Shown here: piece after piece, positions 1-64,000 of the stretch | Numbering within the stretch: the stretch's first letter is position 1 | How the letters are laid out: the number at the start of each line of letters is the position of its first letter | Source: Mucilaginibacter yixingensis | Lineage (GTDB): Bacteria; Bacteroidota; Bacteroidia; Sphingobacteriales; Sphingobacteriaceae | Direction: 5' to 3' | DNA length: 64,000 nucleotides | NCBI RefSeq assembly: GCF_041080815.1 | Contig: NZ_CP160205.1 | Location: 2,604,001-2,668,000 of the forward strand | Position numbers and translations under genes: made by a program | Notes under the pieces: generated by a model | What the model saw: only the letters and a program-made list of their open reading frames with translations | Told to the model about the DNA's origin: nothing | Database searches by the model: none

Positions 1-1
1 A

Positions 2-262
2 AACAATCCTCATCTAGCTGATTTTAGAGGTCCGTTTATTCAGGGGACTCCCGGCGAACGTTTCATCTACCTTAATATCGGGAAATACGCGGGTGCCGCC
101 GATGAGCCGTGGGATCGCCGGTTGAAAATTCCGCTGACCGGCATCAGTATGGCTACGGCAAACGACAATGTACACCTGATTACCCACGTATCCGGCCAAG
201 GCAAAGACGGCACCCCCAATTGCGCTACCGTAAAACCATTTGTGGGTTGGAAATTGAAATAA
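2..262 (+). CDS. DUF5990-family protein, C-terminal part
   Basis: The open frame enters from the left edge and stops at 260-262, so only about 86 C-terminal residues are visible. The segment GPFIQGTPGERFIYLNIG followed by a stretch ending in GWKLK resembles the small DUF5990 family as I recall it. The family has no established function. The minus-strand frame over the same bases is a shadow. The product ends 8 bp before the ynfA-like gene, so the two may be co-transcribed. The true start lies outside the window. Confidence 0.6.
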   Translation, partial: NNPHLADFRGPFIQGTPGERFIYLNIGKYAGAADEPWDRRLKIPLTGISMATANDNVHLITHVSGQGKDGTPNCATVKPFVGWKLK

Positions 263-269
263 CAATTAA

Positions 270-599
270 ATGAACATCATCAGATCTTTTGTACTTTTTA
301 TACTGGCTGGCCTGTGTGAAATTGGCGGCGGCTACCTTATCTGGCAATGGCTAAAAGCCGACAAACCCGCCTGGTATGGCCTAACCGGCGGAATAATATT
401 GATACTTTATGGTGTGGTAGCTACCTGGCAAACAGCATCATTCGGTCGGGTTTATGCCGCTTATGGTGGTATATTTATTATTTTATCAGTTTTATGGGCG
501 TGGAAAATTGATGGTTTTAAGCCCGATAAATATGATATTATTGGCGCATTGATAGCTTTATTAGGCGCTTGTATTATAGTTTATGCACCGAGAAAATAA
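270..599 (+). CDS. YnfA/UPF0060-family membrane protein
   Basis: This 109-residue protein has four predicted membrane segments and the family signatures CEIGGGYLIWQWL near residues 16-28 and RVYAAYGGIFI near 60-70. UPF0060 proteins are small inner-membrane proteins distantly related to the drug/metabolite transporter superfamily; their substrate is unknown. The length is normal for the family. The ATG lies 8 bp after the preceding stop, so it may form a short operon with the DUF5990 gene. The family assignment is strong and the function is not known. Confidence 0.85.
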   Translation: MNIIRSFVLFILAGLCEIGGGYLIWQWLKADKPAWYGLTGGIILILYGVVATWQTASFGRVYAAYGGIFIILSVLWAWKIDGFKPDKYDIIGALIALLGACIIVYAPRK

Positions 600-604
600 C
601 ACTG

Positions 605-702
605 AAGCTGAAAGGTAAAAGCGTAAAGCCAAAAGCATACTGCCATTTTACCCGTTTGTATTAGAAAAAAGCTTTTTACTTTAACTTTTCTGCTTTTAGC
701 TT
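605..702. repeat. Long imperfect intergenic palindrome
   Basis: The left arm begins AAGCTGAAAGGTAAAAGC at 605 and the right arm at 671-702 ends GCTTTTAGCTT. The arms are imperfect reverse complements about 30 nt long. The element fills the gap between convergent genes and could act as a two-way terminator. It resembles the dispersed palindromes found between other core genes in this window. Confidence 0.5.
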
Positions 703-710
703 AAAAGAGA

Positions 711-1046
711 TTAATTAGTCACCACAATAACCAGCTTACCTTTGGTGGCGCTGTTTTTATCTTTAACACTTACCCAGGTTGTACCTGGCGATGTTGCATA
801 GATAATACCCGTCTGAGACACAGTGACAACCGACTCATCACCTGTTGACCAAACAACGGGAAGGGTAGAAAAACTATCGGGCGTAAATACGGGTTTCAGG
901 GTCTGGGTATCTCCAACCTTGAGATTTAAAGTTTGATCATTAAAAGAGATGGATTGCAGGACGCTTTGCAAGTCGGCTTTCTGGCAAGAGAATGCGCCGA
1001 TCATAAGGATAAGGAATAGGATACCGTAGATGCGTTTCACCTTCAA
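711..1046 (-). CDS. Small lipoprotein with bacterial Ig-like (BIG2) domain
   Basis: The product has 111 residues. An N-terminal hydrophobic stretch ends in the lipobox-like GAFSC (Cys21), so it is probably a lipoprotein. Residues 30-110 match the BIG2 pattern: a threonine/leucine-rich start, VVWSTGDESVVTVSQTG, then GTTWVSVKD. BIG2 domains are surface adhesion or structural modules, and here a single domain forms the whole mature protein. It stands alone between a palindrome and the clpB terminator region. The partner or ligand is unknown. Confidence 0.7.
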   Translation of the reverse strand: MKVKRIYGILFLILMIGAFSCQKADLQSVLQSISFNDQTLNLKVGDTQTLKPVFTPDSFSTLPVVWSTGDESVVTVSQTGIIYATSPGTTWVSVKDKNSATKGKLVIVVTN

Positions 1047-1201
1047 TTAGGGATTTATGAGGGTTCAAAAATAGGAGATATTTTAAATATTAAAAAAATA
1101 CTTATCAACATAAAGCACTATAAAACAGTCATAAACAGTATATTATTCCTAAAAGCTCTAAATTAATTAAAACATTTCGAAAACAACCTACGTAAAAAAG
1201 C

Positions 1202-1233
1202 AAAGGGAACGTATATAACGACGCTCCCTTTTT
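1202..1233 (-). terminator. Bidirectional terminator downstream of clpB
   Basis: AAAGGGAACGT (1202-1212) pairs with ACGCTCCCTTT (1221-1231), with one G-U pair. T tracts follow on both strands, so the hairpin can end clpB transcription and block read-through from the left. Confidence 0.75.
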
Positions 1234-1262
1234 CATTATTAAAAGCTTTACGAGCTGATAAA

Positions 1263-3869
1263 TTACTCGTTATTTCCGGTATTCATAAACACAAACTGAT
1301 TATCAAACATATCCAGCTTGATGGTACTGTTACGGTCCACTTTTCCCGCCAGTATTTGTTTAGACAACTCGTTCAGGATCTTTTTCTGAATAACACGTTT
1401 AAGCGGGCGGGCACCAAACTGTGGATCATATCCTAACTGAGCCAGCCAATCCAGCGCCTCGTCAGATGCATCAATGGTAATACCCATCTCGGCCAGTGTT
1501 TGCTGCACGCTACGGAACTGCAGTTTAACAATATCGCCAATCTCATTTCTACTTAGCGGAGTAAACATGATAATCTCATCAATACGATTCAAAAACTCTG
1601 GCCTGATAGTTTGACGCAACAACTCAAACAGTTGATTTTTAGTCTTAGCTATTACCCCCTCCTTGTTGTTCTCTTCGTCATACCCCTGGAAATTCTCCTG
1701 AATAATATTTGAGCCGATGTTTGAGGTCATGATAATGATCGTATTCTTAAAGTTTACCACGCGGCCCTTGTTATCTGTAAGGCGGCCATCATCCAGCACT
1801 TGTAGCAAAATATTAAATATATCTGGGTGTGCCTTTTCAATCTCGTCAAGCAAAACAACACTGTAAGGCTTGCGGCGAACAGCTTCGGTTAACTGACCGC
1901 CTTCATCATAACCTACATAGCCCGGAGGCGCGCCAATTAACCGAGATACGGCATGACGCTCCTGATATTCTGACATATCTATACGCACCAATGCCTGCTC
2001 GTCATTAAACAGAAACTCTGCCAGCGCTTTAGCCAGCTCGGTCTTACCCACACCGGTAGTACCCAAAAAGATGAACGACCCGATAGGCTTCTTTTTATCC
2101 TGCAAACCGGCGCGACTACGGCGGATAGCGTCACTAATTGCTTCAATAGCTTCATCCTGCCCTGCTACACGTTTGTGCAGCTCGTCTTCCAGGTTAAGCA
2201 GTTTCTCGCGCTCGCTCTGGATCATTTTTGATACCGGGATGCCAGTCCAGCGAGATACCACACCGGCAATATCTTCGGCAGTCACCTCCTCTTTCAGCAT
2301 CCGGCTATCTTTCTGGTTTTCCAGCAGTGCAGCTTTCAGTTTCTCTACTTCCTGCTCGGCTTCTTTAATGCGGCCATATTCTAATTCGGCCACTTTGCCA
2401 TAATCACCTGCGCGTTTGGCCTGCTCGGCTTCAAGCTTATAGTTCTCAATCAGTTCAACTTTCTGGTTGATGCCATCTACCAGATCTTTCTCGCTTTGCC
2501 ATTTGGCACGTACAGAATCGCGCTCTGACGATAGGTTGGCTATCTCTTCACTCAGTTCTTTTACACGGTCAGTATCTTTTTCGCGTTTAATAGCTTCACG
2601 CTCAATTTCCAATTGCATGATGCGGCGCTCCAATTCATCCACCGCTTCCGGCACTGAGTCCATCTCCATACGGAGTTTTGATGCAGCCTCGTCCATCAGG
2701 TCAATCGCTTTATCAGGCAAGAAACGATCAGAAATATAACGTTGAGACATTTCTACCGCCGCAATAATAGCCTCGTCTTTAATATGCACCTTGTGGTGCG
2801 TTTCGTAACGCTCCTTCAATCCACGCAAAATAGAAATGGCATCGGCGGCATCCGGCTCATCCACCAGCACCATCTGGAAACGGCGTTCCAGGGCTTTATC
2901 TTTCTCCAGGTATTTCTGATACTCGTTCAGCGTAGTTGCACCTATAGCGCGCAATTCGCCGCGTGCCAGGGCCGGTTTCAAAATATTAGCCGCGTCCATA
3001 GCACCCTCACCACCACCAGCACCCACCAGGGTATGAATCTCGTCTATAAAGAGCACGATATCGCCATCGCTTTGGCTTACTTCTTTTATAACAGCTTTTA
3101 ATCGCTCTTCAAACTCGCCCTTATATTTGGCACCGGCAATCAGCGCACCCATATCCAGCGAGTAAACTATTTTTGATTTCAGGTTCTCGGGCACATCACC
3201 TTTAATAATCCTAAAAGCAATACCCTCGGCAATAGCGGTTTTACCTACACCGGGTTCACCGACCAGTATCGGGTTATTTTTGGTACGGCGAGAGAGAATC
3301 TGAATCACCCGACGAATTTCATCATCGCGACCGATCACCGGGTCAAGTTTGCCTGATTCTGCATACTCGTTCAGGTTACGGGCGTATTTATTTAGCGCAT
3401 TGTAAGTAGCCTCGGCATTTTGGTCGGTCACTTTGTTATCACCACGCAAATCAACAATGGCCTTTTTCAGGTCTTTCTCGTTAACGCCGTAATCTTTCAG
3501 CGCTGTAGATGTTTTATCGCTAACCGCAAGTATCCCCAGCAGAATATGTTCTACCGAAACAAACTCATCTTTAAACTCCTTCAGATAGCCCTGGGCTTTT
3601 TGCAGAGCAGAATTAGCGTTGGTAGATAAATATACATTGCTACCGCTAACTTTTGGGAACGATGCGATCTGCTGATCGAGCGACTCGTTCAGGCGGTTTA
3701 AGTTTACGTTTAGTTTTTTCAGCAAGTAGCTGATCACATTTTCATCAACCAGTAACAAACCCTTGAGCAAATGCGCATTCTCAATAGCTTGCTGCTGATT
3801 GCCTATAGTAATCTCAGAAGCCTTCTGTACAGCTTCCTGAGCTTTGATGGTAAAATTGTTAAAGTTCAT
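1263..3869 (-). CDS. clpB: ATP-dependent disaggregase ClpB
   Basis: This 868-residue protein is a full-length Hsp100 disaggregase that extracts polypeptides from aggregates together with DnaK. An N domain (about 1-145) precedes NBD1 with Walker A GEPGVGKT and Walker [15 protein letters not shown] long middle coiled coil (about 400-525, rich in E/K/R/L) marks ClpB rather than ClpA or ClpC. NBD2 has Walker [17 protein letters not shown] and the pore motif GYVGYDEGG. The start [13 protein letters not shown] is the typical N-terminus. It is monocistronic, with a strong terminator just downstream. Heat-shock control is expected but no operator was recognised. Confidence 0.97.
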
Positions 3870-3976
3870 ATCTGTTTGTCATCAAAACGTTTGCCAGTAC
3901 CATTTCGCCTGAAAAAAAGTCAGCCATTGTTAATTTCAAGAGACAAATTGTCCAGGTTATTATGACTAACAATTAT

Positions 3977-3984
3977 TATCTTTG
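3977..3984 (+). promoter_or_regulatory. Possible Bacteroidota -7 element
   Basis: TATCTTTG fits the TAnnTTTG consensus and lies upstream of the 27-residue peptide and the histidine kinase. The nearest TTG (3948-3950) is 26 bp away, longer than the usual 19-21, so support is weak. The rest of the 3870-4232 gap holds only the small peptide ORF. Confidence 0.35.
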
Positions 3985-4045
3985 AAATATTAAACCAATC
4001 CCCCTAAGTTGTGTTTAAGGTGATATACATCAATACCCCCAAGCT

Positions 4046-4129
4046 ATGAAAAAGGTTTTTTCGGCAATTGCCGCGTTTGCCGTACTTGTGTTTTGCATTG
4101 TGGCATATTTCTTTGGTTTTAAAGACTGA
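4046..4129 (+). CDS. Possible 27-residue single-pass membrane peptide
   Basis: The ORF starts MKKVFSAIAAFAVLVF and ends FFGFKD. It has a short basic start, one hydrophobic helix of about 18 residues, and an aromatic/charged tail. It sits in the gap between clpB and the histidine kinase, after a possible TAnnTTTG element. The composition is what a membrane micropeptide would have, but an ORF this short can occur by chance. No family is recognised. Confidence 0.35.
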   Translation: MKKVFSAIAAFAVLVFCIVAYFFGFKD

Positions 4130-4232
4130 TATCCTCGCTCTGCTTTGAAATAATCTACCTGATTATCAAGCTTTAATCTTTTTTACAAAAAGTAAAAAGC
4201 ATATTTTTAGAGCTGCTTAGTCCTCTTCAACA

Positions 4233-5564
4233 TTGAATACTTATTTTTTTAAAAATGTACCAAAGGCCCAAAGGGCTGCCTTTAGAAACAGTTACGCCTT
4301 TCAGAACCTGAAAGCGGTACAAATTGTCAGCATTATTTTCTTTGTATTAAATTTACTGCTGCGCCTGTTTACCATTTTTATTCCGGAGAGCTTAACACAC
4401 GCGGCCAATTACCCCGAATTTAGCTTTACCAACTGGCTGTATCTTATTGTTACGCCGATGTTTTACCTGACAACTATGCTGCAGGTGAATAGCTATCGAA
4501 AAAAACATAAAGCAACGGGATTAACCACGGCCATTGTTATCCTATTCTCTCTGTTTCTGCTTTTTAGCGGCATTATGGGCAGCTTTATTGCCATGTACGA
4601 TCCGCGTAGTAACCTGACGCTTTATCTGGTAGCGCTGATTACTGTTGCCGTAACTTTTATTATGGAGGTTGAAGACACCATTATGATGACCATAGTGGCA
4701 GAGTTGATATTTACGCTCATCCTTTTCCTAAGCCGTGCCGATCCTACCGATGTGCTTTATAATCAACTAACATCTATTATTGTATTGACGGGTTTCTACT
4801 TTATGTCGCGCTATTTTTACTCGTACAGGGCCAATCACTTTTTACAGCTCAACGAGATTCAACGCAAGAACATTGAGATAGAAAAAGCCAGCGATTTTAA
4901 GAACGATGTGCTTGGTATTGTTGCACATGACCTGCGCAACCCTATTGCCGCTATTGAATCTATAGCGATGGTTATGGAGCTGGACAAATTGGACGCCGAG
5001 ACAGAAGAAAGTTTAAGCATGATCAAAGCATCGTGTCTTAAAGCGCGCAGCATTGTGAATGACTTGCTGGAGACAGCCAGGCACGAGGGCGACAGTCACC
5101 TGGAACTACATCCGGTAATCCTTAATGATTCACTAAAAAATATTGTTAACGCCTGGACCAATCTTACTACCACCCAAAGCCGGATTGTGTTAAGTGCGAC
5201 GCCGCAACCGATAAACGTTTTATTAAATACCGATAAATTTAACCGTGTGCTGGACAATCTGATCAGCAACGCATTGAAGTTCTCTAAAGCAGGCGATCAG
5301 CTTGATATTATACTTACCGAAACAAACGGCAAAGCACAAATACGAGTGCAGGATTATGGAGTAGGCATCCCCGCCTATATGCTGCCTCTTATTTTTGAAC
5401 GTTTTACCAAAGCCGGCCGCAGCGGACTAAACGGCGAAAAATCAACCGGATTAGGGCTGAGCATTGCCAAACAGATCATAGAGAAACATGACGGCAGCTT
5501 AAAGGTAGAAAGTGAAGAAGGCCGCGGATCTACTTTTATCATTGAGATACCGGTTTTGAGCTAA
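4233..5564 (+). CDS. Membrane sensor histidine kinase, orphan
   Basis: The 443-residue protein has about six membrane segments (residues 28-195) and no large extracellular domain. A HisKA domain follows with the phospho-acceptor His232 in IVAHDLRNPIAA. The HATPase domain carries an N box near NLISNALKFS, G1 DYGVGIP, an F box RFTKAGRSG and G2 STGLGLSIAKQI. It should autophosphorylate and pass phosphate to a response regulator, but none is adjacent. The only in-frame start near the N-terminus is TTG; no ATG occurs before the membrane region. The signal sensed is unknown. Confidence 0.9.
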   Translation: MNTYFFKNVPKAQRAAFRNSYAFQNLKAVQIVSIIFFVLNLLLRLFTIFIPESLTHAANYPEFSFTNWLYLIVTPMFYLTTMLQVNSYRKKHKATGLTTAIVILFSLFLLFSGIMGSFIAMYDPRSNLTLYLVALITVAVTFIMEVEDTIMMTIVAELIFTLILFLSRADPTDVLYNQLTSIIVLTGFYFMSRYFYSYRANHFLQLNEIQRKNIEIEKASDFKNDVLGIVAHDLRNPIAAIESIAMVMELDKLDAETEESLSMIKASCLKARSIVNDLLETARHEGDSHLELHPVILNDSLKNIVNAWTNLTTTQSRIVLSATPQPINVLLNTDKFNRVLDNLISNALKFSKAGDQLDIILTETNGKAQIRVQDYGVGIPAYMLPLIFERFTKAGRSGLNGEKSTGLGLSIAKQIIEKHDGSLKVESEEGRGSTFIIEIPVLS

Positions 5565-5566
5565 AT

Positions 5567-6313
5567 TTACATTTTTGAATTGACCATATACCCTACCATC
5601 TCCTTCACGTAAGTTGGCCAGTAAGTAACCGTGGCAAAATCTGGTATTAACTGCTGCAATGAAAAAGCATCGCCACCCAGAAAAAAATTGCAGGGGTACG
5701 GATCTACATCTATTCCCTGGTTGCGAAAAATCATCAATGCCCTGCGCATATGGAAAGCTGATGTTACCAGCAGATATTTAGGCTTTATTCCTTTTTCTTG
5801 CAGTAGCTCTTTAGAGAATTTGGCGTTCTCATATGTATTGCGAGACTTTCCATCAATCAGCACCGCGCTATCAGGAACATTAAGCTGTTTTAACTGTAAC
5901 CTGGTCCACTCACCTTCACTATAGCCACCATGTATCAATTGCCCATTACCCCCGGTTATCAGAATGTGTGAAACTTTGCCTATTTCATACAAGCGCATGC
6001 CTTGAATAAACCTATCGGCAGTTGCGTTAAAAAAACCATTCTGCTCATCATCTGTCGACGTAAACCCTCCTAGTACAATTGCAGCGCTATACTTTTTGCC
6101 TTCGGGCAATTCAACACGATGAAAATCCCAGTTCCATGCTACTACCGTAAACAAGTATGGGCAAGAGAGTACAAGTAATAGCACAACAGCAATTCCTCCG
6201 GTCCATTTCCTTAGTTTTCTGCGGCGGGTATAGGCAGCTATCAGCAGTAAAGTGATCACCCAGTTAAGCGGCAGGATCAAAAAGTAAAGGATTTTAGACA
6301 GGATGAAATACAT
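5567..6313 (-). CDS. YdcF/ElyC-family DUF218 membrane protein
   Basis: The product has 248 residues, with two N-terminal membrane segments (about 5-50) and a DUF218 domain. The domain shows AAIVLGGF near 79-86, ILITGGNG, the conserved SRNTYENA, and LVTSAFHMRRA. DUF218 proteins such as ElyC and SanA take part in envelope or lipid-carrier metabolism in enterobacteria; the exact role here is unknown. The gene converges on the histidine kinase with only 2 bp between the stops. Confidence 0.82.
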   Translation of the reverse strand: MYFILSKILYFLILPLNWVITLLLIAAYTRRRKLRKWTGGIAVVLLLVLSCPYLFTVVAWNWDFHRVELPEGKKYSAAIVLGGFTSTDDEQNGFFNATADRFIQGMRLYEIGKVSHILITGGNGQLIHGGYSEGEWTRLQLKQLNVPDSAVLIDGKSRNTYENAKFSKELLQEKGIKPKYLLVTSAFHMRRALMIFRNQGIDVDPYPCNFFLGGDAFSLQQLIPDFATVTYWPTYVKEMVGYMVNSKM

Positions 6314-6339
6314 ACGTATGATTAAGGTTGATCTTTATT

Positions 6340-6540
6340 TTAATAACGATTGCGCCTGATGGCCCGCATAGTTTGCCGGTGCCGACGGGCGTCATAATAA
6401 TCGCTGGTTACTAATATGGCGTGGATCACTCCGGGTATCCAGAAGCAAAGCGTTAATATGCAGCTCAATATAAAAGCTAAAATGCGACCGGTGCTCAGCA
6501 CCGCTACAGGCGGCAGTACAATGCAAAGAAAATATCTCAT
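6340..6540 (-). CDS. YqaE/Pmp3-family small membrane protein
   Basis: This 66-residue protein has two membrane helices and the Pmp3 signatures FLCIVLPPVAV and the C-terminal helix FWIPGVIHAILV, followed by a basic tail. Family members are stress-associated membrane proteolipids thought to affect membrane potential. It lies 26 bp upstream of the ydcF-like gene on the same strand, so co-transcription is likely. An extra arginine-rich tail (RRHRQTMRAIRRNRY) extends past the usual family end. Confidence 0.85.
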   Translation of the reverse strand: MRYFLCIVLPPVAVLSTGRILAFILSCILTLCFWIPGVIHAILVTSDYYDARRHRQTMRAIRRNRY

Positions 6541-6658
6541 AATAACTATTAGAGCCCGAAGATATTAATCTGTTACTGTATTTTTTTATTTGAGGTTGCC
6601 TTGCATCAATTTTTAACAGATACTTAATAACTTGCCATACATTTCAAACCGAAACATC

Positions 6659-7555
6659 ATGTCAAACATCGATCTGATTATTGAAGAGCGCCCACGCGAT
6701 ATTGGCAATTTCCTGGTAGGCCGCCTGCTGCCTTTTTCCAGCAAACGCATGGTTGGCCCGTTTATATTTATAGATCACATGGGGCCGGCACTATTACCAC
6801 CGGGTAAAAATCTGGATATTCCGCCGCATCCACATATCGGTCTGTCTACCCTTACCTATTTGTTTGAAGGCGCTGTGATGCATAAAGACAGTCTGGGAAC
6901 TGAGGTTGAAATAAAACCTGGCCAGGTAAACTGGATGACGGCAGGCAAAGGCATTGCCCACTCAGAACGCACACCCGATTATTTAAGAGAAAGTGAGAAA
7001 AGCCTGCACGGTCTGCAGATCTGGGTGGCTTTACCAAAAGAACTAGAACTGATGGAGCCATCATTCCACCACGCTAATGAAGATGAATTACCAGCCTGGC
7101 AAACAGACGGTGTTGACTATAAGCTGGTAGCCGGACAAATTATGGGGCATCAATCGCCCATACCGGTTTACAGTCCGCTATATTTCCTGGAGGTTAAAAG
7201 TACAGAACAAAAAAGCATCAAGATAGGCAATGAGCTTTATGGCGACTGCGGTTTGTATATTCTGGAAGGAAGCATTGAGAGTGATGGCGTAACCTATGAG
7301 TCAAAAGAATTACTGGTAGCCAAAAACAGTCAGCTGTGCGAGTTTATGGTTAACCCGGGCACTACGCTGTACTTCTTTGGCGGCGAACCATTTCCCGAAG
7401 AACGTTTCATCTACTGGAACTTTGTAGCCAGCGACCGTGAGCGTATAGAGCAAGCCAAACAAAAATGGCAGGAACAACAGTTCCCGCCCGTACCCGGCGA
7501 AACAGATTTTGTGCCCCTGCCACCAGATCATTTGCATTTGAGAGCGAGACAATGA
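6659..7555 (+). CDS. Pirin-family protein
   Basis: The 298-residue bicupin carries the pirin metal-site pattern: PPHPHIGL with paired histidines, then HKDSLGTE and the MTAGKGIAHSERT segment with a further His. Some pirins have quercetin 2,3-dioxygenase activity; the in vivo substrate here is unknown. The frame is open from a TTG at 6632, but the ATG at 6659 (MSNIDLIIEERP) matches the usual family N-terminus and is preferred. It is a single gene, followed by tandem and palindromic repeats. Confidence 0.9.
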   Translation: MSNIDLIIEERPRDIGNFLVGRLLPFSSKRMVGPFIFIDHMGPALLPPGKNLDIPPHPHIGLSTLTYLFEGAVMHKDSLGTEVEIKPGQVNWMTAGKGIAHSERTPDYLRESEKSLHGLQIWVALPKELELMEPSFHHANEDELPAWQTDGVDYKLVAGQIMGHQSPIPVYSPLYFLEVKSTEQKSIKIGNELYGDCGLYILEGSIESDGVTYESKELLVAKNSQLCEFMVNPGTTLYFFGGEPFPEERFIYWNFVASDRERIEQAKQKWQEQQFPPVPGETDFVPLPPDHLHLRARQ

Positions 7556-7560
7556 TTTAG

Positions 7561-7601
7561 TGAGTAGTGAGTAGTGAGTAGTGAGTAGTGAGTAGTGAGT
7601 A
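7561..7601. repeat. 7-bp tandem repeat (TGAGTAG)
   Basis: Five perfect copies of TGAGTAG and a partial sixth follow each other directly after the pirin stop codon. They contain stop codons in the plus frames. Such a microsatellite can vary in copy number by slippage; no function is evident. Confidence 0.9.
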
Positions 7602-7612
7602 AAAACGTATTG

Positions 7613-7645
7613 AGATTTACGAAGTTTTTAAAACTTCGTAAATCT
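7613..7645. repeat. Perfect 16-bp palindrome with 1-nt centre
   Basis: AGATTTACGAAGTTTT (7613-7628) is followed by one T and its exact reverse complement (7630-7645). Without a T tract it looks more like a REP-type mobile palindrome than a terminator. It lies between convergent genes. Confidence 0.75.
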
Positions 7646-7728
7646 TTAAGTCTTTTATCGGCGTAGGCTTGCTTAATTAGTTTATCAGCAGATTTACACA
7701 ATCACAACTTACTAAAAATTCTCAATAA

Positions 7729-8163
7729 TTATGCCGGCATCAAATTCAATGACACACCAATCCTGTTCCAGGCGTTGATGGTAACAATGGCCATCAACAC
7801 CTCGCTCAGGTATTTTTCACCTAACAGGTTTAAAGCGTTGTTGTAAGTCTCGTCAGATACACGGCCGGTAATCAGCGTCACTTCTTCGGCCAACTTGAGT
7901 ATGGCGCGTTCTTCGGGAGAAAAGAAAGGAGTTTCATGCCAGGCGCTGATGTTGTAGATACGGCGCTCGGTTTCGCCATCATGACGGGCCTCCTGGGTGT
8001 GCATATCAACACAATACGCACAGCCGTTTATTTGTGAAGCACGTATTTTAAGCAGATGTTTGTGCAGTTTGTTTAAGCCTGATTTTGCTAAAAATCCTTC
8101 CAGGCCTAACATTGCCTTATAAGCTTCGGGATTAACTTTTGAGAGATCAATTCTTGTTTCCAT
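7729..8163 (-). CDS. Carboxymuconolactone decarboxylase (AhpD-like) family protein
   Basis: The 144-residue protein has the AhpD-like redox motif CAYCVDMHTQEAR, with a CxxC and a histidine four residues after the second Cys, followed by helices typical of the family. Proteins with this motif often act as alkylhydroperoxidase or thiol-redox partners. The substrate is not predictable. It is monocistronic, with no linked peroxiredoxin or regulator. Confidence 0.88.
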   Translation of the reverse strand: METRIDLSKVNPEAYKAMLGLEGFLAKSGLNKLHKHLLKIRASQINGCAYCVDMHTQEARHDGETERRIYNISAWHETPFFSPEERAILKLAEEVTLITGRVSDETYNNALNLLGEKYLSEVLMAIVTINAWNRIGVSLNLMPA

Positions 8164-8238
8164 TGTAGTATCGATTTATTTTGATACCACAAAGTTGCAC
8201 CGGGCGGCGCACAAAAATCTTAATTAAGATTAAGAAAT

Positions 8239-8264
8239 GAGGTGACCCGGATTTGAGCCACCTC
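8239..8264 (-). terminator. Possible terminator after trpA
   Basis: GAGGTG (8239-8244) and CACCTC (8259-8264) can pair 9 bp beyond the trpA stop. On the minus strand a modest T-rich stretch follows. The stem is short, so support is moderate. Confidence 0.4.
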
Positions 8265-8273
8265 TAATATTAT

Positions 8274-9047
8274 TTAGCCTTTAATGTTTTGTATAAACTC
8301 AGGGATGCCCGCCATATAATCTTCGCGACTGCCCAGGTATTTTACAAATGCACTGCCTACAATAGCGCCATTAGCATACTCGCAAGCTTTACTGTAGGTT
8401 TTGTTGCTATTGATACCAAAACCGATAACAATTGGATTCTTCAACTCCATCGCCTTAACGCGCTGGTAATAACCTTCAATAGAATCTGATACATTAAGGC
8501 TGCCACCGGTAATAGATGAAGATGATAGCAGGTAAATAAAACTATTGCTCAGGCTATCAATCTTACGGATACGCTCTGCTGATGTTTGCGGCGTTACCAG
8601 AAAAATATTGCTCAGACCGTATTTCTCAAACACCGGCTTGTACATTGATTCATACTCATACATCGGCAAATCAGGTACAATCACGCCATCTACACCCACT
8701 TCGGCAGCGGTTTGACAAAAGCGTTCTACACCATATTGCACCATCGGGTTAACGTAACCCATCAGCAAAATTGGAATGCTCACACGTTTGCGCAAATCTT
8801 TCAGTTGCTCAAACAACAGCTTCAACGTCATGCCGCTATCCAGCGCTTTTTGCGAGCTCTCCTGAATGGTAGGCCCATCAGCTACAGGGTCTGAGTACGG
8901 GAAGCCAATCTCCAGGAAATCCACGCCGTTTCTCTCCAGTGTTTCGGCAATATCTACGGTACAGTTAAGATCAGGGTAACCGGCTGTAAAGTAAATAGAC
9001 AGCAGGTCTTTATTTTTCTTTGCGAAAAGTTGGTTTAGACGATTCAT
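8274..9047 (-). CDS. trpA: Tryptophan synthase alpha subunit
   Basis: TrpA cleaves indole-3-glycerol phosphate to indole and glyceraldehyde 3-phosphate and passes indole to TrpB. The conserved FLEIGFPYSDPVADGPTIQ holds the catalytic glutamate and aspartate, and GFGINS is part of the phosphate site near the C-terminus. The frame is open from a TTG at 9077, but ATG at 9047 (MNRLNQLFAKK) is the normal family start. It is the last gene of the trp cluster. A palindromic repeat separates it from trpB. Confidence 0.95.
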   Translation of the reverse strand: MNRLNQLFAKKNKDLLSIYFTAGYPDLNCTVDIAETLERNGVDFLEIGFPYSDPVADGPTIQESSQKALDSGMTLKLLFEQLKDLRKRVSIPILLMGYVNPMVQYGVERFCQTAAEVGVDGVIVPDLPMYEYESMYKPVFEKYGLSNIFLVTPQTSAERIRKIDSLSNSFIYLLSSSSITGGSLNVSDSIEGYYQRVKAMELKNPIVIGFGINSNKTYSKACEYANGAIVGSAFVKYLGSREDYMAGIPEFIQNIKG

Positions 9048-9060
9048 TGTAAGTAGGTCT

Positions 9061-9138
9061 GAACCAGGGTTAAACAAATTTTCAAGATTCTCAGGATTCC
9101 AATCTTGAAAATCCTATAAATCCGTTTAATCCAGGTTC
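9061..9138. repeat. Imperfect palindromic repeat between trpB and trpA
   Basis: The left end GAACCAGGGTTAAACAAATT is mirrored by the right end ...CCGTTTAATCCAGGTTC. The inner parts TCAAGATT and AATCTTGA also pair. The sequence resembles the repeat at 11938-12062 (AATCC-spaced units). It overlaps the trpB stop by one base. Confidence 0.6.
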
Positions 9139-10319
9139 TAATATTTAAAATATTTAATATAAGTATCCAGGTCTTTATCTCCCCTGCCCGACAGGCAGAT
9201 CACTACGTTATCATCTTTCTTAAACTGCATTTTTTCCAGGTAGGCAAATGCGTGTGCGCTTTCTATCGCCGGGATAATACCCTCTGTTTGCGATAGCAAC
9301 AAACCAGCCTGCAGCGCCTCATCATCGGTAATGCTTACATACTGCGCACGTTTTGCTTTATACAAATGCGCATGCTGCGGACCAATACCTGGGTAGTCCA
9401 GACCGGCTGAGATAGAATATGGCTCAACTACTTGCCCATCCTCTGTCTGCATCAAAATAGTACGACTACCATGCAACACACCTTCTTTACCTAGTGATGT
9501 TGTGGCAGCAGAGTGACCGCTATCCACCCCTTTGCCTGCAGCTTCTACAGCAATCAGTTTTACGGCTTCATCATCAAGAAAATGGTAGAACATACCCATG
9601 GCATTGCTGCCGCCACCTACACAGGCCAGCACATAATCGGGCAGCTCCTTGCCGGTTTGCTCCAGCAACTGATTTTTTGTTTCTTCTGAGATGATAGATT
9701 GGAAACGAGCCACCATTTCAGGATATGGATACGGGCCAACTACCGAGCCGATGATGTAATGCGTATCAACCGGGTTATTGATCCAGTCGCGCATGGCCTC
9801 GTTGGTTGCATCTTTCAGGGTTTTGCTGCCTGATGTAGCTGGTACAACCTTGGCGCCCAGCATCTTCATGCGGGCAACGTTTGGCGCCTGGCGCTGAATA
9901 TCAATCTCGCCCATATACACCACACATTCAATACCTTTCAAGGCACAAACGGTAGCGGTAGCTACGCCGTGCTGACCAGCACCAGTCTCGGCAATAATGC
10001 GTTTTTTGCCAAGGCGTTCGGCTAACAAGATCTGGCCGATAGCGTTGTTGATTTTGTGCGAACCGGTATGGTTCAGATCCTCACGTTTCAGGAAAATGTT
10101 AGCGCCATATTTTTCTGAATACCTTTTGGCATAATACAGCGGCGAAGGCCGGCCCACGTAATCTTTCAGCAAACGATTAAACTCGGCTTTAAAACCTTCA
10201 TCGTTCAGGATGTTTAAATATTGCTGGCGCAGCTCTTCCACATTTGGGTAAAGCATTTCTGGAATGTAGGCTCCGCCAAAATCGCCGTAGTAGCCTTGTT
10301 CGTTAACTCCGTATCTCAT
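9138..10319 (-). CDS. trpB: Tryptophan synthase beta subunit
   Basis: The 393-residue PLP enzyme condenses indole with serine. The PLP lysine lies in the [10 protein letters not shown] motif, the catalytic Glu in [11 protein letters not shown], the phosphate cup in [10 protein letters not shown], and the C-terminal CLSGRGDKD is typical. The length is normal. The start is 2 bp from the trpF stop, so translation is probably coupled. Expression should follow the attenuator in front of trpD. Confidence 0.97.
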
Positions 10320-10321
10320 TT

Positions 10322-10942
10322 TTATTCTTGTTTCAGCAGCTCAAAAGCCTGCTTCAATTTTTCTATACTTTTTAGTCCGGGCGCAATTTCAAACCTGCTA
10401 TTCAGGTCTATACCATAAAAGGCCGGGTGGTTGATTTTCTTTACTTCCTCCAGGTTTTCTAAACTCAGGCCGCCACTTAAAAAGAAGGGCACATTCAGTT
10501 TATAATCATTCAGCACATCCCAATTAAAGATCTGCCCAGAACCACCATGTTTAGGTGTTTTGGTATCAAACAGAAAGTAATCAACCTTACCCTCATAAGG
10601 TTTCAGGCGATTGAAATCAAACTGCTCGTCTAACCCAAAGGCTTTCAATACCTGCACCTCCCCTTTCAATCCACCGCAGAACTCCGGGCTTTCATTACCA
10701 TGTAGCTGTACAGCTTCAAACCCGAACTGCTTGACGATGGCACGAATGATATCGGCATTTTCGTTCACAAACACCGCTGTTTTTATGATGTTTGCCGGAA
10801 GATTCTTTAAAGTTTCTTCAGACAAGCGGTATACATACCGCGGCGATTGCGCATACCAGATAAAACCCAGATAGTCAGGTTTCAGCGCAGCTACGGCCTC
10901 AATGTTGCCGTCTTCCCGTAAACCGCAAACTTTAATTTTCAT
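10322..10942 (-). CDS. trpF: Phosphoribosylanthranilate isomerase
   Basis: TrpF converts N-(5-phosphoribosyl)anthranilate to the ribulose-phosphate form. The start [10 protein letters not shown] carries the catalytic Cys, and [15 protein letters not shown]-type residues with the catalytic Asp, plus FFLSGGL and GIDLNSRFE, follow the family pattern. The frame is open to 11017, but ATG at 10942 matches the family and overlaps the trpD stop as TAATG. No trpC gene or domain is present next to it. Confidence 0.93.
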
Positions 10943-11931
10943 TAGTTGGCTATCAATTTTGTAAAGCTCATCAGTGCGCGTTTGCTCATTAGTGCCTCTT
11001 CTGCATCGTAAAAGCAATCGGCAAAGGTTTTTTCCGGTTTAATGGTGCGAATGGCCAGAGCCGCGTTACACAACACCACGTTGTTTTGCGCGCTGGTACC
11101 ATCGCCATTCAACACACTTTTAAATATCTGTGCAGATTCTGCCACGGTGTGCCCACCGGCAATATCAGCAGGATTAAGTGGCTCAAAACCCAGTTTATCA
11201 ATATTATTGATCTGCTCGCCAGCGGCAGAAAATGTTTTAAAATCGCCGGTGAGTGATACCTCGTCATAGCCATCCAAAGCGTTAACAATGGTATACTTTA
11301 CGTCTGATTTTTGGTAAAGATACGCATACAATCGCGCCAATTCCAGATTATAAACGCCTGCCATCTGATTATTCGGTCTGGCCGGATTTACCAGCGGCCC
11401 CAGCATATTAAAGAAGGTTTTAACCCCCAGCTCGCGGCGGATAGGCGCTACAGTTTTCATAGCCGGATGGAACAGCGGTGCATGCAGGAAGCAGATATTG
11501 GCCTCATCCACATTCCGGCGTAGTGTATCTACATCATTATGAAACTGGTAACCCAGATACTCCATCACATTTGATGAACCACAACCGGATGACACGCCGT
11601 AATTGCCGTGCTTGGTTACTTTATAACCTGCACCCGCTACCACAAAAGACGCCAGGGTTGAGATGTTAAATGTATCTTTACCATCGCCACCCGTACCGCA
11701 AAGATCAATCAGATCATCAGCCTCAATTTTAACCGGCACGCATAGCTCCACCATCGCGTCGCGGAAGCCTTCTAACTCGTCAACCGTAATACTGCGCATG
11801 CAATAGGCCGTCATAAAAGCCGCCATTTGCGAGTTGTTGTATTGGCCCTGCGCAATATTGGTCAGTATCTCTTTTGACTGCGCGTGCGAGAACGTTTTAT
11901 GTTCAAATAAGTGGTTGAGTATTGCTTTCAT
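10942..11931 (-). CDS. trpD: Anthranilate phosphoribosyltransferase
   Basis: TrpD transfers phosphoribose from PRPP to anthranilate. The 329-residue protein has the PRPP-binding DLCGTGGDGKDTFNIST, the KHGNYGVSSGCGSSNVMEYLG loop, and NMLGPLVNPARP. It is the first gene of the cluster and follows the attenuator directly. In most Bacteroidota trpE and trpG precede trpD and trpC lies between trpD and trpF; all three are missing here and must be elsewhere if the pathway is complete. Confidence 0.96.
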   Translation of the reverse strand: MKAILNHLFEHKTFSHAQSKEILTNIAQGQYNNSQMAAFMTAYCMRSITVDELEGFRDAMVELCVPVKIEADDLIDLCGTGGDGKDTFNISTLASFVVAGAGYKVTKHGNYGVSSGCGSSNVMEYLGYQFHNDVDTLRRNVDEANICFLHAPLFHPAMKTVAPIRRELGVKTFFNMLGPLVNPARPNNQMAGVYNLELARLYAYLYQKSDVKYTIVNALDGYDEVSLTGDFKTFSAAGEQINNIDKLGFEPLNPADIAGGHTVAESAQIFKSVLNGDGTSAQNNVVLCNAALAIRTIKPEKTFADCFYDAEEALMSKRALMSFTKLIAN

Positions 11932-11937
11932 AAGAAT

Positions 11938-12062
11938 CAGGATTTAACGAATTTTTAGGATTTACCAGATCTTCCTTTACTCCGCTTACCTATTTTATTA
12001 ATATTCTATGTTTTATAATTCGAACCAGCATCTTATAAATCCTAAAAATTCGTTAAATCCTG
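11938..12062. repeat. Perfect 27-bp inverted repeat upstream of trpD
   Basis: Positions 11938-11964 (starting CAGGATTTAACGAATTTTTA) are the exact reverse complement of 12036-12062. About 71 bp separate the arms. The pair sits between the attenuator hairpin and the trpD start, within the transcribed leader, so it can form a long stem in the mRNA. It shares AATCC-type units with the 9061-9138 repeat. Confidence 0.85.
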
Positions 12063-12066
12063 GTTT

Positions 12067-12131
12067 AAAAAAAAAGGTCGCCTTACGGCAACCCTTTTTT
12101 ATATTTTATATAAACAAACACAGGGATTGCC
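12067..12131 (-). promoter_or_regulatory. trp attenuator: terminator and antiterminator segments
   Basis: On the minus strand GGTTGCC, the tetraloop GTAA and GGCGACC form a 7-bp stem (12076-12093) followed by nine T (12067-12075), an intrinsic terminator. Upstream, GGCAATCCC (12123-12131) can pair with GGGTTGCC (12087-12094) with one bulge and would break the terminator. It begins directly after the leader peptide stop. A ribosome stalled at the Trp codons would be expected to favour antitermination. Confidence 0.85.
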
Positions 12132-12179
12132 TTACGATCTCTCGTTCAGCCACCACCATTTGTTGTTTAATACTGTCAT
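12132..12179 (-). CDS. trpL: trp operon leader peptide with three tandem Trp codons
   Basis: The ORF encodes MTVLNNKWWWLNERS. Three adjacent TGG codons lie at 12150-12158. The stop is one base from the antiterminator segment, and the terminator hairpin and U tract follow about 40 nt later, ahead of trpD. Three consecutive Trp codons in 15 are very unlikely by chance and are the hallmark of trp attenuation. The peptide should control readthrough into trpDFBA according to charged tRNA-Trp supply and needs no function of its own. Confidence 0.88.
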   Translation of the reverse strand: MTVLNNKWWWLNERS

Positions 12180-12194
12180 TTTTTAAATGTGCAG

Positions 12195-12225
12195 CAAATA
12201 TGTAAATTGTTTTTTCCAAAAGCAA
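12195..12225 (-). promoter_or_regulatory. Probable trp promoter
   Basis: On the minus strand a TTG (12223-12225) lies 20 bp upstream of CATATTTG (12195-12202), one mismatch from TAnnTTTG. Transcription would begin a few bases before the leader ATG, leaving a very short 5' end. Confidence 0.5.
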
Positions 12226-12247
12226 GCAGATTAAATAAATTTACGCC

Positions 12248-13207
12248 ATGCCTATCCACAAGCGCAAATTTAACCCCGAAGACGATCTTGGTTTCGGCCA
12301 GCAACCGGTAATGAAAAACCAGCCCTTGCTTAACCGGGATGGTTCCACCAACGTAAAACGGATGGGGCACAGCATTTTTAGTACTACTGACACCTATCAT
12401 GACCTGATTACCATGAGTTGGGGACGTTTTTGGGTAGTGGTACTCAGTGGCTACTTCGTCATCAACATTGCTTTTGCATTTATTTACCTCATAGCCGGCA
12501 TTCAAAACCTTGACGGTGCTGAGGGCAAGAATTTTTTTGAACATTTCTCTAATGCATTCTTTTTTTCGGCTCAAACTATGTCGACCGTGGGTTATGGACA
12601 TATCAGTCCGAAGGGATTGACTACTAACAGTATTGCCGCGCTGGAGTCTATGCTCGGCTTACTTTGTTTTGCCTTAGCTACCGGCCTGCTTTACGGGCGT
12701 TTTTCGCGACCGTCGGCCAAGTTAGTTTACAGCAAGAATATACTGATTGCCCCTTACCGTGAACATAGCCGGGGCATTATGTTCAGACTGGCCAATAAGC
12801 GAAAGAATTTATTGATAGATCTGGTTGTCGAGGTGATTTTCTCCTACAACGAAATGGTTAACGGAAAGCCCATCCGCCGGTTTATTCCTCTGGAGTTGGA
12901 ACGCCGCCACGTGAGCCTGCTGACCATGAGCTGGACCATCGTTCATCCGCTGGATGATGCCAGTCCGCTGCGCGACCTAACGCATGATGAGTTTATTAAA
13001 AGCGAAGCCAGTTTCAGCATCCTGCTCAAAGCGTTTGACGATACTTTCTCGCAAACGGTCCATTCACGCGCCGCCTATATGCCTAATGATATTGTTTGGG
13101 ATGCCCGGTTTAAGCCAGCTTTTGACCGCGACGATGAGGGCAGAATTATTCTGGACTTAGGGAAGATTCATGATTATGAAGAACATACCCTTCCGAGCTT
13201 TAAATAA
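12248..13207 (+). CDS. KirBac-type inward-rectifier potassium channel
   Basis: The 319-residue protein has two membrane helices (about 60-84 and 130-152) around a pore loop with the selectivity filter TVGYG at 113-117. The C-terminal cytoplasmic immunoglobulin-like domain (about 165-300) shows family segments such as RLANKRKNLLIDL and the LTMSWTIVHPLDDASPL stretch. It should form a tetrameric potassium channel gated by its cytoplasmic domain and lipids. It is divergent from the trp leader and shares that intergenic region. Length and organisation are normal for KirBac. Confidence 0.93.
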   Translation: MPIHKRKFNPEDDLGFGQQPVMKNQPLLNRDGSTNVKRMGHSIFSTTDTYHDLITMSWGRFWVVVLSGYFVINIAFAFIYLIAGIQNLDGAEGKNFFEHFSNAFFFSAQTMSTVGYGHISPKGLTTNSIAALESMLGLLCFALATGLLYGRFSRPSAKLVYSKNILIAPYREHSRGIMFRLANKRKNLLIDLVVEVIFSYNEMVNGKPIRRFIPLELERRHVSLLTMSWTIVHPLDDASPLRDLTHDEFIKSEASFSILLKAFDDTFSQTVHSRAAYMPNDIVWDARFKPAFDRDDEGRIILDLGKIHDYEEHTLPSFK

Positions 13208-13213
13208 TAGCCA

Positions 13214-13291
13214 TGTCATGCTGAGCTTGTCGAAGCACTAACAAACTATTTGTGGGCCATCGCGCGCCCTTCGACGATGCTCAGGATGACA
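13214..13291. repeat. Imperfect palindromic intergenic repeat
   Basis: TGTCATGCTGAGCTTGTCG starts the left arm, and the right arm ends ...GATGCTCAGGATGACA. Both arms carry the GTCGAAG/CTTCGAC pair. The element lies between convergent genes. Confidence 0.65.
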
Positions 13292-13316
13292 CCCTACGCT
13301 TCTTTCAAATGGACGA

Positions 13317-14135
13317 TTACTTCAGCAAGGGATCTTTCTCTTTAGCAAAAACGTTATAAACCAGCTTATCCAGCACCGCAGGAATAAACTTGCTCAGCGC
13401 TACGGTAAGTTTGCCCTGGCCGGTCATGATGAGGGTGCGTGAGCGATTCTCTACGCCGTATACAATGCGTTTTGCAACCTCTTCGGCAGTCATCATTTTT
13501 TCTTCTTCCATGCTGCTTTCACCTTGCTGATTGCCGCTTTTGTTAAGCGCTGTGTTACGGATATTGGACGCAGTAAAACCAGGACAAGCCGTCATCACAT
13601 GTACGCCGGTTTTGAGGTTTTCTACGCGTAGAGAGTCAAGGAAACCATTCATGGCAAATTTTGAGGCCGAGTAACCGGTGCGGCCCGGCAGGCCTTTATA
13701 ACCGGCGATGGACGATACGCCCACAATACTGCCTTTATTTTTCAGAATCTCTGGATAAGCATGTTTAGTGCAATACACCATGCCCCAAAAATTCACATCC
13801 ATGAGTGTTTTTAGAACGTTTAGATCTAAATCTTTATTAAATAATGCGCGCATGCTTATGCCGGCGTTGTTCACCAGCACATCAATGCGTCCAAAAGTTG
13901 CTACAGCTTGTTTAATTAAAGCTACACAGTCGTCCTCTTTACTCACATCGCACTGTACAGCAAGCGCCTTAACACCGTGCTGCTTTTCTAGCTGTTCGGT
14001 CAGCTCGCAAAGGGTTACGTACTGACGTGCTCCCAATACTACCGAGGCACCGCGCGATGCAAATTCAAAGGCTAAAGCTTTACCAATGCCCGATGAGGCG
14101 CCGGTAATGACAACAATCTTGTTATTCAATTTCAT
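13317..14135 (-). CDS. Short-chain dehydrogenase/reductase
   Basis: The 272-residue Rossmann enzyme has the cofactor motif TGASSGIGKA (residues 11-20), NNAG near 88, the catalytic Ser in VSSIAG and the YSASK Tyr/Lys pair. The C-terminal extension after 195 resembles DltE/YqjQ-like SDRs. The substrate is not predictable. Its start overlaps the glycosyltransferase end by 14 bp, so the two are co-translated. Confidence 0.9.
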   Translation of the reverse strand: MKLNNKIVVITGASSGIGKALAFEFASRGASVVLGARQYVTLCELTEQLEKQHGVKALAVQCDVSKEDDCVALIKQAVATFGRIDVLVNNAGISMRALFNKDLDLNVLKTLMDVNFWGMVYCTKHAYPEILKNKGSIVGVSSIAGYKGLPGRTGYSASKFAMNGFLDSLRVENLKTGVHVMTACPGFTASNIRNTALNKSGNQQGESSMEEEKMMTAEEVAKRIVYGVENRSRTLIMTGQGKLTVALSKFIPAVLDKLVYNVFAKEKDPLLK

Positions 14136-14961
14136 AAAGAGACGGGTAAGGCTGCTCCAGTCCTTTTAATTTGATGCTGAGCTTGGGCGCCTTAAACATA
14201 TATTTACCGGCGAAGATAAACATCGCCCCGTAATAATGCCTGATGTAGGCCCAGCTATATTTACGGATGCTCTGCTCTTTAAAATGTATAATATATGTTT
14301 TGGGGAAGTAGTAATTCTTATACCCTGCCTGGCGGATACGACATGACAGATCAATATCTGCCCCGTAAATAAAGAAACGCTCATCAAGGTAACCGGTAAT
14401 TTTTAATACCGATCTGCGCAGCAGCATAAAGGTACCGCTCAGAATGTCAACCTCGGTTGTTTCAAACTCATCTGTCCAATAAGTGTGGTTTCTGTCATAT
14501 AAACGCGATTTTGACAACATACGGTACAAACCGGTCAGCTTGAAGAAGGTTGTCCAGTGCTGCGGCAAACCTCGTTTTGATTCAGGCTGAAAATCACCGC
14601 GCGGGCTAATCATCCGTACCCCAACACCGCCTGCATCTTCATGATGCTCCATAAACTCTATGGATTTGCAAAGCGTATCTTTCTTGGTGATGGTATCCGG
14701 ATCAAGCAGCAACACATACTCTCCCTTTGCTTTAGCCAAACCCTGGTTGCTGGCTTTAGCAAAGCCCACGTTCTTAGTATTGGCAATAACAATCACATCG
14801 GGATGATCACGCTCAATCATCTTTACCGAGCGATCTTCCGATGCATTATCTACCACAATAATTTCATGATCTATACCCACACAGGCAGACTTTACTGAGT
14901 TCACTGCCTGACGCAGCAATACGCACACGTTGTAATTTACAATGATGACAGACAGTTTCAT
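14122..14961 (-). CDS. Family 2 glycosyltransferase
   Basis: The 279-residue protein has a GT-A fold with LSVIIVNYNV at the N-terminus, EIIVVDNASED, VLLLDPDT as the DxD-type metal site, and the LDERFFIYGADIDLSCRIRQ acceptor segment typical of rhamnosyltransferase-like GT2 proteins. It probably acts on cell-surface glycans. It is the upstream partner of the overlapping SDR gene. Confidence 0.9.
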   Translation of the reverse strand: MKLSVIIVNYNVCVLLRQAVNSVKSACVGIDHEIIVVDNASEDRSVKMIERDHPDVIVIANTKNVGFAKASNQGLAKAKGEYVLLLDPDTITKKDTLCKSIEFMEHHEDAGGVGVRMISPRGDFQPESKRGLPQHWTTFFKLTGLYRMLSKSRLYDRNHTYWTDEFETTEVDILSGTFMLLRRSVLKITGYLDERFFIYGADIDLSCRIRQAGYKNYYFPKTYIIHFKEQSIRKYSWAYIRHYYGAMFIFAGKYMFKAPKLSIKLKGLEQPYPSLYEIE

Positions 14962-15103
14962 GCAGGCGGATGTTTAGTTGGTGAATGTTTAAGTTGATAA
15001 CGTGCAGTAACAACACAATGCTACACTTAGACTGAGATTTATACCAAAGGTTATGCCACGGATAAATTTTTTTTTCACCGGCAAATTTGCCATAATAACT
15101 GGC

Positions 15104-15721
15104 TTACCTGGACAGCGTACCCTCATAAGGTACACGCGTGGCAATAGAGCGCCCCAAGGTAATCTCATCCACATACTCTAACTCGCCGCCAAAGGAAATG
15201 CCGCGGGCGATGGTGGTAATAGTAATTGGTTGATCTTTCAAACGTTTATGCAGGTAGAAAATAGTGGTATCTCCCTCCATAGTAGCGCTCAGGGCGAAAA
15301 GTACTTCCCGCACTTCGCCTGTTTTTACGCGCTCTACTAATGAGTCTACAGAAAGATCGGCCGGACCAATGCCATCCATCGGCGAGATCAATCCGCCCAA
15401 CACATGGTAAACGCCGTTGTACTGACTGGTATTTTCAATAGCCATTACATCGCGGGTGTCTTCTACCACGCAGATCAGGCCTTTATCGCGCTTGTGCGAT
15501 GCGCAGATCTCGCACACCTGGCTATCAGATATATTGTGGCAAACGCTGCAATGCTGTATCTCATTACGCAGCTTGGTAATAGCTGCGCCAAAACGCTCCA
15601 CATCGGCCTTATCCTGATTAAGCAGGTGTAATACCAAACGTAAAGCAGTTTTTTGTCCTACCCCGGGCAACCTCGAAAACTCGGTTACCGCATTCTCCAG
15701 CAGCTTTGATGAAAAGTTCAT
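15104..15721 (-). CDS. recR: Recombination protein RecR
   Basis: The 205-residue protein works with RecO and RecF in loading RecA at gaps. It has an N-terminal helix-hairpin-helix (LPGVGQKTALRL), a zinc finger with Cys in CSVCHNISDSQVCEIC, and a toprim domain (LICVVEDTRDVMAIE, then HVLGGLISPMDGIGP). The length is normal. A short minus frame over its C-terminal end (14989-15174) is a shadow. Confidence 0.96.
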   Translation of the reverse strand: MNFSSKLLENAVTEFSRLPGVGQKTALRLVLHLLNQDKADVERFGAAITKLRNEIQHCSVCHNISDSQVCEICASHKRDKGLICVVEDTRDVMAIENTSQYNGVYHVLGGLISPMDGIGPADLSVDSLVERVKTGEVREVLFALSATMEGDTTIFYLHKRLKDQPITITTIARGISFGGELEYVDEITLGRSIATRVPYEGTLSR

Positions 15722-15749
15722 TGTACGAAGATAGTGAGAAAGTCGGGGT

Positions 15750-15850
15750 ATTTAATCACGGAGGATACGAGTTATTGCACAGAGATCGCAGAGATTTACT
15801 TCTAAATCTCGTTGCCTCTGCGAAACTCTTTGCGCCCTCCGTGGTTAAAT
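15750..15850. repeat. Imperfect palindromic intergenic repeat
   Basis: ATTTAATCACGGAGGATACG at the left is mirrored by ...GCGCCCTCCGTGGTTAAAT at the right. The inner parts GCAGAG and CTCTGC also pair. It separates divergent recR and the symporter gene, so promoters must lie beside or within it. Confidence 0.65.
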
Positions 15851-15883
15851 AAAATATTTTAAATTGCCGAAAAATAAACGCCT

Positions 15884-17365
15884 ATGCCTCCCGGTATTCT
15901 ATTGTCCTTCATCATTGGTTACTTTTTGGTGCTCATCATTATCTCATGGCTTACCTCGCGCAAGTCGTCTGATAACGATACGTTCTTTGTGGCCAACCGT
16001 AATTCTAAATGGTACCTGGTGGCCTTCGGAATGATTGGCACGGCTTTGAGCGGCGTTACCTTCATATCTGTACCGGGCAAGGTAAATACAGATAGTTTTG
16101 CCTACTTCCAGTTTATCCTGGGCAATGCCGCTGGCTTTATCATTATTGCAACGGTGCTATTGCCGTTATACTACCGCATGAAGCTGACTTCTATTTACAG
16201 CTATATTGAACACGCGCTGGGCACCTGGAGTTACAAAACAGCAGCAGCTATATTTTTAGTGAGCCGCACCATCGGGTCATCCTTTAGATTGTACCTGGTT
16301 GTTATTGTTTTACAACGATTTATATTTGATAGCTATCATATTCCTTTTGCTGTAACGGTTATTATTTGTCTGGCATTGATCTGGTCGTATACCTTCAAAG
16401 GCGGGCTGAAAACCATTATTATTACCGATAGCTTGCAGACGTTTTTTCTGGTTAGTTCAGTGTTCCTTTCTATCTTTTTCATTTGCCGCAGCCTCCATAT
16501 GAGCATCTTTGAGGCGGCCGATGCCATTAAGAACAGCAGCTATTCCAAGATCTTCTTCTTCACTGATTTTATGAGCAGCAAGCTGCATTTTACCAAGGAG
16601 TTTCTGGGCGGCTTGTTTATTACCGTGGGTATGACTGGGCTTGATCAGGATTTGATGCAGAAGAACCTGAGCTTGAGCAACATTAAAGAGGCACAGAAAA
16701 ACATGTTCAGCTTTACGGGTGTGTTTGTGGTGATTAATATCTTCTTCCTTAGCGTGGGCGCCTTGCTTTACCTGTATGCCGCCAAGTACGGCATTAAGGT
16801 TGATAAGAGCGATTACCTCTACCCTACCATCGCCCTTAATTACCTGGGCACGGTGCCGGCCATTGTATTTATGCTGGGCTTAACAGCTGCTACCTTTGCT
16901 ACGACGGATTCTGCGCTGACAGCCTTGACCACCTCCTTCTGCGTTGATTTTTTAGGTTTCAACAAAAAGCAAGACATCAACAGCAAAAAAATGGTGAATA
17001 CGCGCCATTACGTACACATTGCCTTTTCCGGACTGATGCTTTTGACCATTATACTCTTCAATGCCGTTAACAATGATGCTGTAGTTGGCGCTATCTTCAC
17101 GGTGGCCTCTTACACCTACGGGCCGCTGCTGGGCTTGTATAGCTTTGGGTTGTTTGTAAAATCGCGGCAGGTGAATGATAAACTGACGCCCGTGGTTTGC
17201 GTGGCAGCCCCGGCTATCTGTTATTTTCTTAACCTGCACTCGGCCACGCTTTTGGGTGGATATACCTTTAGTAATGAGATCATTATTATCAACGGATTAA
17301 TCACCTTCATTGGGCTGTTATTGTTCTCAAAACCATCTCGCCGGGAGCAACTGGCCAAAGCATAA
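15884..17365 (+). CDS. Sodium:solute symporter family protein
   Basis: This 493-residue transporter has about 13 membrane segments and SSS signatures: the early GTALSGVTFISVPGKV, then FITVGMTGLDQDLMQKNLS, and TFATTDSALTALTTSF, which carries the Na2-site Ser/Thr residues. It imports an unidentified organic solute with sodium. It ends with a short soluble tail. It stands alone, followed after about 150 bp by the LOG-family gene. Confidence 0.92.
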   Translation: MPPGILLSFIIGYFLVLIIISWLTSRKSSDNDTFFVANRNSKWYLVAFGMIGTALSGVTFISVPGKVNTDSFAYFQFILGNAAGFIIIATVLLPLYYRMKLTSIYSYIEHALGTWSYKTAAAIFLVSRTIGSSFRLYLVVIVLQRFIFDSYHIPFAVTVIICLALIWSYTFKGGLKTIIITDSLQTFFLVSSVFLSIFFICRSLHMSIFEAADAIKNSSYSKIFFFTDFMSSKLHFTKEFLGGLFITVGMTGLDQDLMQKNLSLSNIKEAQKNMFSFTGVFVVINIFFLSVGALLYLYAAKYGIKVDKSDYLYPTIALNYLGTVPAIVFMLGLTAATFATTDSALTALTTSFCVDFLGFNKKQDINSKKMVNTRHYVHIAFSGLMLLTIILFNAVNNDAVVGAIFTVASYTYGPLLGLYSFGLFVKSRQVNDKLTPVVCVAAPAICYFLNLHSATLLGGYTFSNEIIIINGLITFIGLLLFSKPSRREQLAKA

Positions 17366-17521
17366 AATATTTAACAGACAATAAACTTAATTTTTCTGCA
17401 GAATTTATATTTTGCCAACGTCCCGGATTATTTTGCGCTCCGGGCATCATTTTAAACAAACAAAGAAACATCTTCCCGGCGTTCGGCTTTTCGTACCGTC
17501 GGACTAAACAAAACAAACTAT

Positions 17522-18229
17522 ATGACTGGCGATGAAAAAATAAGACGTGCGTTTGAGAATAAAGACTGGCAAGAAATTAAGGTGTCAGACTCGTGGCAGA
17601 TATTTAAAATTATGGCCGAATTTGTAGACGGCTTTGAAAAATTGGCCAAAATTGGTCCCTGCGTTTCTGTATTCGGTTCTGCACGTACGCATAACGATAA
17701 CCCCTACTACAAACTTTCTGAAGAGTGTGGCCGATTGCTTACCGAGCACGGTTACGGTGTAATTTCCGGCGGTGGCCCAGGTATAATGGAGGCGGCCAAC
17801 AAAGGTGCCTATGAGGCCGGCGGTAAATCTGTTGGTCTGAATATCGAGCTGCCCTTTGAGCAGTTCCACAACAAATACATCGATCGTGACAAATTGCTGG
17901 AGTTTGACTATTTCTTTGTGCGCAAGGTAATGTTTATGAAATACTCTCAGGGCTTCATCGTTCTGCCCGGTGGTTTCGGTACCATGGATGAATCTTTCGA
18001 GGCAATTACCCTTATTCAAACCGGCAAAATCGCCCGCTTCCCTATTGTATTTGTGGGTATTGATTACTGGAAAGGCCTGTTTGATTGGGTGGAAGAGAAA
18101 ATGCTGCAACAAGAGCACAACATTAGTCCGGATGATTTGAACCTGTACCGTGTGGTTGATACTGCCGAAGACGCCGTGGCCCACATCTTCAAGTTCTACG
18201 ACAAGTATGTATTGAAACCAAACTTTTAA
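17522..18229 (+). CDS. TIGR00730/LOG-family Rossmann protein
   Basis: The 235-residue protein has the family motif PGGFGTMDE with its conserved Glu, the N-terminal VSVFGSART, and GGGPGIMEAANKGA. Family members include LOG phosphoribohydrolases that free cytokinin bases from nucleotide monophosphates and PpnN-like nucleotide nucleosidases. The exact substrate here is uncertain. It is followed by a strong terminator. Confidence 0.9.
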   Translation: MTGDEKIRRAFENKDWQEIKVSDSWQIFKIMAEFVDGFEKLAKIGPCVSVFGSARTHNDNPYYKLSEECGRLLTEHGYGVISGGGPGIMEAANKGAYEAGGKSVGLNIELPFEQFHNKYIDRDKLLEFDYFFVRKVMFMKYSQGFIVLPGGFGTMDESFEAITLIQTGKIARFPIVFVGIDYWKGLFDWVEEKMLQQEHNISPDDLNLYRVVDTAEDAVAHIFKFYDKYVLKPNF

Positions 18230-18251
18230 CGCTGGTTTCGTTATAAAACAG

Positions 18252-18283
18252 AAAGGCCCGGGAAACTTCCCGGGCCTTTTCGT
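18252..18283 (+). terminator. Strong intrinsic terminator
   Basis: AAAGGCCCGGGAA (18252-18264) and TTCCCGGGCCTTT (18267-18279) form a 13-bp perfect inverted repeat followed by T. It sits between the convergent LOG and thioredoxin-like genes and can serve both. Confidence 0.9.
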
Positions 18284-18301
18284 TTTTAATAAGCAAAAAC
18301 T

Positions 18302-20239
18302 CTATTCCTCTCCTGCTTTATTATCGGTTTTAACATCTGTCTGCATAGCAATATCAATCATAGCCGATACCTCATCTAAAATACCTTTATCGCTGCCCGC
18401 AAAACCTACATGTTTAAAACGGATATTGCCATTACCGTCTATTATAAACTTGGTTGGAATACCGTTAACTCCGTAAGCACTTACTACTTTAGATTGACGG
18501 CCATCTTCGCCTTTCTCATCCAGCAATACATGGAAAGGATATTTGGTTTGTGCTATAAAATCTTTAACACCGTCAATATAGTTTTCGGCATGCTCCCAGG
18601 TATCAATAAAAACAAACTTCACATTAGGATTATCTTTGAACTTATTAACAGCCATCTGCATACCGGGGAACGATGATTTGCATGGCCCGCACCAGGTGGC
18701 CCAAAAATCTACTATCACCACTTTGCCTTTCATATCTGCCAGCGATACCGTTTTACCATCCAGATCTTTCAGTGTAAATCCAGGAGCTGGCTGCTTCATC
18801 ATTTCTTTACTTAAGCTGGCCCGCAGCTTGATATCAGTAGCGTTTTTAAAGCCTGCATAATAATCATCAAAGCCTGCATCAGACCCTTTAGTTTTAACGT
18901 AAGCTATTTTCAGATCTTTATCCATCTTTGCCGTAGCAGCCCCTCGTTTAAGTATGATTTCTATTGTTGCTAACACTTCCTGATATTTATTCAGCCCCAT
19001 TAAAATATCTACATAGGTTTCTACTATTTGAATGTTGCCTTTATTTTTCTCATAAACAGGTTGGTCATAATTATAGGCTTCCAGGTATTTACCTTGTTTG
19101 ATTAGGATATAAGCGTAACTATCAGCATACGTACCGTAAACCCCCTCCACGTAGTGCTTTGTATCTTTGGGTGTTTTAAACGGACGAGGCGCCGGGTTAT
19201 CTACATCTTTCTGTGCAAGGTCTAAAGCCAGCTTACATATCCTGGCATCAAGTTCAAGATCCTTCCCTTGCTTGGCGTTATCATAGGCAAAGTTGTTAAA
19301 AAAGCCGGCCAGGGTTGCTTTGTTATTGATAGCGGCATAAACGCGCTCAAAATCACCCAACTTACCGCCGTTCAGATAAGCTTTGGCCGTTTGACCGCGC
19401 CAGTAATCTACCATAGATAGTTTTGCTGATAAATCATCCGGGAAGCTTTTGGCAAAATCATCAATCAAAAGTTCCTTTTTTGCCAGATCTTTTTCCTGAT
19501 CAATTGCTGCAGCCTTTTTGCCTTTTACAGAAAGGTTAGCCAGCATCTTGGTTTTTAGGATACTGGCCAAAGAATCTACCTGTGCTTTTTTCTGCTGACG
19601 CATAAATATGCTCATGGCTACCTGCATCTGCTTTTCATCACCGCTTTTTGCCATCTCATTAACAAGGGCATCTGCTTTGGCCTTATATTGATCGTTGCCG
19701 GAGGTAGATAGTGCCATTATATAATTTGATGAAAACTCAGCTTTGCTTTGCGGGTACAGTTCAAACTCCTTTTCATAGAGTTTGATGGCTTCGGGGATAT
19801 TAGACGATTTGATGCCTGAATATGCGGACAGGCTGCTGGAACACCAAAGTGCCTTTGCACCGTAAGCGCCCTCCACAGGCTTACCATTCTCATAAATAAA
19901 ATAAAAATAGCCCTGACTGTTATTATCATCAATTTTGCCCGCAGCGAAGCTTAAAAAGAATGCCTTGGCTGTGGACGGAATATTTAGCGAACCTTTGACC
20001 CCATTACCGTCAGCCGTTAAAACTACGTCGTCTGCCGGGCTGTCTTTAAAATCCATATAATAAACAGCAGCTTCTACTTTCTTTTTCCCGGCCAGTATAG
20101 TTCCATCTGGGTTATAAGTAAAGCCGACCGTTGAGCCTGCTGAAGGCTGATCGGCCGATAATTTTAGATGTTCATTTTGAGCATGAACGGTTTTTGCCAT
20201 TAGAAATGGCAAGATGAGTAATAAGGTTATCTTCTTCAT
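18302..20239 (-). CDS. Exported thioredoxin-like (TlpA-type) protein with helical repeats
   Basis: The preferred ATG at 20239 gives 645 residues with a signal peptide (MKKITLLLILPFLMAKTVHAQ). The frame is open six codons further to a TTG. A beta-rich N-terminal domain (about 25-130) and a TPR-like helical region (about 140-460) precede a TlpA/thioredoxin domain (about 485-630) with WCGPC. The protein probably works in the periplasm as a thiol reductase in disulfide or cytochrome maturation. The partner is unknown. Confidence 0.85.
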   Translation of the reverse strand: MKKITLLLILPFLMAKTVHAQNEHLKLSADQPSAGSTVGFTYNPDGTILAGKKKVEAAVYYMDFKDSPADDVVLTADGNGVKGSLNIPSTAKAFFLSFAAGKIDDNNSQGYFYFIYENGKPVEGAYGAKALWCSSSLSAYSGIKSSNIPEAIKLYEKEFELYPQSKAEFSSNYIMALSTSGNDQYKAKADALVNEMAKSGDEKQMQVAMSIFMRQQKKAQVDSLASILKTKMLANLSVKGKKAAAIDQEKDLAKKELLIDDFAKSFPDDLSAKLSMVDYWRGQTAKAYLNGGKLGDFERVYAAINNKATLAGFFNNFAYDNAKQGKDLELDARICKLALDLAQKDVDNPAPRPFKTPKDTKHYVEGVYGTYADSYAYILIKQGKYLEAYNYDQPVYEKNKGNIQIVETYVDILMGLNKYQEVLATIEIILKRGAATAKMDKDLKIAYVKTKGSDAGFDDYYAGFKNATDIKLRASLSKEMMKQPAPGFTLKDLDGKTVSLADMKGKVVIVDFWATWCGPCKSSFPGMQMAVNKFKDNPNVKFVFIDTWEHAENYIDGVKDFIAQTKYPFHVLLDEKGEDGRQSKVVSAYGVNGIPTKFIIDGNGNIRFKHVGFAGSDKGILDEVSAMIDIAMQTDVKTDNKAGEE

Positions 20240-20414
20240 AACTAAAATTTTAGTCAAGTTAAAATCTTTTCATTACATAAGCAAGTATGCAACGCTCTTT
20301 TTAAGGATAAACACTTTTTTAAGAGGCAGTTACCCTACGTTTACACCAACGCATTAAACAGTGATCTAACTAGCCATCAACCAGCAGAACAAAAAATATG
20401 CGTATTTTGCGGGC

Positions 20415-21692
20415 ATGGATCAACCTGCGAAAGTTAATGGCCAGAAGGCCATGGGCTTTATTTTTGCCACGCTGTTAATTGATGTAATGGGTCTGGCTAT
20501 CATTATCCCGGTAGTACCCGGACTGATAGAACAACTTATCCACGGCGATGTAAGCACGGCTACCCGTTACAGCGGTTGGCTTACCGGTTGCTACGCCATT
20601 ATGCAGTTTATCTTCTCGCCCATCATTGGTAATCTGAGCGATAGATACGGTCGCAGACCTGTGTTGCTATGCTCGCTATTAGGGTTCAGTGTCGATTATT
20701 TCTTTTCGGCCTTTGCCCCTACCATTGGCTGGTTGTTTATCGGCCGTATTGTAGCAGGCATTACCGGTGCCAGCTTTACCACCGCCTCAGCCTACATATC
20801 AGACGTTAGTACGCCCGAAAAAAAGGCTGCCAACTTTGGTCTGATTGGTGTGGCTTTTGGCTTAGGCTTTATTATCGGTCCGGTTATTGGCGGCTTTTTA
20901 GGCAAGTATAATATTCATTATCCTTTTATTGGTGCAGGTGCATTGGCACTAATCAATGCTGTTTACGGCTACTTTGCCTTGCCAGAATCATTAGACCAAG
21001 CGCACCGCCGCAAGTTTGACTGGAAACGCGCCAACCCTGTGGGCACGCTTAAGCAGCTCACTAAATACAAAAGCGTTATGGGACTGGCCATATCATTGTT
21101 CCTCATCTATTTCGCAGCACAAGCGGTTCAAAGTGTATGGACATTCTATACCATCAAGAAATTTGGCTGGAATACAGATTGGCAAGGCTACTCGCTAGGC
21201 GTTGTGGGGCTGCTTACGGCGATGGTGCAAGGCGGTCTCATCAGGGTAACTTTGCCCAAATTAGGACATGAGCGTAGCATCTGGATGGGCTTATTATTAT
21301 ACAGCCTCGGTCTCCTGCTGTTTGCTTTTGCCAGCAAAGGCTGGATGATGTTCATCTTTCTGATCCCTTATTGTCTGGGTGGCATTGCGGGCCCCGCACT
21401 CCAGGGCTATATGAGTAACAACGTACCACCAAATGCACAGGGCGAGTTGCAAGGAGGACTGACCAGCATGATGAGTTTAAGCTCCATATTTGGTCCGCTG
21501 GCTATGACTAACGCTTTCTATTATTTTACCAATAAAAATGCACCGGTACAATTTCCGGGAGCGCCGTATATTATTGGGGCATTATTAATGCTAACCAGCG
21601 CACTGCTGGCCGTGCGCAATTTTAAGAAAAGTATGACCGATAAAGCCGACGCCAAAGATAATGGCAACGATATTGCTGTAGTTTCACATTAA
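20415..21692 (+). CDS. MFS transporter, TetA-like, first of a tandem pair
   Basis: The 425-residue protein has 12 membrane segments, the MFS loop motif GNLSDRYGRRPVLL between helices 2 and 3, and GITGASFTTASAYISD in helix 5, as in drug:H+ antiporter-1/TCR-Tet proteins. Its substrate is not known. It ends 7 bp before a closely similar MFS gene; the two share the start pattern GFIFxTLxIDVxGL and long internal blocks, so they arose by tandem duplication. Confidence 0.92.
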   Translation: MDQPAKVNGQKAMGFIFATLLIDVMGLAIIIPVVPGLIEQLIHGDVSTATRYSGWLTGCYAIMQFIFSPIIGNLSDRYGRRPVLLCSLLGFSVDYFFSAFAPTIGWLFIGRIVAGITGASFTTASAYISDVSTPEKKAANFGLIGVAFGLGFIIGPVIGGFLGKYNIHYPFIGAGALALINAVYGYFALPESLDQAHRRKFDWKRANPVGTLKQLTKYKSVMGLAISLFLIYFAAQAVQSVWTFYTIKKFGWNTDWQGYSLGVVGLLTAMVQGGLIRVTLPKLGHERSIWMGLLLYSLGLLLFAFASKGWMMFIFLIPYCLGGIAGPALQGYMSNNVPPNAQGELQGGLTSMMSLSSIFGPLAMTNAFYYFTNKNAPVQFPGAPYIIGALLMLTSALLAVRNFKKSMTDKADAKDNGNDIAVVSH

Positions 21693-21699
21693 AAGCCTA

Positions 21700-22944
21700 A
21701 TGGAAACCATCACACCTATCGATCTAAAACCTCCCAAACAGTCTGCCGCGCTGGGGTTTATCTTTGTTACGCTTTTTATTGATGTGCTGGGCCTGGGCAT
21801 TATCATCCCGGTAATACCCAAACTGCTGGAGCAACTGGGCCACTTTGGCAACGCCGTAGCCTCTGAATATAATGGTTGGCTTACTTTCATCTATGCCTCC
21901 ATGCAGTTTGTGTTCTCGCCGCTGCTGGGTAATTTGAGTGATCGTTTTGGGCGGCGACCGGTATTATTGATCTCGCTGTTTGGTTTCAGCATCGATTACC
22001 TGTTTATGGCCTTCGCTCCGTCTATCTTTTGGCTGTTTGTGGGCCGTACTATTGCCGGCATCACGGGCGCTACCATGGCTACGGGTACTGCCTATATTGC
22101 CGACGTAAGCACAGGCGATAAACGCTCTGCCAACTTCGGGTTAGTGGGTGCAGCGTCAGGCCTGGGCTTTATTATCGGTATTTCTGCCGGGGCTTTTCTA
22201 GGCGATATGAATATTAAGTTTCCGTTTATTGCCGCCGCTGCTGCTGCGTTAATCAATGCTTTATGGGGATTTTTTGTGCTGCCTGAATCACTGGACGCCG
22301 AGCACCGCCGCCCTTTTGAGTGGAAACGCGCGCTGCCCTGGGGCACCATGAAAAGCCTTGGTAAATACAAACAATTTGCTGGGTTAGCTTTAGCCTTTAC
22401 CCTGGTTTATATCGCTCAAAAAGCGATTGAATATCAGCTATCTTTCTACGTTTATGAGAAGTTTAACTGGAGCATGACCAGCGTAGGGATTCTCGGCTTT
22501 TTTATCGGCATATTGCTGGTAGGTATACAAGGTGGATTGATCCGGATCATCATTCCGCGCTGGGGTATGAAACGAACGGTAATCAGCGGATTGATATTCT
22601 ATTTCAGCGGATTATTGCTAATGGCTTTTGCCGCCCGCGGATGGCAGGTTTATGCCTTTATGATTCCTTACTGTTTGGGTGGTATCTCGGGCCCTGCACT
22701 ACAGGGTTTTATCAGCAGCAAATTTGCCAAGAATGAGCAAGGCGAATTGCAGGGCGGCCTTACACTATTATCAAGCATCAGCTTAATACTTGGTCCGTTG
22801 TTGATGGGTTATATCTTTAAATTCTTTACCCAGCACAATGCTTCATCGGTTTACTTCCCGGGTTCGCCTTATATTTTCGGTGCTCTGCTGATGTTGATCA
22901 GCATTGTCCTGGTGATACGAAGTTTTAGGAAAGAAGGACTTTAA
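21700..22944 (+). CDS. MFS transporter, TetA-like, second of a tandem pair
   Basis: This 414-residue paralogue of the preceding gene has GNLSDRFGRRPVLL, GITGATMATGTAYIAD and IPYCLGGISGPALQGF in matching positions. The 7-bp gap indicates co-transcription. The pair could have diverged in substrate. No adjacent tetR-type regulator is present. The stop faces the DUF502 gene with 13 bp between. Confidence 0.92.
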   Translation: METITPIDLKPPKQSAALGFIFVTLFIDVLGLGIIIPVIPKLLEQLGHFGNAVASEYNGWLTFIYASMQFVFSPLLGNLSDRFGRRPVLLISLFGFSIDYLFMAFAPSIFWLFVGRTIAGITGATMATGTAYIADVSTGDKRSANFGLVGAASGLGFIIGISAGAFLGDMNIKFPFIAAAAAALINALWGFFVLPESLDAEHRRPFEWKRALPWGTMKSLGKYKQFAGLALAFTLVYIAQKAIEYQLSFYVYEKFNWSMTSVGILGFFIGILLVGIQGGLIRIIIPRWGMKRTVISGLIFYFSGLLLMAFAARGWQVYAFMIPYCLGGISGPALQGFISSKFAKNEQGELQGGLTLLSSISLILGPLLMGYIFKFFTQHNASSVYFPGSPYIFGALLMLISIVLVIRSFRKEGL

Positions 22945-22957
22945 GACGCTGCATTTT

Positions 22958-23554
22958 TTAATGCTCGATACCGCTCACCCCGCCTGAAATAACAAACTTC
23001 ATGGCATCGGCAGCACTCATGTGCAACGGCTGAACCTTATCTGAAGACACGATAACAACCTGACCTGCAAAAGAGTATGAATAAGGGAAATAAATAGCTA
23101 CGTGACCGGGCAACTCAATTTTAGACAGATCTTTTTGAGTTAAAAAACCTATTTTTTTCAAGCCGAACTCATTTACCTCAACCAATACGGGCTCGTTAAA
23201 CTTCTTCTCCTCGCCTACAAAAGCTTCAGTTAGATCTTTGATAGAAGAATACAGGAATTTAAACAACGGCAAACGCCCCAGCCATCGGTTAAACCAGCGC
23301 TTGATCGGGTCTGTCACTACGTTAGTGATGATGATACCAGCGATCATAATTACCACCAATACCGTAAGGATGCCCAGGCCTGGTATATAAATGGCTTTAC
23401 CATTTTTGCCTACCAGGATGTAATCGCTCAAGTTCAGCGTTTTATCCAACCCGGCAACAGCCCAGTAAATAAGCAGCATAGCTACCCCAACCGGCACGAC
23501 AAAAAGCAGTCCGCGGATAAAGTAATTGAGTAAAGCCCTGAAGATCCTTCTCAT
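22958..23554 (-). CDS. DUF502 membrane protein
   Basis: The 198-residue protein has two membrane helices (about 8-32 and 58-82), the family segment IPGLGILTVL between them and WFNRWLGRLPLFKFLYSSIKDLTEAF. A C-terminal soluble domain contains VAIYFPYSYSFAGQVV. DUF502 proteins have no established biochemical function. The frame is open to 23581 from a TTG, but the ATG at 23554 (MRRIFRALLN) gives a normal N-terminus. Confidence 0.85.
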   Translation of the reverse strand: MRRIFRALLNYFIRGLLFVVPVGVAMLLIYWAVAGLDKTLNLSDYILVGKNGKAIYIPGLGILTVLVVIMIAGIIITNVVTDPIKRWFNRWLGRLPLFKFLYSSIKDLTEAFVGEEKKFNEPVLVEVNEFGLKKIGFLTQKDLSKIELPGHVAIYFPYSYSFAGQVVIVSSDKVQPLHMSAADAMKFVISGGVSGIEH

Positions 23555-23664
23555 GGTAAGCAATGCGTATTTATACGACAAAAGTAGCGTTCTGGTTTAA
23601 AATAAGGCGGATTTGGCAGGAGGTTTTTTACAACCCAGCGTTTGCTGATCACACCCACAGATAC

Positions 23665-26121
23665 CTACTCATAAAAGTACACCCGCTTCACCCTTTGAGA
23701 AATATTGGTCAATATCTCGTATGGTATCGTGCCTATCTGCCGGGCTAACTCTTCAATGCGCAGCTCATCGTTAAAGACTATCACTTCGTCGCCCTCCTTT
23801 ACGTCAATCTCGCTCACATCAATCATACACATATCCATGGCAATGTTGCCCACGGTTTTTACCAGGCGGCCTTTTACCAGCATACAGCCTATGCCGTTAC
23901 CAAAGGCACGCAGATAGCCATCGGCATAACCAATGCGTACGGTTGCAATACGGCCACCTTTGCTCAGGCTGCCGTTACGGTTGTAGCCGATGGTTTCACC
24001 GGCTTTAACATGTTTTACTTGTGAGATACTGGTTTTAAGCGTTGCAATGGGTTGCAGGGCGTTTGGATCTGTCACAGCCGCATCAATACCGTACAAGCCA
24101 ATGCCTATGCGCACCATATCAAAATGAGCGACCGGCCAGCGGGTAACACCAGAGGTATTGGCAATGTGCCTGATGAACTGATATTTCAGCGTCTCTTCAA
24201 TTTGCTTGCAGGCTTTTTCAAAGCGCTGGATCTGCTTCATGGTAAACGCATCGTGCTGCTCGGCATCACTGGCCACCAGGTGCGAGAGTACGGATACTAC
24301 TTTTATCAGCTGATTTTGTTCCAGGATCTCACACAAACTTTCTACCTCACTAGTCTCAAAACCAAGGCGGTGCATGCCGGTGTCAATCTTAATGTGTACC
24401 GGGTAATTTACTATATCATTCTGCTGCAAATACTTTAAGAAATGATCCAGCAAACCAAAGCTATAAATCTCAGGCTGAAGATGGTATTCTACCAATTTAT
24501 CAAACGCCGCAGGCTCTGGGTTCAATACCATCAGCGGCAGCGTAATACCAGCCTGACGCAAGGCTATTCCCTCATCAATATAAGCCACAGCCAGGTAATC
24601 AACCTTGTGATATTGCAGAATGTTAGCTACCTCAAAGGTGCCGCTACCGTAAGAAAAAGCCTTTACCATGGCCATCATCTTTACACCCGGTTTCAACAAC
24701 GACTTATAGAAATTAAGGTTATTGAGTAACGCGTTCAGGTTAATCTCCATCACCGTCTCATGCGCCTTTTGCACCAGTGCGTGACTGATCTTCTCGAACT
24801 CAAAATTACGGGCGCCTTTCAGCAGCACAGTCTCCTCGTTAAACTGAAGTTCGTTAAAGTGAGCGAGCAGATCGTGGGTATCATGAAAGAAACGCTTTTC
24901 AGGCACGTTAAACAAATCTGCCTGCTTAGCCAGAGCCTCGCCCACACCGATAAACCTTGATACCCGGTTGCCCAACATCACCGATACCTGCCGGTAAAGC
25001 TCTTCATCACGCAAACCAGATTGAAAAATATCTGAAAGAATCAGGGTTTTCTTACTATGCTGATTTTGCTGATCGAGGAAGTTCAGCGCAATCTCCAGCG
25101 ATTGAATATCTGAATTATAAGAATCGTCAATTATGGAGCATTCATTAATACCATTTTTTAACTCCAGGCGCATACTTACGGGCACCAGACGCTCCAGGCG
25201 GTTGTCAATTACTTCCGGCTCATAACCCATAGCCAACATGGTAGCCCAGCAAATAATTGCGTTTTCTACCGATGCCTGATCAAGGAACGGAATCAGCGCC
25301 TCTATCTCCCGCCCGTTGTAATGTGCACGCAAATAATAATTTTTGGATATGATGGTTTCGCTGAACACATGTAAATCAGCCTCGCGGAAACTCCGGCTCC
25401 AGGTAAACAATTGCAGGTGCTCTAACTGGCTTTTATAGCCCACCAACTCATCATAATAGCCAATGAGCTGCTTGCAATGTTTAAACAATTTAAGCTTCTC
25501 CTGCACTTTTTCTGTACGATTGGCAAAGCCTTCATCGTGTGCTGAACCAATGTGCGTCAACACACCAATATCCGGCCGGATAATCTGTTCCAACCGCTCC
25601 ATCTCGTTCACGGTAGAAATACCGGCCTCAAATATCCCGAGGTTATGTTCTGCCCCTATTTTCCAAACAGACAAGGGCACACCAATTTGCGAGTTATAGC
25701 TTTTGGGGCTGCGTACGATGCTCTTTTCTGGCACCATCAGCTGGTAAAGCCACTCCTTAACAATGGTTTTACCGTTGCTACCGGTAACGCCTATCACCTG
25801 CAGATCAAACTGTTGACGATGGTGGGCTGCAAGTTGTTGTAAAGCTTTCAGCACATCCCCCACCACCAGGTAATTAGCATTAATGAGCGGCGATGACGGT
25901 TTATGGCTTACCACAAAATTGCGTACACCTGCCTCATAAGCTTCTAAAATAAACTCGTGACCGTCCCGACGGTTACTCAACGCGAAGAACAATCCCTCTG
26001 CGGCGTTGCTAATGCGACGACTATCAGTAAGCAGTGTGGTGATGGCGCCATCAGTCACAATCAGCTCTTCTGCATGAAGGATCTGAGCGATGGACCTGAT
26101 GGTATACGAGGTAGAAAGCAT
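23665..26121 (-). CDS. Bifunctional MurF ligase / alanine racemase
   Basis: The 818-residue fusion makes D-alanine and adds D-Ala-D-Ala to the UDP-MurNAc tripeptide. The MurF part (about 1-450) has the ATP site GVTGSNGKTIVKEW and a shortened C-terminal domain. The racemase part (about 460-818) has the PLP lysine in MMAMVKAFSYGSG, HRLGF, and the second catalytic Tyr in GETIGYNR. This fusion is characteristic of many Bacteroidota. It is divergent from recX. Confidence 0.95.
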   Translation of the reverse strand: MLSTSYTIRSIAQILHAEELIVTDGAITTLLTDSRRISNAAEGLFFALSNRRDGHEFILEAYEAGVRNFVVSHKPSSPLINANYLVVGDVLKALQQLAAHHRQQFDLQVIGVTGSNGKTIVKEWLYQLMVPEKSIVRSPKSYNSQIGVPLSVWKIGAEHNLGIFEAGISTVNEMERLEQIIRPDIGVLTHIGSAHDEGFANRTEKVQEKLKLFKHCKQLIGYYDELVGYKSQLEHLQLFTWSRSFREADLHVFSETIISKNYYLRAHYNGREIEALIPFLDQASVENAIICWATMLAMGYEPEVIDNRLERLVPVSMRLELKNGINECSIIDDSYNSDIQSLEIALNFLDQQNQHSKKTLILSDIFQSGLRDEELYRQVSVMLGNRVSRFIGVGEALAKQADLFNVPEKRFFHDTHDLLAHFNELQFNEETVLLKGARNFEFEKISHALVQKAHETVMEINLNALLNNLNFYKSLLKPGVKMMAMVKAFSYGSGTFEVANILQYHKVDYLAVAYIDEGIALRQAGITLPLMVLNPEPAAFDKLVEYHLQPEIYSFGLLDHFLKYLQQNDIVNYPVHIKIDTGMHRLGFETSEVESLCEILEQNQLIKVVSVLSHLVASDAEQHDAFTMKQIQRFEKACKQIEETLKYQFIRHIANTSGVTRWPVAHFDMVRIGIGLYGIDAAVTDPNALQPIATLKTSISQVKHVKAGETIGYNRNGSLSKGGRIATVRIGYADGYLRAFGNGIGCMLVKGRLVKTVGNIAMDMCMIDVSEIDVKEGDEVIVFNDELRIEELARQIGTIPYEILTNISQRVKRVYFYE

Positions 26122-26178
26122 TTTGCGAATTTGCTAATATTTGTATCATAACACGAATTTTTAACGAATTTTGGTTTG

Positions 26179-26661
26179 ATGGACACCACCCCAACCCGCA
26201 AAGTAAGCACCGAAACCGAAGGCCTTGCCAAAGCCGAACATTACTGCGCCTACCAGGAACGCGCCCAACAGGAAGTGCGCGACAAGCTCTATGAATGGGG
26301 ACTATGGCCGGATGCCGTAGAGAACATTATTTGCAAGCTCATTGAAACCAATTTTTTAAACGAAGAACGCTTTGCTGCAGCCTACGCCCAGGGCAAGTTT
26401 AATCAGAAAGCCTGGGGCCGTAATAAAATAAAACAAGGATTAAAATTTAAACGTGTCTCTGAAAAACTTATCAAAAAAGCGTTGCAAAAAATTGATGGCG
26501 ACGATTACTTACAGACGCTAACCCGGATTTTAGAGAAAAAAGCAGCCCTAATGAAAGAAAAAGACGAGTTTAAACGACATTACAAGTTAAAACAGTATGC
26601 TATGAGTCGCGGATACGAGAGTGACCTGATTGCTGACGTTTTGAAAACCAGCGAGATATAA
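26179..26661 (+). CDS. recX: Regulatory protein RecX
   Basis: The 160-residue RecX-like protein binds RecA filaments and limits their activity. Three-helix repeats are visible: LAKAEHYCAYQERAQQEV, then FLNEERFAAAYAQGKFNQKAWGRNKIKQGL, then the SRGYESDLIADVL end. ATG at 26179 is preferred over the TTG just before it. It is not linked to recA here. Confidence 0.9.
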   Translation: MDTTPTRKVSTETEGLAKAEHYCAYQERAQQEVRDKLYEWGLWPDAVENIICKLIETNFLNEERFAAAYAQGKFNQKAWGRNKIKQGLKFKRVSEKLIKKALQKIDGDDYLQTLTRILEKKAALMKEKDEFKRHYKLKQYAMSRGYESDLIADVLKTSEI

Positions 26662-26689
26662 AAAACTTAGAAATTTTTGCAGAAAAAAC

Positions 26690-26719
26690 TTGCATAGTAC
26701 CCGTTTCTGCCTATATTTG
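26690..26719 (+). promoter_or_regulatory. Bacteroidota-type promoter of tRNA-Gly
   Basis: TTG (26690-26692), 19 bp, then a perfect TATATTTG (26712-26719) place the start site just before the tRNA at 26731. This is the clearest promoter in the window. Confidence 0.85.
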
Positions 26720-26730
26720 CACTCCGCAAT

Positions 26731-26803
26731 GCGAAAGTAGCTCAGTTGGTAGAGCACAACCTTGCCAAGGTTGGGGTCGCGAGTTCGAATCTCGTCTTTC
26801 GCT
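26731..26803 (+). tRNA. tRNA-Gly (GCC)
   Basis: The 73-nt cloverleaf has a 7-bp acceptor stem (GCGAAAG with CTTTCGC), AGCTCAGTTGGTAGAGC as the D arm, an anticodon loop TTGCCAA with GCC, and a T arm with GTTCGAAT. CCA is not encoded. Confidence 0.97.
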
Positions 26804-26805
26804 CT

Positions 26806-26836
26806 AATCCCTTCTTAACAGAAGGGATTTATTTTT
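26806..26836 (+). terminator. Terminator between the two tRNAs
   Basis: AATCCCTTCT (26806-26815) pairs with AGAAGGGATT (26820-26829) around TAAC, followed by a T-rich run. It should separate tRNA-Gly transcription from tRNA-Leu. Confidence 0.8.
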
Positions 26837-26852
26837 AAAAGGTTAATCACCT

Positions 26853-26938
26853 GCCTAGGTGGTGGAACTGGTAGACACGCAGGACTTAAAATCCTGTTCG
26901 CCTTACAGCGAGTGCGGGTTCGATTCCCGCCCTAGGTA
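26853..26938 (+). tRNA. tRNA-Leu (TAA), insertion site of the accessory region
   Basis: The 86-nt tRNA has a long variable arm, as expected for Leu. The anticodon loop CTTAAAA gives TAA, and the acceptor arm GCCTAGG pairs with CCTAGGT. The stop codon of the adjoining recombinase remnant (26932-26934 on the minus strand) lies inside its 3' end, so this tRNA marks the start of the accessory DNA. Confidence 0.95.
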
Positions 26939-27643
26939 CATGATGGGAATGACTCCCAAATATGATTGGCCTCCTCGATATCGAGGAGGCCTTTTTCTTT
27001 GGCTTTCAATGAGTTATGAACAAACACCGAACTAATGGAGGGTGTTCTAAATGGTCCACCGGAGTAGGTCAATTTATGTTTGAACACCCCTCGAATTAAT
27101 AGCTGACGATCATCGTTTGTAGAAATACTATAGATGCCTTTAAGATTTGTTAGCTGATCCATATAGCTTTCCAATTCAGCAAATTTTCGCGCATTGCCCG
27201 TCTTCTGATTTTCATTGAGATTGTGTTGGATGATTGATTTTTCATGCGAGAATTTAGATAGCCACTTCTTGTAAGTCTGCCCATCAATCTCATCTTTCAT
27301 CAATCTATTTTCCAATTTCTCAATTTTCTCATTGATGTCATTTAACTGCTTTTTACGGGTAGTAATGTCGGCCTGTTTTGAACTCTTCTCTCCGTTCAAA
27401 TAGGCTTCAGTTATCCCGGTTAATTGACTGACTTGCTTTTTCGTAAAACTCAGACAACACAGCAATTCTTCAAACTGCTCATGAAGCTTATCGCCTGAAA
27501 AATTCTTTTCCGTGTGGTGAATGCATCTATAGTACAAATAATACTTTTTTTTTCCCTTGGAAAAACCAGCTGTCATGTGTTGGCCGCACCAACATTTTAA
27601 TACGCCCCGAAGCGGAAATTCTTCTTTAGATTGTGTTTTTGAA
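26932..27643 (-). pseudogene. Serine recombinase, C-terminal remnant cut by IS21
   Basis: About 236 C-terminal residues of a large serine recombinase remain. They include the zinc ribbon (GVLKCWCGQHMTAGF, then YRCIHH), a coiled coil (about residues 130-200 of the remnant) and the end VHNSLKAKEKGLL. The catalytic N-terminal domain is absent: upstream coding sequence is replaced by the IS21 end, which adds some 51 meaningless codons to the open frame. It cannot be active. Its end runs into tRNA-Leu, which suggests that it once catalysed integration there. Confidence 0.85.
26968..26996 (+). terminator. 24-bp perfect palindrome with T tract
   Basis: Positions 26968-26991 form a perfect palindrome centred on CGATATCG and are followed by TTTTT on the plus strand. 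It can end tRNA-Leu transcription. It also codes for residues GLLDIEEA of the recombinase remnant. Confidence 0.7.
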
Positions 27644-27800
27644 TGGAGAATTCGCTGATATTGACCACCTGATTTCGGCGCAAACTGACCACCGATTCCG
27701 CGGGAAAGTGACCACCTGATTTCGGAGGAAACTGACCACCCCGAACGAGCCACATATGCTGTAGAAGCAGGCCTATTTTTGAGGTTTAACAACTTCACTA

Positions 27801-29351
27801 ATGGCCAACACTACGATAAGCATGAGTAAGATAAGACAGATCCTCAGGATGTACAGCCAGGGCCGCAGCAAGCTATCGATAGCGGCCCAGACCGGCGTGT
27901 CACGCAATACCGCAAAGAAGTACCTTATTGCGTTCGATGCCAGCGGCTTTACGTTCGAGGAAATCAATACCCTTAATGATAAGGAGCTGGAGGACTTCTT
28001 TGGCAAAAGCAGTGAACGTCCCCCGGACAAGCGAATGGTGGCCCTGCAACGCTGTTTCCCGCAGATAGATAAAGAGTTAAAGCGTGTCGGTATGAACCGC
28101 CGCATCCTGTGGGAAGCTTATATCAAAGAGTTCCCTGACGGGTTCAAGTACACCCAATTCTGCTTTTATTACAACCAGTGGAAAGCCCGCGTGAACCCCA
28201 CGATGCACCTGGATCATAAAGCCGGTGATAAGCTGTATGTGGACTTTGCCGGTGAAAAGCTAAGCATAGCGGACAAGGATACCGGTGAGGTCATCGAGGC
28301 CGAGGTGTTCGTTGCTATCCTTGGCGCCAGCCAACTAACTTACGTAGAAGCTGTGCTGAGCCAGCAGAAAGAAGACTTTATAGCAGCCTGTGAGAATGCC
28401 CTGCACTTTTATGGCGGCGTACCTGCCGCCATCGTTCCCGACAACCTGAAGGCTGCCGTTACCAAGAGTAACCGCTATGAGCCAACGCTGAACGAGACCT
28501 TTGCTGACTTTGCCGACCATTACGGAACGACCATCTTACCAGCGAGGGCGTACCGCCCTCGTGACAAAGCACTGGTAGAAGGAGCCGTTAAGATCGTTTA
28601 CAGCCGTATCTACGCACCTGTTCGCAAAGAGGCCTATCATACCCTTGCAGAACTGAATATCGCGATCAAGGTCGCTTTAGAAGCACATAACAGCCAGCCG
28701 CTGAAAGGCCGCAATTACAGCAGAAAGCTCCAGTTCGAGGAGATAGAACGCCAGGCACTCTCGCCATTACCGGCATTACGTTATGAGTTCAAACGGCAGC
28801 ACCAGGCCACTGTAATGAAGAACGGACATGTTTGTCTGGGTATCGACAAACACTACTACAGCGTACCGTACCGCTTTATCGGCAGGAAGGTCAAACTGCT
28901 GTATTCCCGCACCAACGTAGAAGTCTACTACCACTATGAACGCATCGCCATGCACAGGCGCATCAAAAGCCCTTACAGCTACACAACGGATAAAGATCAC
29001 CTGGCTTCGACACACCGCTTTATGACCGAATGGACACCCGATAAGTTCCTGGAATGGGCAGCATCCATTCACGAGGATGTGAGGCTTTACATCCTGAAGA
29101 TACTGGACCGAAAGCAACATCCGGAACAAGCTTACCGCTCCTGTATCGGTATCCTCAGCCTGGCGCGCAAGGCAGGTAACGAAAGGCTGGCCAGCGCTTG
29201 CAGGCGTGCGCTCGGCTATGGCGTGTACAACTACAAGACCATACAGCAGATACTGGAGAACAAGATGGACAGCTACGAGGAAAGCTTATTTGCTGACGAG
29301 CTGCCTATGCCCAGCCATGACAATATCCGGGGAGAGAACTACTATAAATAA
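27801..29351 (+). CDS. istA: IS21-family transposase IstA
   Basis: The 516-residue transposase has an N-terminal HTH (about 10-40, SIAAQTGVSRNTAKKYL) and an rve-type DDE core beginning with LYVDFAGEKL, the second Asp in AIVPDNLKAAV and the Glu in RDKALVEGAVKIVYSRI. A C-terminal Mu-type domain follows. It should cut and join the IS ends with IstB as targeting ATPase. The sequence is identical to the copy-2 product. Confidence 0.95.
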   Translation: MANTTISMSKIRQILRMYSQGRSKLSIAAQTGVSRNTAKKYLIAFDASGFTFEEINTLNDKELEDFFGKSSERPPDKRMVALQRCFPQIDKELKRVGMNRRILWEAYIKEFPDGFKYTQFCFYYNQWKARVNPTMHLDHKAGDKLYVDFAGEKLSIADKDTGEVIEAEVFVAILGASQLTYVEAVLSQQKEDFIAACENALHFYGGVPAAIVPDNLKAAVTKSNRYEPTLNETFADFADHYGTTILPARAYRPRDKALVEGAVKIVYSRIYAPVRKEAYHTLAELNIAIKVALEAHNSQPLKGRNYSRKLQFEEIERQALSPLPALRYEFKRQHQATVMKNGHVCLGIDKHYYSVPYRFIGRKVKLLYSRTNVEVYYHYERIAMHRRIKSPYSYTTDKDHLASTHRFMTEWTPDKFLEWAASIHEDVRLYILKILDRKQHPEQAYRSCIGILSLARKAGNERLASACRRALGYGVYNYKTIQQILENKMDSYEESLFADELPMPSHDNIRGENYYK

Positions 29352-29371
29352 CCATTAATGAACAGATCGAT

Positions 29372-30133
29372 ATGAACACGAACACCTTAGACAAACTTCG
29401 CAAACTGAAGTTCTATGGCATGTACCATGCCTTTAAAAGCTGCCTGGAAACGGGACAGACCGCAGAATACACCACTGATGAACTGCTGGCCCACCTGGTA
29501 GAGGCCGAATGGGACGACCGGCAGAACAGGCGCATAGAGCGTACGATCATGTATGCTAAGTTCCGCTATAAGGCCTCGGTAGAGAACATCCACTACCATG
29601 CCGACCGTAGTATCGACCGCAATCAGGTAATGCGCCTGGCAGACTGCCACTTTATTGACCGGAATGAGAACCTGTTGATCACAGGCAGCACCGGTATCGG
29701 CAAAAGCTATATCGCTTCTGCTATCGGACACCAAGCCTGCATACTGGGTTACCGCGTGTTCTATGCCAGCACACCCAAACTCTTTGCTAAGCTGAAGATG
29801 GCCAAGGCAGATGGTTCCTACATGAAGGATGTAGCCAAACTGGAACGCCAGCAACTACTGATCCTGGATGACTTCGGTATACAACCTTTTGATGCGCAGA
29901 GCAGGGCCGCACTGATGGAGATCATTGAGGACAGGCACGGTAAGACATCCCTGATCATCACCTCTCAGCTGCCGGTCAGTAAATGGTATGAGGTCATTGG
30001 TGAAAAGACGATCGCTGATGCTATCCTCGACCGCATCGTGCATGATGCGCACCGGATGGAACTAAAGGGAGAGTCGATGAGAAAAAGAAGGCCCGCAGAG
30101 CCCGAAAAAAGCTATCTGCAAAACACACTTTAA
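29372..30133 (+). CDS. istB: IS21-family ATP-binding protein IstB
   Basis: The 253-residue AAA+ ATPase has Walker A GSTGIGKSY, Walker B LLILDDFG and a C-terminal RMELKGESMRKRR tail. IstB assembles on target DNA and recruits IstA. It begins 20 bp after istA. The product is identical to that of copy 2. Confidence 0.95.
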   Translation: MNTNTLDKLRKLKFYGMYHAFKSCLETGQTAEYTTDELLAHLVEAEWDDRQNRRIERTIMYAKFRYKASVENIHYHADRSIDRNQVMRLADCHFIDRNENLLITGSTGIGKSYIASAIGHQACILGYRVFYASTPKLFAKLKMAKADGSYMKDVAKLERQQLLILDDFGIQPFDAQSRAALMEIIEDRHGKTSLIITSQLPVSKWYEVIGEKTIADAILDRIVHDAHRMELKGESMRKRRPAEPEKSYLQNTL

Positions 30134-30272
30134 ATAACTACTTTTGACAACGCTTCTACAGCGTTCGCTGCGCTCGTTCGCCAGCACTTTGGGTGGTCAA
30201 TTTGCCACGGAATCACCTGGTCAACTTCTCCGTATTATACAATTAAGATCCAGGTAGCAAAATTTAACCATG

Positions 30273-30611
30273 TCATAAGTCTGTGTTTTCAATAAAGTGT
30301 TTAATGATCTGTTTAATATCCGGGGTATTCCCCACGAGTTCTTTGACGGCAAAGGCGACCAGTTTTGAGATGTCTACGCCGGTAGCCATTTTAAATTGAT
30401 TCATCAGCCGTACCGTTTTTTCGTCGAAACGCACATGAACCATATGCTTAAAACCAGTGGTATCGTAGTCTTGTAACGTTTTCAGAAACGGGGAATCTGC
30501 CTGCCGCTCTTTTTTCTTTGCGCTCCTGCTGTTTTTGGTCGTGGCAGTTTTCGAGGCCGGATCTTTTAACTCTCTCCGGATCTGATCGGCCAGCGATTTA
30601 ATATTTTCCAT
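30273..30611 (-). CDS. TraB-like/ribbon-helix-helix mobilisation protein
   Basis: The 112-residue protein has a lysine-rich N-terminal half and a C-terminal segment (VHVRFDEKTVRLMNQFKMATGVDISKLVAFAV) resembling a ribbon-helix-helix fold. In Bacteroidota conjugative elements a small protein of this kind (DUF3408/TraB-like) commonly follows the ParA-like TraA. ATG at 30611 overlaps parA by 14 bp and is preferred to the longer TTG-type frame. It lies 31 bp from the IS21 copy, so genes that once followed may have been deleted. Confidence 0.6.
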   Translation of the reverse strand: MENIKSLADQIRRELKDPASKTATTKNSRSAKKKERQADSPFLKTLQDYDTTGFKHMVHVRFDEKTVRLMNQFKMATGVDISKLVAFAVKELVGNTPDIKQIIKHFIENTDL

Positions 30612-31227
30612 GAATGTGTTCCGCATAGATCTGGTTCAATACCGGTGATAAAACCGGGGTTAATAAAGTTGGGGTTTGGAATGTTGTCAACCGTTGAAAG
30701 TCGATGCGATCCGGCAACATCGGCGTCAGCGTTCCGAGCCGTAACAACTGGGTATTGACTTCTTCCATGATCTCAAATTTGGCATTGGCCTTAATCCGGT
30801 TGGGCACAAATACCAGGGGCATCTTCGGACTCACTTTTTTTAATACCAAAGCAAAATGAACCGTTGAGACGAAAGTGAACTCATCATAAGCAAAAGGGCA
30901 TATGAGCAAATTGCCGAGAACAAACACATCCAGTAATCCATCATCATCAAGCTTACCTGGCAGATCGATCAATATGATGGCATTTTTTGTATCCGCAATG
31001 GAATTCATTAATGAGCCGAAGCCTTCCAACGTTGCCGGCAACACTTCATAAGGTTCCTCATTTTCCAGCAATTTGGCTTTATCATATTTCTGCATCAGGG
31101 ACTGCTGATAATCGAGATCGATGACGAGCACCGGGCATTTTTTTTCGAGGGTGAGGTAGTTGGCCAGACTTAGTGTGATTGTACTCTTGCCCGCACCACC
31201 CTTTTGATTTCCGATAAGAATGATCAT
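30598..31227 (-). CDS. ParA-family ATPase (TraA-like)
   Basis: The 209-residue protein has the deviant Walker A GNQKGGAGKSTITL and a switch motif IILIDLPGKLDDDG. Such ParA proteins are encoded in Bacteroidota mobilisable and conjugative elements and are thought to help element maintenance or the transfer apparatus. It lies 24 bp downstream of the relaxase and overlaps the TraB-like gene, so it belongs to the mob operon. Confidence 0.88.
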   Translation of the reverse strand: MIILIGNQKGGAGKSTITLSLANYLTLEKKCPVLVIDLDYQQSLMQKYDKAKLLENEEPYEVLPATLEGFGSLMNSIADTKNAIILIDLPGKLDDDGLLDVFVLGNLLICPFAYDEFTFVSTVHFALVLKKVSPKMPLVFVPNRIKANAKFEIMEEVNTQLLRLGTLTPMLPDRIDFQRLTTFQTPTLLTPVLSPVLNQIYAEHIHGKY

Positions 31228-31251
31228 GATGTAATTGATTTAATAGATAAT

Positions 31252-32229
31252 CTAACGCGTATTGGTGCGGGCTTTCCGCTGACGCCGTCTCCGCATCCCG
31301 TGAATTTGCTGATCGTCCACATCTCCGGCAATCCAGATTGACTGCACGTGAATGGTCCGAAGCGGGTTATTGCTGATCTGCTGCATACCCGGCTCCTTAA
31401 GTTCTCTGTTAGGAAAAATCACCTGGTTTCTGTCACGATCACCGAGCAATTCTTTAAGCCCAAGCACCTCGCTTCCCTTATAAACGGTCAGGGATTGATG
31501 ATCAATGATGGTATAGCCATACGGCTGCTTACCTTCGGCAGCGTGAAAAAGCAGTTCTACGGAATGTTGATCTTTGAGCACCGGTAGCATTTCCTTTTCA
31601 TCACGTAGACCCAGCAGCACTTCTCTTAACGCTTTTATCCTATCCACATCAGGTTTGTACGCTGCTATGCAATCTTCAATTCTTTTGTGATCAGGATCCA
31701 GGCCAGCGAACCCGGCTTGTTCCAGCAACATAAAGTATTGCGCTTTGGTACTGATCCGGTAGGCTGAAGCATACTCATAACCCAATACTTTCGACATATT
31801 TTTCTGCGAGCGGATCTTCTCATAAGCACTGTTGATCTTCTCCCCTTTGCGGTCTACCCTTGAGCTGACGATGTGGACATGATTGTTTTCGGTATCCTTA
31901 TGATAGATGATCAGGTAAGGCTGCCTACCGTAACCCATTTCCTTCAGCCAATTCTCCGCAATGGCCGTCAACCGTGCCTTATCATACAGGTGGCCTTTAC
32001 CGGAGATCACGGCGTGAAACTGCGGCTTTTTCACCGCCGGGTTTAAAGCAGCCAGTGTTTTCAAGTAATTGACGTAGTCTTGTGGCCGAAGATTTGAGAA
32101 TCCCTGCAGCACGCCGAAGTTGGCGACTTTCATCAACTCCCCCTTATTACGATCCACTTTATTGGTGTTATAGCGAACACCCGGAAAAAGCGCACCGCTC
32201 TTTTGTTGATAAAGCAGTTTTACAATCAT
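31252..32229 (-). CDS. Relaxase/mobilisation nuclease (MobB-like)
   Basis: The 325-residue protein nicks the element at oriT and pilots the strand. The MOBP-type histidine motif is NNHVHIVSSRVDRKGEKI, and the N-terminal Tyr-bearing region (VRYNTNKVDRNKGEL) and HAVISGKGH agree with the family. The C-terminal part is short and ends in a basic tail (RRRRQRKARTNTR). A mobC-like gene precedes it, separated only by the octamer array. Confidence 0.88.
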   Translation of the reverse strand: MIVKLLYQQKSGALFPGVRYNTNKVDRNKGELMKVANFGVLQGFSNLRPQDYVNYLKTLAALNPAVKKPQFHAVISGKGHLYDKARLTAIAENWLKEMGYGRQPYLIIYHKDTENNHVHIVSSRVDRKGEKINSAYEKIRSQKNMSKVLGYEYASAYRISTKAQYFMLLEQAGFAGLDPDHKRIEDCIAAYKPDVDRIKALREVLLGLRDEKEMLPVLKDQHSVELLFHAAEGKQPYGYTIIDHQSLTVYKGSEVLGLKELLGDRDRNQVIFPNRELKEPGMQQISNNPLRTIHVQSIWIAGDVDDQQIHGMRRRRQRKARTNTR

Positions 32230-32245
32230 GAACAGCTGTTTAATA

Positions 32246-32653
32246 TAACTGAACAGCTAGCTCGCCACATAGCAACGTAGCCAGATAGCTGACCAGCGCA
32301 CTATCACCATAAACCACTAACGCTATAACTACGGAACTAAAGAACCTCATATCCACCTATCCAGTCATCACTATAACTAACTCACGGTCTATCGCAGTAC
32401 CTGTATAACTGAATGTCTCTATAACCACCTAACTGGATAGCCAGGTAACCGAAGACCAGCGTAACGAAGTAACTGCGTAACCAGATACAAAGATCGTTAT
32501 AACAAGCTAGCCCGGTAACACCGTCACCAGCTATTGGTGTAACCGGATAACTGACTAACCTGGTAACCAACAATCTACATAACAGTATAATCAAGTACAT
32601 CGGTAACGATATAACTAACTGGCTAACCGTATAGCTTAGTAAACCAGTTACAG
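32246..32653. repeat. Degenerate 8-bp-period array filling the mobC-relaxase gap
   Basis: Units of the form TANCNNNN follow every 8 bp. From 32270 to 32493 there are 28 units without a phase break; in my count position 2 is A in 26 and position 4 is C in 26, while positions 5-8 vary. Short phase slips occur at 32494 (6-nt unit) and 32612 (4-nt unit). The array reaches from 17 bp before the relaxase start to the mobC stop. No gene is credible in it. The function is unknown; an accessory-protein binding array or an oriT component is possible. Confidence 0.85.
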
Positions 32654-33067
32654 TTAACGACTGATCATTTCCAGGATGATCTTTCGCAGACTGACCTCCA
32701 GTTTCGATTGCAAAGTCAGATACCTTTCGAGTAAATCGTTAAATTGAGATACGACCTCCGGCCGGAGGCTTCCCTGGATGCGGAGTGTATTGGCATGGTG
32801 GGCTAACTGATTAATATTATTGCCGGCGCGTCCGAGTTCTGTACCTACCCTGTCCAGTTCGCCGAGCAGCGCCTGTGCGTTGACAACCACCATTCCAGCT
32901 TCGTTCAACAGCCGTTTCCGGACGAGTTCAGTCTTACTGATCCCTAATTCCCTTTCCATCGCCAGCACTTTCTTATACTCCTCTTCGGTAAACCTGACAT
33001 CAATCTTTCGCGTACGTTTACCCTCCGGCATCGGAGGCCTTCCCGTCTGGCTTTTGGATTCACTCAT
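32654..33067 (-). CDS. MobC-like relaxosome accessory protein
   Basis: The preferred ATG at 33067 gives 137 residues. An N-terminal ribbon-helix-helix segment (RKIDVRFTEEEYKKVLAMERELG) precedes the MobC signature ELGRAGNNINQLAHHANT near residues 80-97. MobC proteins bind near oriT and help the relaxase open the strands. The frame is open further upstream into a conserved-looking non-coding stretch with an inverted repeat. Confidence 0.88.
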   Translation of the reverse strand: MSESKSQTGRPPMPEGKRTRKIDVRFTEEEYKKVLAMERELGISKTELVRKRLLNEAGMVVVNAQALLGELDRVGTELGRAGNNINQLAHHANTLRIQGSLRPEVVSQFNDLLERYLTLQSKLEVSLRKIILEMISR

Positions 33068-33105
33068 AAGAAAAAACGAGTTGCGAGTTTTACCATTACC
33101 CCGTA

Positions 33106-33155
33106 GGGCAAGATCGCTTTTTGGGAGACGTGTCGGACAAAAAGACATCTTGCCC
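33106..33155. other. Inverted repeat upstream of mobC, candidate oriT
   Basis: GGGCAAGAT (33106-33114) is repeated inverted at 33147-33155 (ATCTTGCCC), with 32 bp between them holding TTTTTGGGAGACGTGTCGG. Mobilisation origins commonly lie beside mobC and contain such repeats. Assignment as oriT is inference. Confidence 0.4.
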
Positions 33156-33255
33156 CATAAAAATCAAGGGGATATTTCCTTATTAAAATTCTCCAACCGG
33201 GCTATTTTCAGCTTCAGTCCCCATAACTTTCTACCGAAACTCCTGTCCAAAAAAC

Positions 33256-34200
33256 TTATCGACGAAAAGGCACTTTAACATTTGCGAACAGGTCAGCCGG
33301 CTTAGCTTCCATGGGGGAAGCTTTTAGCGATGCCTGCAATTTATCATTAAAGTCTTTGTACCCATCGTAGACATTGGAGCGGTCTGTGGCGTACGGGAGT
33401 TCCCCGATGAATTCACGGGTATGCAGCAGTCCCGGTGGATCCCGGTCAAAATACAGGTCGATATCCGGAAAGGATTTTGCTTTACCAACGCCCGCTTTGA
33501 GCAATGAGAGAGAATTCAATACGATCACACTTCGGTCATCGTCCGGCTTCTCCACCTTCCAGCTCAGAAAATCCAGAAAGCCCTCGAACACGGCAACTTT
33601 CCTGGGGTTGCCATCTACAAAAGAAATAGCCTTAGTACCGATACAACCTTTGAAAAAACGATTCCGGACTTCCCACCCGCCACATTCGTTTAGCCATCCG
33701 GCGGCGAAAAAGTACCTCCTGTTTCCTTTTTTGTTTTCAATGTAATAATTCAACTCCCTCAGGTATGGGCCGGCGACGTGAAACACGCCGCGGGATTTAA
33801 GGTATTCTGTTATTGGCAGACGCGTTCCAAGAGGATTGACCACCTCAACCTTGTAATGCGGCTCTTTAATGGCGTTCCGTGGGCGAGTCTGCGCCTTTGC
33901 AGGAAGAGGCGTCCTTTGATACACCTCATTGAGCTTTTCGACGACCTCTTGAAAACCAGCTGGCTTCCAATAAGCCAGACCGAAGTCGATGACATTGCCA
34001 CCTTTACCTGTCCCATGATCATACCACACCCCCAACTCATCGTTTACACTTAAGGAGGGACGCGTGTCATCATCTCTGAGCATACTGATATACATAGCCT
34101 CCCGGCCACGTCTTGGTACTGGCTCGTAGCCCAGCCGGCTGAGCAGTTCGACAAGCGACACCTGTTGCTTGAGCTCACTGGCATTTAAACTTTTTAGCAT
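33256..34200 (-). CDS. Toprim/CHC2-type primase-like mobile-element protein
   Basis: The 314-residue protein has an N-terminal domain resembling the CHC2 region of DnaG (VSLVELLSRLGYEPVPRRGREAM, then NVIDFG) but without the zinc cysteines. A toprim domain follows with AVFEGFLDFLSW and DLYFDRDPPG. Such proteins are common in Bacteroidota mobile elements and may prime the transferred strand. It is the most upstream gene of the mob cluster and lies 190 bp before mobC. Confidence 0.85.
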   Translation of the reverse strand: MLKSLNASELKQQVSLVELLSRLGYEPVPRRGREAMYISMLRDDDTRPSLSVNDELGVWYDHGTGKGGNVIDFGLAYWKPAGFQEVVEKLNEVYQRTPLPAKAQTRPRNAIKEPHYKVEVVNPLGTRLPITEYLKSRGVFHVAGPYLRELNYYIENKKGNRRYFFAAGWLNECGGWEVRNRFFKGCIGTKAISFVDGNPRKVAVFEGFLDFLSWKVEKPDDDRSVIVLNSLSLLKAGVGKAKSFPDIDLYFDRDPPGLLHTREFIGELPYATDRSNVYDGYKDFNDKLQASLKASPMEAKPADLFANVKVPFRR

Positions 34201-34300
34201 TGGGAAAATCTGAAAGTGATTTCTGAAGGATCTCTATGAATTAATAAAGTGGCCCCCTATCGTTCTCATAAAACTTCAGAAAAATTCGGTTAACTATCAG

Positions 34301-34459
34301 CACCGGCAGCGGGATACGATCCCGTACGATCTGCTCCTGCCGGTGTTTAATTCGGGACTACTCACGTCGTATCCTACAATACGGACTCTCGTCTGCCCGG
34401 GCGCTTTCAGTTATTGCGGCTTGACGCTCACCTTCGCCCGATTACCGGTATCTACCGGT
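34301..34459 (-). ncRNA. Candidate structured RNA downstream of the rteC-like gene
   Basis: Read on the minus strand, the segment forms many nested stems: ACCGGT with ACCGGT (34444-34459), CGGGCG with CGCCCG (34398-34403, 34435-34440), GAC-GAGA-GTC (34384-34393), CGTAT with ATACG (34368-34383), and CACCGGCAG with CTGCCGGTG (34301-34345) enclosing CGGGAT-ACG-ATCCCG. No long ORF is present. The 34201-34734 gap otherwise holds a terminator and one doubtful small ORF. CTnDOT is known to encode a regulatory small RNA, RteR; correspondence here is only inference. Confidence 0.5.
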
Positions 34460-34492
34460 TAATGCTTCGTCCCCAGATGTCAAAGAACTTGG

Positions 34493-34603
34493 TTAATCAA
34501 CCAGGAGCATACGAACAACCGCTATCTGTCTGCTCGCCATCAAATGCCGTCCTATGCTTTGAATGGCACTTACTACTTCATAGGTGCTGTTGAATGCGCT
34601 CAT
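34493..34603 (-). CDS. Doubtful 36-residue ORF
   Basis: An ATG at 34603 opens MSAFNSTYEVVSAIQSIG and ends VVRMLLVD. The composition is protein-like, but there is no family match and it sits between a terminator and a structured segment. It may be a chance ORF or a micropeptide. Confidence 0.2.
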   Translation of the reverse strand: MSAFNSTYEVVSAIQSIGRHLMASRQIAVVRMLLVD

Positions 34604-34676
34604 CGCCAGCAAAATTGTCGGTAATCCGGAGGGCGTTATCAGGAGTAGTTCGGTAGTACCGAAAAATTCATGGCAC

Positions 34677-34700
34677 AAAAAAAAGGCGGGATGCCCCGCC
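34677..34700 (-). terminator. Terminator of the rteC-like gene
   Basis: GGCGGG (34685-34690) and CCCGCC (34695-34700) pair around ATGC, with eight T on the minus strand (34677-34684). It lies 35 bp beyond the stop codon. Confidence 0.9.
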
Positions 34701-34734
34701 TCGATAAACCTGAATGAATTCTTCCGTTTGAATG

Positions 34735-35571
34735 CTACACAAGATCGCCTTCCATTTTTTTCAGGATCGCATCGCGCATTTTGTCGATGAATCGTGTAAT
34801 GCTTAAGCGCTTGCGGCGAGCAATCTCCGTGAACTTTCGCTGGGCAATGCCTATGTTAACCTGCAGATGTTTTTCCAGCCATCGCACGATCTGGCTGAGG
34901 CTGGCATTACCGTCATTCAGCTGCCCGGTCAGCCATATTCCGTACGCCAGTTCGACAATATTGACCACATCACCGGTCCAACGAAGCTCCGGAACCTTCT
35001 GATCGGCATCAGACAATGGCGCACCTCCATTCTTCAGGACCTCAACTTCGTAAGAAATATGTCGCTGTACCGCTTCATAAGCTATAAAACGGGCAAAAAG
35101 ATCGCTCATAGCTGTTGAACAATCAGGATCAATATCAGTGGTGTCAGGAACCGGCACACTCAATACACCGGAATTGCGCCGAAAATACAGGTGATCCATT
35201 TCGGAGAACTGATTCTTGTAATACTGGAAATAGAATGAATTGAGTTGAAAAAAGATCTGAAGACCCTTTAGGGATTCTTCAAAATAATGCACAACAGAGG
35301 CGGAGGTACCGATGGGCTTGTTTACGATCAGGTTGTACTTATAGATCTCTTCGATCTTCAATGCAACTATACCGGGCCGAATGAATTTAAAAAACTCGAT
35401 TTCTGCGCCCGAATCTTCAAAGGGTTGTTGTTTTACCTGTTCTCTGAAGTATTGCAGACATTCATCTATCTGCCGGTTTGCATTTTGCAAATACTCCAAC
35501 GGCTCCGTGAAAGGAAGCTCGGTGAGCAGCTGTTCTAATTCTGTGGTCTTGTTTTTAAGCTGTGTATTCAT
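34735..35571 (-). CDS. RteC-domain regulator
   Basis: The 278-residue protein resembles RteC of Bacteroides conjugative elements, which activates excision and transfer genes. The C-terminal part NASLSQIVRWLEKHLQVNIG...FTEIARRKRLSITRFIDKMRDAIL matches the family pattern of a helical DNA-binding end. It starts MNTQLKNKTTELEQLL with a predicted helix. The classical partners RteA/RteB are absent. It is followed by a strong terminator and then the structured segment. Confidence 0.8.
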   Translation of the reverse strand: MNTQLKNKTTELEQLLTELPFTEPLEYLQNANRQIDECLQYFREQVKQQPFEDSGAEIEFFKFIRPGIVALKIEEIYKYNLIVNKPIGTSASVVHYFEESLKGLQIFFQLNSFYFQYYKNQFSEMDHLYFRRNSGVLSVPVPDTTDIDPDCSTAMSDLFARFIAYEAVQRHISYEVEVLKNGGAPLSDADQKVPELRWTGDVVNIVELAYGIWLTGQLNDGNASLSQIVRWLEKHLQVNIGIAQRKFTEIARRKRLSITRFIDKMRDAILKKMEGDLV

Positions 35572-35643
35572 AGGTGTGTGGATAAGAAATAAGCACAGGC
35601 GTTCCCTTCCGACTTTCGTCCGGCAATATGGAAGGGCATTAAA

Positions 35644-37017
35644 TTATTGAAGAACTCTCAGCAACTGAACAGCAGCGTCCGCGCCACTGTCGATAATTTC
35701 GATAGCTGAGCAAATCCTGGCCAAAAGATTTGTGATGAGGAAAGTAAGCAGAGAACATAAAACGACGGTTTCGAAATAAATCGTACCGCTGAGATAAAAC
35801 AGGATCGCCAGAATGATGACCGTAATCACCATGCCCATTCCGAGCAAATCAGTTAGCAATAAAAACTTCAAGGATCTGATCGCGAAACTGGCCGCGGCAT
35901 TCCTCATAACGGATGCCCGCTGTTGGTGGCGGCTAACGCATTGGTCCAATATCCCTGCATGATGGAGTTGATCAAACCGGCCCAGATCACGTTTGATAGC
36001 CGTTTCGAGGTTTCCCGACATCCGGTTCGTTTCCTGCATTTGATAATGAAAGAACGGTACGCGCCGGTGGTTAAGATAACCAATTACGACTATCCCTGTG
36101 AGAATTACCAGGCCCGCTGCAGGGAGATAAGCCATTGTAATGGCCAACATCAAAATGATCATTGCACCGTCCCCGACAAAAGTAGCGATGAAAACAGAGG
36201 CGGCGTTTTGAACCTTCTGCAAATCAGTCAGGGAATCTTTCACACGCGGCGCAACAGCATTGCTGCCTGCGCCGCGAAAAATTGCACCGAGATAGCGGGT
36301 TAACAACTCCTCATTACATTTAACATTAAAGATCATCAACGTTCGCTGGCGTGCAAAGTTGAGTACGGCTTTAAATATGCCTATAAATGCCAGCAAAATA
36401 ATAAGAACTGCAACAGTGGACGGGTTGAGCATCGCGCTATTTACATTCGTTTTCTGAAAGAACCACGAAAGCGAGATCCCAAAAACGGCTGACACGCCCG
36501 TCAGTAAAGCCATCACGATCAATAAGGGTAATGGTACGCTAACTAAAGAAAAAAAGATGCTCCAATTTGACCGTTTAAAACCGGCCAGGTTCTTGGGTAG
36601 TTCCTCAAAATACAATGCTGCCCTACTCTTCCATGAACGCATCAGGACAGCTTCATCAACGGTGTAAACCTGATTTGCCGGATCGGCAAGCACAAACCGA
36701 CCGCTCTGCATTCCGTAGAAAACCTGATAGTGCCCAGCTCCATCCTCGGGTTCAGTATGAATAATGCATGGGTGTTTCAATGTTCGTAAGTAATCAACCT
36801 CCATCTCTACAGCTCGGGATTTTAATCCATAGTCACCGGCAATGTTCCGCAATTCATTCAGTCCCAGTCCTTCCGCCGATGACATCTCAGTCATTATTTG
36901 ACGGCTTGCATCAACCTCTCCGGCATAATTTAGCACCATAGCCAGGCAGGCCAGTCCGCAGTCGTCTTCACCATGCTGGCGAACAAAAATTCTTTTCAGT
37001 TCTGTTATTAATTTCAT
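35644..37017 (-). CDS. C39 peptidase fused to ABC-transporter membrane domain, no ATPase domain
   Basis: The preferred ATG at 37017 gives 457 residues. An N-terminal C39 peptidase (1-135) has Gln14, Cys20 (HGEDDCGLACLAMVL), His96 (GHYQVFYG) and Asp112 (LADPA), enough to cut double-glycine leaders. Six membrane segments of an exporter domain follow (about 150-445). The protein ends where the nucleotide-binding domain should begin, and no separate ABC ATPase is nearby. It probably processes and exports the peptide at 38417 with an ATPase encoded elsewhere, or it is an incomplete exporter. Confidence 0.88.
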   Translation of the reverse strand: MKLITELKRIFVRQHGEDDCGLACLAMVLNYAGEVDASRQIMTEMSSAEGLGLNELRNIAGDYGLKSRAVEMEVDYLRTLKHPCIIHTEPEDGAGHYQVFYGMQSGRFVLADPANQVYTVDEAVLMRSWKSRAALYFEELPKNLAGFKRSNWSIFFSLVSVPLPLLIVMALLTGVSAVFGISLSWFFQKTNVNSAMLNPSTVAVLIILLAFIGIFKAVLNFARQRTLMIFNVKCNEELLTRYLGAIFRGAGSNAVAPRVKDSLTDLQKVQNAASVFIATFVGDGAMIILMLAITMAYLPAAGLVILTGIVVIGYLNHRRVPFFHYQMQETNRMSGNLETAIKRDLGRFDQLHHAGILDQCVSRHQQRASVMRNAAASFAIRSLKFLLLTDLLGMGMVITVIILAILFYLSGTIYFETVVLCSLLTFLITNLLARICSAIEIIDSGADAAVQLLRVLQ

Positions 37018-37018
37018 A

Positions 37019-37660
37019 TCAGTTTGGAGTTGGGAAAAACATGATGCTTGCAAAACAGACACATATGACCCAAAGAACCAGGACAGGAACATATGTCTTA
37101 AGTACGATCTTCAGGGAGTCATCAAATGTATTTGTACTTATCCGGGAGAGGCCGAAAGCGAGCAGGAACCAGTATGCCAGTTCAAAAAGGTTAACTGTTT
37201 GCAGCGGGTAATACCAAACAGCTGGCAGATCTTCAAAAAAAGACAGCATTGAAAGGACATAGGTTCGATGCCAGTCGAGCAATGTGCCGGTGGGATAGTA
37301 AAAGTAAAACCAGGCGATTTTGGCAGCGGCCCCCGGCAAAAAAACAAACTCAGCAACAACGGAAACCCATATGACCTTTCGGAACTCCACTTTTTGTCCA
37401 AGCGCATAAAGGCCGGTATAGAGCAGGCTCCCTGTTAAGAAGATTTTAACAAAACAATAAATAGTTTCGTACAGGTAGCTCCACCGCTGAACATTTGCGT
37501 ATAAGTTTATATTTTCACTCGCAATCATCGATAACGAGTTCCCGCTCCGTGAATAAAACTCCGGAGTCAGGATCAGGTGATTTGCTACGTAAATCAATGA
37601 ATACGATAAAAGGAGCAATAAACAGAACATTGACAGTACCCGTTTTGTGAAGAAATCCAT
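37019..37660 (-). CDS. Five-helix membrane protein of the peptide-export region
   Basis: The 213-residue protein has about five membrane segments (12-34, 66-88, 96-118, 147-168, 186-208) and no motif I recognise. The stop is 1 bp before the C39 exporter start, so the two are translationally coupled. A role as exporter subunit or producer immunity is suggested only by position. Confidence 0.7.
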   Translation of the reverse strand: MDFFTKRVLSMFCLLLLLSYSLIYVANHLILTPEFYSRSGNSLSMIASENINLYANVQRWSYLYETIYCFVKIFLTGSLLYTGLYALGQKVEFRKVIWVSVVAEFVFLPGAAAKIAWFYFYYPTGTLLDWHRTYVLSMLSFFEDLPAVWYYPLQTVNLFELAYWFLLAFGLSRISTNTFDDSLKIVLKTYVPVLVLWVICVCFASIMFFPTPN

Positions 37661-37799
37661 AGCCCTAAAAATTTTAGGTAAATTTCAGTTAGGTTGGGGA
37701 CAACACCTATCAGGAGTACTTTTAAACTATAAGGCAAACTAATACACTTTCCGGAACTGATTACTTATGATTGGTCGCAAACCCTAAAATCTCTACCCT

Positions 37800-38384
37800 A
37801 TGCCTATGACCTGGACCATTGCGCTGCTGATATTTATCAGTAGCTGCGTTTCATTCTTAAACTCGGTATACTTCGGGAAGCTGCTGTTACATCCAGTCAG
37901 CATTTTTCGCTCAAACGAATATTACCGGCTTTTCACTGCTGACTTTGTGCATAATGACATGGTGCACCTCGTGCTCAATGAGGCCATGCTTATTTTAGTA
38001 TGTGGGAAGTTGGAAAAGCTACTAAGAGCAACCTATGAGTATGGTAGTTTAAAGTTCCTGGTAGTTTACCTGGCAAGCATGCTATTCGGTACGGTAGCAG
38101 TGACGATCATCCACCGCAGTGATTTTGATTTTTCCGGTGCCGGTGCCTCTGGGAGCATCCTTGGTTGTATGTTTTGCTACACTATCCTGAAACCAGAAGT
38201 AACAGCTTTGTACCTCCCCCTTATCGGGGCGATTCCGAACAAATGCGATGCACTGATCTATATCTTAGGTTTAATCGTTTATAAATTAAGAGGGAAGAAT
38301 TCAATGATTAATCATGAACTACATTTCTTCGGTGCATTAGGTGGCATTTTGGTGACGTTCGTTCTTTTTCCTGGGGTTATATAA
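37800..38384 (+). CDS. Rhomboid intramembrane serine protease
   Basis: The 194-residue protein has about six membrane helices. The rhomboid features are HLVLN (His56, Asn60), GASG with the catalytic Ser117, and HFFGALGG with the catalytic His175. It should cut membrane-spanning substrates inside the bilayer. It lies between the exporter operon and the precursor peptide, converges on the peptide gene and shares its terminator. Involvement in peptide maturation is inference. Confidence 0.85.
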   Translation: MPMTWTIALLIFISSCVSFLNSVYFGKLLLHPVSIFRSNEYYRLFTADFVHNDMVHLVLNEAMLILVCGKLEKLLRATYEYGSLKFLVVYLASMLFGTVAVTIIHRSDFDFSGAGASGSILGCMFCYTILKPEVTALYLPLIGAIPNKCDALIYILGLIVYKLRGKNSMINHELHFFGALGGILVTFVLFPGVI

Positions 38385-38416
38385 AAGATTGAGCCGGTTT
38401 GCCCGGCTCAGTCTTT
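38384..38416. terminator. Bidirectional terminator between rhomboid and precursor peptide
   Basis: AAAGATTGAGCCGG (38384-38397) pairs over 14 bp, with one G-U, with CCGGCTCAGTCTTT (38403-38416) around a 5-nt loop. T runs follow on both strands. The stem touches both stop codons. Confidence 0.92.
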
Positions 38417-38596
38417 TTACCACCAGCCTAAGCAAGATGGACCGGTAGCTGCTGCGACTGCACCAATCACTGCCCCGGCACCTCCGAACAAGCCCCCTAG
38501 CGATGCTGACATGGCTACATTGTAACCACAGTCTTCCATGCTTACCTTCAGCCCTCCTTTAATTTCTTCGGCTTCTTTTTCTGATAGATCTTTCAT
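38417..38596 (-). CDS. Double-glycine leader bacteriocin-like precursor peptide
   Basis: The ATG at 38596 gives 59 residues. The leader MKDLSEKEAEEIKGG is a classic GG leader for C39 peptidases. The 44-residue core starts LKVSMEDCGYNV and has two Cys, a glycine-rich GxxxG-like helix (GGLFGGAGAVIGA) and a GPSCLGWW end, as in class II bacteriocins. The frame extends 10 codons further upstream, but the leader starts naturally at this Met. The C39 exporter lies 1.4 kb away on the same strand. Activity is inferred only. Confidence 0.85.
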   Translation of the reverse strand: MKDLSEKEAEEIKGGLKVSMEDCGYNVAMSASLGGLFGGAGAVIGAVAAATGPSCLGWW

Positions 38597-38693
38597 TTTA
38601 TAAAGAGAAATAAGGGTTCTTCCCAACAGCGGGAATTGCGATAAAACTCCGTTCTATTAGCCTCGGAAGCTAAAAGCCTTACTTTTAAATTAT

Positions 38694-38701
38694 TATTTTT
38701 G
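38694..38701 (+). promoter_or_regulatory. Likely -7 element of the XRE gene
   Basis: TATTTTTG matches TAnnTTTG and lies 16 bp before the ATG at 38718. No clear TTG is seen at the expected distance. Confidence 0.4.
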
Positions 38702-38717
38702 CTTATAACATACACCT

Positions 38718-39071
38718 ATGAATACCATGGATACTATAGGAGAAAAGATCCGGATCCAGCGACTGATCAAAAACTATAGCCAGGAGTATATGGCTTTTAT
38801 GCTCGAGATCTCACAGCCTGCCTATTCCAATATTGAAAGCGGAAAAACAGAGATTACCCTCAACCGGATCTACGAGATCGCAGAGGTCCTGGAGATCTCC
38901 GCCTATCTTTTAATGCCCAAGCCGAAATACGGAACAGGTATCAACCTGCATACCTTTTATCACACCCTTAAAAAGCTCGGCAGCCTTTTATCGAAACCAT
39001 CACAGGAAAAGAAAATGGCAGCAATCCAGCAGGGAATTGTCTACAGGGACATATCAAAGAACCTGGACTAA
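38718..39071 (+). CDS. XRE-family HTH regulator
   Basis: The 117-residue protein has a Cro/CI HTH at about 8-62 (IRIQRLIKNYSQEYMAFMLEISQPAYSNIESGKTEITLNR split by the turn at MAFMLEISQPAY) and a short C-terminal helical tail. It is divergent from the precursor peptide and could regulate it. Autoregulation is usual for the family but no operator is identified. Confidence 0.88.
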   Translation: MNTMDTIGEKIRIQRLIKNYSQEYMAFMLEISQPAYSNIESGKTEITLNRIYEIAEVLEISAYLLMPKPKYGTGINLHTFYHTLKKLGSLLSKPSQEKKMAAIQQGIVYRDISKNLD

Positions 39072-39105
39072 TAAATTACAATCGCTTTTTATAGGCTGTT
39101 GATCT

Positions 39106-39348
39106 TTGTTTGGCCAACTTTATCTTAAACCCTATGATAAAGTGGATTACAGATCATACGAACAGCGCTTAGCTTATATCTTAGAGCTATTGGAGAAAGG
39201 CCGCTTCGGATCGCTGGATGCCGCGGCCATCCGTTTTTGTGTCAGTACACGGACGGTCAAACGTATGCTCAATCACCTTCGGGAAAATGGGCATCAAATC
39301 GTCTATGACCGTTCAGCAAACAAATATTTTTTAAAAAAAGATGAGTGA
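39106..39348 (+). CDS. Small HTH_11-type DNA-binding protein
   Basis: The 80-residue frame begins with TTG; no in-frame ATG precedes the HTH, and a GTG at 39142 is a possible start. Residues 18-75 form a winged-helix-like unit (RLAYILELLEKGRFGS, then CVSTRTVKRMLNHLRENG, then IVYDRSANKYFLK). The stop overlaps the GTG start of the lanthionine-synthetase-like gene. It may regulate that operon. The start is uncertain. Confidence 0.75.
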   Translation: MFGQLYLKPYDKVDYRSYEQRLAYILELLEKGRFGSLDAAAIRFCVSTRTVKRMLNHLRENGHQIVYDRSANKYFLKKDE

Positions 39349-40793
39349 CGTTTTATGTCTTTCACCCTGACGAGTTTTGCTCTCACCAAAACCGAACGAT
39401 CATGGAGAAAGCATTCTATATTCACCTGCAAAACTATGCGCCGCTGCTGAAAGCCGAGCGTATACCCTACAAAGAAGACGATAAATGCCTGACAAGTGGC
39501 CTGTTGTCGCCAACAAAAGGCTTTATGATTTTCATCAGCTGTAAAACCCTACAGACGCCTGACCTATTACGTACCGTTCTTCCTTATTTAAAGAAAACCG
39601 CCCTACCCTTCCGGCTGATCAAAAACCAATCGCAGCAATACCGACTTAATTCAGGTGTTTTTGGTGAGGAAGAATGCGGGAAGGTTATTTCCATCTACTT
39701 GCAAGACGCTGAACTGCTACAAAGCATTACTAGTGAGCTCATCGTTATAACGCAACTCTTCAAAGGCCCGGTAGTCTCACAGGCCCAGCAACTCGCTGAC
39801 GTTCTTTATCTACAACAGGTGAACCTGCAAGACGATCAGGTGCTTCTTACCAGACCGAAACCCGACGAACTGCCGATACCCATTCCTAAACAATATCTCA
39901 GAAAAGCCAAATCAAATTCGATACTCGGCGGTGGTTACCTTCCCGTTCAAACCCTTCGTAAGTCCCCAAAAGGCGACGTGATCAAGGCGATCAATTTAAA
40001 AGGATTTGCTTTTAATTGGTGCCTGATCAAACAAGGTAAGCCGGTAGCACTTGACGACCATTTCGACCGGGATATGAAAGATCGGTTACTATGGCAACGG
40101 GAGATCATTCAGCGCGTGCAGGCTAACGTCCATACGCCACAATATATCGACTACTTCGAGCGAAATGGCGCATGTTACCTGATCACTGAATTTGCTGAAG
40201 GGCTTTCGTTCGGTCAGGCCATCCGTGATATACTTAACGGAACAGAATGGTCTGGGCTCAATATTCAAAACCGAAGCCAGATCCTCATCTGGTATTTGCA
40301 GGCAATCGGTCTTGTTGACAAAATACATCAGCATGGTCTTATCCATCGTGACATTACCGACAGCAACTTTATCATCCTGAAGAATGGCGAGTTATGTATC
40401 ATCGATTTTGAGCTCACCTACTCATTAACCGAGCAACTACCCAACCCGCCTTTTCTACTGGGCACGTTTGGCTATGCAGCGCCGGAGCAACTGGAATATG
40501 CAGTTCCTGATCAGAAAGAAGACATCTATTCACTCGGCGCATTGCTATGTTTTGCTCTTACCGGCTGCCCACCGCGAGAATTCCTTGACACAACCCTACA
40601 GATCACCAAAGCCAAATTGCTTCGTCTAACCCAGTCGCCATTACTGACGGCTACCGTGATCCATTGTCTGGCTCCACAGCGTAAAGAGCGTCCTGCGTTA
40701 GCCACTATCCAGTTAAACATTCACCAAGCACTACAAGCATTAACCTATGAAAACCCAGCAACAAAACCCCAAACCGAATCCCTGGCTTATTGA
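39345..40793 (+). CDS. LanKC-like lyase-kinase protein lacking a cyclase domain
   Basis: The 482-residue protein resembles the first two parts of class III/IV lanthionine synthetases. An N-terminal lyase-like region (about 50-160) has GFMIFISCKTLQTPDLL and LKKTALPFRLIKN. A kinase domain (about 215-460) has GFAFNWCLIKQG, MKDRLLWQREI, HRDITDSN (His334, Asp336, Asn341) and DFE (Asp354) in place of DFG. No LanC-type zinc cyclase follows, and none is nearby. It starts with GTG overlapping the HTH stop. It could phosphorylate and eliminate Ser/Thr in a peptide, or act as a plain kinase. Confidence 0.8.
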   Translation: MTFYVFHPDEFCSHQNRTIMEKAFYIHLQNYAPLLKAERIPYKEDDKCLTSGLLSPTKGFMIFISCKTLQTPDLLRTVLPYLKKTALPFRLIKNQSQQYRLNSGVFGEEECGKVISIYLQDAELLQSITSELIVITQLFKGPVVSQAQQLADVLYLQQVNLQDDQVLLTRPKPDELPIPIPKQYLRKAKSNSILGGGYLPVQTLRKSPKGDVIKAINLKGFAFNWCLIKQGKPVALDDHFDRDMKDRLLWQREIIQRVQANVHTPQYIDYFERNGACYLITEFAEGLSFGQAIRDILNGTEWSGLNIQNRSQILIWYLQAIGLVDKIHQHGLIHRDITDSNFIILKNGELCIIDFELTYSLTEQLPNPPFLLGTFGYAAPEQLEYAVPDQKEDIYSLGALLCFALTGCPPREFLDTTLQITKAKLLRLTQSPLLTATVIHCLAPQRKERPALATIQLNIHQALQALTYENPATKPQTESLAY

Positions 40794-41193
40794 AACAACC
40801 GCCTGGCTGCTGGCCTTATTGTTCATTTTTACGGCGGCCAGCAAGTTGATGGATATGCATCACTTTATTCAGCAGATCGACAATCAGCCATTCGATAACC
40901 ACTTTACACCATTCTTGGTCATTGGCCTTCCGGTAGCAGAACTAGCGACAGCCCTGCTACTTTTCATACCCAAGGTTAGAACGACCGGGCTTTGGCTCTC
41001 AGCTATCATGATGACCACCTTTACCGTATATGTGGCACTCGTCACCTTTCATTTCTTCGACCGGGTACCCTGTGCTTGTGCCGGCGTATTCAACCGGATG
41101 AGCTGGACCCAACACTTGATCTTTAATATCGTCTTTACCGCAATTGCCATCTATGGCATCCTGCTTCAAAAACAAACACCTGAAAGTAATTAA
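40747..41193 (+). CDS. MauE/DoxX-family redox membrane protein
   Basis: The 148-residue protein has four membrane helices and a CAC motif (VPCACAG near 112-118) followed by FNRMSWTQHLIFN. MauE-like proteins act with thioredoxin-like partners in disulfide handling at the membrane. It overlaps the LanKC-like gene by 47 bp and belongs to its operon. In this neighbourhood it could help form the disulfides expected in small secreted peptides with two Cys. Confidence 0.82.
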   Translation: MKTQQQNPKPNPWLIETTAWLLALLFIFTAASKLMDMHHFIQQIDNQPFDNHFTPFLVIGLPVAELATALLLFIPKVRTTGLWLSAIMMTTFTVYVALVTFHFFDRVPCACAGVFNRMSWTQHLIFNIVFTAIAIYGILLQKQTPESN

Positions 41194-41270
41194 AGATATT
41201 CTATGCGCAATGAATCAGGACAAGCCGAAAACCTGTAACAGAGTAGGCATTACCTTAACATCTTATTTTT

Positions 41271-41579
41271 ATGTTCAACAACAAAAAAAGCTTTCTTCAA
41301 AAAGCAAGGATCGCGATGGTAGCCATCGTGACCATTCTGGGCCTGAGCGGTGCTCACGCCATGGCGCCTGCACATCACCAGGATGCTGTTAGCTGGGGGG
41401 TCGTAGGCACTCAAGGAAACGATTACATCGTGACCGCGGTTACTGCAAATTCATTCTGTTCATCTTCGGATGCTATCTGTAAAGTACAGTCTGAAGCCAT
41501 GCCTGATCAACAAACCGGCAGATTGTCAAAAGATCTAGCCACGCCGGATCCGAATGCAGAAGGCACCTTCCACAAGTAA
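41271..41579 (+). CDS. Small exported protein, DUF6520-like
   Basis: The 102-residue protein has a signal peptide (about 1-30, ending LGLSGAHA) and a short mature part with Cys in SFCSSSDAICKV and a proline/asparagine-rich tail. It resembles small DUF6520 proteins often found beside MauE-like genes in Bacteroidota; the match is from memory and moderate. It might be the secreted product or substrate of the upstream operon. A terminator follows. Confidence 0.65.
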   Translation: MFNNKKSFLQKARIAMVAIVTILGLSGAHAMAPAHHQDAVSWGVVGTQGNDYIVTAVTANSFCSSSDAICKVQSEAMPDQQTGRLSKDLATPDPNAEGTFHK

Positions 41580-41597
41580 TCTTCCTCCCTCAAATGA

Positions 41598-41631
41598 AAA
41601 AGCCGCCTCGATATGGAGGCGGCTTTTGGAC
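41598..41631 (+). terminator. Terminator ending the LanKC-like operon
   Basis: AAAAGCCGCCTC (41598-41609) pairs with GAGGCGGCTTTT (41616-41627) around GATATG. The stem stands 18 bp after the stop at 41579. Confidence 0.9.
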
Positions 41632-41866
41632 TAGACTTTTATGCCGGCTACACGTGCTCGTTTAAAAGCTCTTATTTATTCAATAGAGTGATTTGGTTTT
41701 CTCAAAACGATCAGCCTTCGGAAGGCTTCTTTTGCTAAAAACAATCTACAAATACCTAGATCAACAACATTTGGCAAATGTGTTTAAAATTTGTAATATT
41801 ACTAAATTACTTTACAGAGAGAAGAAAGATAACTTTCTGTTATTTACAAACCTAAGCCTACCATAA

Positions 41867-42844
41867 ATGAAAAATATATTGATAACAGGAGGCGCGGGCT
41901 TTATTGGAAGCCAATTGACCTCTTTCTTGTTGTCTGATACCGAATACAATGTTTTCGTTATAGATAATTTCGACCCTTTCTACCCAAAAGAAATCAAAGA
42001 AAAAAACATTTCATCTTTTCTAACAAATGCTTTTTATACATTTATCAATGGTGATATACGTAACTATGAAGTACTGAATAGCTTACCTCAGATTGACATT
42101 ATTGTACACTTAGCAGCAAAAGCAGGGGTTAGAGCTAGTATCAATAACCCTATAGACTACCAGGATGTAAATGTGGCGGGCACATTAAATCTATTGGAAT
42201 ATGCTCGCAAACAAAATATCACTCAATTCGTCTTTGCGTCCTCAAGCAGTGTTTATGGGTTAAACCCTGACAGCCCTTGGAAAGAAAATGCAGAGCTTTT
42301 ACCTATAAGCCCTTATGCTTGGTCAAAAATCTCCAATGAGATGCTTGGGCGAGTCTATTCACAACTATATAATATTCGTTTTATTGCACTTCGATTTTTT
42401 ACAGTTTATGGTCCATCCCAAAGACCTGATTTAGCAATAAATAAATTCTTCAGAAATATAAGAGACGATCAACCTATTCCCGTTTATGGATCCGGTGAAT
42501 CAATTCGAGATTACACTCATGTTTCAGATGTAGTTGATGGAATCACAAAAGCAATGTTATATGATTCATCCAATTTTGAAATATTTAATATTGGATGCGG
42601 TAATCCAATAACCCTTAACCATTTAATTCAAAAAATCGAAACGCTTTGTGATAGAAAAGCGAAGATAGTAAACTATCCCGTTCAACAAGGAGACGTACCG
42701 GTTACATATGCTGATGTTGGCAAGGCAAATAAGCTTCTTGGATATTCCTCCAAAATATCCATTGAATTTGGTTTAAAAGAATATAGCGAGTGGTTTTTCC
42801 AAAACGAGATCAGTCCTTTAAAACTGACTGATTCAAAGTTGTAG
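41867..42844 (+). CDS. NAD-dependent sugar epimerase/dehydratase (UDP-glucuronate epimerase-like)
   Basis: The 325-residue extended SDR has NAD motif GGAGFIGSQL (residues 8-17), HLAAKAGVRAS as in UDP-glucuronate/galacturonate 4-epimerases, ASSSSVYG, and the YAWSK catalytic Tyr/Lys. It should interconvert a nucleotide sugar. The codon use is AT-rich compared with the genes to the left. A gene of unknown function and a glycosyltransferase-like gene follow in the same direction. Confidence 0.85.
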   Translation: MKNILITGGAGFIGSQLTSFLLSDTEYNVFVIDNFDPFYPKEIKEKNISSFLTNAFYTFINGDIRNYEVLNSLPQIDIIVHLAAKAGVRASINNPIDYQDVNVAGTLNLLEYARKQNITQFVFASSSSVYGLNPDSPWKENAELLPISPYAWSKISNEMLGRVYSQLYNIRFIALRFFTVYGPSQRPDLAINKFFRNIRDDQPIPVYGSGESIRDYTHVSDVVDGITKAMLYDSSNFEIFNIGCGNPITLNHLIQKIETLCDRKAKIVNYPVQQGDVPVTYADVGKANKLLGYSSKISIEFGLKEYSEWFFQNEISPLKLTDSKL

Positions 42845-42881
42845 CCGTCAATGTAGTTTGAATTAAATACGGATTGTAGAT

Positions 42882-43631
42882 ATGGATATTTTGCAAAACA
42901 TGAATAATCATGTCCCTAATTGTGTTAACATAGTTTGCGAAGGGAACATATCTCATTGGCATATAGTTTTTAAACAGATACATTTATTTCTAGACCAGGT
43001 CGATAACAGTGCTATTTTTCACATCGAATTAAATCATTCGACTGACGAATTTGTTTCCTTAAAGTTTTACCCAAAAAGTGATTTAGAATTAGATGATTTT
43101 TATTTGATTTGGAAAAAAAAAGTACCACAACTAGATACCCAATGTTTTACTTACAACATTTCACAAATATCGACAACTCCCTCTCCCTGCAAGACCTCCA
43201 AATTTTCTGTATCTTACGTATTGAGCGTTTTTATAGTATCAGAACTGAGACATTCAGAAACAACAATTGACTCAATACTATTAATTGGATTAAAACTTGT
43301 ATTAGGATTTAAATCAGTTTTGCCCGATAACTTGAAGAAAGACTTAGTTAGCTCGCAAATAGAATTTAGGATTCCCAATGTCTTCCTAGAGCAAGTGTTA
43401 ACCCAAAACCAATCTATTATTACCGAGATAATTTCCTCACTCCACTTTCCACAATTGCATTTAAAATCATGGATAGAAGCCTGTTGTTACGCATTATCAA
43501 AAGAAACTGCTGATTACTTTAATTTAAAAACGACGGCACATAGAATACTTTATCTAATAAATATTCAACTAGGGCTTGATGAAGCACTATCTACAATTAT
43601 AAACTATGCATTCTTAAACGTCCTTATATAA
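42882..43631 (+). CDS. Unrecognised protein between epimerase and glycosyltransferase
   Basis: The 249-residue protein has no membrane segment and no motif I recognise. The N-terminal half is beta-rich, with a central serine/threonine/proline linker (ISTTPSPCKTSK), and the C-terminal half is helical with a LQL-type hydrophobic pattern. The stop abuts the next start directly. Position suggests a role in the same sugar or peptide-tailoring pathway. A distant likeness to lantibiotic-dehydratase C-terminal domains crossed my mind but is not supportable by eye. Confidence 0.6.
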   Translation: MDILQNMNNHVPNCVNIVCEGNISHWHIVFKQIHLFLDQVDNSAIFHIELNHSTDEFVSLKFYPKSDLELDDFYLIWKKKVPQLDTQCFTYNISQISTTPSPCKTSKFSVSYVLSVFIVSELRHSETTIDSILLIGLKLVLGFKSVLPDNLKKDLVSSQIEFRIPNVFLEQVLTQNQSIITEIISSLHFPQLHLKSWIEACCYALSKETADYFNLKTTAHRILYLINIQLGLDEALSTIINYAFLNVLI

Positions 43632-44165
43632 ATGAGTAAACAAGCTGTCTTACTTTTAACGCAACTCCACGATGGCAAAGTATTAAAAGCTTACAACAAT
43701 CTTTCCGTCGCGTCTAGTCATTTTGCAGAGTCTTACATTCTGTATCATAAAAGGTCTACACTTCCTTATGAATTCAGTGAACTAAGACTCCACACTTTTA
43801 CAGATTCAATTTTAAACGATTTAGGATGCACCCCACTGGCTCCTAAAATTGTACCGGGCAGTTGCCATTTTCCACTCTATGATTTCTTTTTAGCCTGTCC
43901 AGAATATGATTACTATTGGCTTATAGAGGATGATGTCCATTTTGAAGGCGATTGGCGTTTTTTCTTTGAGGAATGTAGCCAGCATTACTTAGAGGTAGAC
44001 TTCCTTGCCTCACATATTTATCTATATGACCAGCAACCTCTTTGGCGATGGTGGGATTCGCTATGTCACCCTAACAAGTTTATTCCTTTTGATTTAAGAC
44101 TGCGTTCCTTTAATCCGATCTATCGAATTTCTAAAAGTGCACGCCCAAAGAAGGATGAGCCCTAA
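43632..44165 (+). CDS. Glycosyltransferase-like protein, probably truncated
   Basis: The 177-residue product has a GT-A-like motif YYWLIEDDVHFEGDWRFFF, with an acidic EDD metal site near residues 98-101, and an aromatic-rich acceptor segment (PLWRWWDSLCHP). The sequence breaks off at IYRISKSARPKKDEP, where a conserved acceptor helix would be expected. The protein is probably truncated. It starts immediately after the preceding stop. Confidence 0.6.
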   Translation: MSKQAVLLLTQLHDGKVLKAYNNLSVASSHFAESYILYHKRSTLPYEFSELRLHTFTDSILNDLGCTPLAPKIVPGSCHFPLYDFFLACPEYDYYWLIEDDVHFEGDWRFFFEECSQHYLEVDFLASHIYLYDQQPLWRWWDSLCHPNKFIPFDLRLRSFNPIYRISKSARPKKDEP

Positions 44166-44340
44166 AGCAAAATAAAATTGTCGCTTTGATCTTTTAGGTT
44201 TTGATGATACATCTGAATCGGACAGATGAGGGACATGAGAATTCCCTTGATCAATTGGGTTTGACATAGTTTAACTAATAATTGGCTATCTAATATTACA
44301 AAATATGCCGAAATAATTATTCATTCTCAGTCAAATATAC

Positions 44341-44370
44341 AAAGTGGTGGAATATACCCCACCACTTTTG
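44341..44370 (+). terminator. Terminator after the glycosyltransferase-like gene
   Basis: AAAGTGGTGG (44341-44350) pairs with CCACCACTTT (44359-44368) around AATATACC. It stands 175 bp after the stop and 40 bp before the XRE start. Confidence 0.8.
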
Positions 44371-44408
44371 AATTAAAAAACAACAATTTTCGCTTTACTA
44401 TAAATCAA

Positions 44409-44633
44409 ATGGTAAGCGAAGCTCATAAGGATATACTTATCAGATTTGGGAAGCATCTCGAATCTCTTCGCAAGAAACAGAATCTATCCCTCCGCAAACT
44501 TGCTCTCAATTGTAATATTGATCATGCTGATGTTAAAAAGTATGAGAATGGGGAGTTTAATCTCACATTGATTTCACTTACGGAACTGGCTAAAGGCTTG
44601 GGACTGCCATTGAAGGAGTTGATGGAGTTTTAA
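44409..44633 (+). CDS. XRE-family HTH protein, single domain
   Basis: The 74-residue protein is a lone Cro/CI HTH (LESLRKKQNLSLRKLALNC, then VKKYENGEFNLTLISLTELAKGL). No partner gene is next to it. Possible roles include a mobile-element repressor or the antitoxin half of a lost pair. Confidence 0.85.
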   Translation: MVSEAHKDILIRFGKHLESLRKKQNLSLRKLALNCNIDHADVKKYENGEFNLTLISLTELAKGLGLPLKELMEF

Positions 44634-45176
44634 GAAAAAGTAGAACTATTTACTCATGGATGAGAGTAAATATAAGGCACCTTAAAATATAGCCTGATAA
44701 AACTTATAAAATACCATCCGTAAAAACCCGTCGCACTGTTCTACAATAAAACAATCGACCGAACATGTGACGTTTCTTGCGCCAACACTACTGGCGCGCC
44801 GAGCAATTTCCAGCCCTACATCTCTCCTATACTACAACTCGTCGCAACTACCGATTCTTCTTTCGTATGTGCTTTGAGTTCTTCCCTGGTATAAAGCATG
44901 GTGCTTAGCTGATTTGAAACTCAGAAATAATTAATCCAGATGATAAAAAGATGCAGAGATACAAAGATGCTGTATTAGAAGTTATTGATAATAAAGATTA
45001 AATATACTACAATTCCTAGCTCCGGGCACTCCCGCATCTCCCTCCTTTTACCTTACATGAGTGGGTTTATTCTCCGCAGTATAAGACGCCACACTTAAAC
45101 GCACATGAAAAACTGTAGGCAATTGCGATCCTTTGACTAAATAACCAATTTATTTAATATATGGAACTGTTTGCAA
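44634..45176. other. Gene-poor stretch with possible gene remnants
   Basis: No complete gene is visible. A 27-codon minus ORF at 44816-44899 (MLYTREELKAHTKEESVV and on) and a short plus frame ending at 45001 (KKMQRYKDAVLEVIDNKD) look like protein fragments. They may be leftovers of deleted genes. Functions are not recognisable. Confidence 0.4.
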
Positions 45177-45207
45177 TTTGAAATAACTAATTAAATTAGT
45201 ATTTTTA
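45177..45207 (+). promoter_or_regulatory. Probable promoter of the 45212 gene
   Basis: TTTG (45177-45180), 19 bp, then TATTTTTA (45200-45207; one mismatch to TAnnTTTG) precede the ATG at 45212. Transcription would start almost at the start codon. Confidence 0.6.
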
Positions 45208-45211
45208 TAAA

Positions 45212-45514
45212 ATGGAAGATTCAAAAGCGTTTGAAATCGACTGGGGAGGTCAACCGGCACAAGTGACAAATCATAAAATAAAAACTGCACGCATCTTTCA
45301 TATTATCTTCCCAGATGGGCGTCCACCATTGAATATTACAATTGCCGTAAACAGCGACGATGAAAAATTTTGGACATCAGTTCCAGAAGGGCGCCAGGCC
45401 GAAGCCGAATTTGCAGGTAAAGCGGTGGCTGCTTATCTTCGTGAATATAGGAGGATACAAGCATGTGCTACTACAACGGACAAAAAATCACCCGCACCGA
45501 GTTTATTCGATTGA
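45212..45514 (+). CDS. Small unrecognised protein coupled to the SRAP gene
   Basis: The 100-residue soluble protein has a beta-rich middle (ARIFHIIFPDGRPPLNITIAV) and a C-terminal helix with an alanine-rich stretch. It overlaps the start of the SRAP gene by 52 bp. No family is recognised. Co-transcription suggests a link with DNA-damage handling, but this is only positional. Confidence 0.6.
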   Translation: MEDSKAFEIDWGGQPAQVTNHKIKTARIFHIIFPDGRPPLNITIAVNSDDEKFWTSVPEGRQAEAEFAGKAVAAYLREYRRIQACATTTDKKSPAPSLFD

Positions 45515-46291
45515 AAAATCTGGAGAAAGCTGTAAAAAACTACAATTTTCTTAATGTTGGCGTATATAATGGTTTTATGTTCCAGCCTTCGGCGATTGCT
45601 GTAGCTAATTCGGACAAAACTGACTTCGATCTAACGTTAGGCCATTTGGGGCTATTTACCAGGCGCAATTAAAACGCATGACGAAGCTCAAGCCTTCATT
45701 CGCTCGTACACGACCATGAATTTTAAGTCCGAGAATATGCTTACCAATGACAAAGGTAATAAATCAATGTGGGCTAATGCGGTAGAAGCAGGTCGCACCT
45801 GCTTAGTATTATCGACGGGCATGGTAGAGAACCGGCACATTAACAAAATCGAAAAAAAAGGTGAGCCGCTTAAAGCAACAGAAGCTTTTCCATACATGGT
45901 GACTATGAAAGACCGAGAATATTGGTGGTTACCGGGCTTATATAACCAGGTATTGGATCAAGAAACCGGCGAGTTGGTTTACACATTTGCTTTTGCAACT
46001 ACAAAAGCAAACGCCTTGTTCCGCCAGATTCATAATAAAGATAACAAATGGCGCATGCCCGCTATACCAAGCGATGATGTGGCATACGAATGGTTATTAG
46101 GTAATCCATCGGTACAGCGTATGCAAGAGATAGCACGGACTCAAGTAATGTCAAAAGATATGGATTTTTGCACCATCACCAAGGAATACTTAACACAACG
46201 GGACGCTAATCCAACGAATTATGATACTTTACCACCAATTGACCTGACATATCTAAATATTGCAGAGGAATTGATCTATCCAGCTGCTTAA
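45463..46291 (+). pseudogene. SOS-associated SRAP/YedK-HMCES protein, frameshifted
   Basis: The N-terminus MCYYNGQ keeps the catalytic Cys2 that crosslinks to abasic sites in single-stranded DNA. The first frame stops at 45670-45672 after GHLGLFTRRN. The second frame continues the homologous sequence PGAIKTHDEAQAFIRSYTTMNFKSEN and onward to 46291, including the usual VENRH-type and ATTKANALF segments. One extra base near 45658 explains both. Either the gene is dead or the assembly has an error. Confidence 0.82.
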
Positions 46292-46324
46292 AGCTATACA
46301 ATTAACTAAATCTAACAAGGCATT

Positions 46325-47161
46325 ATGGGCTACATGAAAGAATTGTATATAGAGATGCAGGAAGATGACGAAGGCAATGCCATCGCTCAAGCATTAGGGG
46401 TTACCTGGCTTGATCTCCATGGTTCAATTTACGAAATTGAAGCTAATAAAAACGCGAGTGGGCGAATTACCAGTTACACAATTGAATTTTTTAAGATTTC
46501 CAAAGCATTAGCAGATAAAATTGAAGGTTTAGAGAATAATAAAGTAATTGTTTCTCCAGATATTTTCGATGAAATCATCGGCATCGAAGAATATGATTAT
46601 CAATGGGATGCCATAAATGACAGCGATGGAGCGTATGGTAATTTCGTTGGAGAAATTTCCGATTTGAGGGCACTAAATGCTTTAAATGCAGGGAGTGATT
46701 CGACAAACTTGATTCTTAAGCGTCAGGTTTTTATAGGCCTGATGGGAAGTATGGAAACTTACTTATCGGACACTTTTATTAAGCTAACCAGAAGCAACGC
46801 GGCATTTCTTCAAAATTTCGTTAGAACATATCCTGAGTTCAGCAAAAGAACATTTACGCTCAACGAATTATTTGAAAAACATGCGGTAATTGCCGAGACG
46901 GCGAAGACCGTTATGCTTGAAATTATTTATCACAACTTAGTGACGGTAAAACAAATGTACATTGCCACATTTGGCATTGAATTTCCCGATTTACAACGAC
47001 CACTAGCACTTGTTAGAACCAGACACGATTTGGTTCACCGTAATGGCAAAACAAAAGAAGGTGTTGTTGTGCAATTAGATGAAATTATAGTGAATCAAGC
47101 TATAAAGGAGATCGAGTCGTTTATTTATGCAATTGAGTTCGAATTATCAAAGTCATTATAG
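46325..47161 (+). CDS. HEPN-motif protein (putative ribonuclease)
   Basis: The 278-residue protein has an N-terminal domain of unknown type (1-120) and a helical C-terminal half. The latter contains RHDLVHRNGKT, an Rx4H motif as in HEPN ribonucleases, preceded by a KRQVFIGLMGSMETYLSDTF helix as in RiboL-PSP-HEPN proteins. HEPN proteins often cut RNA in defence and toxin systems. ATG at 46334 is an alternative start. The neighbour at 47191 converges with 29 bp between, so it is not an operon partner. Confidence 0.7.
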   Translation: MGYMKELYIEMQEDDEGNAIAQALGVTWLDLHGSIYEIEANKNASGRITSYTIEFFKISKALADKIEGLENNKVIVSPDIFDEIIGIEEYDYQWDAINDSDGAYGNFVGEISDLRALNALNAGSDSTNLILKRQVFIGLMGSMETYLSDTFIKLTRSNAAFLQNFVRTYPEFSKRTFTLNELFEKHAVIAETAKTVMLEIIYHNLVTVKQMYIATFGIEFPDLQRPLALVRTRHDLVHRNGKTKEGVVVQLDEIIVNQAIKEIESFIYAIEFELSKSL

Positions 47162-47190
47162 TAATTCAGGCGTACCTTTCTTAAAAAAAT

Positions 47191-48138
47191 CTATTCTTTA
47201 ATGATTTTCTCATATTTCTGGTAGGCTTCCTGAATAAAAAACAACCATCCGTAATTTGACCGTTTTAGCAAATCACTTCTTACCCCGATAAACGAGGAAT
47301 ATATTGAAAAAGGATTAAGACCTGGAAATATCGGCAAATTACCTAAAACCCCCATCGCAGTGTTCTCTATTAAAGTCGGGCGGTTGTCTTCTAAGAATTT
47401 AAACTGGGATGAGCGTATATAACTTGCGAGATTTGATTCGAAAGTTTTGGTATCATTTGTCTTTTCAAAATCAGCCAACCACTCGTAAAACTTAATTCGG
47501 AAATCATTTAAAAAATGGCTTCGTTTTAATTCCAATAACTCACTCCACGACAGTTTCGCAAAATCAAAGTAATTTACCGAACAAACCTTTTCAAGGACTC
47601 GCTCCGGGGTACTCGTATTATTTTGAAATGTGGCGAAATACGAATCGCGATGTAGTTCAGTAAACAATGCAGAGATCTCCGAATCATGGTTTGAAATGTT
47701 CAACAAGAAGTTAAAGTCTGCTGACATTGCAGTGATGTAAAAATCGACGATTTCGAACTCCTTGGCATCTTTATAATTGAATGCATCAAAGCCAAAGCGT
47801 TTGGTTATAAAGTTTTTCATAAACAAACCAAATTCTTGACCATGTGGCCCATACCAAAGGTTAGTTTCGGGATTGACTGTAAATCGCAAATTGTCCATCA
47901 ATTCTTCATTTACAAATTCTGAAACAGGTTTAAAAAACTCCGATATTTCTTTTTTTTCTTCGTCAGTAGTTTCTCCAATCATTTGCTCTACAAATCCAAC
48001 ATCTTGTTTTCTGGGTTCTAAATAAACATTGTTGTCAAAAAGTATGAGTGATCGTTTCAAGAGATTACTTGCTGGTTCATTATATAGATCTGAATGAAAC
48101 CGCAATGTATATGGTGTAAACAAGCCGTATTTAGCCAT
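47191..48138 (-). CDS. Unrecognised 315-residue protein
   Basis: The protein is soluble, helical and rich in aromatic and acidic residues (KKEISEFFKPVSEFVNEELMDNLRF, YFDFAKLSWSELLELKRS). A C-terminal hydrophobic segment (GVLGNLPIFPGLNPFSIYSSFIGV) is glycine/proline-rich. No catalytic motif is visible. It starts 62 bp from the end of the interrupted dnaE2. The context is accessory. Confidence 0.65.
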   Translation of the reverse strand: MAKYGLFTPYTLRFHSDLYNEPASNLLKRSLILFDNNVYLEPRKQDVGFVEQMIGETTDEEKKEISEFFKPVSEFVNEELMDNLRFTVNPETNLWYGPHGQEFGLFMKNFITKRFGFDAFNYKDAKEFEIVDFYITAMSADFNFLLNISNHDSEISALFTELHRDSYFATFQNNTSTPERVLEKVCSVNYFDFAKLSWSELLELKRSHFLNDFRIKFYEWLADFEKTNDTKTFESNLASYIRSSQFKFLEDNRPTLIENTAMGVLGNLPIFPGLNPFSIYSSFIGVRSDLLKRSNYGWLFFIQEAYQKYEKIIKE

Positions 48139-48418
48139 GATGTTATTCAGGAAAAGGTGATCCCGAAGATAAGAGGATAATCTTTACCCTAAAAATTGCT
48201 TACCTAAAATTCCGCCCCTTATGTATCGCATCTTCCGCCTGCGGGCTTTTTAACGGTTTCTCCATTGGTATAAACGGCGAAGCTTTCTCGTCTGCGCGAG
48301 ACAGCGTGAGTGTATAATACGGAGAAGTTGACCAGGTGATTCCGTGGCAAATTGACCACCCAAAGTGCTGGCGAACGAGCGCAGCGAACGCTGTAGAAGC
48401 GTTGTCAAAAGTAGTTAT

Positions 48419-49180
48419 TTAAAGTGTGTTTTGCAGATAGCTTTTTTCGGGCTCTGCGGGCCTTCTTTTTCTCATCGACTCTCCCTTTAGTTCCATCCGG
48501 TGCGCATCATGCACGATGCGGTCGAGGATAGCATCAGCGATCGTCTTTTCACCAATGACCTCATACCATTTACTGACCGGCAGCTGAGAGGTGATGATCA
48601 GGGATGTCTTACCGTGCCTGTCCTCAATGATCTCCATCAGTGCGGCCCTGCTCTGCGCATCAAAAGGTTGTATACCGAAGTCATCCAGGATCAGTAGTTG
48701 CTGGCGTTCCAGTTTGGCTACATCCTTCATGTAGGAACCATCTGCCTTGGCCATCTTCAGCTTAGCAAAGAGTTTGGGTGTGCTGGCATAGAACACGCGG
48801 TAACCCAGTATGCAGGCTTGGTGTCCGATAGCAGAAGCGATATAGCTTTTGCCGATACCGGTGCTGCCTGTGATCAACAGGTTCTCATTCCGGTCAATAA
48901 AGTGGCAGTCTGCCAGGCGCATTACCTGATTGCGGTCGATACTACGGTCGGCATGGTAGTGGATGTTCTCTACCGAGGCCTTATAGCGGAACTTAGCATA
49001 CATGATCGTACGCTCTATGCGCCTGTTCTGCCGGTCGTCCCATTCGGCCTCTACCAGGTGGGCCAGCAGTTCATCAGTGGTGTATTCTGCGGTCTGTCCC
49101 GTTTCCAGGCAGCTTTTAAAGGCATGGTACATGCCATAGAACTTCAGTTTGCGAAGTTTGTCTAAGGTGTTCGTGTTCAT
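48419..49180 (-). CDS. istB: IS21-family ATP-binding protein IstB (copy 2)
   Basis: This 253-residue AAA+ ATPase is identical to the copy-1 product, with GSTGIGKSY and LLILDDFG. It follows istA by 20 bp on the minus strand. Large antisense frames over it are shadows. Confidence 0.95.
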   Translation of the reverse strand: MNTNTLDKLRKLKFYGMYHAFKSCLETGQTAEYTTDELLAHLVEAEWDDRQNRRIERTIMYAKFRYKASVENIHYHADRSIDRNQVMRLADCHFIDRNENLLITGSTGIGKSYIASAIGHQACILGYRVFYASTPKLFAKLKMAKADGSYMKDVAKLERQQLLILDDFGIQPFDAQSRAALMEIIEDRHGKTSLIITSQLPVSKWYEVIGEKTIADAILDRIVHDAHRMELKGESMRKRRPAEPEKSYLQNTL

Positions 49181-49200
49181 ATCGATCTGTTCATTAATGG

Positions 49201-50751
49201 TTATTTATAGTAGTTCTCTCCCCGGATATTGTCATGGCTGGGCATAGGCAGCTCGTCAGCAAATAAGCTTTCCTCGTAGCTGTCCATCTTGTTCTCCAGT
49301 ATCTGCTGTATGGTCTTGTAGTTGTACACGCCATAGCCGAGCGCACGCCTGCAAGCGCTGGCCAGCCTTTCGTTACCTGCCTTGCGCGCCAGGCTGAGGA
49401 TACCGATACAGGAGCGGTAAGCTTGTTCCGGATGTTGCTTTCGGTCCAGTATCTTCAGGATGTAAAGCCTCACATCCTCGTGAATGGATGCTGCCCATTC
49501 CAGGAACTTATCGGGTGTCCATTCGGTCATAAAGCGGTGTGTCGAAGCCAGGTGATCTTTATCCGTTGTGTAGCTGTAAGGGCTTTTGATGCGCCTGTGC
49601 ATGGCGATGCGTTCATAGTGGTAGTAGACTTCTACGTTGGTGCGGGAATACAGCAGTTTGACCTTCCTGCCGATAAAGCGGTACGGTACGCTGTAGTAGT
49701 GTTTGTCGATACCCAGACAAACATGTCCGTTCTTCATTACAGTGGCCTGGTGCTGCCGTTTGAACTCATAACGTAATGCCGGTAATGGCGAGAGTGCCTG
49801 GCGTTCTATCTCCTCGAACTGGAGCTTTCTGCTGTAATTGCGGCCTTTCAGCGGCTGGCTGTTATGTGCTTCTAAAGCGACCTTGATCGCGATATTCAGT
49901 TCTGCAAGGGTATGATAGGCCTCTTTGCGAACAGGTGCGTAGATACGGCTGTAAACGATCTTAACGGCTCCTTCTACCAGTGCTTTGTCACGAGGGCGGT
50001 ACGCCCTCGCTGGTAAGATGGTCGTTCCGTAATGGTCGGCAAAGTCAGCAAAGGTCTCGTTCAGCGTTGGCTCATAGCGGTTACTCTTGGTAACGGCAGC
50101 CTTCAGGTTGTCGGGAACGATGGCGGCAGGTACGCCGCCATAAAAGTGCAGGGCATTCTCACAGGCTGCTATAAAGTCTTCTTTCTGCTGGCTCAGCACA
50201 GCTTCTACGTAAGTTAGTTGGCTGGCGCCAAGGATAGCAACGAACACCTCGGCCTCGATGACCTCACCGGTATCCTTGTCCGCTATGCTTAGCTTTTCAC
50301 CGGCAAAGTCCACATACAGCTTATCACCGGCTTTATGATCCAGGTGCATCGTGGGGTTCACGCGGGCTTTCCACTGGTTGTAATAAAAGCAGAATTGGGT
50401 GTACTTGAACCCGTCAGGGAACTCTTTGATATAAGCTTCCCACAGGATGCGGCGGTTCATACCGACACGCTTTAACTCTTTATCTATCTGCGGGAAACAG
50501 CGTTGCAGGGCCACCATTCGCTTGTCCGGGGGACGTTCACTGCTTTTGCCAAAGAAGTCCTCCAGCTCCTTATCATTAAGGGTATTGATTTCCTCGAACG
50601 TAAAGCCGCTGGCATCGAACGCAATAAGGTACTTCTTTGCGGTATTGCGTGACACGCCGGTCTGGGCCGCTATCGATAGCTTGCTGCGGCCCTGGCTGTA
50701 CATCCTGAGGATCTGTCTTATCTTACTCATGCTTATCGTAGTGTTGGCCAT
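49201..50751 (-). CDS. istA: IS21-family transposase IstA (copy 2)
   Basis: This 516-residue DDE transposase is identical to the copy-1 product and looks intact. With two identical active-looking copies, further transposition or recombination between copies is possible. Confidence 0.95.
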   Translation of the reverse strand: MANTTISMSKIRQILRMYSQGRSKLSIAAQTGVSRNTAKKYLIAFDASGFTFEEINTLNDKELEDFFGKSSERPPDKRMVALQRCFPQIDKELKRVGMNRRILWEAYIKEFPDGFKYTQFCFYYNQWKARVNPTMHLDHKAGDKLYVDFAGEKLSIADKDTGEVIEAEVFVAILGASQLTYVEAVLSQQKEDFIAACENALHFYGGVPAAIVPDNLKAAVTKSNRYEPTLNETFADFADHYGTTILPARAYRPRDKALVEGAVKIVYSRIYAPVRKEAYHTLAELNIAIKVALEAHNSQPLKGRNYSRKLQFEEIERQALSPLPALRYEFKRQHQATVMKNGHVCLGIDKHYYSVPYRFIGRKVKLLYSRTNVEVYYHYERIAMHRRIKSPYSYTTDKDHLASTHRFMTEWTPDKFLEWAASIHEDVRLYILKILDRKQHPEQAYRSCIGILSLARKAGNERLASACRRALGYGVYNYKTIQQILENKMDSYEESLFADELPMPSHDNIRGENYYK

Positions 50752-52083
50752 TAGTGAAGTTGTTAAACCTCAAAAATAGGCCTGCTTCTACAGCATATGT
50801 GGCTCGTTCGGGGTGGTCAGTTTCCTCCGAAATCAGGTGGTCACTTTCCCGCGGAATCGGTGGTCAGTTTGCGCCGAAATCAGGTGGTCAATATCAGCGA
50901 ATTCTCCAGCGTGAGCACTGGTTGCTGCTCATTAGGTATTGCGGTCAGATTTCCCAGCAACTTAGTGATGTCAAATACCCTCCTGACAATAATATGAGTT
51001 ACCTCGGTACATTCTACCATGCCTTCGACCATCAGCAACCGCGCGTGCAGAATCTCTTTGCGGAACTTATCAAATAGCTTAGGAAAAACAACTAGATTAG
51101 TAGTGCCGGTTTCATCTTCGAGCGTAATGAAGCAAACTCCTTTGGCCGTGCTGGGCGCTGGCGGATTAGAATCAGGCCGGCAGTTTTGATAAATGTTTTA
51201 TTCTCAGTTTGATTGGCCTGCTTAGCAGGTATAATGCGCAGCATATCCAACTGGTGCCTGATGAAGCTAATCGGATGACCTTTGATTGAAAGCCCTGTAG
51301 TAGCATAATCCTGGACAACATGTTCTGATTGCTGGAGCAGGGGCAACTGTACCTGGGGCTCATAATTGCTTTCCGACAGCTGGCCTTCGTAAAGCTGAAT
51401 GGGTCTGTCATGCAACGCCGCAACTTCCCATAGTGCCTCTCGCCGGCCAAGTTCCATAGAACGAAACACATCTGCATTAGCTAATTGTTCCATGGTTGCG
51501 ACGCTGATACCAGCATCGCAAAGCTGATGTGGTTGAGTGTAGGGAATAACCCTATTTATCGTAATCTTTTCCATCTCCTCCTGCCGCATTCCTTTGATCT
51601 GCCGGAAGCCGAGGCGAAGGCCGCAATACTTGCCGTCTTTACTCTCCAGCGTATTATTCCAGTGAGAATGATTGATATCGATAGGCAAGATCTTCACACC
51701 ATGTTCTTCAGCATTGCGCGCGATCTGAGCAGGCTGATAAAACCCCATCGGCTGACTGTTCAGTAATGCAGCTGCGAAGGCGTCAGGATAATAGTATTTG
51801 AGCCAGCAGGAAACATAAACCAGTAGCGCAAAGCTGGCAGCATGGCTTTCGGGAAAACCGTAGCTGCCAAAACCTTCGAGCTGCTTGAATATACGCTGCG
51901 CATATTCTTTAGTGTATCCCCTGGCGGTCATTCCGTTGATCAGCTTATGTTCGAACTTTGTAACCAGACCATTAAATTTAAAGGTCGCCATGCTGCGCCG
52001 GAGTAAATCAGCCTCGCCTGGCGTAAAACCGGCGGCAACTATCGCCAATTCCATGGCGCCTGCCATAACACTTCAATTTTGGG

Positions 52084-52124
52084 ACTATTAGATTATGCTA
52101 ATATTTTTAGCGTAATCTAATAGT
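52084..52124. repeat. 18-bp inverted repeat at the broken dnaE2 end
   Basis: ACTATTAGATTATGCTAA (52084-52101) and TTAGCGTAATCTAATAGT (52107-52124) pair with one G-U around TATTT. It lies about 20-30 bp beyond the point where dnaE2 similarity stops and may be the end of a mobile element or a recombination site. Confidence 0.6.
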
Positions 52125-52217
52125 GTGGACAAAAAATTTTCAGTTTGGTTTGAGCGTAGCTAAAAGATGATCAGTCAGGCACTGTGAGCTATCAGTTGAT
52201 TTGACATTTTTGTTATC

Positions 52218-52490
52218 ATGATTGACTTTCAGGTCGGTGAATTTCATGAGGTGTCCTGTGCTCAACTGCGTTGGCGGGAGGATAATCGCATGTATTTCAT
52301 ACCCGTGTTAAATCATCTTCATTCCGATCCTCAGTTCGGGTTTCCACACCTCCATTACCATATCGATGGCCGCTTTGAAATTCATCCGCGTATGCGTCAG
52401 CATTTTAATTTACAGGATGGATATACCAGCGCGGTAATTATTGATACACCGAAGGGTTACTATGCATTCGAAGGTATTGTCCCCGGCTAA
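52218..52490 (+). CDS. Small histidine/aromatic-rich protein
   Basis: The 90-residue protein contains FGFPHLHYHIDGRFEIHPRM, a cluster of five histidines that could bind metal. No family is recognised. It overlaps the next ORF by 29 bp, which suggests a coupled pair. Confidence 0.5.
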   Translation: MIDFQVGEFHEVSCAQLRWREDNRMYFIPVLNHLHSDPQFGFPHLHYHIDGRFEIHPRMRQHFNLQDGYTSAVIIDTPKGYYAFEGIVPG

Positions 52491-52650
52491 TATTGAGAAA
52501 TATCATGCCGGGTATAAAAGCTTTACCGGCCAGGTATGCGCAGGAAGACGTTGCCCGCATTTTGGCACTGAGATGCTCGAAAAAGATGGCACATTGGTCT
52601 GCCCCATGCATGGATTAAAAGCAAACCCTGCAACATTGGTGATTTACTAA
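52462..52650 (+). CDS. Rieske-like small protein
   Basis: The 62-residue product (MHSKVLSPANIEKYHAG at the start) has CPHFG followed 13 residues later by CPMHGL, close to the CxH...CxxH ligand pattern of Rieske [2Fe-2S] domains but with a shorter spacing and a much smaller protein. It starts inside the preceding gene. Iron-sulfur binding is plausible; the partner is unknown. Confidence 0.5.
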   Translation: MHSKVLSPANIEKYHAGYKSFTGQVCAGRRCPHFGTEMLEKDGTLVCPMHGLKANPATLVIY

Positions 52651-52691
52651 ATACCACAATGATACTGGCCTATCAGTAAATAGCCAGGTCG

Positions 52692-52919
52692 TTAATCATC
52701 CTGAGTGATATCTGTACAAAACAATTCGGGATAGCTATGGTGGAACCGCTCAATAAAACGGGTTGCTCTGTCTGCTAAAGCTTCATCGTTATGACCTTGA
52801 AGGACAAAAAGGGACAGGAAGATTCGCCACAGAAGAAAAGTATTTTTTTCGCTAAATGCATGGTCGGTCAGATAGTCAAAATCACTGCCTACCGCAACAA
52901 AAAGCTTTTGGATGGACAT
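52692..52919 (-). CDS. Small unrecognised protein
   Basis: The ATG at 52919 gives 75 residues, mostly helical: MSIQKLFVAVGSDFDYLTDH, then LADRATRFIERFHHSYPELF. It looks coding but has no known motif. It lies alone between the Rieske-like gene and a 230-bp stretch (52920-53150) in which I see nothing. Confidence 0.45.
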   Translation of the reverse strand: MSIQKLFVAVGSDFDYLTDHAFSEKNTFLLWRIFLSLFVLQGHNDEALADRATRFIERFHHSYPELFCTDITQDD

Positions 52920-53151
52920 CACAATAGGTTCTATTATCCCTGTTTTCTCACAAACGTACTTACCGCCATCCGGGGATCACGAGCGTAGGATTGAACAACT
53001 TTCTGCGATTTTGGCAATAATTAAGGAAATTATGCGACGAAAATCGTAGACGTTTTTGCGGGAATTTGATAATTGAGCGATTTTAACTCGTAAGATATTA
53101 AAATAGAAATTTTGATATCCCTAAATTACCTGCGCCCCGTTGGGATTAGCA

Positions 53152-53304
53152 GTGCTGCCGGAAGCGCAGCCGGCAACGGCTCCGACACCCACCGGATCAG
53201 CCACGCCCGCGCCGACGGATGAAGACGTCTACGTTGTCAAAGTAGCCGTCATGCGGGAAGACCTGCTCCGCTGCCTGGAAATGGAAATAAGCAGATCAAA
53301 ATGA
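53152..53304 (+). CDS. Possible small protein or gene remnant
   Basis: The frame is open from 53125 and has a GTG at 53152. It encodes a proline/alanine/threonine-rich linker (ATAPTPTGSATPAPTDED) and an end VVKVAVMREDLLRCLEMEIS. No ATG is present, so it may be the end of a larger lost gene. Its stop overlaps the next start as ATGA. Confidence 0.35.
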   Translation: MLPEAQPATAPTPTGSATPAPTDEDVYVVKVAVMREDLLRCLEMEISRSK

Positions 53305-53441
53305 AATTAAAACAGCCGTATAACAAGCAAATCGATCTTCAGGGAACGCCGCAGTACCCGAAACAACGATCGCGGCGCAGCATGATCGAATTAGAGGAAA
53401 AGGATTTAACACAATTGATGGAAGTAACTGAATCATACTGA
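53301..53441 (+). CDS. Possible 46-residue basic protein
   Basis: The ORF starts MKLKQPYNKQIDLQGTPQYP and has a basic middle (KQRSRRSM) and an acidic helix (IELEEKDLTQLMEVTE). The ATGA overlap with the preceding frame supports translation. No family is recognised. Confidence 0.4.
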   Translation: MKLKQPYNKQIDLQGTPQYPKQRSRRSMIELEEKDLTQLMEVTESY

Positions 53442-53453
53442 AACCGGCAAACC

Positions 53454-53815
53454 TCAAAAATCCCGGTATTCCGCCCAAGAACGGGGCACCGTTCTCGCGA
53501 TGATCCCGCGTTCGGTCAGCGCCAGGCCTTCCTCGCTGAACCGGCCAACCAGCGCGCCTCCCGGCTTCCCCATTCGTTCTTTTTGATCAGCGCCTGGCCA
53601 ACGACTTAGCTGTCGCTGAAATCCCCGGAACAAAACTCGAAATAGCGTTCGTCCTGCAGGCGCACATTATCCGAGTACCGTTCGGAGCGGCCATGCGTCA
53701 CCCTCAGGCCGATAAAATGATCCACATCATGTTCGCCCCAGTAAATGATCGGGTGCCAGGCCTCCGCGCGTGTCCGGTAACGCGCAGGCGCAAAAAAGAT
53801 ATCCCCGCATTCCAT
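53454..53815 (-). pseudogene. Decayed fourth gene of the GHKL-PRTase operon
   Basis: ATG at 53815, 5 bp after the phosphoesterase stop, starts MECGDIFFAPARYRTRAEAW and runs 69 residues to a TAA at 53606. Past that stop the same frame reads VVGQALIKKNEW, and after one missing base in GGGG (near 53566) it reads KPGGALVGRFSEEGLALTER to 53454. One nonsense change and one frameshift thus explain a former protein of about 120 residues. The first part resembles small MazF/PemK-like barrels only vaguely. Confidence 0.5.
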
Positions 53816-53820
53816 CAACC

Positions 53821-55629
53821 TCAGGTCTGTGAAGCATCATAGAACTCATGTACACAGGCCAGCTTCTCCCGGTAGATCATACAGGTTTCCCGGAAATCCT
53901 TCCCGTAAGGGCAGCGCTCCACCTTCATATGCGACACAAAATAATGGTCTACCCTTAAGTTCGAAGCATTGCTGACGATATTATCCGGCGTACTGCCGGT
54001 ATAAAACAGGCTCACCACCGAAATACGGTCGATATGCTCCGGCTTGAAGAACTCCTGCTCGTTCTCCACCAGCCGGTCCACTGTCTTTCCGTTATTCACA
54101 ACATCCGTAATGATCAGGATATGCCGGAAGCGCCCGCCGTTCTCCACCGCGATCTTTTTCTCATAGGCCTCATGGTCATTATACCGGTAAGAATAAGGCA
54201 GGTAAGAAAAAGGCTTGTCCGACCGCAAACCCGTATAGCTCCCAATAATATTCCCTTCGATCCCCAGCGCCAGCACAAAATCGAAATCCAGCTCGTTCCT
54301 CGTCACCACATCATAAATGGCTTTTTGTGCCAGCATGACATGGTCGCGCTCCGAAAGCAGCATCGGCACATCGATCCAGTTATGCGCTTTGGAAGAATCG
54401 CTCCAGTGGAAATGCCCCGACTTGAACAGGTTGAGCTCTTTTACAATGCCGAACAGCTTTTTGTGGTATTCATTCTTATTAAAATCGAACACCAGACTGC
54501 CTGCACCTCCATCGGCTTCAGGCGCGACCATTTCCGTTGCGCCATCCTCAGCTCCCGGCCCGGCCTCAGTCCCTGGTCGCGGCATCGCCAGCAGGTCATG
54601 CGTCTCGATCACTATCTCCGCTGCAACCGGCTGCCGCAGCACGATACGGCCGATATTTTCATTATTGTCATTCTTTTGCAGTTTGCTCCAGGAGCCAAAA
54701 GGAAAATCCGTATGGGCATGCTCATTGCGCAGGCCATGGATAAAATGATCCAGGAAAAGCCCGGATTCGGTATCGATCCGATAGACCTTAAAACCACCGG
54801 GTACATCCGTTTTAGAAAAGGCCGGAGCCGCGATCATGGCTAATTGGTTCACACTGTTCGAGGCCGAAGTGTGCTCGTTGCCGTACATCACCACACCGAA
54901 ACCATGTCGCTCAAGTACTCTTTTGACCTCGATTTTATTGTGGGCATCCCACTGGCCGTCCAGGTTATTTTCGTACTGCCCGTAAAAGTTGTGATGAAAG
55001 ACCGCAATCTTGACAAAGTCCGTGTATTCCGTTAATAAGGCCGTTAGTTCTGCATCCAGTTGATCCTGGTCGATAAAGCCCTTGCCACCCACGATACCGA
55101 TATGGCCGTTCGAATTCAGGCCGATCAAAAGTAATCGCTCCTCCGTAAAAACCAGTGTGTCCGTAATGATCGAATCGTAAGCAAAATCCCGCTCTAAAAA
55201 ACTTTGGTAAAAGGCCGAAAAGTCCGCGAACTTTGCCTCATGTAATTCATAAGGTTTCTGCCGCTTATCCGATGCGGCATAAGCATTGGTCAGCTTCATG
55301 CGATTGACATCGTGATCGCCCGGCACCACCATGATTTTTTCCGATGGAATCCCCAGTTTATCTGTTAAACGCTTCAGAAAGTATACCGCGAAATGGTACT
55401 CTGGCTCATAGCTCTTGTCGGCGATGTCGCCGGAAATGATCAGGTACTTTTCATCAGCACCATAATGCGTCTGGACATGCGCGCAAAATTCGTCAATGAA
55501 ATTCTTGCCGATATTGTTCGCTTCCGAAGTGGTCAGATAGGAGCCTGGTTTGGTGATCAGTTCCTCATCCTCGTTCTTATGGCTCGACACATGCAGGTCA
55601 GACAGATGTATAATTACCTTGGCACTCAT
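53821..55629 (-). CDS. Metallophosphoesterase fused to orotate-PRTase-like domain
   Basis: The 602-residue fusion has a calcineurin-like phosphoesterase (4-300) with HLSDLH (Asp11, His13), SGD (Asp68), GDHD (104-107), HH (212-213) and GNEH (250-253), where GHxH is usual. A glycine/acid-rich linker (350-378) follows. The C-terminal type I phosphoribosyltransferase-like domain (385-590) resembles PyrE, with FKSGHFHWSDSSKAHNWID and the PRPP loop ILIITDVVNNGKTVD (504-518). It overlaps the upstream PRTase gene by ATGA. A pathway that handles a phosphoribosylated compound is inference. Confidence 0.85.
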   Translation of the reverse strand: MSAKVIIHLSDLHVSSHKNEDEELITKPGSYLTTSEANNIGKNFIDEFCAHVQTHYGADEKYLIISGDIADKSYEPEYHFAVYFLKRLTDKLGIPSEKIMVVPGDHDVNRMKLTNAYAASDKRQKPYELHEAKFADFSAFYQSFLERDFAYDSIITDTLVFTEERLLLIGLNSNGHIGIVGGKGFIDQDQLDAELTALLTEYTDFVKIAVFHHNFYGQYENNLDGQWDAHNKIEVKRVLERHGFGVVMYGNEHTSASNSVNQLAMIAAPAFSKTDVPGGFKVYRIDTESGLFLDHFIHGLRNEHAHTDFPFGSWSKLQKNDNNENIGRIVLRQPVAAEIVIETHDLLAMPRPGTEAGPGAEDGATEMVAPEADGGAGSLVFDFNKNEYHKKLFGIVKELNLFKSGHFHWSDSSKAHNWIDVPMLLSERDHVMLAQKAIYDVVTRNELDFDFVLALGIEGNIIGSYTGLRSDKPFSYLPYSYRYNDHEAYEKKIAVENGGRFRHILIITDVVNNGKTVDRLVENEQEFFKPEHIDRISVVSLFYTGSTPDNIVSNASNLRVDHYFVSHMKVERCPYGKDFRETCMIYREKLACVHEFYDASQT

Positions 55630-56645
55630 AACAGATTGTTCAAAGCGGTCAAAATTTGGTAATCGATCGGGTTATTTTCCCGCGAGATATGGAACACACT
55701 CAGCGCATCCTTCGCCTGGTCACCCGGCCTGAGCGTATCCACCTTCACGATTGATACATGGCCGATATACTGACCGCCGGAATAATTGATGATGTTCTGG
55801 CAGATGCGGACCTCCGTCCCCAGGCAGACCATATCTGCGACTACGATATAACGGGCATCCGATTTGATCTTGCTGCCGATATTGCTGTACACCTTATTCA
55901 CCGGCCCGATGTGGTCCATCGACAGCAGGTCCCATTTCAGAAAACCGGACAGTACGGTCGCGATCAGCGCGCCATTCATATTCTGGCAGAACAGGATCGG
56001 CTTTTCATCCCCGGAGCTCCATTCGGCTTTAGCGAGCATTTGCAGCGCCAGCCGGTAGATCACGTACAAAAAGAACGGCTGGTCGGCCACCGCCATGCCT
56101 TTGATGTCCACGAACTTGGGCAGATAGATCGGCGAATGGTGATGAAAAGCCTCTTGGGTGCCGTTATCGATCGTATGCGCCTGCAGCAGCTGCACGAATT
56201 TTTTATAGAATAATTCGTCCAGGGGAACCAGTTCCAGCGCCGGCGCCTGGTCGCTGACATGGAAGACCGGGTAAGCATCATCCATCAGCGCGTTATTGAC
56301 ATAGATATCGACCTCCAGGCGCTTGACGATCGGCAAACCGATATTGGTCAGCACCAAATGGCGCACTAGGCTTTTGAGCTTCACGATCAGCGGACGCTGA
56401 TTGATCTGCACATCCCGGACACCCTCAAAATCGATGACAAGGTCATGGTCCCGGCCATGCACGGTCGCCTCGATATAAGCACAGATATTGGTCAATGTTT
56501 CCTTGGTGAGCTCCTGACCGTAGATGCCCGCATCGATATTGACCTCCACGTCACCCTTGTCCGCAAGGTAAGTGCCCGTATAGGATTGCTCCGCGTGCGC
56601 CGTGATATAGATCACCTGCTCTTTTATGATCGCCGATATCACCAT
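55626..56645 (-). CDS. Phosphoribosyltransferase-like protein with N-terminal STAS-like region
   Basis: The 339-residue protein has an N-terminal alpha/beta region (1-130; DLVIDFEGVRDVQINQRPLIVKL resembles the STAS core) and a C-terminal PRTase-like domain. The PRPP-loop-like segment is YIVVADMVCLGTEVR (266-280), and PILFCQNMNGALIATVL fits the preceding strand-helix. It begins 1 bp after the GHKL ATPase gene and overlaps the phosphoesterase fusion, so the three are one translational unit. The acidic pair of the loop is partly changed, so catalysis is uncertain. Confidence 0.75.
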   Translation of the reverse strand: MVISAIIKEQVIYITAHAEQSYTGTYLADKGDVEVNIDAGIYGQELTKETLTNICAYIEATVHGRDHDLVIDFEGVRDVQINQRPLIVKLKSLVRHLVLTNIGLPIVKRLEVDIYVNNALMDDAYPVFHVSDQAPALELVPLDELFYKKFVQLLQAHTIDNGTQEAFHHHSPIYLPKFVDIKGMAVADQPFFLYVIYRLALQMLAKAEWSSGDEKPILFCQNMNGALIATVLSGFLKWDLLSMDHIGPVNKVYSNIGSKIKSDARYIVVADMVCLGTEVRICQNIINYSGGQYIGHVSIVKVDTLRPGDQAKDALSVFHISRENNPIDYQILTALNNLL

Positions 56646-56646
56646 G

Positions 56647-57879
56647 TCAGTTCGCTATTTTGGGGATCTCGGTTTCGATGTGCACGCCCGGGAGCTTAAT
56701 GCTAAAAATTCGGATGGAAGAATACTGCACGTCCTCGGTATAACGCTGAAAGACGGTCAGCGCGAGCTGTAGGATGGCCTGCCGGGCTTTCTGCGAAAGC
56801 ATCGTCATCCGCTCCAGGAACTCGTCCTCGGCGATCTCCCCAAAGCCCGCCTGGCTGTGCGTATTGGCGATTGCGATCCGGATCTCCTGCAGCTCGGTCA
56901 GCTCGCGGCTCATGCGGCTGGAAACGATGATCTGCACGCTGTCATAATGCAGCCGGAAATAGCCCTTGCAGCTGACCACGATATTGATCATCAAGTCGAA
57001 CAGGCCACGCCGGTTCTTCAGCATCGAAAAATAGAAGGTTTCGAAGATCGAAAAGGCACATTTCTGCACCTCCGCCGACATTTTTAGGCGAACCCGGCCC
57101 TCCAGTTCCTTGAATACCCCCAGTGGCTCATAGTACGATGTCGGAGGTTTATCCGCGATGGTCGGGTACAGGCCGATCCCCTTATCCGCGATCGAGCAAC
57201 TGAGCTTGAACCGCCCGCTGAACATCATCACATAAGCATCGCTTTTGGAATGGAACAGCCCGTTGGTGATCAGCTCCGCCATGGTATTGATCACATTCCG
57301 GCGGGTCCGATTATCCGTATCCGCATCCGAGATCAGCTCTTCGAAATGCTTGGTCACCGAGAAAGAAAAATATTCGATCAGGTCGTCCCGCTGGGCTTCC
57401 TCGCTGCACTTGCTGTCCACCACCGAAGCCATCGCCGAGTCGTCAAGCGAATAGATTCGCACCTTGTGGTCCGCCCGCTGTTCCTTTTTACTGCGGAAGT
57501 CACCGACCTGCCGCTCATCGAACTGGAAGATCCTCCTACCCAGCGGGAAGGTAGGGTTCATATTATTGCCGATGATATACAGAAAATCCGAGCGCTGCAG
57601 GAACTTGATCAGGTGATTGGACACCAAATCGTTCTCGAAGATCAGCCGCGCGCGCTTCTGGTGAAAATCTTTGAGGTAGGCCCCCAGTGTGATCAGCAGG
57701 GGCAGCGTATTAGGCTCGATCACCAAGTCATTATCGAGCACGATATCCGGCGGATCATATTTATTAGCCGCCGTCCTGTAATATTGCGACAGCTCCTTCA
57801 GGAACTCGTTGTAGAACCTGAATGAGGTGAAAGGCGTTCCTTCCTTTAAGGACAATATGATAGCGTGCTCTGTGATCAT
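56647..57879 (-). CDS. GHKL ATPase with STAS-like N-terminal domain
   Basis: The 410-residue soluble protein has an N-terminal region (45-105) resembling STAS domains (PPDIVLDNDLVIEPNTLPLLITLG) and a GHKL ATPase domain. The N box is NTMAELITNGLFHS (Glu202, Asn206), and the G1 box DKGIG lies at 232-236. No HisKA domain is present, so it is not a standard histidine kinase; anti-sigma-like or MutL-like switches are closer. It is the first gene of the operon. Confidence 0.82.
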   Translation of the reverse strand: MITEHAIILSLKEGTPFTSFRFYNEFLKELSQYYRTAANKYDPPDIVLDNDLVIEPNTLPLLITLGAYLKDFHQKRARLIFENDLVSNHLIKFLQRSDFLYIIGNNMNPTFPLGRRIFQFDERQVGDFRSKKEQRADHKVRIYSLDDSAMASVVDSKCSEEAQRDDLIEYFSFSVTKHFEELISDADTDNRTRRNVINTMAELITNGLFHSKSDAYVMMFSGRFKLSCSIADKGIGLYPTIADKPPTSYYEPLGVFKELEGRVRLKMSAEVQKCAFSIFETFYFSMLKNRRGLFDLMINIVVSCKGYFRLHYDSVQIIVSSRMSRELTELQEIRIAIANTHSQAGFGEIAEDEFLERMTMLSQKARQAILQLALTVFQRYTEDVQYSSIRIFSIKLPGVHIETEIPKIAN

Positions 57880-57934
57880 TTAAGGTTTGTACAATAATAT
57901 TAATTAACAATGATATCTATCAATATTTGCGTAT

Positions 57935-57942
57935 ATTTTTGA
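57935..57942 (+). promoter_or_regulatory. Possible -7 element toward the PIN-like gene
   Basis: TATTTTTG fits TAnnTTTG in the 123-bp divergent region between the operon and the PIN-like gene. No clear upstream TTG was seen. The region is strikingly AT-rich compared with the GC-rich genes on both sides. Confidence 0.3.
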
Positions 57943-58002
57943 TCATTGACACTGAAAATCAGCGGAATAATGTCCGATGATACGGAATAAGTATCTTTAC
58001 GT

Positions 58003-59358
58003 ATGCGCATCTACATCGATCAAAGCACCATCCAGGCCCTCAAACGCGAAGGCGGCGACGAACTCCTGCAGCGCATCCTCGAAGACAACCAAAAAAACAT
58101 CTACTGCTTCTCCGAAGCGCATATCCATGACCTCGTCCGCGACCGCACCGACGAAAAATTCAAGGACATGGACCTCCTTGAGCAGATCGCCGGCAACCAC
58201 TGCTTCCACTGGGACGAGCGACCCAAATTCGATCCCTGGACACCCCGGCAACACCATGCCCGCTTTGATTGGGATTTTCAATTGGACATCCTCGAAAAAA
58301 GCCCCGAGATGAGCCTGCTCACCGACTACCTGCAGACCATCCCGCTCAACTTTCGCGATCTGGCCGACGAATCCAGGCTGCCCGCCGACATGCCCCCGGA
58401 CTACCGCGAGCTCTTCGCGCAGACCACCACTTTCTATGATTTCTTCCAGGCCTTCTACGGTTTTTCCCACGGATTGAGCGCCGAGCAAAAGAAATTCCGG
58501 GCTTTTCTCCAATACCTGCACAAGCACGACTACCTCAAAGTGATCTACACACATTTCGGCATCGAAGGCTTCGACGGCAAGCAGATCACCGACCCCAAAT
58601 TATTTCTGGAGACCTACAGCGCCTATATCAAAAAGCAGCTCACCCAGAAAGACGACTACAGCCTGTTTCTCGCCATGTATTACAGCCTGGAATTCCTCGG
58701 CCTCGTCAAAGGTAAAGTCCGCAAGCAACAACTGATGAACCTTATCAACGACGCCCGTCATGCCTTCTTCGGCGCCTTCTGCGACATCATCGTCTCGTCC
58801 GATGAGGATTTTCTGAAAAAGACTGCTTTTATCTACAAAGCCATGCAGGTCTGGGCCACCCCCATGACCACAGACGAATTCGCCGCCTGGTTAGCCAAAC
58901 AAGCGCCGCCGGAACATCATTTCCAGGGCCTCCTTAACGAACTAAATGACCTCCATCAAAAAAAACTGCTACGCCACGAACAGGTGGGCACGACGACCTA
59001 TACCTGCTACGCCCTCGAACGGGTGTATTTCTATTACTTTGATACCGTCACCATCGGCATGGAAGGGGAAACCGCTTTCTTTTATTACTCGCGCGAACAG
59101 GTGCGCCTGTCCAACGGCGTTTTCTTCGAGGAACTCAACCGCATCATCGAATTCCTCACCAAGGAGATCGGCCCCGACCTGTACGACCAGGGAAAAGCCG
59201 CGCCGGAAGAAGTAACCGAAGGCCACTGGCCCGGCCGCGCCTGGCTGCTGGACGGATATGCAGCTGAACTGGTGCTCAACGACCACGGCATCCACCTCAC
59301 CTTTAACCCAGTGCCCCAAACCAACGAAGAAAGCACAGTCAGCAACAGGGATGCTTAA
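58003..59358 (+). CDS. PIN-like domain protein
   Basis: The 451-residue protein starts MRIYIDQSTIQAL with Asp6, has SEAHIHDL with Glu38, and after a long helical insertion NDARHAFFGAFCDIIVSSDEDF (Asp250, Asp261, Asp267). This order of acidic residues and the strand-helix layout fit PIN-like ribonucleases. Residues 290-430 form an extra winged-helix-like region. It is divergent from the GHKL-PRTase operon. Codon use is GC-rich like that operon and unlike the following gene. It could be an effector or an RNA-processing partner. Confidence 0.7.
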   Translation: MRIYIDQSTIQALKREGGDELLQRILEDNQKNIYCFSEAHIHDLVRDRTDEKFKDMDLLEQIAGNHCFHWDERPKFDPWTPRQHHARFDWDFQLDILEKSPEMSLLTDYLQTIPLNFRDLADESRLPADMPPDYRELFAQTTTFYDFFQAFYGFSHGLSAEQKKFRAFLQYLHKHDYLKVIYTHFGIEGFDGKQITDPKLFLETYSAYIKKQLTQKDDYSLFLAMYYSLEFLGLVKGKVRKQQLMNLINDARHAFFGAFCDIIVSSDEDFLKKTAFIYKAMQVWATPMTTDEFAAWLAKQAPPEHHFQGLLNELNDLHQKKLLRHEQVGTTTYTCYALERVYFYYFDTVTIGMEGETAFFYYSREQVRLSNGVFFEELNRIIEFLTKEIGPDLYDQGKAAPEEVTEGHWPGRAWLLDGYAAELVLNDHGIHLTFNPVPQTNEESTVSNRDA

Positions 59359-59604
59359 CCATTTCTTAAAGCAAAAAGCGATTTTTGATAACTTTAGTCA
59401 TCGTCAAGCCTTTCAATTACTATCATTGATAAAAAAGAAAATCTTTTGATTTAAATAAAACTGATGTTCGATTTTTATGAAAAGACAAAATGATTTTGAA
59501 ATAGCGTTCTAATCAAAGCTTTAGTGGAAATTTGCATTAGTTAAAAGAAAGTTGTATTTACTGCAACAATATTCAATAAACCTAAACTTTATTCTTCAGA
59601 AGAA

Positions 59605-62600
59605 ATGGACTACGAAATACACGGAAAAATTGAAAAATTTGAAGAGTTTTTAAGACTTACTTATAAAGGAATCAACGAGAAGTACGCCGACCGCCAGTCT
59701 GCCAACGTTGACGAACTATGGAATTGTTCACTTTTTCTCGCAAAAATACTGCATGCTGCCAAACCGATATCTAACATTACTAACGTAGAAGGTCTGGAAC
59801 AATTTAAAGTGGACTATGAAGCCGCCACCGGTCGTAATATCGATCTTCCGGGAATTTTTAAAGACTTCTGGTTGCGTAAGATTGGTGATCGTATACACAT
59901 TGCCGGCCTGATCTCAATTTCTTGTTTAACCTTTGAAAAGATAACTCTTTACTGGAAGGAATTACTTTTTTTATCTGTTCAGCAGGCTCAAGACAAGCAA
60001 AATAATATGGATACCCTGGAATTTGAAAAAGCAAATTTCGAAGATGTTATCCGAAAATACGAACAGGACAATAATTGTATACTTGACCCAAACGGTATTT
60101 TTTTTAAAAAATGGAGTTCGGTGAAAAATGACAAGGTTACTTTCAGTAACATAGAGGCTCATTTTCAGGGATATTTAGATTACTGGGAGCGTTTCGAATT
60201 TATACTGGCTTATAAACAGCGCATAGCGGCTGAAGAAAACCGAAGTTTTCTTCATATCACCGAAAATAATCTTGAGAAAATATACAACGAACATCGAGGG
60301 TGTTATTCAGATATTCCTGAATATCTGAATTTTATTAATGATTCACAATTTAGGAAGTCGGCAGGAGGATATGATATCCTCTTTCACGCGTCTTCCAGTC
60401 AATTGAACTACTGGCATATACTTGCCAATCAGATATCAGGACGTTATTGGACGTTACTTGACCAGGACGATCAAATTCCCGATAAACAGACTGCACTAAA
60501 AATATGGCTCTTTAAAACGCAGCATATCGATGCTCATAAACCGCTTTCGGGAGCTACAATCGCTGCCGTCTCGGCATTTTGCCGTGAAGCTTATCTGTTT
60601 TTGAAGACTGAGCCGGATTTCGCTGGCGGACGTGATGAGATTCGGAAAATGATCTATGATAGCTCATTTAAGGGCGGCTTCATCAGCCTGAAAGATCATT
60701 ATATCAGCTACGATATGGATGCTGTGGCTCCGGTCGATGTTTACCACCGATTGAATGACGGGCCGCTTAGCCAAGGTAATACATTGTATGATCAGCGGTC
60801 GCGTCACAGTGTCAACAAACTGATCAACGCGTTCATTTGCGGTGAGAACAAATACACACCCGTTTACGATGAAAACGGAGAGGTGCTCCCGCAGCAACCC
60901 TACCGTCGTATCGCGGAATTACTGATGATAGCAGCTGAACGGCCTTTTTTAGCCTGGAAAATTTGTCATATTATCTTACATCGACGGCAAGAGATTTTAC
61001 CTGCGTTGTTTTCGCATCCGCAATTGGCGGCGCTTGGCTTCGTGCTTGCAGACGAAATGCAGGCAAGTCATCCTGCCGATCCGCTTAACATAGAATTATG
61101 GCAACAATCAACCTCGTTATTTATTTCCTGTGCGACCCGACTCTATTTCAGACCGAAACAGATTGCAAAGATTCTAGTCCAGCAATTTGTCGAACTTAAC
61201 AAAGACAAATACCAGGACCTTAGGGGAAGCAGACCTCCCTCAGACCCGATTAAGGAGACCGCAAGAAAAAAACGGGAAACAGGCACGCTGAACCGTTTGG
61301 TCGCCTGGGATTACCCGGCAACTTTTCAACAACACATACCCTCATTATTCAGTTTCCTTTGTTTTTATATAAATAGGTATCAAATGCCAGAGGTTTACCG
61401 CAATCGTCTGGTGAAATTCCCGATGGTACAATGGGATGCTATTTTTTGTTTAATGCAGATGATAGACTCTCCCAAGTTCAAGACTTATCGCCCTGCACTT
61501 GAGCCACAGTTACAAAAATTTACCCGGCTATTCCTGAAAAGTTATCTTAACTTACTGGAAACCGACGAGGCTTTAGGATTTGATTATCATACTAAAACAG
61601 ATACTGTTGGTAATATCACCTGGAGTGAAAGTATTGAGCGGTTGGATAAGTTGCAGTGGATATATCCCATTTATCATTTGTATAAATACAATTTGCTCGC
61701 CCAGTTTTTATCACCACGGATATATTTTGAAGCCACTACAGATATTTTGCATGAAAAGAATCGAGTTCACATTTTACAGTTGCGGACACATATCGGAGTT
61801 TTACTTCTTTTACTAAAAAAACTGGTAAGCCCAGAGATACCCTCGGGATTCGAAAAAACAAAACTTCAGGATATCCAGAGTTCAATTGAGGCTCAGATCG
61901 TCAGCTTTGTCCGCCAGTATGCTAAAAATGACCCGGGCTCGGGGCATTTCGACCTGTTTGAATTTAACCACGAGACATCTCTTTATGGCTACAGCGATGA
62001 AGCGTTATTGCCGCGGCTGGCACGTGCGGTGAACTGGTTCTCTAACAAGGAAGCAATAATCACGGCCATTAAAACCAGCGGTGACTATCACAAATTACTG
62101 ACCATGTTGGAATGGATAACGTCTACTGGTATCCGCAAAAAATTATTGGAAGAAGCAAATGGTGCAGACGTGCTTACAATATTGGATAAACAGCACTGGA
62201 TCCCGGAAATTAAAAACATTTTACTGCAATTGTCACATAACCAGGAACTACTGGAAAAACTGGAGGAAGCACTGGTGTTTTATGAAGTTAAAGTCGCAGA
62301 TGCGCGTAATGATGTCAGTAATAAAATGGAAGCGTTTCGTATTCGGCTGCTGATCGCCTATTTCAGTGCTGATGAAAAACAACTCGATGGAGTGACGGCA
62401 CCGGTTGTTCATCCCCAAGTGCATAGTAATAATCTGAGTAGTAGTGATTATCGCTCGTTTTACCGTGGTTTGATCCGACTGACCGATTGCCCTGAAAGCG
62501 CTTATACAATTTTCAATGATCTTTTCCGCAGATTTCCGCAATATACTTCGCTTGCAATTAACCGGTTGTGTGCCGCCTATAAAACCGCTGAAAAGAATGA

Positions 62601-63621
62601 TAGTACGACAGGATTTGCGGATGCCTTAGCCGAATGGAACGAAGCATCTGGAAATTTTACCGAGGCGCAGAACCAGGAAACGCAACCCAATATTTCAATT
62701 TTACTATTACAGATATATTTGAAACTTGGTTTCGAGGAAAAGTTCGATTGGTTGTTCAATCAGCTGGAGCTACCTTATCAGTTGCTTCCGGACATCCTTC
62801 AACTGAAAGTAGCGTTTTTGGTAGAAAGAGGCCGCCGAGCAGAAGCGTTCTATTGGATAGAAAAAGGGGAAGTTTACCATAAGTTTAATGACATTGCTCA
62901 AATCCAGTTTCTGGAAGACTTGAAACTAACGGTCAAAGGGTTAGATAATATTGATGAACTCCAATATCAGTATAAACGCATATTTGATGCTGTACCCGAA
63001 AAATTGATTCAGGTAATTCCGTCTCGCTTGAACGGTCAAACCAGCATGCCGGAATTTCTTATCCAGGAGTTTGTCCATGCCGCCGATAAGATGCTCGAAA
63101 AGATACGGTCGATCAACGAGATCAAAAATGAAGACAAGTATAACGACTTGCTCGAAATCATACTGGAAAGCAGAATTTTTAATTATGGGTGGACCGTTTC
63201 AGGGCAAAAGAGAGGCGCATTTTCAGGTGCAGTAGGTCCCCAGCCAGGTGAGCGCGATCTGCCTATCATTGGAGCCGATACCAAAATTATGTTAGTCGGC
63301 GAAGCTTTGATTTATCGGGGAGCGAACAATGCCGTTCCGCATCTGGAAAAGATATTTAATTATTACCACCAGCGTGAAAATCTATTAATCATTTATTACG
63401 ACATGAGCGATGCCGCAGACTTCAATGACCACTGGGCCAATTATGAGACGGATATTTTAGCCAAATGCCAATTACCTACAGATTATATTATTGTTAGTAA
63501 ATTCACGGATGTCAGCGCTGACTTTAAGGTTAATGCTTCTGCGATCAAGGTTGGCAAAACGATTCATCAATCGGGCACAGTTATCTATCACCTGTTTAGT
63601 CAGATCAATTATTACATTTAA
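59605..63621 (+). CDS. Very large helical protein of unknown function
   Basis: The 1338-residue soluble protein is mostly helical, with TPR- or HEAT-like spacing in places (about 850-1130). It has no ATPase or nuclease motif I recognise. The last 130 residues form an alpha/beta domain (LPIIGADTKIMLVGEAL, NLLIIYYDMSDAADF, and a glycine/lysine strand VGKTIHQSGTVIYHLF). It follows the PIN-like gene by 246 bp and is more AT-rich. Large proteins of this kind are common in bacterial defence loci as scaffolds or sensors; that role is inference. Confidence 0.75.
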   Translation: MDYEIHGKIEKFEEFLRLTYKGINEKYADRQSANVDELWNCSLFLAKILHAAKPISNITNVEGLEQFKVDYEAATGRNIDLPGIFKDFWLRKIGDRIHIAGLISISCLTFEKITLYWKELLFLSVQQAQDKQNNMDTLEFEKANFEDVIRKYEQDNNCILDPNGIFFKKWSSVKNDKVTFSNIEAHFQGYLDYWERFEFILAYKQRIAAEENRSFLHITENNLEKIYNEHRGCYSDIPEYLNFINDSQFRKSAGGYDILFHASSSQLNYWHILANQISGRYWTLLDQDDQIPDKQTALKIWLFKTQHIDAHKPLSGATIAAVSAFCREAYLFLKTEPDFAGGRDEIRKMIYDSSFKGGFISLKDHYISYDMDAVAPVDVYHRLNDGPLSQGNTLYDQRSRHSVNKLINAFICGENKYTPVYDENGEVLPQQPYRRIAELLMIAAERPFLAWKICHIILHRRQEILPALFSHPQLAALGFVLADEMQASHPADPLNIELWQQSTSLFISCATRLYFRPKQIAKILVQQFVELNKDKYQDLRGSRPPSDPIKETARKKRETGTLNRLVAWDYPATFQQHIPSLFSFLCFYINRYQMPEVYRNRLVKFPMVQWDAIFCLMQMIDSPKFKTYRPALEPQLQKFTRLFLKSYLNLLETDEALGFDYHTKTDTVGNITWSESIERLDKLQWIYPIYHLYKYNLLAQFLSPRIYFEATTDILHEKNRVHILQLRTHIGVLLLLLKKLVSPEIPSGFEKTKLQDIQSSIEAQIVSFVRQYAKNDPGSGHFDLFEFNHETSLYGYSDEALLPRLARAVNWFSNKEAIITAIKTSGDYHKLLTMLEWITSTGIRKKLLEEANGADVLTILDKQHWIPEIKNILLQLSHNQELLEKLEEALVFYEVKVADARNDVSNKMEAFRIRLLIAYFSADEKQLDGVTAPVVHPQVHSNNLSSSDYRSFYRGLIRLTDCPESAYTIFNDLFRRFPQYTSLAINRLCAAYKTAEKNDSTTGFADALAEWNEASGNFTEAQNQETQPNISILLLQIYLKLGFEEKFDWLFNQLELPYQLLPDILQLKVAFLVERGRRAEAFYWIEKGEVYHKFNDIAQIQFLEDLKLTVKGLDNIDELQYQYKRIFDAVPEKLIQVIPSRLNGQTSMPEFLIQEFVHAADKMLEKIRSINEIKNEDKYNDLLEIILESRIFNYGWTVSGQKRGAFSGAVGPQPGERDLPIIGADTKIMLVGEALIYRGANNAVPHLEKIFNYYHQRENLLIIYYDMSDAADFNDHWANYETDILAKCQLPTDYIIVSKFTDVSADFKVNASAIKVGKTIHQSGTVIYHLFSQINYYI

Positions 63622-63667
63622 TTCTCTCAAGAATTGATTGTTAATATTATAACTAATGTTTTAATCG

Positions 63668-63784
63668 ATGGATATAAATAAAATTATTTCTGCCAACGTA
63701 ACAAACTTCAATGAATGGGACAGACAATTTGTACAATACCTCGAAGCGCAGTATGAGCCTGAAAATATGTTAAGCCCAAGTTAG
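63668..63784 (+). pseudogene. N-terminal fragment of a further gene
   Basis: ATG at 63668 encodes MDINKIISANVTNFNEWDRQ and continues as a good helical N-terminus for about 32 residues, then stops after ENMLSPS. It looks like the start of a longer gene cut near 63772, where sequence character changes. The product is unknown. Confidence 0.4.
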
Positions 63785-63821
63785 CCGACATCATCATTAT
63801 AAACCAAGATTAAACTTAACG

Positions 63822-63956
63822 ATGTCGTCAAAACGTGCTAAAGCACTTTTAAGCAAATATAAGGATGGGAAATGTTCGAACCAGGAGAAGCCGTCTCCGG
63901 TTATTTTAAGCAAACAAAGCCCAACAATCATCGGGCTTTATTTGCTTGCGAGGTGA
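63822..63956 (+). CDS. Possible small ORF, FecR-like N-terminal fragment
   Basis: The 44-residue frame MSSKRAKALLSKYKDGKCSN resembles the N-terminal cytoplasmic segment of FecR-type anti-sigma factors (LLxKYxxGxCTxEE). It ends soon after, within a hairpin. It is probably a fragment or chance ORF. Confidence 0.3.
   Translation: MSSKRAKALLSKYKDGKCSNQEKPSPVILSKQSPTIIGLYLLAR
63908..63947 (+). terminator. Hairpin near the right edge
   Basis: AAGCAAACAAAGCCC (63908-63922) pairs with GGGCTTTATTTGCTT (63933-63947) over 15 positions with one mismatch. It may be a terminator, though no T tract follows directly. Confidence 0.5.
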
Positions 63957-64000
63957 TAAGGTACCAAAGTTGAACACTTAATACCCTTTTTGACATTTTT

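Follow-up and report, generated by a model that had tools for sequence, protein, structure and literature searches.

The partition system of plasmid pSM19035 comprises a ParA protein (delta), a ribbon-helix-helix (RHH) ParB protein (omega), and parS sites made of heptads (5'-WATCACW-3'), of which at least four contiguous repeats are needed (PMC9499535). These 7-bp units number 7-10 per site and lie in the promoters of copS, delta, and omega (PMC9499535). In plasmid R388, StbA and the ParA-like StbB act with 9-bp repeats beside oriT and balance stability with conjugation, and StbA shows no sequence homology to ParB-like proteins (PMC3098194). The R388 repeats (stbDRs) lie in the stb promoter region as two sets of five with 2-bp gaps, and their unit sequence is conserved. 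In Agrobacterium, polar placement of the relaxosome is a proposed role of the ParA-like VirC1 (cited in PMC3098194). Among relaxosome proteins, PcfF binds inverted repeats beside nic and not long arrays (PMC6514445). In the open-licence PMC papers, we found no description for Bacteroidota of an array such as the one reported here.

We analyzed a 64,000-nucleotide stretch of the Mucilaginibacter yixingensis chromosome (NZ_CP160205.1, positions 2,604,001 to 2,668,000; hereafter, the window), in which a mobile element carries about 50 degenerate units of 8 bp between mobC and the relaxase gene (Table 1). A preliminary description, made from the letters of the window, had noted 28 such units of the form TANC plus four variable bases in a single phase at 32270-32493. 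That observation is confirmed by our unit listing: 26 of the 28 units have A at position 2 (the exceptions being TCAC and TGTC), and equally many have C at position 4 (the exceptions being TAAA and TACA). The units also continue to the mobC stop, as had been described, with a few phase shifts after 32493 and hence not in unbroken phase. In addition, the array does occupy the entire spacer; its edges lie 13 bp before the relaxase start codon (32229) and 5 bp from the mobC stop (32654).

Table 1. Coordinates of the array and of the mob-operon features in the window.
Feature	Position	Strand	Basis
RHH117, 117-aa putative ribbon-helix-helix protein; overlaps parA	30273..30626	-	Alignment A6, monomer model
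ParA-type ATPase, motif KGGAGKST; third gene after mobC and the relaxase gene	30598..31227	-	Pfam CbiA/AAA_31/MipZ
Relaxase (PF03432), MobA/VirD2-like, 325 aa; array-bearing relaxA clade	31252..32229	-	Pfam 5.5e-19, relatives
Degenerate octamer array	32243..32648	-	Autocorrelation, cyclic HMM, null
MobC, NikA-like (PF21983) ribbon-helix-helix accessory protein; upstream neighbor of the array	32654..33067	-	Pfam 2.5e-13
Conserved nic-like block GCAAGWTGTSTTTTTGT / GCAAGATGTCTTTTTGT, in an imperfect inverted repeat (hairpin)	33137..33153	-	Exact block in most relatives

On the relaxase-coding strand, the core reads G-N-T-[A/C]-NNNN (TANC on the plus strand), and the unit frequencies in the window are G(0.88)-N-T(0.89)-A(0.82)-NNNN. 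The proposed fixed core at fixed spacing is therefore present, but the bases outside it are not free; for example, A is rare at position 5. A cyclic 8-state HMM assigned the array 136 nats over background and 51 units, 4 of which are not 8 bp long, whereas the null, taken from the highest non-array peak at each of 60 related loci, had a median of 18 nats and reached 29 nats at most. The lag-8 autocorrelation was 0.457 versus 0.270 in dinucleotide shuffles (z = 8.7), so that the anticipated 8-bp periodicity is well above that of shuffled sequence, with further peaks at lags 16, 24, 32, 40, 48, and 56 and a weak or no excess at other lags. As had also been pointed out, this is not an ordinary tandem repeat: only 3-4 of the 8 positions are conserved, and Tandem Repeats Finder returned only a 42-bp fragment.

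The preliminary statement that no element like it has been described proved too strong, given that the pSM19035 parS heptads and the R388 stbDRs are functional analogues. The array shares with pSM19035 its gapless, short, non-palindromic units in direct and inverted arrangement, a small putative RHH-type protein, and a small ParA (PMC9499535), but its units are of 8 bp with 4-5 unspecified positions, and RHH117 has no detectable sequence match to a solved RHH structure. Like the stbDRs, it is a direct-repeat array near a candidate oriT that is accompanied by a putative DNA-binding protein and a ParA-like ATPase. Its resemblance to VirC1 and the RHH accessory protein VirC2 lies in such a pair acting beside a transfer origin. 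Agrobacterium overdrive is a short enhancer sequence and, unlike the window locus, is not known to have a long degenerate array. As for NikA and PcfF, the window MobC belongs to the NikA-like family and resembles PcfF weakly (E 0.003, profile A2).

The assignment of RHH117 needs some care. The protein combines a strand MVHVRF with a conserved N-terminal helix in which one Arg is invariant (alignment A6), and its monomer model runs from an N-terminal helix through an extended segment to three helices. From this sequence pattern and helix layout, we infer an RHH fold. RHH117 has no Pfam match, so we do not class it as a DUF3408 protein, and a profile search with it returned no RHH protein among PDB sequences. 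Foldseek with the monomer model gave weak matches only, two of them to RHH antitoxins (ParD; E 6-8), and is uninformative, as would be expected of a fold in which the strand pairs only in the dimer. ParA matches the NCBIfam model ParA_partition at 8e-17, under the cut-off of that model, and the order with ParA directly upstream of and overlapping RHH117 is the same in relatives. Set beside type Ib ParABS systems, the locus thus presents a deviant Walker A ParA (KGGAGKST) encoded with and overlapping a putative DNA-binding protein, a strand-helix-helix pattern plus N-terminal helix in that protein with weak structural matches, and a contiguous short-repeat array whose centromere action is our proposal.

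The window element itself is probably truncated, because an IS21-type istA/istB pair (27801-30133) stands directly after RHH117, seemingly severing the remaining transfer operon. Beyond this pair, the ORFs examined include a recombinase-like fragment and a gene for a Mur ligase/alanine racemase, and none of them is a tra gene. A second istA/istB copy lies at 48419-50751 in opposite orientation; the istA proteins are identical, and the copies have 24-bp terminal repeats.

With regard to related mob loci, we scanned 80 relaxase loci of Mucilaginibacter, Pedobacter, Sphingobacterium, Parapedobacter, and Daejeonella (Sphingobacteriaceae). An 8-bp array was detected in 61 of them (threshold of at least 40 nats) and a 15-bp array in 11, such that 72 of the 80 loci bear one or the other; instead of an ordinary spacer, related loci have the same kind of array at this place. 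The array sits in the mobC-relaxase spacer in most Mucilaginibacter, and upstream of mobC where mobC and the relaxase gene abut or overlap. Period-8 signals in the 20-kb surroundings of thirteen mob loci of relatives are confined to the mob locus. The 15-bp arrays repeat the same half-site in the form of inverted pairs (TANC-NN-GNTM-N5), and in this clade 39 TANC-NN-GNTA pairs were observed versus about 1.4 expected.

Elsewhere on the same chromosome (5.36 Mb) there is one other array (563078-563449); it lies within the coding sequence of a distant second relaxase (relaxB), which is 26% identical to the window relaxase over the aligned part. The remaining matches to the core there are a TATC microsatellite and isolated or a few overlapping ones at or near the mismatch limit. 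A gene-blind search for the DNA pattern across the family reached unrelated mob modules, namely relaxA, relaxB, DUF5712/MobB with BfmA, and another MobB-like relaxase module that has MobC and ParA. With simple octamer repeats and the low-complexity repeats of other genera put aside, this search yielded 11 non-simple matches in Mucilaginibacter: 8 beside mob genes, 1 in the gene of a HEPN protein (L089), and 2 weak ones. Across loci, the arrays range from about 15 to 60 units, in or near the relaxase operon or inside the relaxase coding sequence. Relatives of relaxB in other genera of the family have few 8-bp arrays, and outside the Sphingobacteriaceae we encountered ParA/RHH-like operons with no obvious 8-bp array.

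The core positions of the array are under purifying selection. Between orthologous arrays, changes were found at 18 of 223 core positions versus 70 of 372 other positions (odds ratio 0.38, p about 3e-4), and a second ortholog group gave 26 of 469 versus 91 of 779 (odds ratio 0.44, p about 3e-4, uncorrected for the overlap of its sequence pairs). In the relaxB coding-sequence arrays, which occur in three codon phases, A at position 2 has frequencies of 0.85, 0.85, and 0.92 and C at position 4 of 0.81, 0.77, and 0.80. T at position 1 falls to 0.14, mainly replaced by G, only in the phase that makes TAN an in-frame codon, and is 0.59 and 0.81 in the others. Since all three codon phases retain the core while stops are avoided, the constraint acts on the DNA and not on the protein, and we reject a protein-repeat origin of the in-gene arrays. 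These in-relaxase arrays clearly illustrate how a DNA-level code can overlie protein coding.

The same data bear on whether the array might be a functionless, decayed tandem repeat left by slippage. Ordinary octamer tandem repeats such as GGTCATTG do occur in the genus, and arrays expand and contract in units of 8: the larger indels between orthologous arrays are mostly of 8, 16, 24, or 48 bp or compensating, although one divergent pair has irregular gaps. However, the units are degenerate while their core is selected, the core persists across codon phases with stop avoidance, and one kind of locus carries the array in 72 of the 80 relatives scanned. On the basis of core selection, codon-phase retention, and locus specificity, we reject microsatellite decay, which we regard as highly improbable.

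We then compared four proteins of the relaxA operon (RHH117, relaxase, ParA, and MobC) as tracers of the array class. Between the 8-bp-spacer and 15-bp classes, 1 change is required on RHH117 (bootstraps 1-1), 2 on the relaxase (2-3), 4 on ParA (3-4), and 5 on MobC (5-6); over all array classes, the changes number 4, 5, 7, and 9, respectively. Array architecture is thus co-inherited with RHH117, which the preliminary description had called TraB-like, and such co-inheritance makes RHH117 the best candidate reader of the array and MobC the poorest. In addition, where the predicted DNA-reading strand of RHH117 has His (M-V-H-x-R-F), G at unit position 1 has a median frequency of 0.86 (n = 37 loci), versus 0.40 where it lacks His (LL-IRLD; n = 23 loci). 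Where x in H-x-R is aromatic, A at unit position 2 has a median of 0.78 versus 0.30. This covariation is only suggestive because few independent events underlie it (for His a single change, and for the aromatic residue one independent pair with support), and the p-values ignore relatedness. The MobC strand KFINVRF is common to loci with and without the RHH117 His and so does not separate the differing cores.

We therefore consider it probable that the array is a centromere-like (parS-like) platform and a candidate site for RHH117, within a ParA/RHH module inside the mob operon. RHH117 dimers would each occupy one G-N-T-[A/C] half-site, tiling the DNA at 8-bp steps or, in the sister clade, as inverted pairs at 15-bp steps, and such tiling would produce a long RHH117-DNA nucleoprotein filament. 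By analogy, the conserved N-terminal helix of RHH117, with its invariant Arg, may be the ParA-contact element, and ParA would tether the filament to either the nucleoid or the transfer machinery. As a result, the excised element could segregate and/or the relaxosome could reach the secretion channel. Array binding, cooperativity, ParA contact, and a role in segregation or docking are all inferred, and the array may relate to segregation of the excised element, to relaxosome docking, or to both.

The preliminary description had suggested a cooperative binding platform or a part of oriT. The former, tied to the mob module, is well supported; the latter is less so, because a nic-like block stands apart from the array and because the Bacteroides plasmid pBF9343 has this block, also in exact form, together with MobC but no 8-bp array. 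In the window, the block is ~0.5 kb from the array, on the upstream side of mobC, and the array neither contains nor abuts it. In relatives it is usually found just upstream of mobC, with the distance exceeding 1 kb at some Sphingobacterium, Parapedobacter, and Pedobacter loci. A nic or oriT core inside the array is accordingly not supported. The conserved block is a better oriT candidate than the array and a candidate core for this relaxase family.

Could the array instead be an accessory part of oriT, to which the NikA-like MobC binds and along which it recruits the relaxase in a long filament? MobC is an RHH accessory protein whose gene adjoins the array in the window, relaxB loci also have mobC-type RHH proteins although they lack ParA and RHH117, and arrays lie in the mob region, usually ~0.1-0.9 kb from the nic-like block. 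RHH relaxosome proteins such as PcfF are also known to bind oriT repeats (PMC6514445). Nevertheless, array architecture tracks MobC worst of the four genes, near-identical MobC reading strands pair with different cores, and pBF9343 lacks the array, all of which makes this explanation unlikely.

Several findings speak against the centromere-like reading centered on RHH117, among them the array in a HEPN-protein gene away from mob genes, the weak structural matches of RHH117, and the ParA/RHH-like operons outside the Sphingobacteriaceae that have no obvious 8-bp array. The GNTM core and 8-bp step are common to the relaxA, relaxB, BfmA/DUF5712, and MobB-like modules of Mucilaginibacter, which have different RHH proteins. 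No ParA is encoded nearby at the relaxB and BfmA/DUF5712 array loci, and 5 of 12 sampled array-bearing genomes have no RHH117 match; for these reasons, the relaxB and BfmA arrays would be read either by their own RHH proteins or by a shared factor. One version of the latter is that a host-encoded or shared protein reads the array and that unrelated elements of one genus carry its core by mimicry or hijacking. The shared core and the genomes lacking RHH117 speak for it, but within relaxA loci both architecture and bases track the element's own RHH117, and no candidate host reader was found; we deem it quite improbable. More broadly, we offer as a tentative possibility, on the doubtful side, that half-sites at fixed pitch are a general centromere-like code of unrelated conjugative and mobilizable elements in one family, written even through relaxase coding in all codon phases and read by a common kind of RHH/ParA machinery, so that several elements use or hijack one positioning system.

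The array is a recurring cis-element of Sphingobacteriaceae mobile elements and ties a ParA module to the relaxase operon. Its natural series of 8-bp direct, 15-bp inverted, and altered-core forms allows tests of how the predicted RHH strand reads DNA, as well as of how ParA systems couple segregation to conjugation.

Several further repeats were noted. Away from mob genes, the gene of a 488-aa HEPN-domain protein holds an 8-bp GNTM array (L106:218-1684, L107:6449-7915, and L108:6176-7627). Two Pontibacter plasmids have a near-perfect 14-bp tandem repeat, TTAATAAGTAAGAA, in about 17-19 copies in the mobC-relaxase spacer (L203:3590-3850 and L267:2618-2850), where it precedes the relaxase, ParA, and an RHH-like protein; neither a 14-bp nor a 7-bp repeat is present on a third Pontibacter plasmid, and Adhaeribacter has a weak 7-bp repeat in this spacer. 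Perfect octamer tandem repeats (GGTCATTG and TAACCGAC) occur in several Mucilaginibacter genomes (L087, L095-L099, and L101), with no mob-gene match in the flanks examined. Finally, the window contains a perfect 7-bp tandem repeat, TAGTGAG, in 6.3 copies at 7558-7601.

Follow-up and report, generated by a model that had tools for sequence, protein, structure and literature searches.

A horizontally mobile candidate anti-phage module joining a STAS-GHKL protein to two PRTase-fold proteins

Related systems and layout of the locus

Several described defence systems share parts with the locus presented here. In VapKSC, a STAS-GHKL kinase, a STAS antitoxin and a toxin are encoded in that order and protect against a phage, and vapKSC lies near other defence genes in 36% of cases (PMC13373217). 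Metallophosphoesterases occur in DS-9 and DS-8: their catalytic residues are essential for defence in both DS-9A and DS-8, DS-9 couples its metallophosphatase with a HAD phosphatase and DS-8 with a NACHT domain, and the DS-8 enzyme is similar to SMPDL3A, a hydrolase of cyclic dinucleotides (PMC13092281). PRTase effectors occur in type III retrons and in DprA-PRTase (PMC12548924, PMC9122126).

We analysed a stretch of 64,000 nucleotides from Mucilaginibacter yixingensis (the window), in which three genes form a tight operon on the minus strand (57879..53821). Gene 1 (56647-57879; 410 amino acids, complete ORF) encodes a STAS-GHKL ATPase or kinase, the proposed switch. Gene 2 (55626-56645; 339 amino acids, complete ORF) encodes a STAS-like domain joined to a type I PRTase fold, the proposed adaptor or inhibitor. 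Gene 3 (53821-55629; 602 amino acids, intact) encodes a calcineurin-type metallophosphoesterase fused to an OPRT-like PRTase, the proposed effector. A 1 bp gap separates genes 1 and 2, and genes 2 and 3 overlap by 4 bp.

The initial annotation had described a four-gene operon with these positions, strand and spacing, and had matched it to no named system. For genes 1-3 this description stands: all are intact in place, and none of Pfam, PADLOC, NCBIfam and PHROGs names the set or gives the window's gene 1 or gene 2 a family name. The fourth member has to be dropped. It is a decayed ORF after gene 3 (53454..53818, minus strand), with an in-frame stop and a frameshift, whose start ATG (53815) lies 5 bp beyond the gene 3 stop; because it has no relative among 120 genomes, the other loci of the set or plasmids, it is not a conserved part, and we rejected it as a member of the operon.

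The order of kinase, STAS protein and effector seen in VapKSC recurs in the set at 14/14 loci; gene 1, like the VapKSC kinase, combines STAS with GHKL, and the set too is frequently placed near other defence genes. It departs from both VapKSC and CapK-CapS in that gene 1 lacks an HTH and the gene 2 adaptor bears a PRTase domain instead of a short tail or wHTH, and from VapKSC in that the putative effector is a metallophosphoesterase-PRTase, not a PIN nuclease. The VapKSC kinase responds to single-stranded DNA by way of an aromatic residue. The STAS Ser/Thr that is phosphorylated in CapS and VapS is not conserved in gene 2 (14 sequences). The corresponding position, at the start of STAS helix 2, was placed by the predicted helix start and the STAS pattern. 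At the 14 loci this column reads ISSAPPNPPDAPSH (i.e., I,S,S,A,P,P,N,P,P,D,A,P,S,H), and the flanking Q80 and N82 are conserved instead; a classical phosphoserine switch is unsupported by the gene 2 sequence. With the conserved serine missing from gene 2 and no PIN nuclease as effector, the set is not a member of VapKSC, despite what would be a VapKSC-like way of working.

Domain composition of the three proteins

The N-terminal STAS domain of gene 1 (amino acids 1-99; 57583..57879, minus strand) was recognized from VIA structure matches. A model of these residues, which is of low confidence (pLDDT about 73 over the first 50 residues), matches STAS domains at Z 5.4-6.4: RsbV (6m36; 6.3), SLC26A11 (6.4) and MlaB (5.9 and 5.4). 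The N-terminus alone was used; the full AF2 model, built on an alignment of three sequences, was set aside (mean pLDDT 48, GHKL part unfolded). A profile search against the PDB gave a single match, the STAS domain of an SLC26 protein (E 1.9). The GHKL catalytic region (amino acids 190-310; 56950..57312, minus strand) was delimited in a 14-sequence alignment by its N-box, G1 and G2-like (KxRxGLFD) motifs. The N-box (E202-L203-N206-H210) and G1 box (D232-G234-G236), already pointed out in the initial annotation, are invariant in 14/14 homologues. HATPase_c matches the gene 1 family weakly (5/9 members), and the only two matches among PDB sequences are both histidine kinases, aligned on the same two motifs (E 0.4-0.73). 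Gene 1 is assigned to GHKL by these motifs and weak profile matches. A STAS-GHKL protein from another genome, which adjoins a DUF4325 STAS-like gene, aligns with gene 1 over the N-box and G1 (hhalign E 5.5e-5). The lines of support for a STAS-GHKL gene 1 are individually modest and jointly consistent.

In gene 2, the predicted b-b-a-b-a-b-a-b order of the N-terminal domain (amino acids 1-135; 56241..56645, minus strand) equals the STAS topology (AF2 model, pLDDT about 50), and a comparison with known STAS sequences gave no match; we regard the domain, with moderate support, as STAS-like. Neither it nor the STAS domain of gene 1 figured in the initial annotation. The rest of the model (pLDDT 54 overall, 70-80 in the PRTase core) places a type I PRTase core fold in gene 2: each of the 50 VIA rows is a PRTase or a protein of that fold (amino acids 163-310), the best match reaching Z 10.2 over 111 residues with an rmsd of 2.3, and the top Foldseek match is PurR, a PRTase-fold regulator (E 4e-4). 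The PRPP loop (amino acids 266-278, YIVVADMVCLGTE; 55812..55850, minus strand) is degenerate. In the 14-sequence alignment it reads (S/A/G)D-xxxx-GTE in 14/14, versus the canonical DD-xxxx-GxT; D271, G276, T277 and E278 are invariant, and the canonical first acid and final Thr are missing. A functional PRPP loop (two acids, TGxT) was found in none of the 14 homologues, and the gene 2 PRTase probably has no activity as a PRPP enzyme.

The metallophosphoesterase domain of gene 3 (amino acids 3-288; 54766..55623, minus strand) has the conserved motifs D11xH13, G67D68, GDHD (104-107), H213 and GNEH (250-253). GNEH is kept in 13/14 homologues, and the deepest one has GDCH with the canonical GNHD. 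The closest solved relative is Lmo2642 (E 6e-12). Residues 3-266 match the DS-9 profile NF053862 (DS9_1_antiphage) at E 1.7e-22, and gene 3 matches the DS-8 profile NF053861 at 7e-10; the domain is homologous to those of both systems, with scores well under the equivalog thresholds. At 79.9 bits against an equivalog cut-off of 420, gene 3 is homologous to DS-9A and not equivalent to it. Its fusion to a PRTase, and the STAS-GHKL and STAS-PRTase genes ahead of it, also set it apart from DS-9 and DS-8; these two genes are its partners at 14/14 loci, where the HAD phosphatase partner is absent.

The OPRT-like PRTase domain of gene 3 (amino acids 397-600, loop TDVVNNGKT; 53830..54441, minus strand) was located by profile comparison with the PDB, in which all 23 matches at E<=1 are PRTases or PRTase-fold proteins (OPRT, HGPRT, PurR and others). 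The C-terminus aligns over nearly the length of a domain with UMP synthase/OPRT, residues 397-522 match the pyrE profile (E 7e-4), and the homologue L034 matches PF00149 and PF00156. The likeness to PyrE extends over much of the length and includes the PRPP loop, where D509 and T516 are invariant when the loop is present; the differences lie in the first acid, which is Thr/Ser in most copies, and in the region of the flexible catalytic loop. By profile, then, gene 3 carries a PRTase domain with a PRPP loop. The PRTase domains of genes 2 and 3 align in register (hhalign E 0.013) with a probability of only 3%, at which a sister relationship by sequence is unproven.

Where PRPP-loop PRTases had been proposed for genes 2 and 3, with a complete calcineurin-like phosphoesterase containing GNEH in gene 3, the phosphoesterase is confirmed motif by motif, both PRTase regions hold up (gene 2 by fold, gene 3 by profile), and the loop is retained in gene 3 but not in gene 2.

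Type III retrons and DprA-PRTase share the PRTase fold with the set, and PADLOC PRTase_III-A matches the gene 3 C-terminus weakly (E 0.011); the set differs in having two PRTase domains, that of gene 3 being OPRT-like. There is no RT or DprA among the three genes (RT: 14 loci), nor any RT family among the matches at 1e-20 of the 43 other window ORFs. With no RT in the set and a PRTase match at just E 0.011, the set does not match a type III-A retron.

Distribution, mobility and neighbourhood

Gene 2 is flanked by genes 1 and 3 in the same order at all 14 loci found (8 genera, 3 families, one phylum), with intergene gaps of -23 to +19 bp. A survey of 246 genomes from one family found the same six to hold gene 2, the full-length form of gene 1 and the PRTase domain of gene 3. 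The set is rare (about 1-3% of genomes). The trees of the three genes mirror each other (r 0.92-0.96) and disagree with taxonomy: an f1 copy and an f22 copy are 71% identical, two lineages of the same genus about 33%. The set therefore spreads horizontally as a unit. Copies are often near integrases, in islands whose integrases sit beside a tRNA or tmRNA gene. Carriage by phages or plasmids was rejected: the viral contigs, plasmids and phages scanned hold no gene 2 relative, and profile scans of viral contigs for genes 1 and 3 were empty.

Defence genes neighbour the set at 7 of the 14 loci, among neighbours that were chosen by eye before scanning, neither blindly nor exhaustively. They include Hachiman, Septu, SIR2-HerA, type I-B CRISPR-cas, AbiE and a retron-type RT. 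The matches are HamAB (E 1e-237 and 1e-142), PtuA/HNH, AbiEi/ii, SIR2-HerA (1e-135 and 1e-158), a retron-type RT (1e-94), Cas5-8 of type I-B and PDC-S73 (2e-155). In locus L032 the RT is about 3 kb from the set, and a RES-domain gene starts 2 bp after gene 3. The direct neighbours scanned around the window copy gave no PADLOC match. As a control, the 43 other window ORFs contain no complete defence system (PADLOC, 1e-20); scattered matches at that threshold are DrmD, PD-T4-6, DolB/PDC-M37B and mad6 (best 3.6e-42). Both conserved co-occurrence and a place near defence genes or mobile elements, which the initial annotation had named as support, are found, and the two outcomes that it had named as refuting did not come about: the PRTase regions do have PRTase folds, and the genes do co-occur. 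The evidence for a defence-island context of the set is strong.

A proposed switch and its alternatives

Genes 1-3 look like an undescribed candidate anti-phage module. We put at about one half the probability that this horizontally mobile set, laid out as kinase, STAS adaptor and effector, is an anti-phage module with a switch-controlled effector acting on nucleotides; that enzyme is probably governed by a switch protein driven by ATP, together with a STAS adaptor. In the defence function that we infer, gene 1 would be a switch that uses ATP and detects infection or DNA damage, and control would pass from it to gene 2, an adaptor whose STAS half might be the target of the switch. The PRTase half of gene 2 would pair with that of gene 3 and keep gene 3 inactive. 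Firing of the switch would release or re-shape gene 3, whose metallophosphoesterase and OPRT-like domains might then attack a substrate that is a nucleotide or a phosphoribosyl compound, arresting growth of the cell and blocking phage replication. A bolder version, which we offer tentatively, would make this a new class of immune switch, in which a STAS-GHKL ATPase, with no classical STAS phosphoserine, might control a degenerate PRTase and a PRTase-metallophosphoesterase, which as a two-protein enzyme would consume a phosphoribosyl or nucleotide substrate and halt phage growth.

The alternative that survives best, which we consider unlikely, is a nucleotide messenger: the PRTases would make or salvage an unusual signal nucleotide, and the phosphoesterase would make or destroy the signal under ATPase control. 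For the Ter system, it has been proposed that nucleotide signals are made by PRTases together with phosphatases (PMC7824862). The resemblance of DS-8 to SMPDL3A and the RES-domain gene in L032 point the same way. However, the 14 loci show no further conserved gene after the set that could encode a separate receptor or effector, which would leave a messenger without a dedicated target, and the gene 2 PRPP loop looks unfit for PRPP. The initial annotation had held that a nucleotide-type signal under an ATPase switch would fit, which is partly supported. STAS in gene 1 and a STAS-like domain in gene 2 point to a partner switch like that of CapK or VapK more than to a free-standing signal pathway.

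It is quite unlikely that the gene 3 phosphoesterase is an Mre11/SbcD-like nuclease acting on phage DNA or RNA, with the PRTase domains serving, as in PurR, only as ligand-binding or dimerisation modules. Weak Mre11/SbcD profile links of gene 3, an SbcD-like PHROG as the best match of the L022 copy, and the position of PurR as top Foldseek match for gene 2 would agree with this, but Lmo2642 is far ahead of the nucleases, the DS-9 phosphatase is the best family, and an SbcC-type partner is absent from the three genes. It is very unlikely that the set is a regulated operon for metabolism or stress (nucleotide salvage controlled by a partner switch) that islands merely carry: the domains are of metabolic type and PADLOC matched none of the neighbours scanned around the window copy, but the set is rare, horizontally moved and repeatedly next to unrelated complete defence systems, which is unexpected for metabolic salvage genes.

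If the anti-phage reading is true, an effector that acts on nucleotides would join the outputs of the GHKL-STAS switch, which so far are transcriptional repressors in CapKS and a PIN RNase toxin in VapKSC. The PRTase and metallophosphatase effectors of retrons, DprA-PRTase, DS-8 and DS-9, as yet unexplained, would gain a physical context. The invariant residues of the set make the mechanism testable with few mutants.

Conservation of the three-gene set

The three-gene set described here is a candidate anti-phage operon; we found no description of it in the open-licence papers searched. On the minus strand of the window, the set comprises three complete genes: gene 1 (57879-56647; a putative STAS-GHKL ATPase/kinase), gene 2 (56645-55626; STAS-like and PRTase-fold) and gene 3 (55629-53821; a metallophosphoesterase fused to an OPRT-like PRTase), with spacings of +1 bp and -4 bp, respectively. 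The G+C content of the operon is 51.5%, compared to 44.7% for the window. The initial annotation counted a decayed fourth gene, an ORF running downwards from 53815 that is interrupted by an in-frame stop and also by a frameshift. Because this ORF has no relatives among 120 related genomes, the other loci and the plasmids searched, we exclude it from the system.

Are the three genes found together elsewhere? The co-occurrence by which the initial annotation proposed to check its reading is borne out. In all 14 loci examined (the window and, from other genomes, L006-L009, L015, L016, L021, L022 and L030-L034), gene 2 is flanked by genes 1 and 3 in the same order and strand, with intergenic gaps of -23 to +19 bp. 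Gene 3 is shortened in L009; in L034, it is either split or frame-shifted. The deepest copy, L022, keeps the whole architecture at only 18-20% identity. Searches with gene 2 found it in 5 of 150 close relatives (the window's own genome counted), in 7 of 400 order-level and 3 of 395 phylum-level genomes, and in 6 of the 246 genomes from the family to which genome G778 belongs. Among named carriers, the nearest two are Mucilaginibacter sp. E4BP6 and L196. Within the 246 same-family genomes, strong gene-1 matches (E < 1e-130) and full gene-3 PRTase matches both occur in exactly the six with gene 2; a seventh has only a 102 amino acid gene-3 remnant, which lies beside a truncated Cas9-like ORF. 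At L062 (6442-8717; also L059), a 102 amino acid C-terminal gene-3 remnant adjoins a truncated Cas9-like ORF (656 amino acids), and the neighbour of this pair is a 1452 amino acid ORF resembling a large NTPase.

Domains of the three proteins

The N-terminal half of gene 3 carries the phosphoesterase motifs DxH, GD, GDHD, H and GNEH, which upholds the initial assignment despite the unusual last motif. It groups with the anti-phage metallophosphatases DS-9A (E = 1.7e-22) and DS-8 (7e-10), whose catalytic residues are required for defence (PMC13092281). Thirteen copies combine GDHD with GNEH (window 54870-55320), and L022 has the opposite combination, GNHD with GDCH; the metal-site residues thus appear to be swapped between clades, with one Asp and one Asn retained. 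The C-terminal half resembles OPRT (pyrE, E = 7e-4; Pribosyltran, 1.8e-4 in L034), contains the PRPP loop DVVNNGKT, and has 23 PDB matches, all of them PRTases or PRTase-fold proteins.

The PRTase reading of gene 2 also holds: Foldseek and VIA return PRTases or PRTase-fold proteins, with Z as high as 10.2 across residues 163-310. Its AF2 model (pLDDT 54, alignment of three sequences) has a Rossmann-like core at the C-terminus and a predicted N-terminal order b-b-a-b-a-b-a-b, the same as in STAS domains. All 14 copies have a degenerate PRPP loop, (S/A/G)D-xxxx-GTE; compared to the canonical loop, it lacks the first acid and has Glu in place of the phosphate-binding Thr. Because of this degeneracy, the gene-2 PRTase is probably non-catalytic or acts differently.

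For gene 1, Pfam gives no meaningful match to the window protein and finds HATPase_c weakly in 5 of 9 homologues. All 14 sequences share an invariant GHKL N-box (E202, L203, N206, H210) and G1 box (D232, G234, G236). Compared to the PDB, the profile matches only two histidine kinases, at E = 0.4 and 0.73, and the alignments fall on these boxes. Model residues 1-99 match the STAS domains of RsbV, SLC26A11 and MlaB (Z 5.4-6.4). Each line is modest alone; together they are consistent with STAS and GHKL domains.

Mobility and neighbouring genes

The trees of genes 1, 2 and 3 mirror each other (distance-matrix Pearson r 0.92-0.96, Mantel p 0.0001). They conflict with taxonomy, since gene 2 is 71% identical between the f1 copy L016 and the f22 copy L030, whereas two lineages inside the window's own genus share approximately 33%. 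Tyrosine integrases, read from the sequence, lie near the operon in L006, L015, L016, L021 and L034; those of L006 and L015 adjoin tRNA-Asp and tRNA-Lys, and that of L034 a tmRNA gene. An ORF beside L016 is read as a putative mnmE. An IS21-like element of 2.6 kb with istA/istB-type ORFs occurs twice in the window (27644-30241 and 48311-50908, opposite orientation), and the 100% identity of its copies over 2598 bp marks a recent transposition. Adjoining one copy is a broken polymerase gene (51092-52066), a DNA polymerase III alpha / DnaE2-like fragment with HHH_6 and the polymerase finger.

Defence genes neighbour 7 of the 14 loci, a rate neither blind nor exhaustive because the scanned ORFs were selected by eye. 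They are Hachiman HamA/HamB and a PtuA/HNH pair (L021), type I-B cas6-cas8b-cas7b-cas5b (L022), SIR2-HerA (L030), a retron-type reverse transcriptase with an LmuA-like gene (L032), AbiEi/AbiEii (L006), PDC-S73 (L008), PDC-M54A (L007) and an AbiJ-like gene. Around the window copy, PADLOC finds no match in the neighbouring ORFs scanned, and 43 other window ORFs, taken as a control, contain no complete defence system and a few single matches to broad families. In L033, a CAP12/Pycsar TIR-like gene (12291-13436; E = 5.9e-5) lies approximately 230 bp past gene 3. In the L032 copy only, a RES-domain gene (11979-13061) starts 2 bp past gene 3; it is possibly an added NAD-degrading effector, in line with the nucleotide theme, though a single occurrence.

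Relation to VapKSC and DS-9

In VapKSC, the kinase VapK is proposed to phosphorylate the STAS domain of VapS, releasing a PIN toxin, and the system protects by approximately 2 logs against one phage (PMC13373217). The window operon matches the order STAS-GHKL, STAS protein, effector, with a STAS-like protein in second place, but its proposed effector is a metallophosphoesterase-PRTase rather than a PIN toxin. It would work in the manner of VapKSC, with a phosphoesterase of DS-9 type in gene 3, yet it fails tests that define each of the two systems. We propose the VapKSC logic with a different effector, in which gene 2 would hold gene 3 in check via PRTase-PRTase pairing and gene 1 would target the STAS-like half of gene 2; substrate, toxicity and sensing in this scheme are what we infer. 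Since the classical STAS phospho-serine is not conserved in gene 2, another residue might be modified, or the switch might run by ATP-dependent binding.

The gene-1 profile also found, in genome G920, a STAS-GHKL protein followed by a DUF4325 STAS-like gene, a pair that we read as CapK/VapK type. At L061 (5582-7234; also L050), a STAS-GHKL protein, a 95 amino acid DUF4325 STAS-like protein and a 126 amino acid protein of unknown kind are found next to integrase fragments and could form another module of the kinase-STAS-effector layout.
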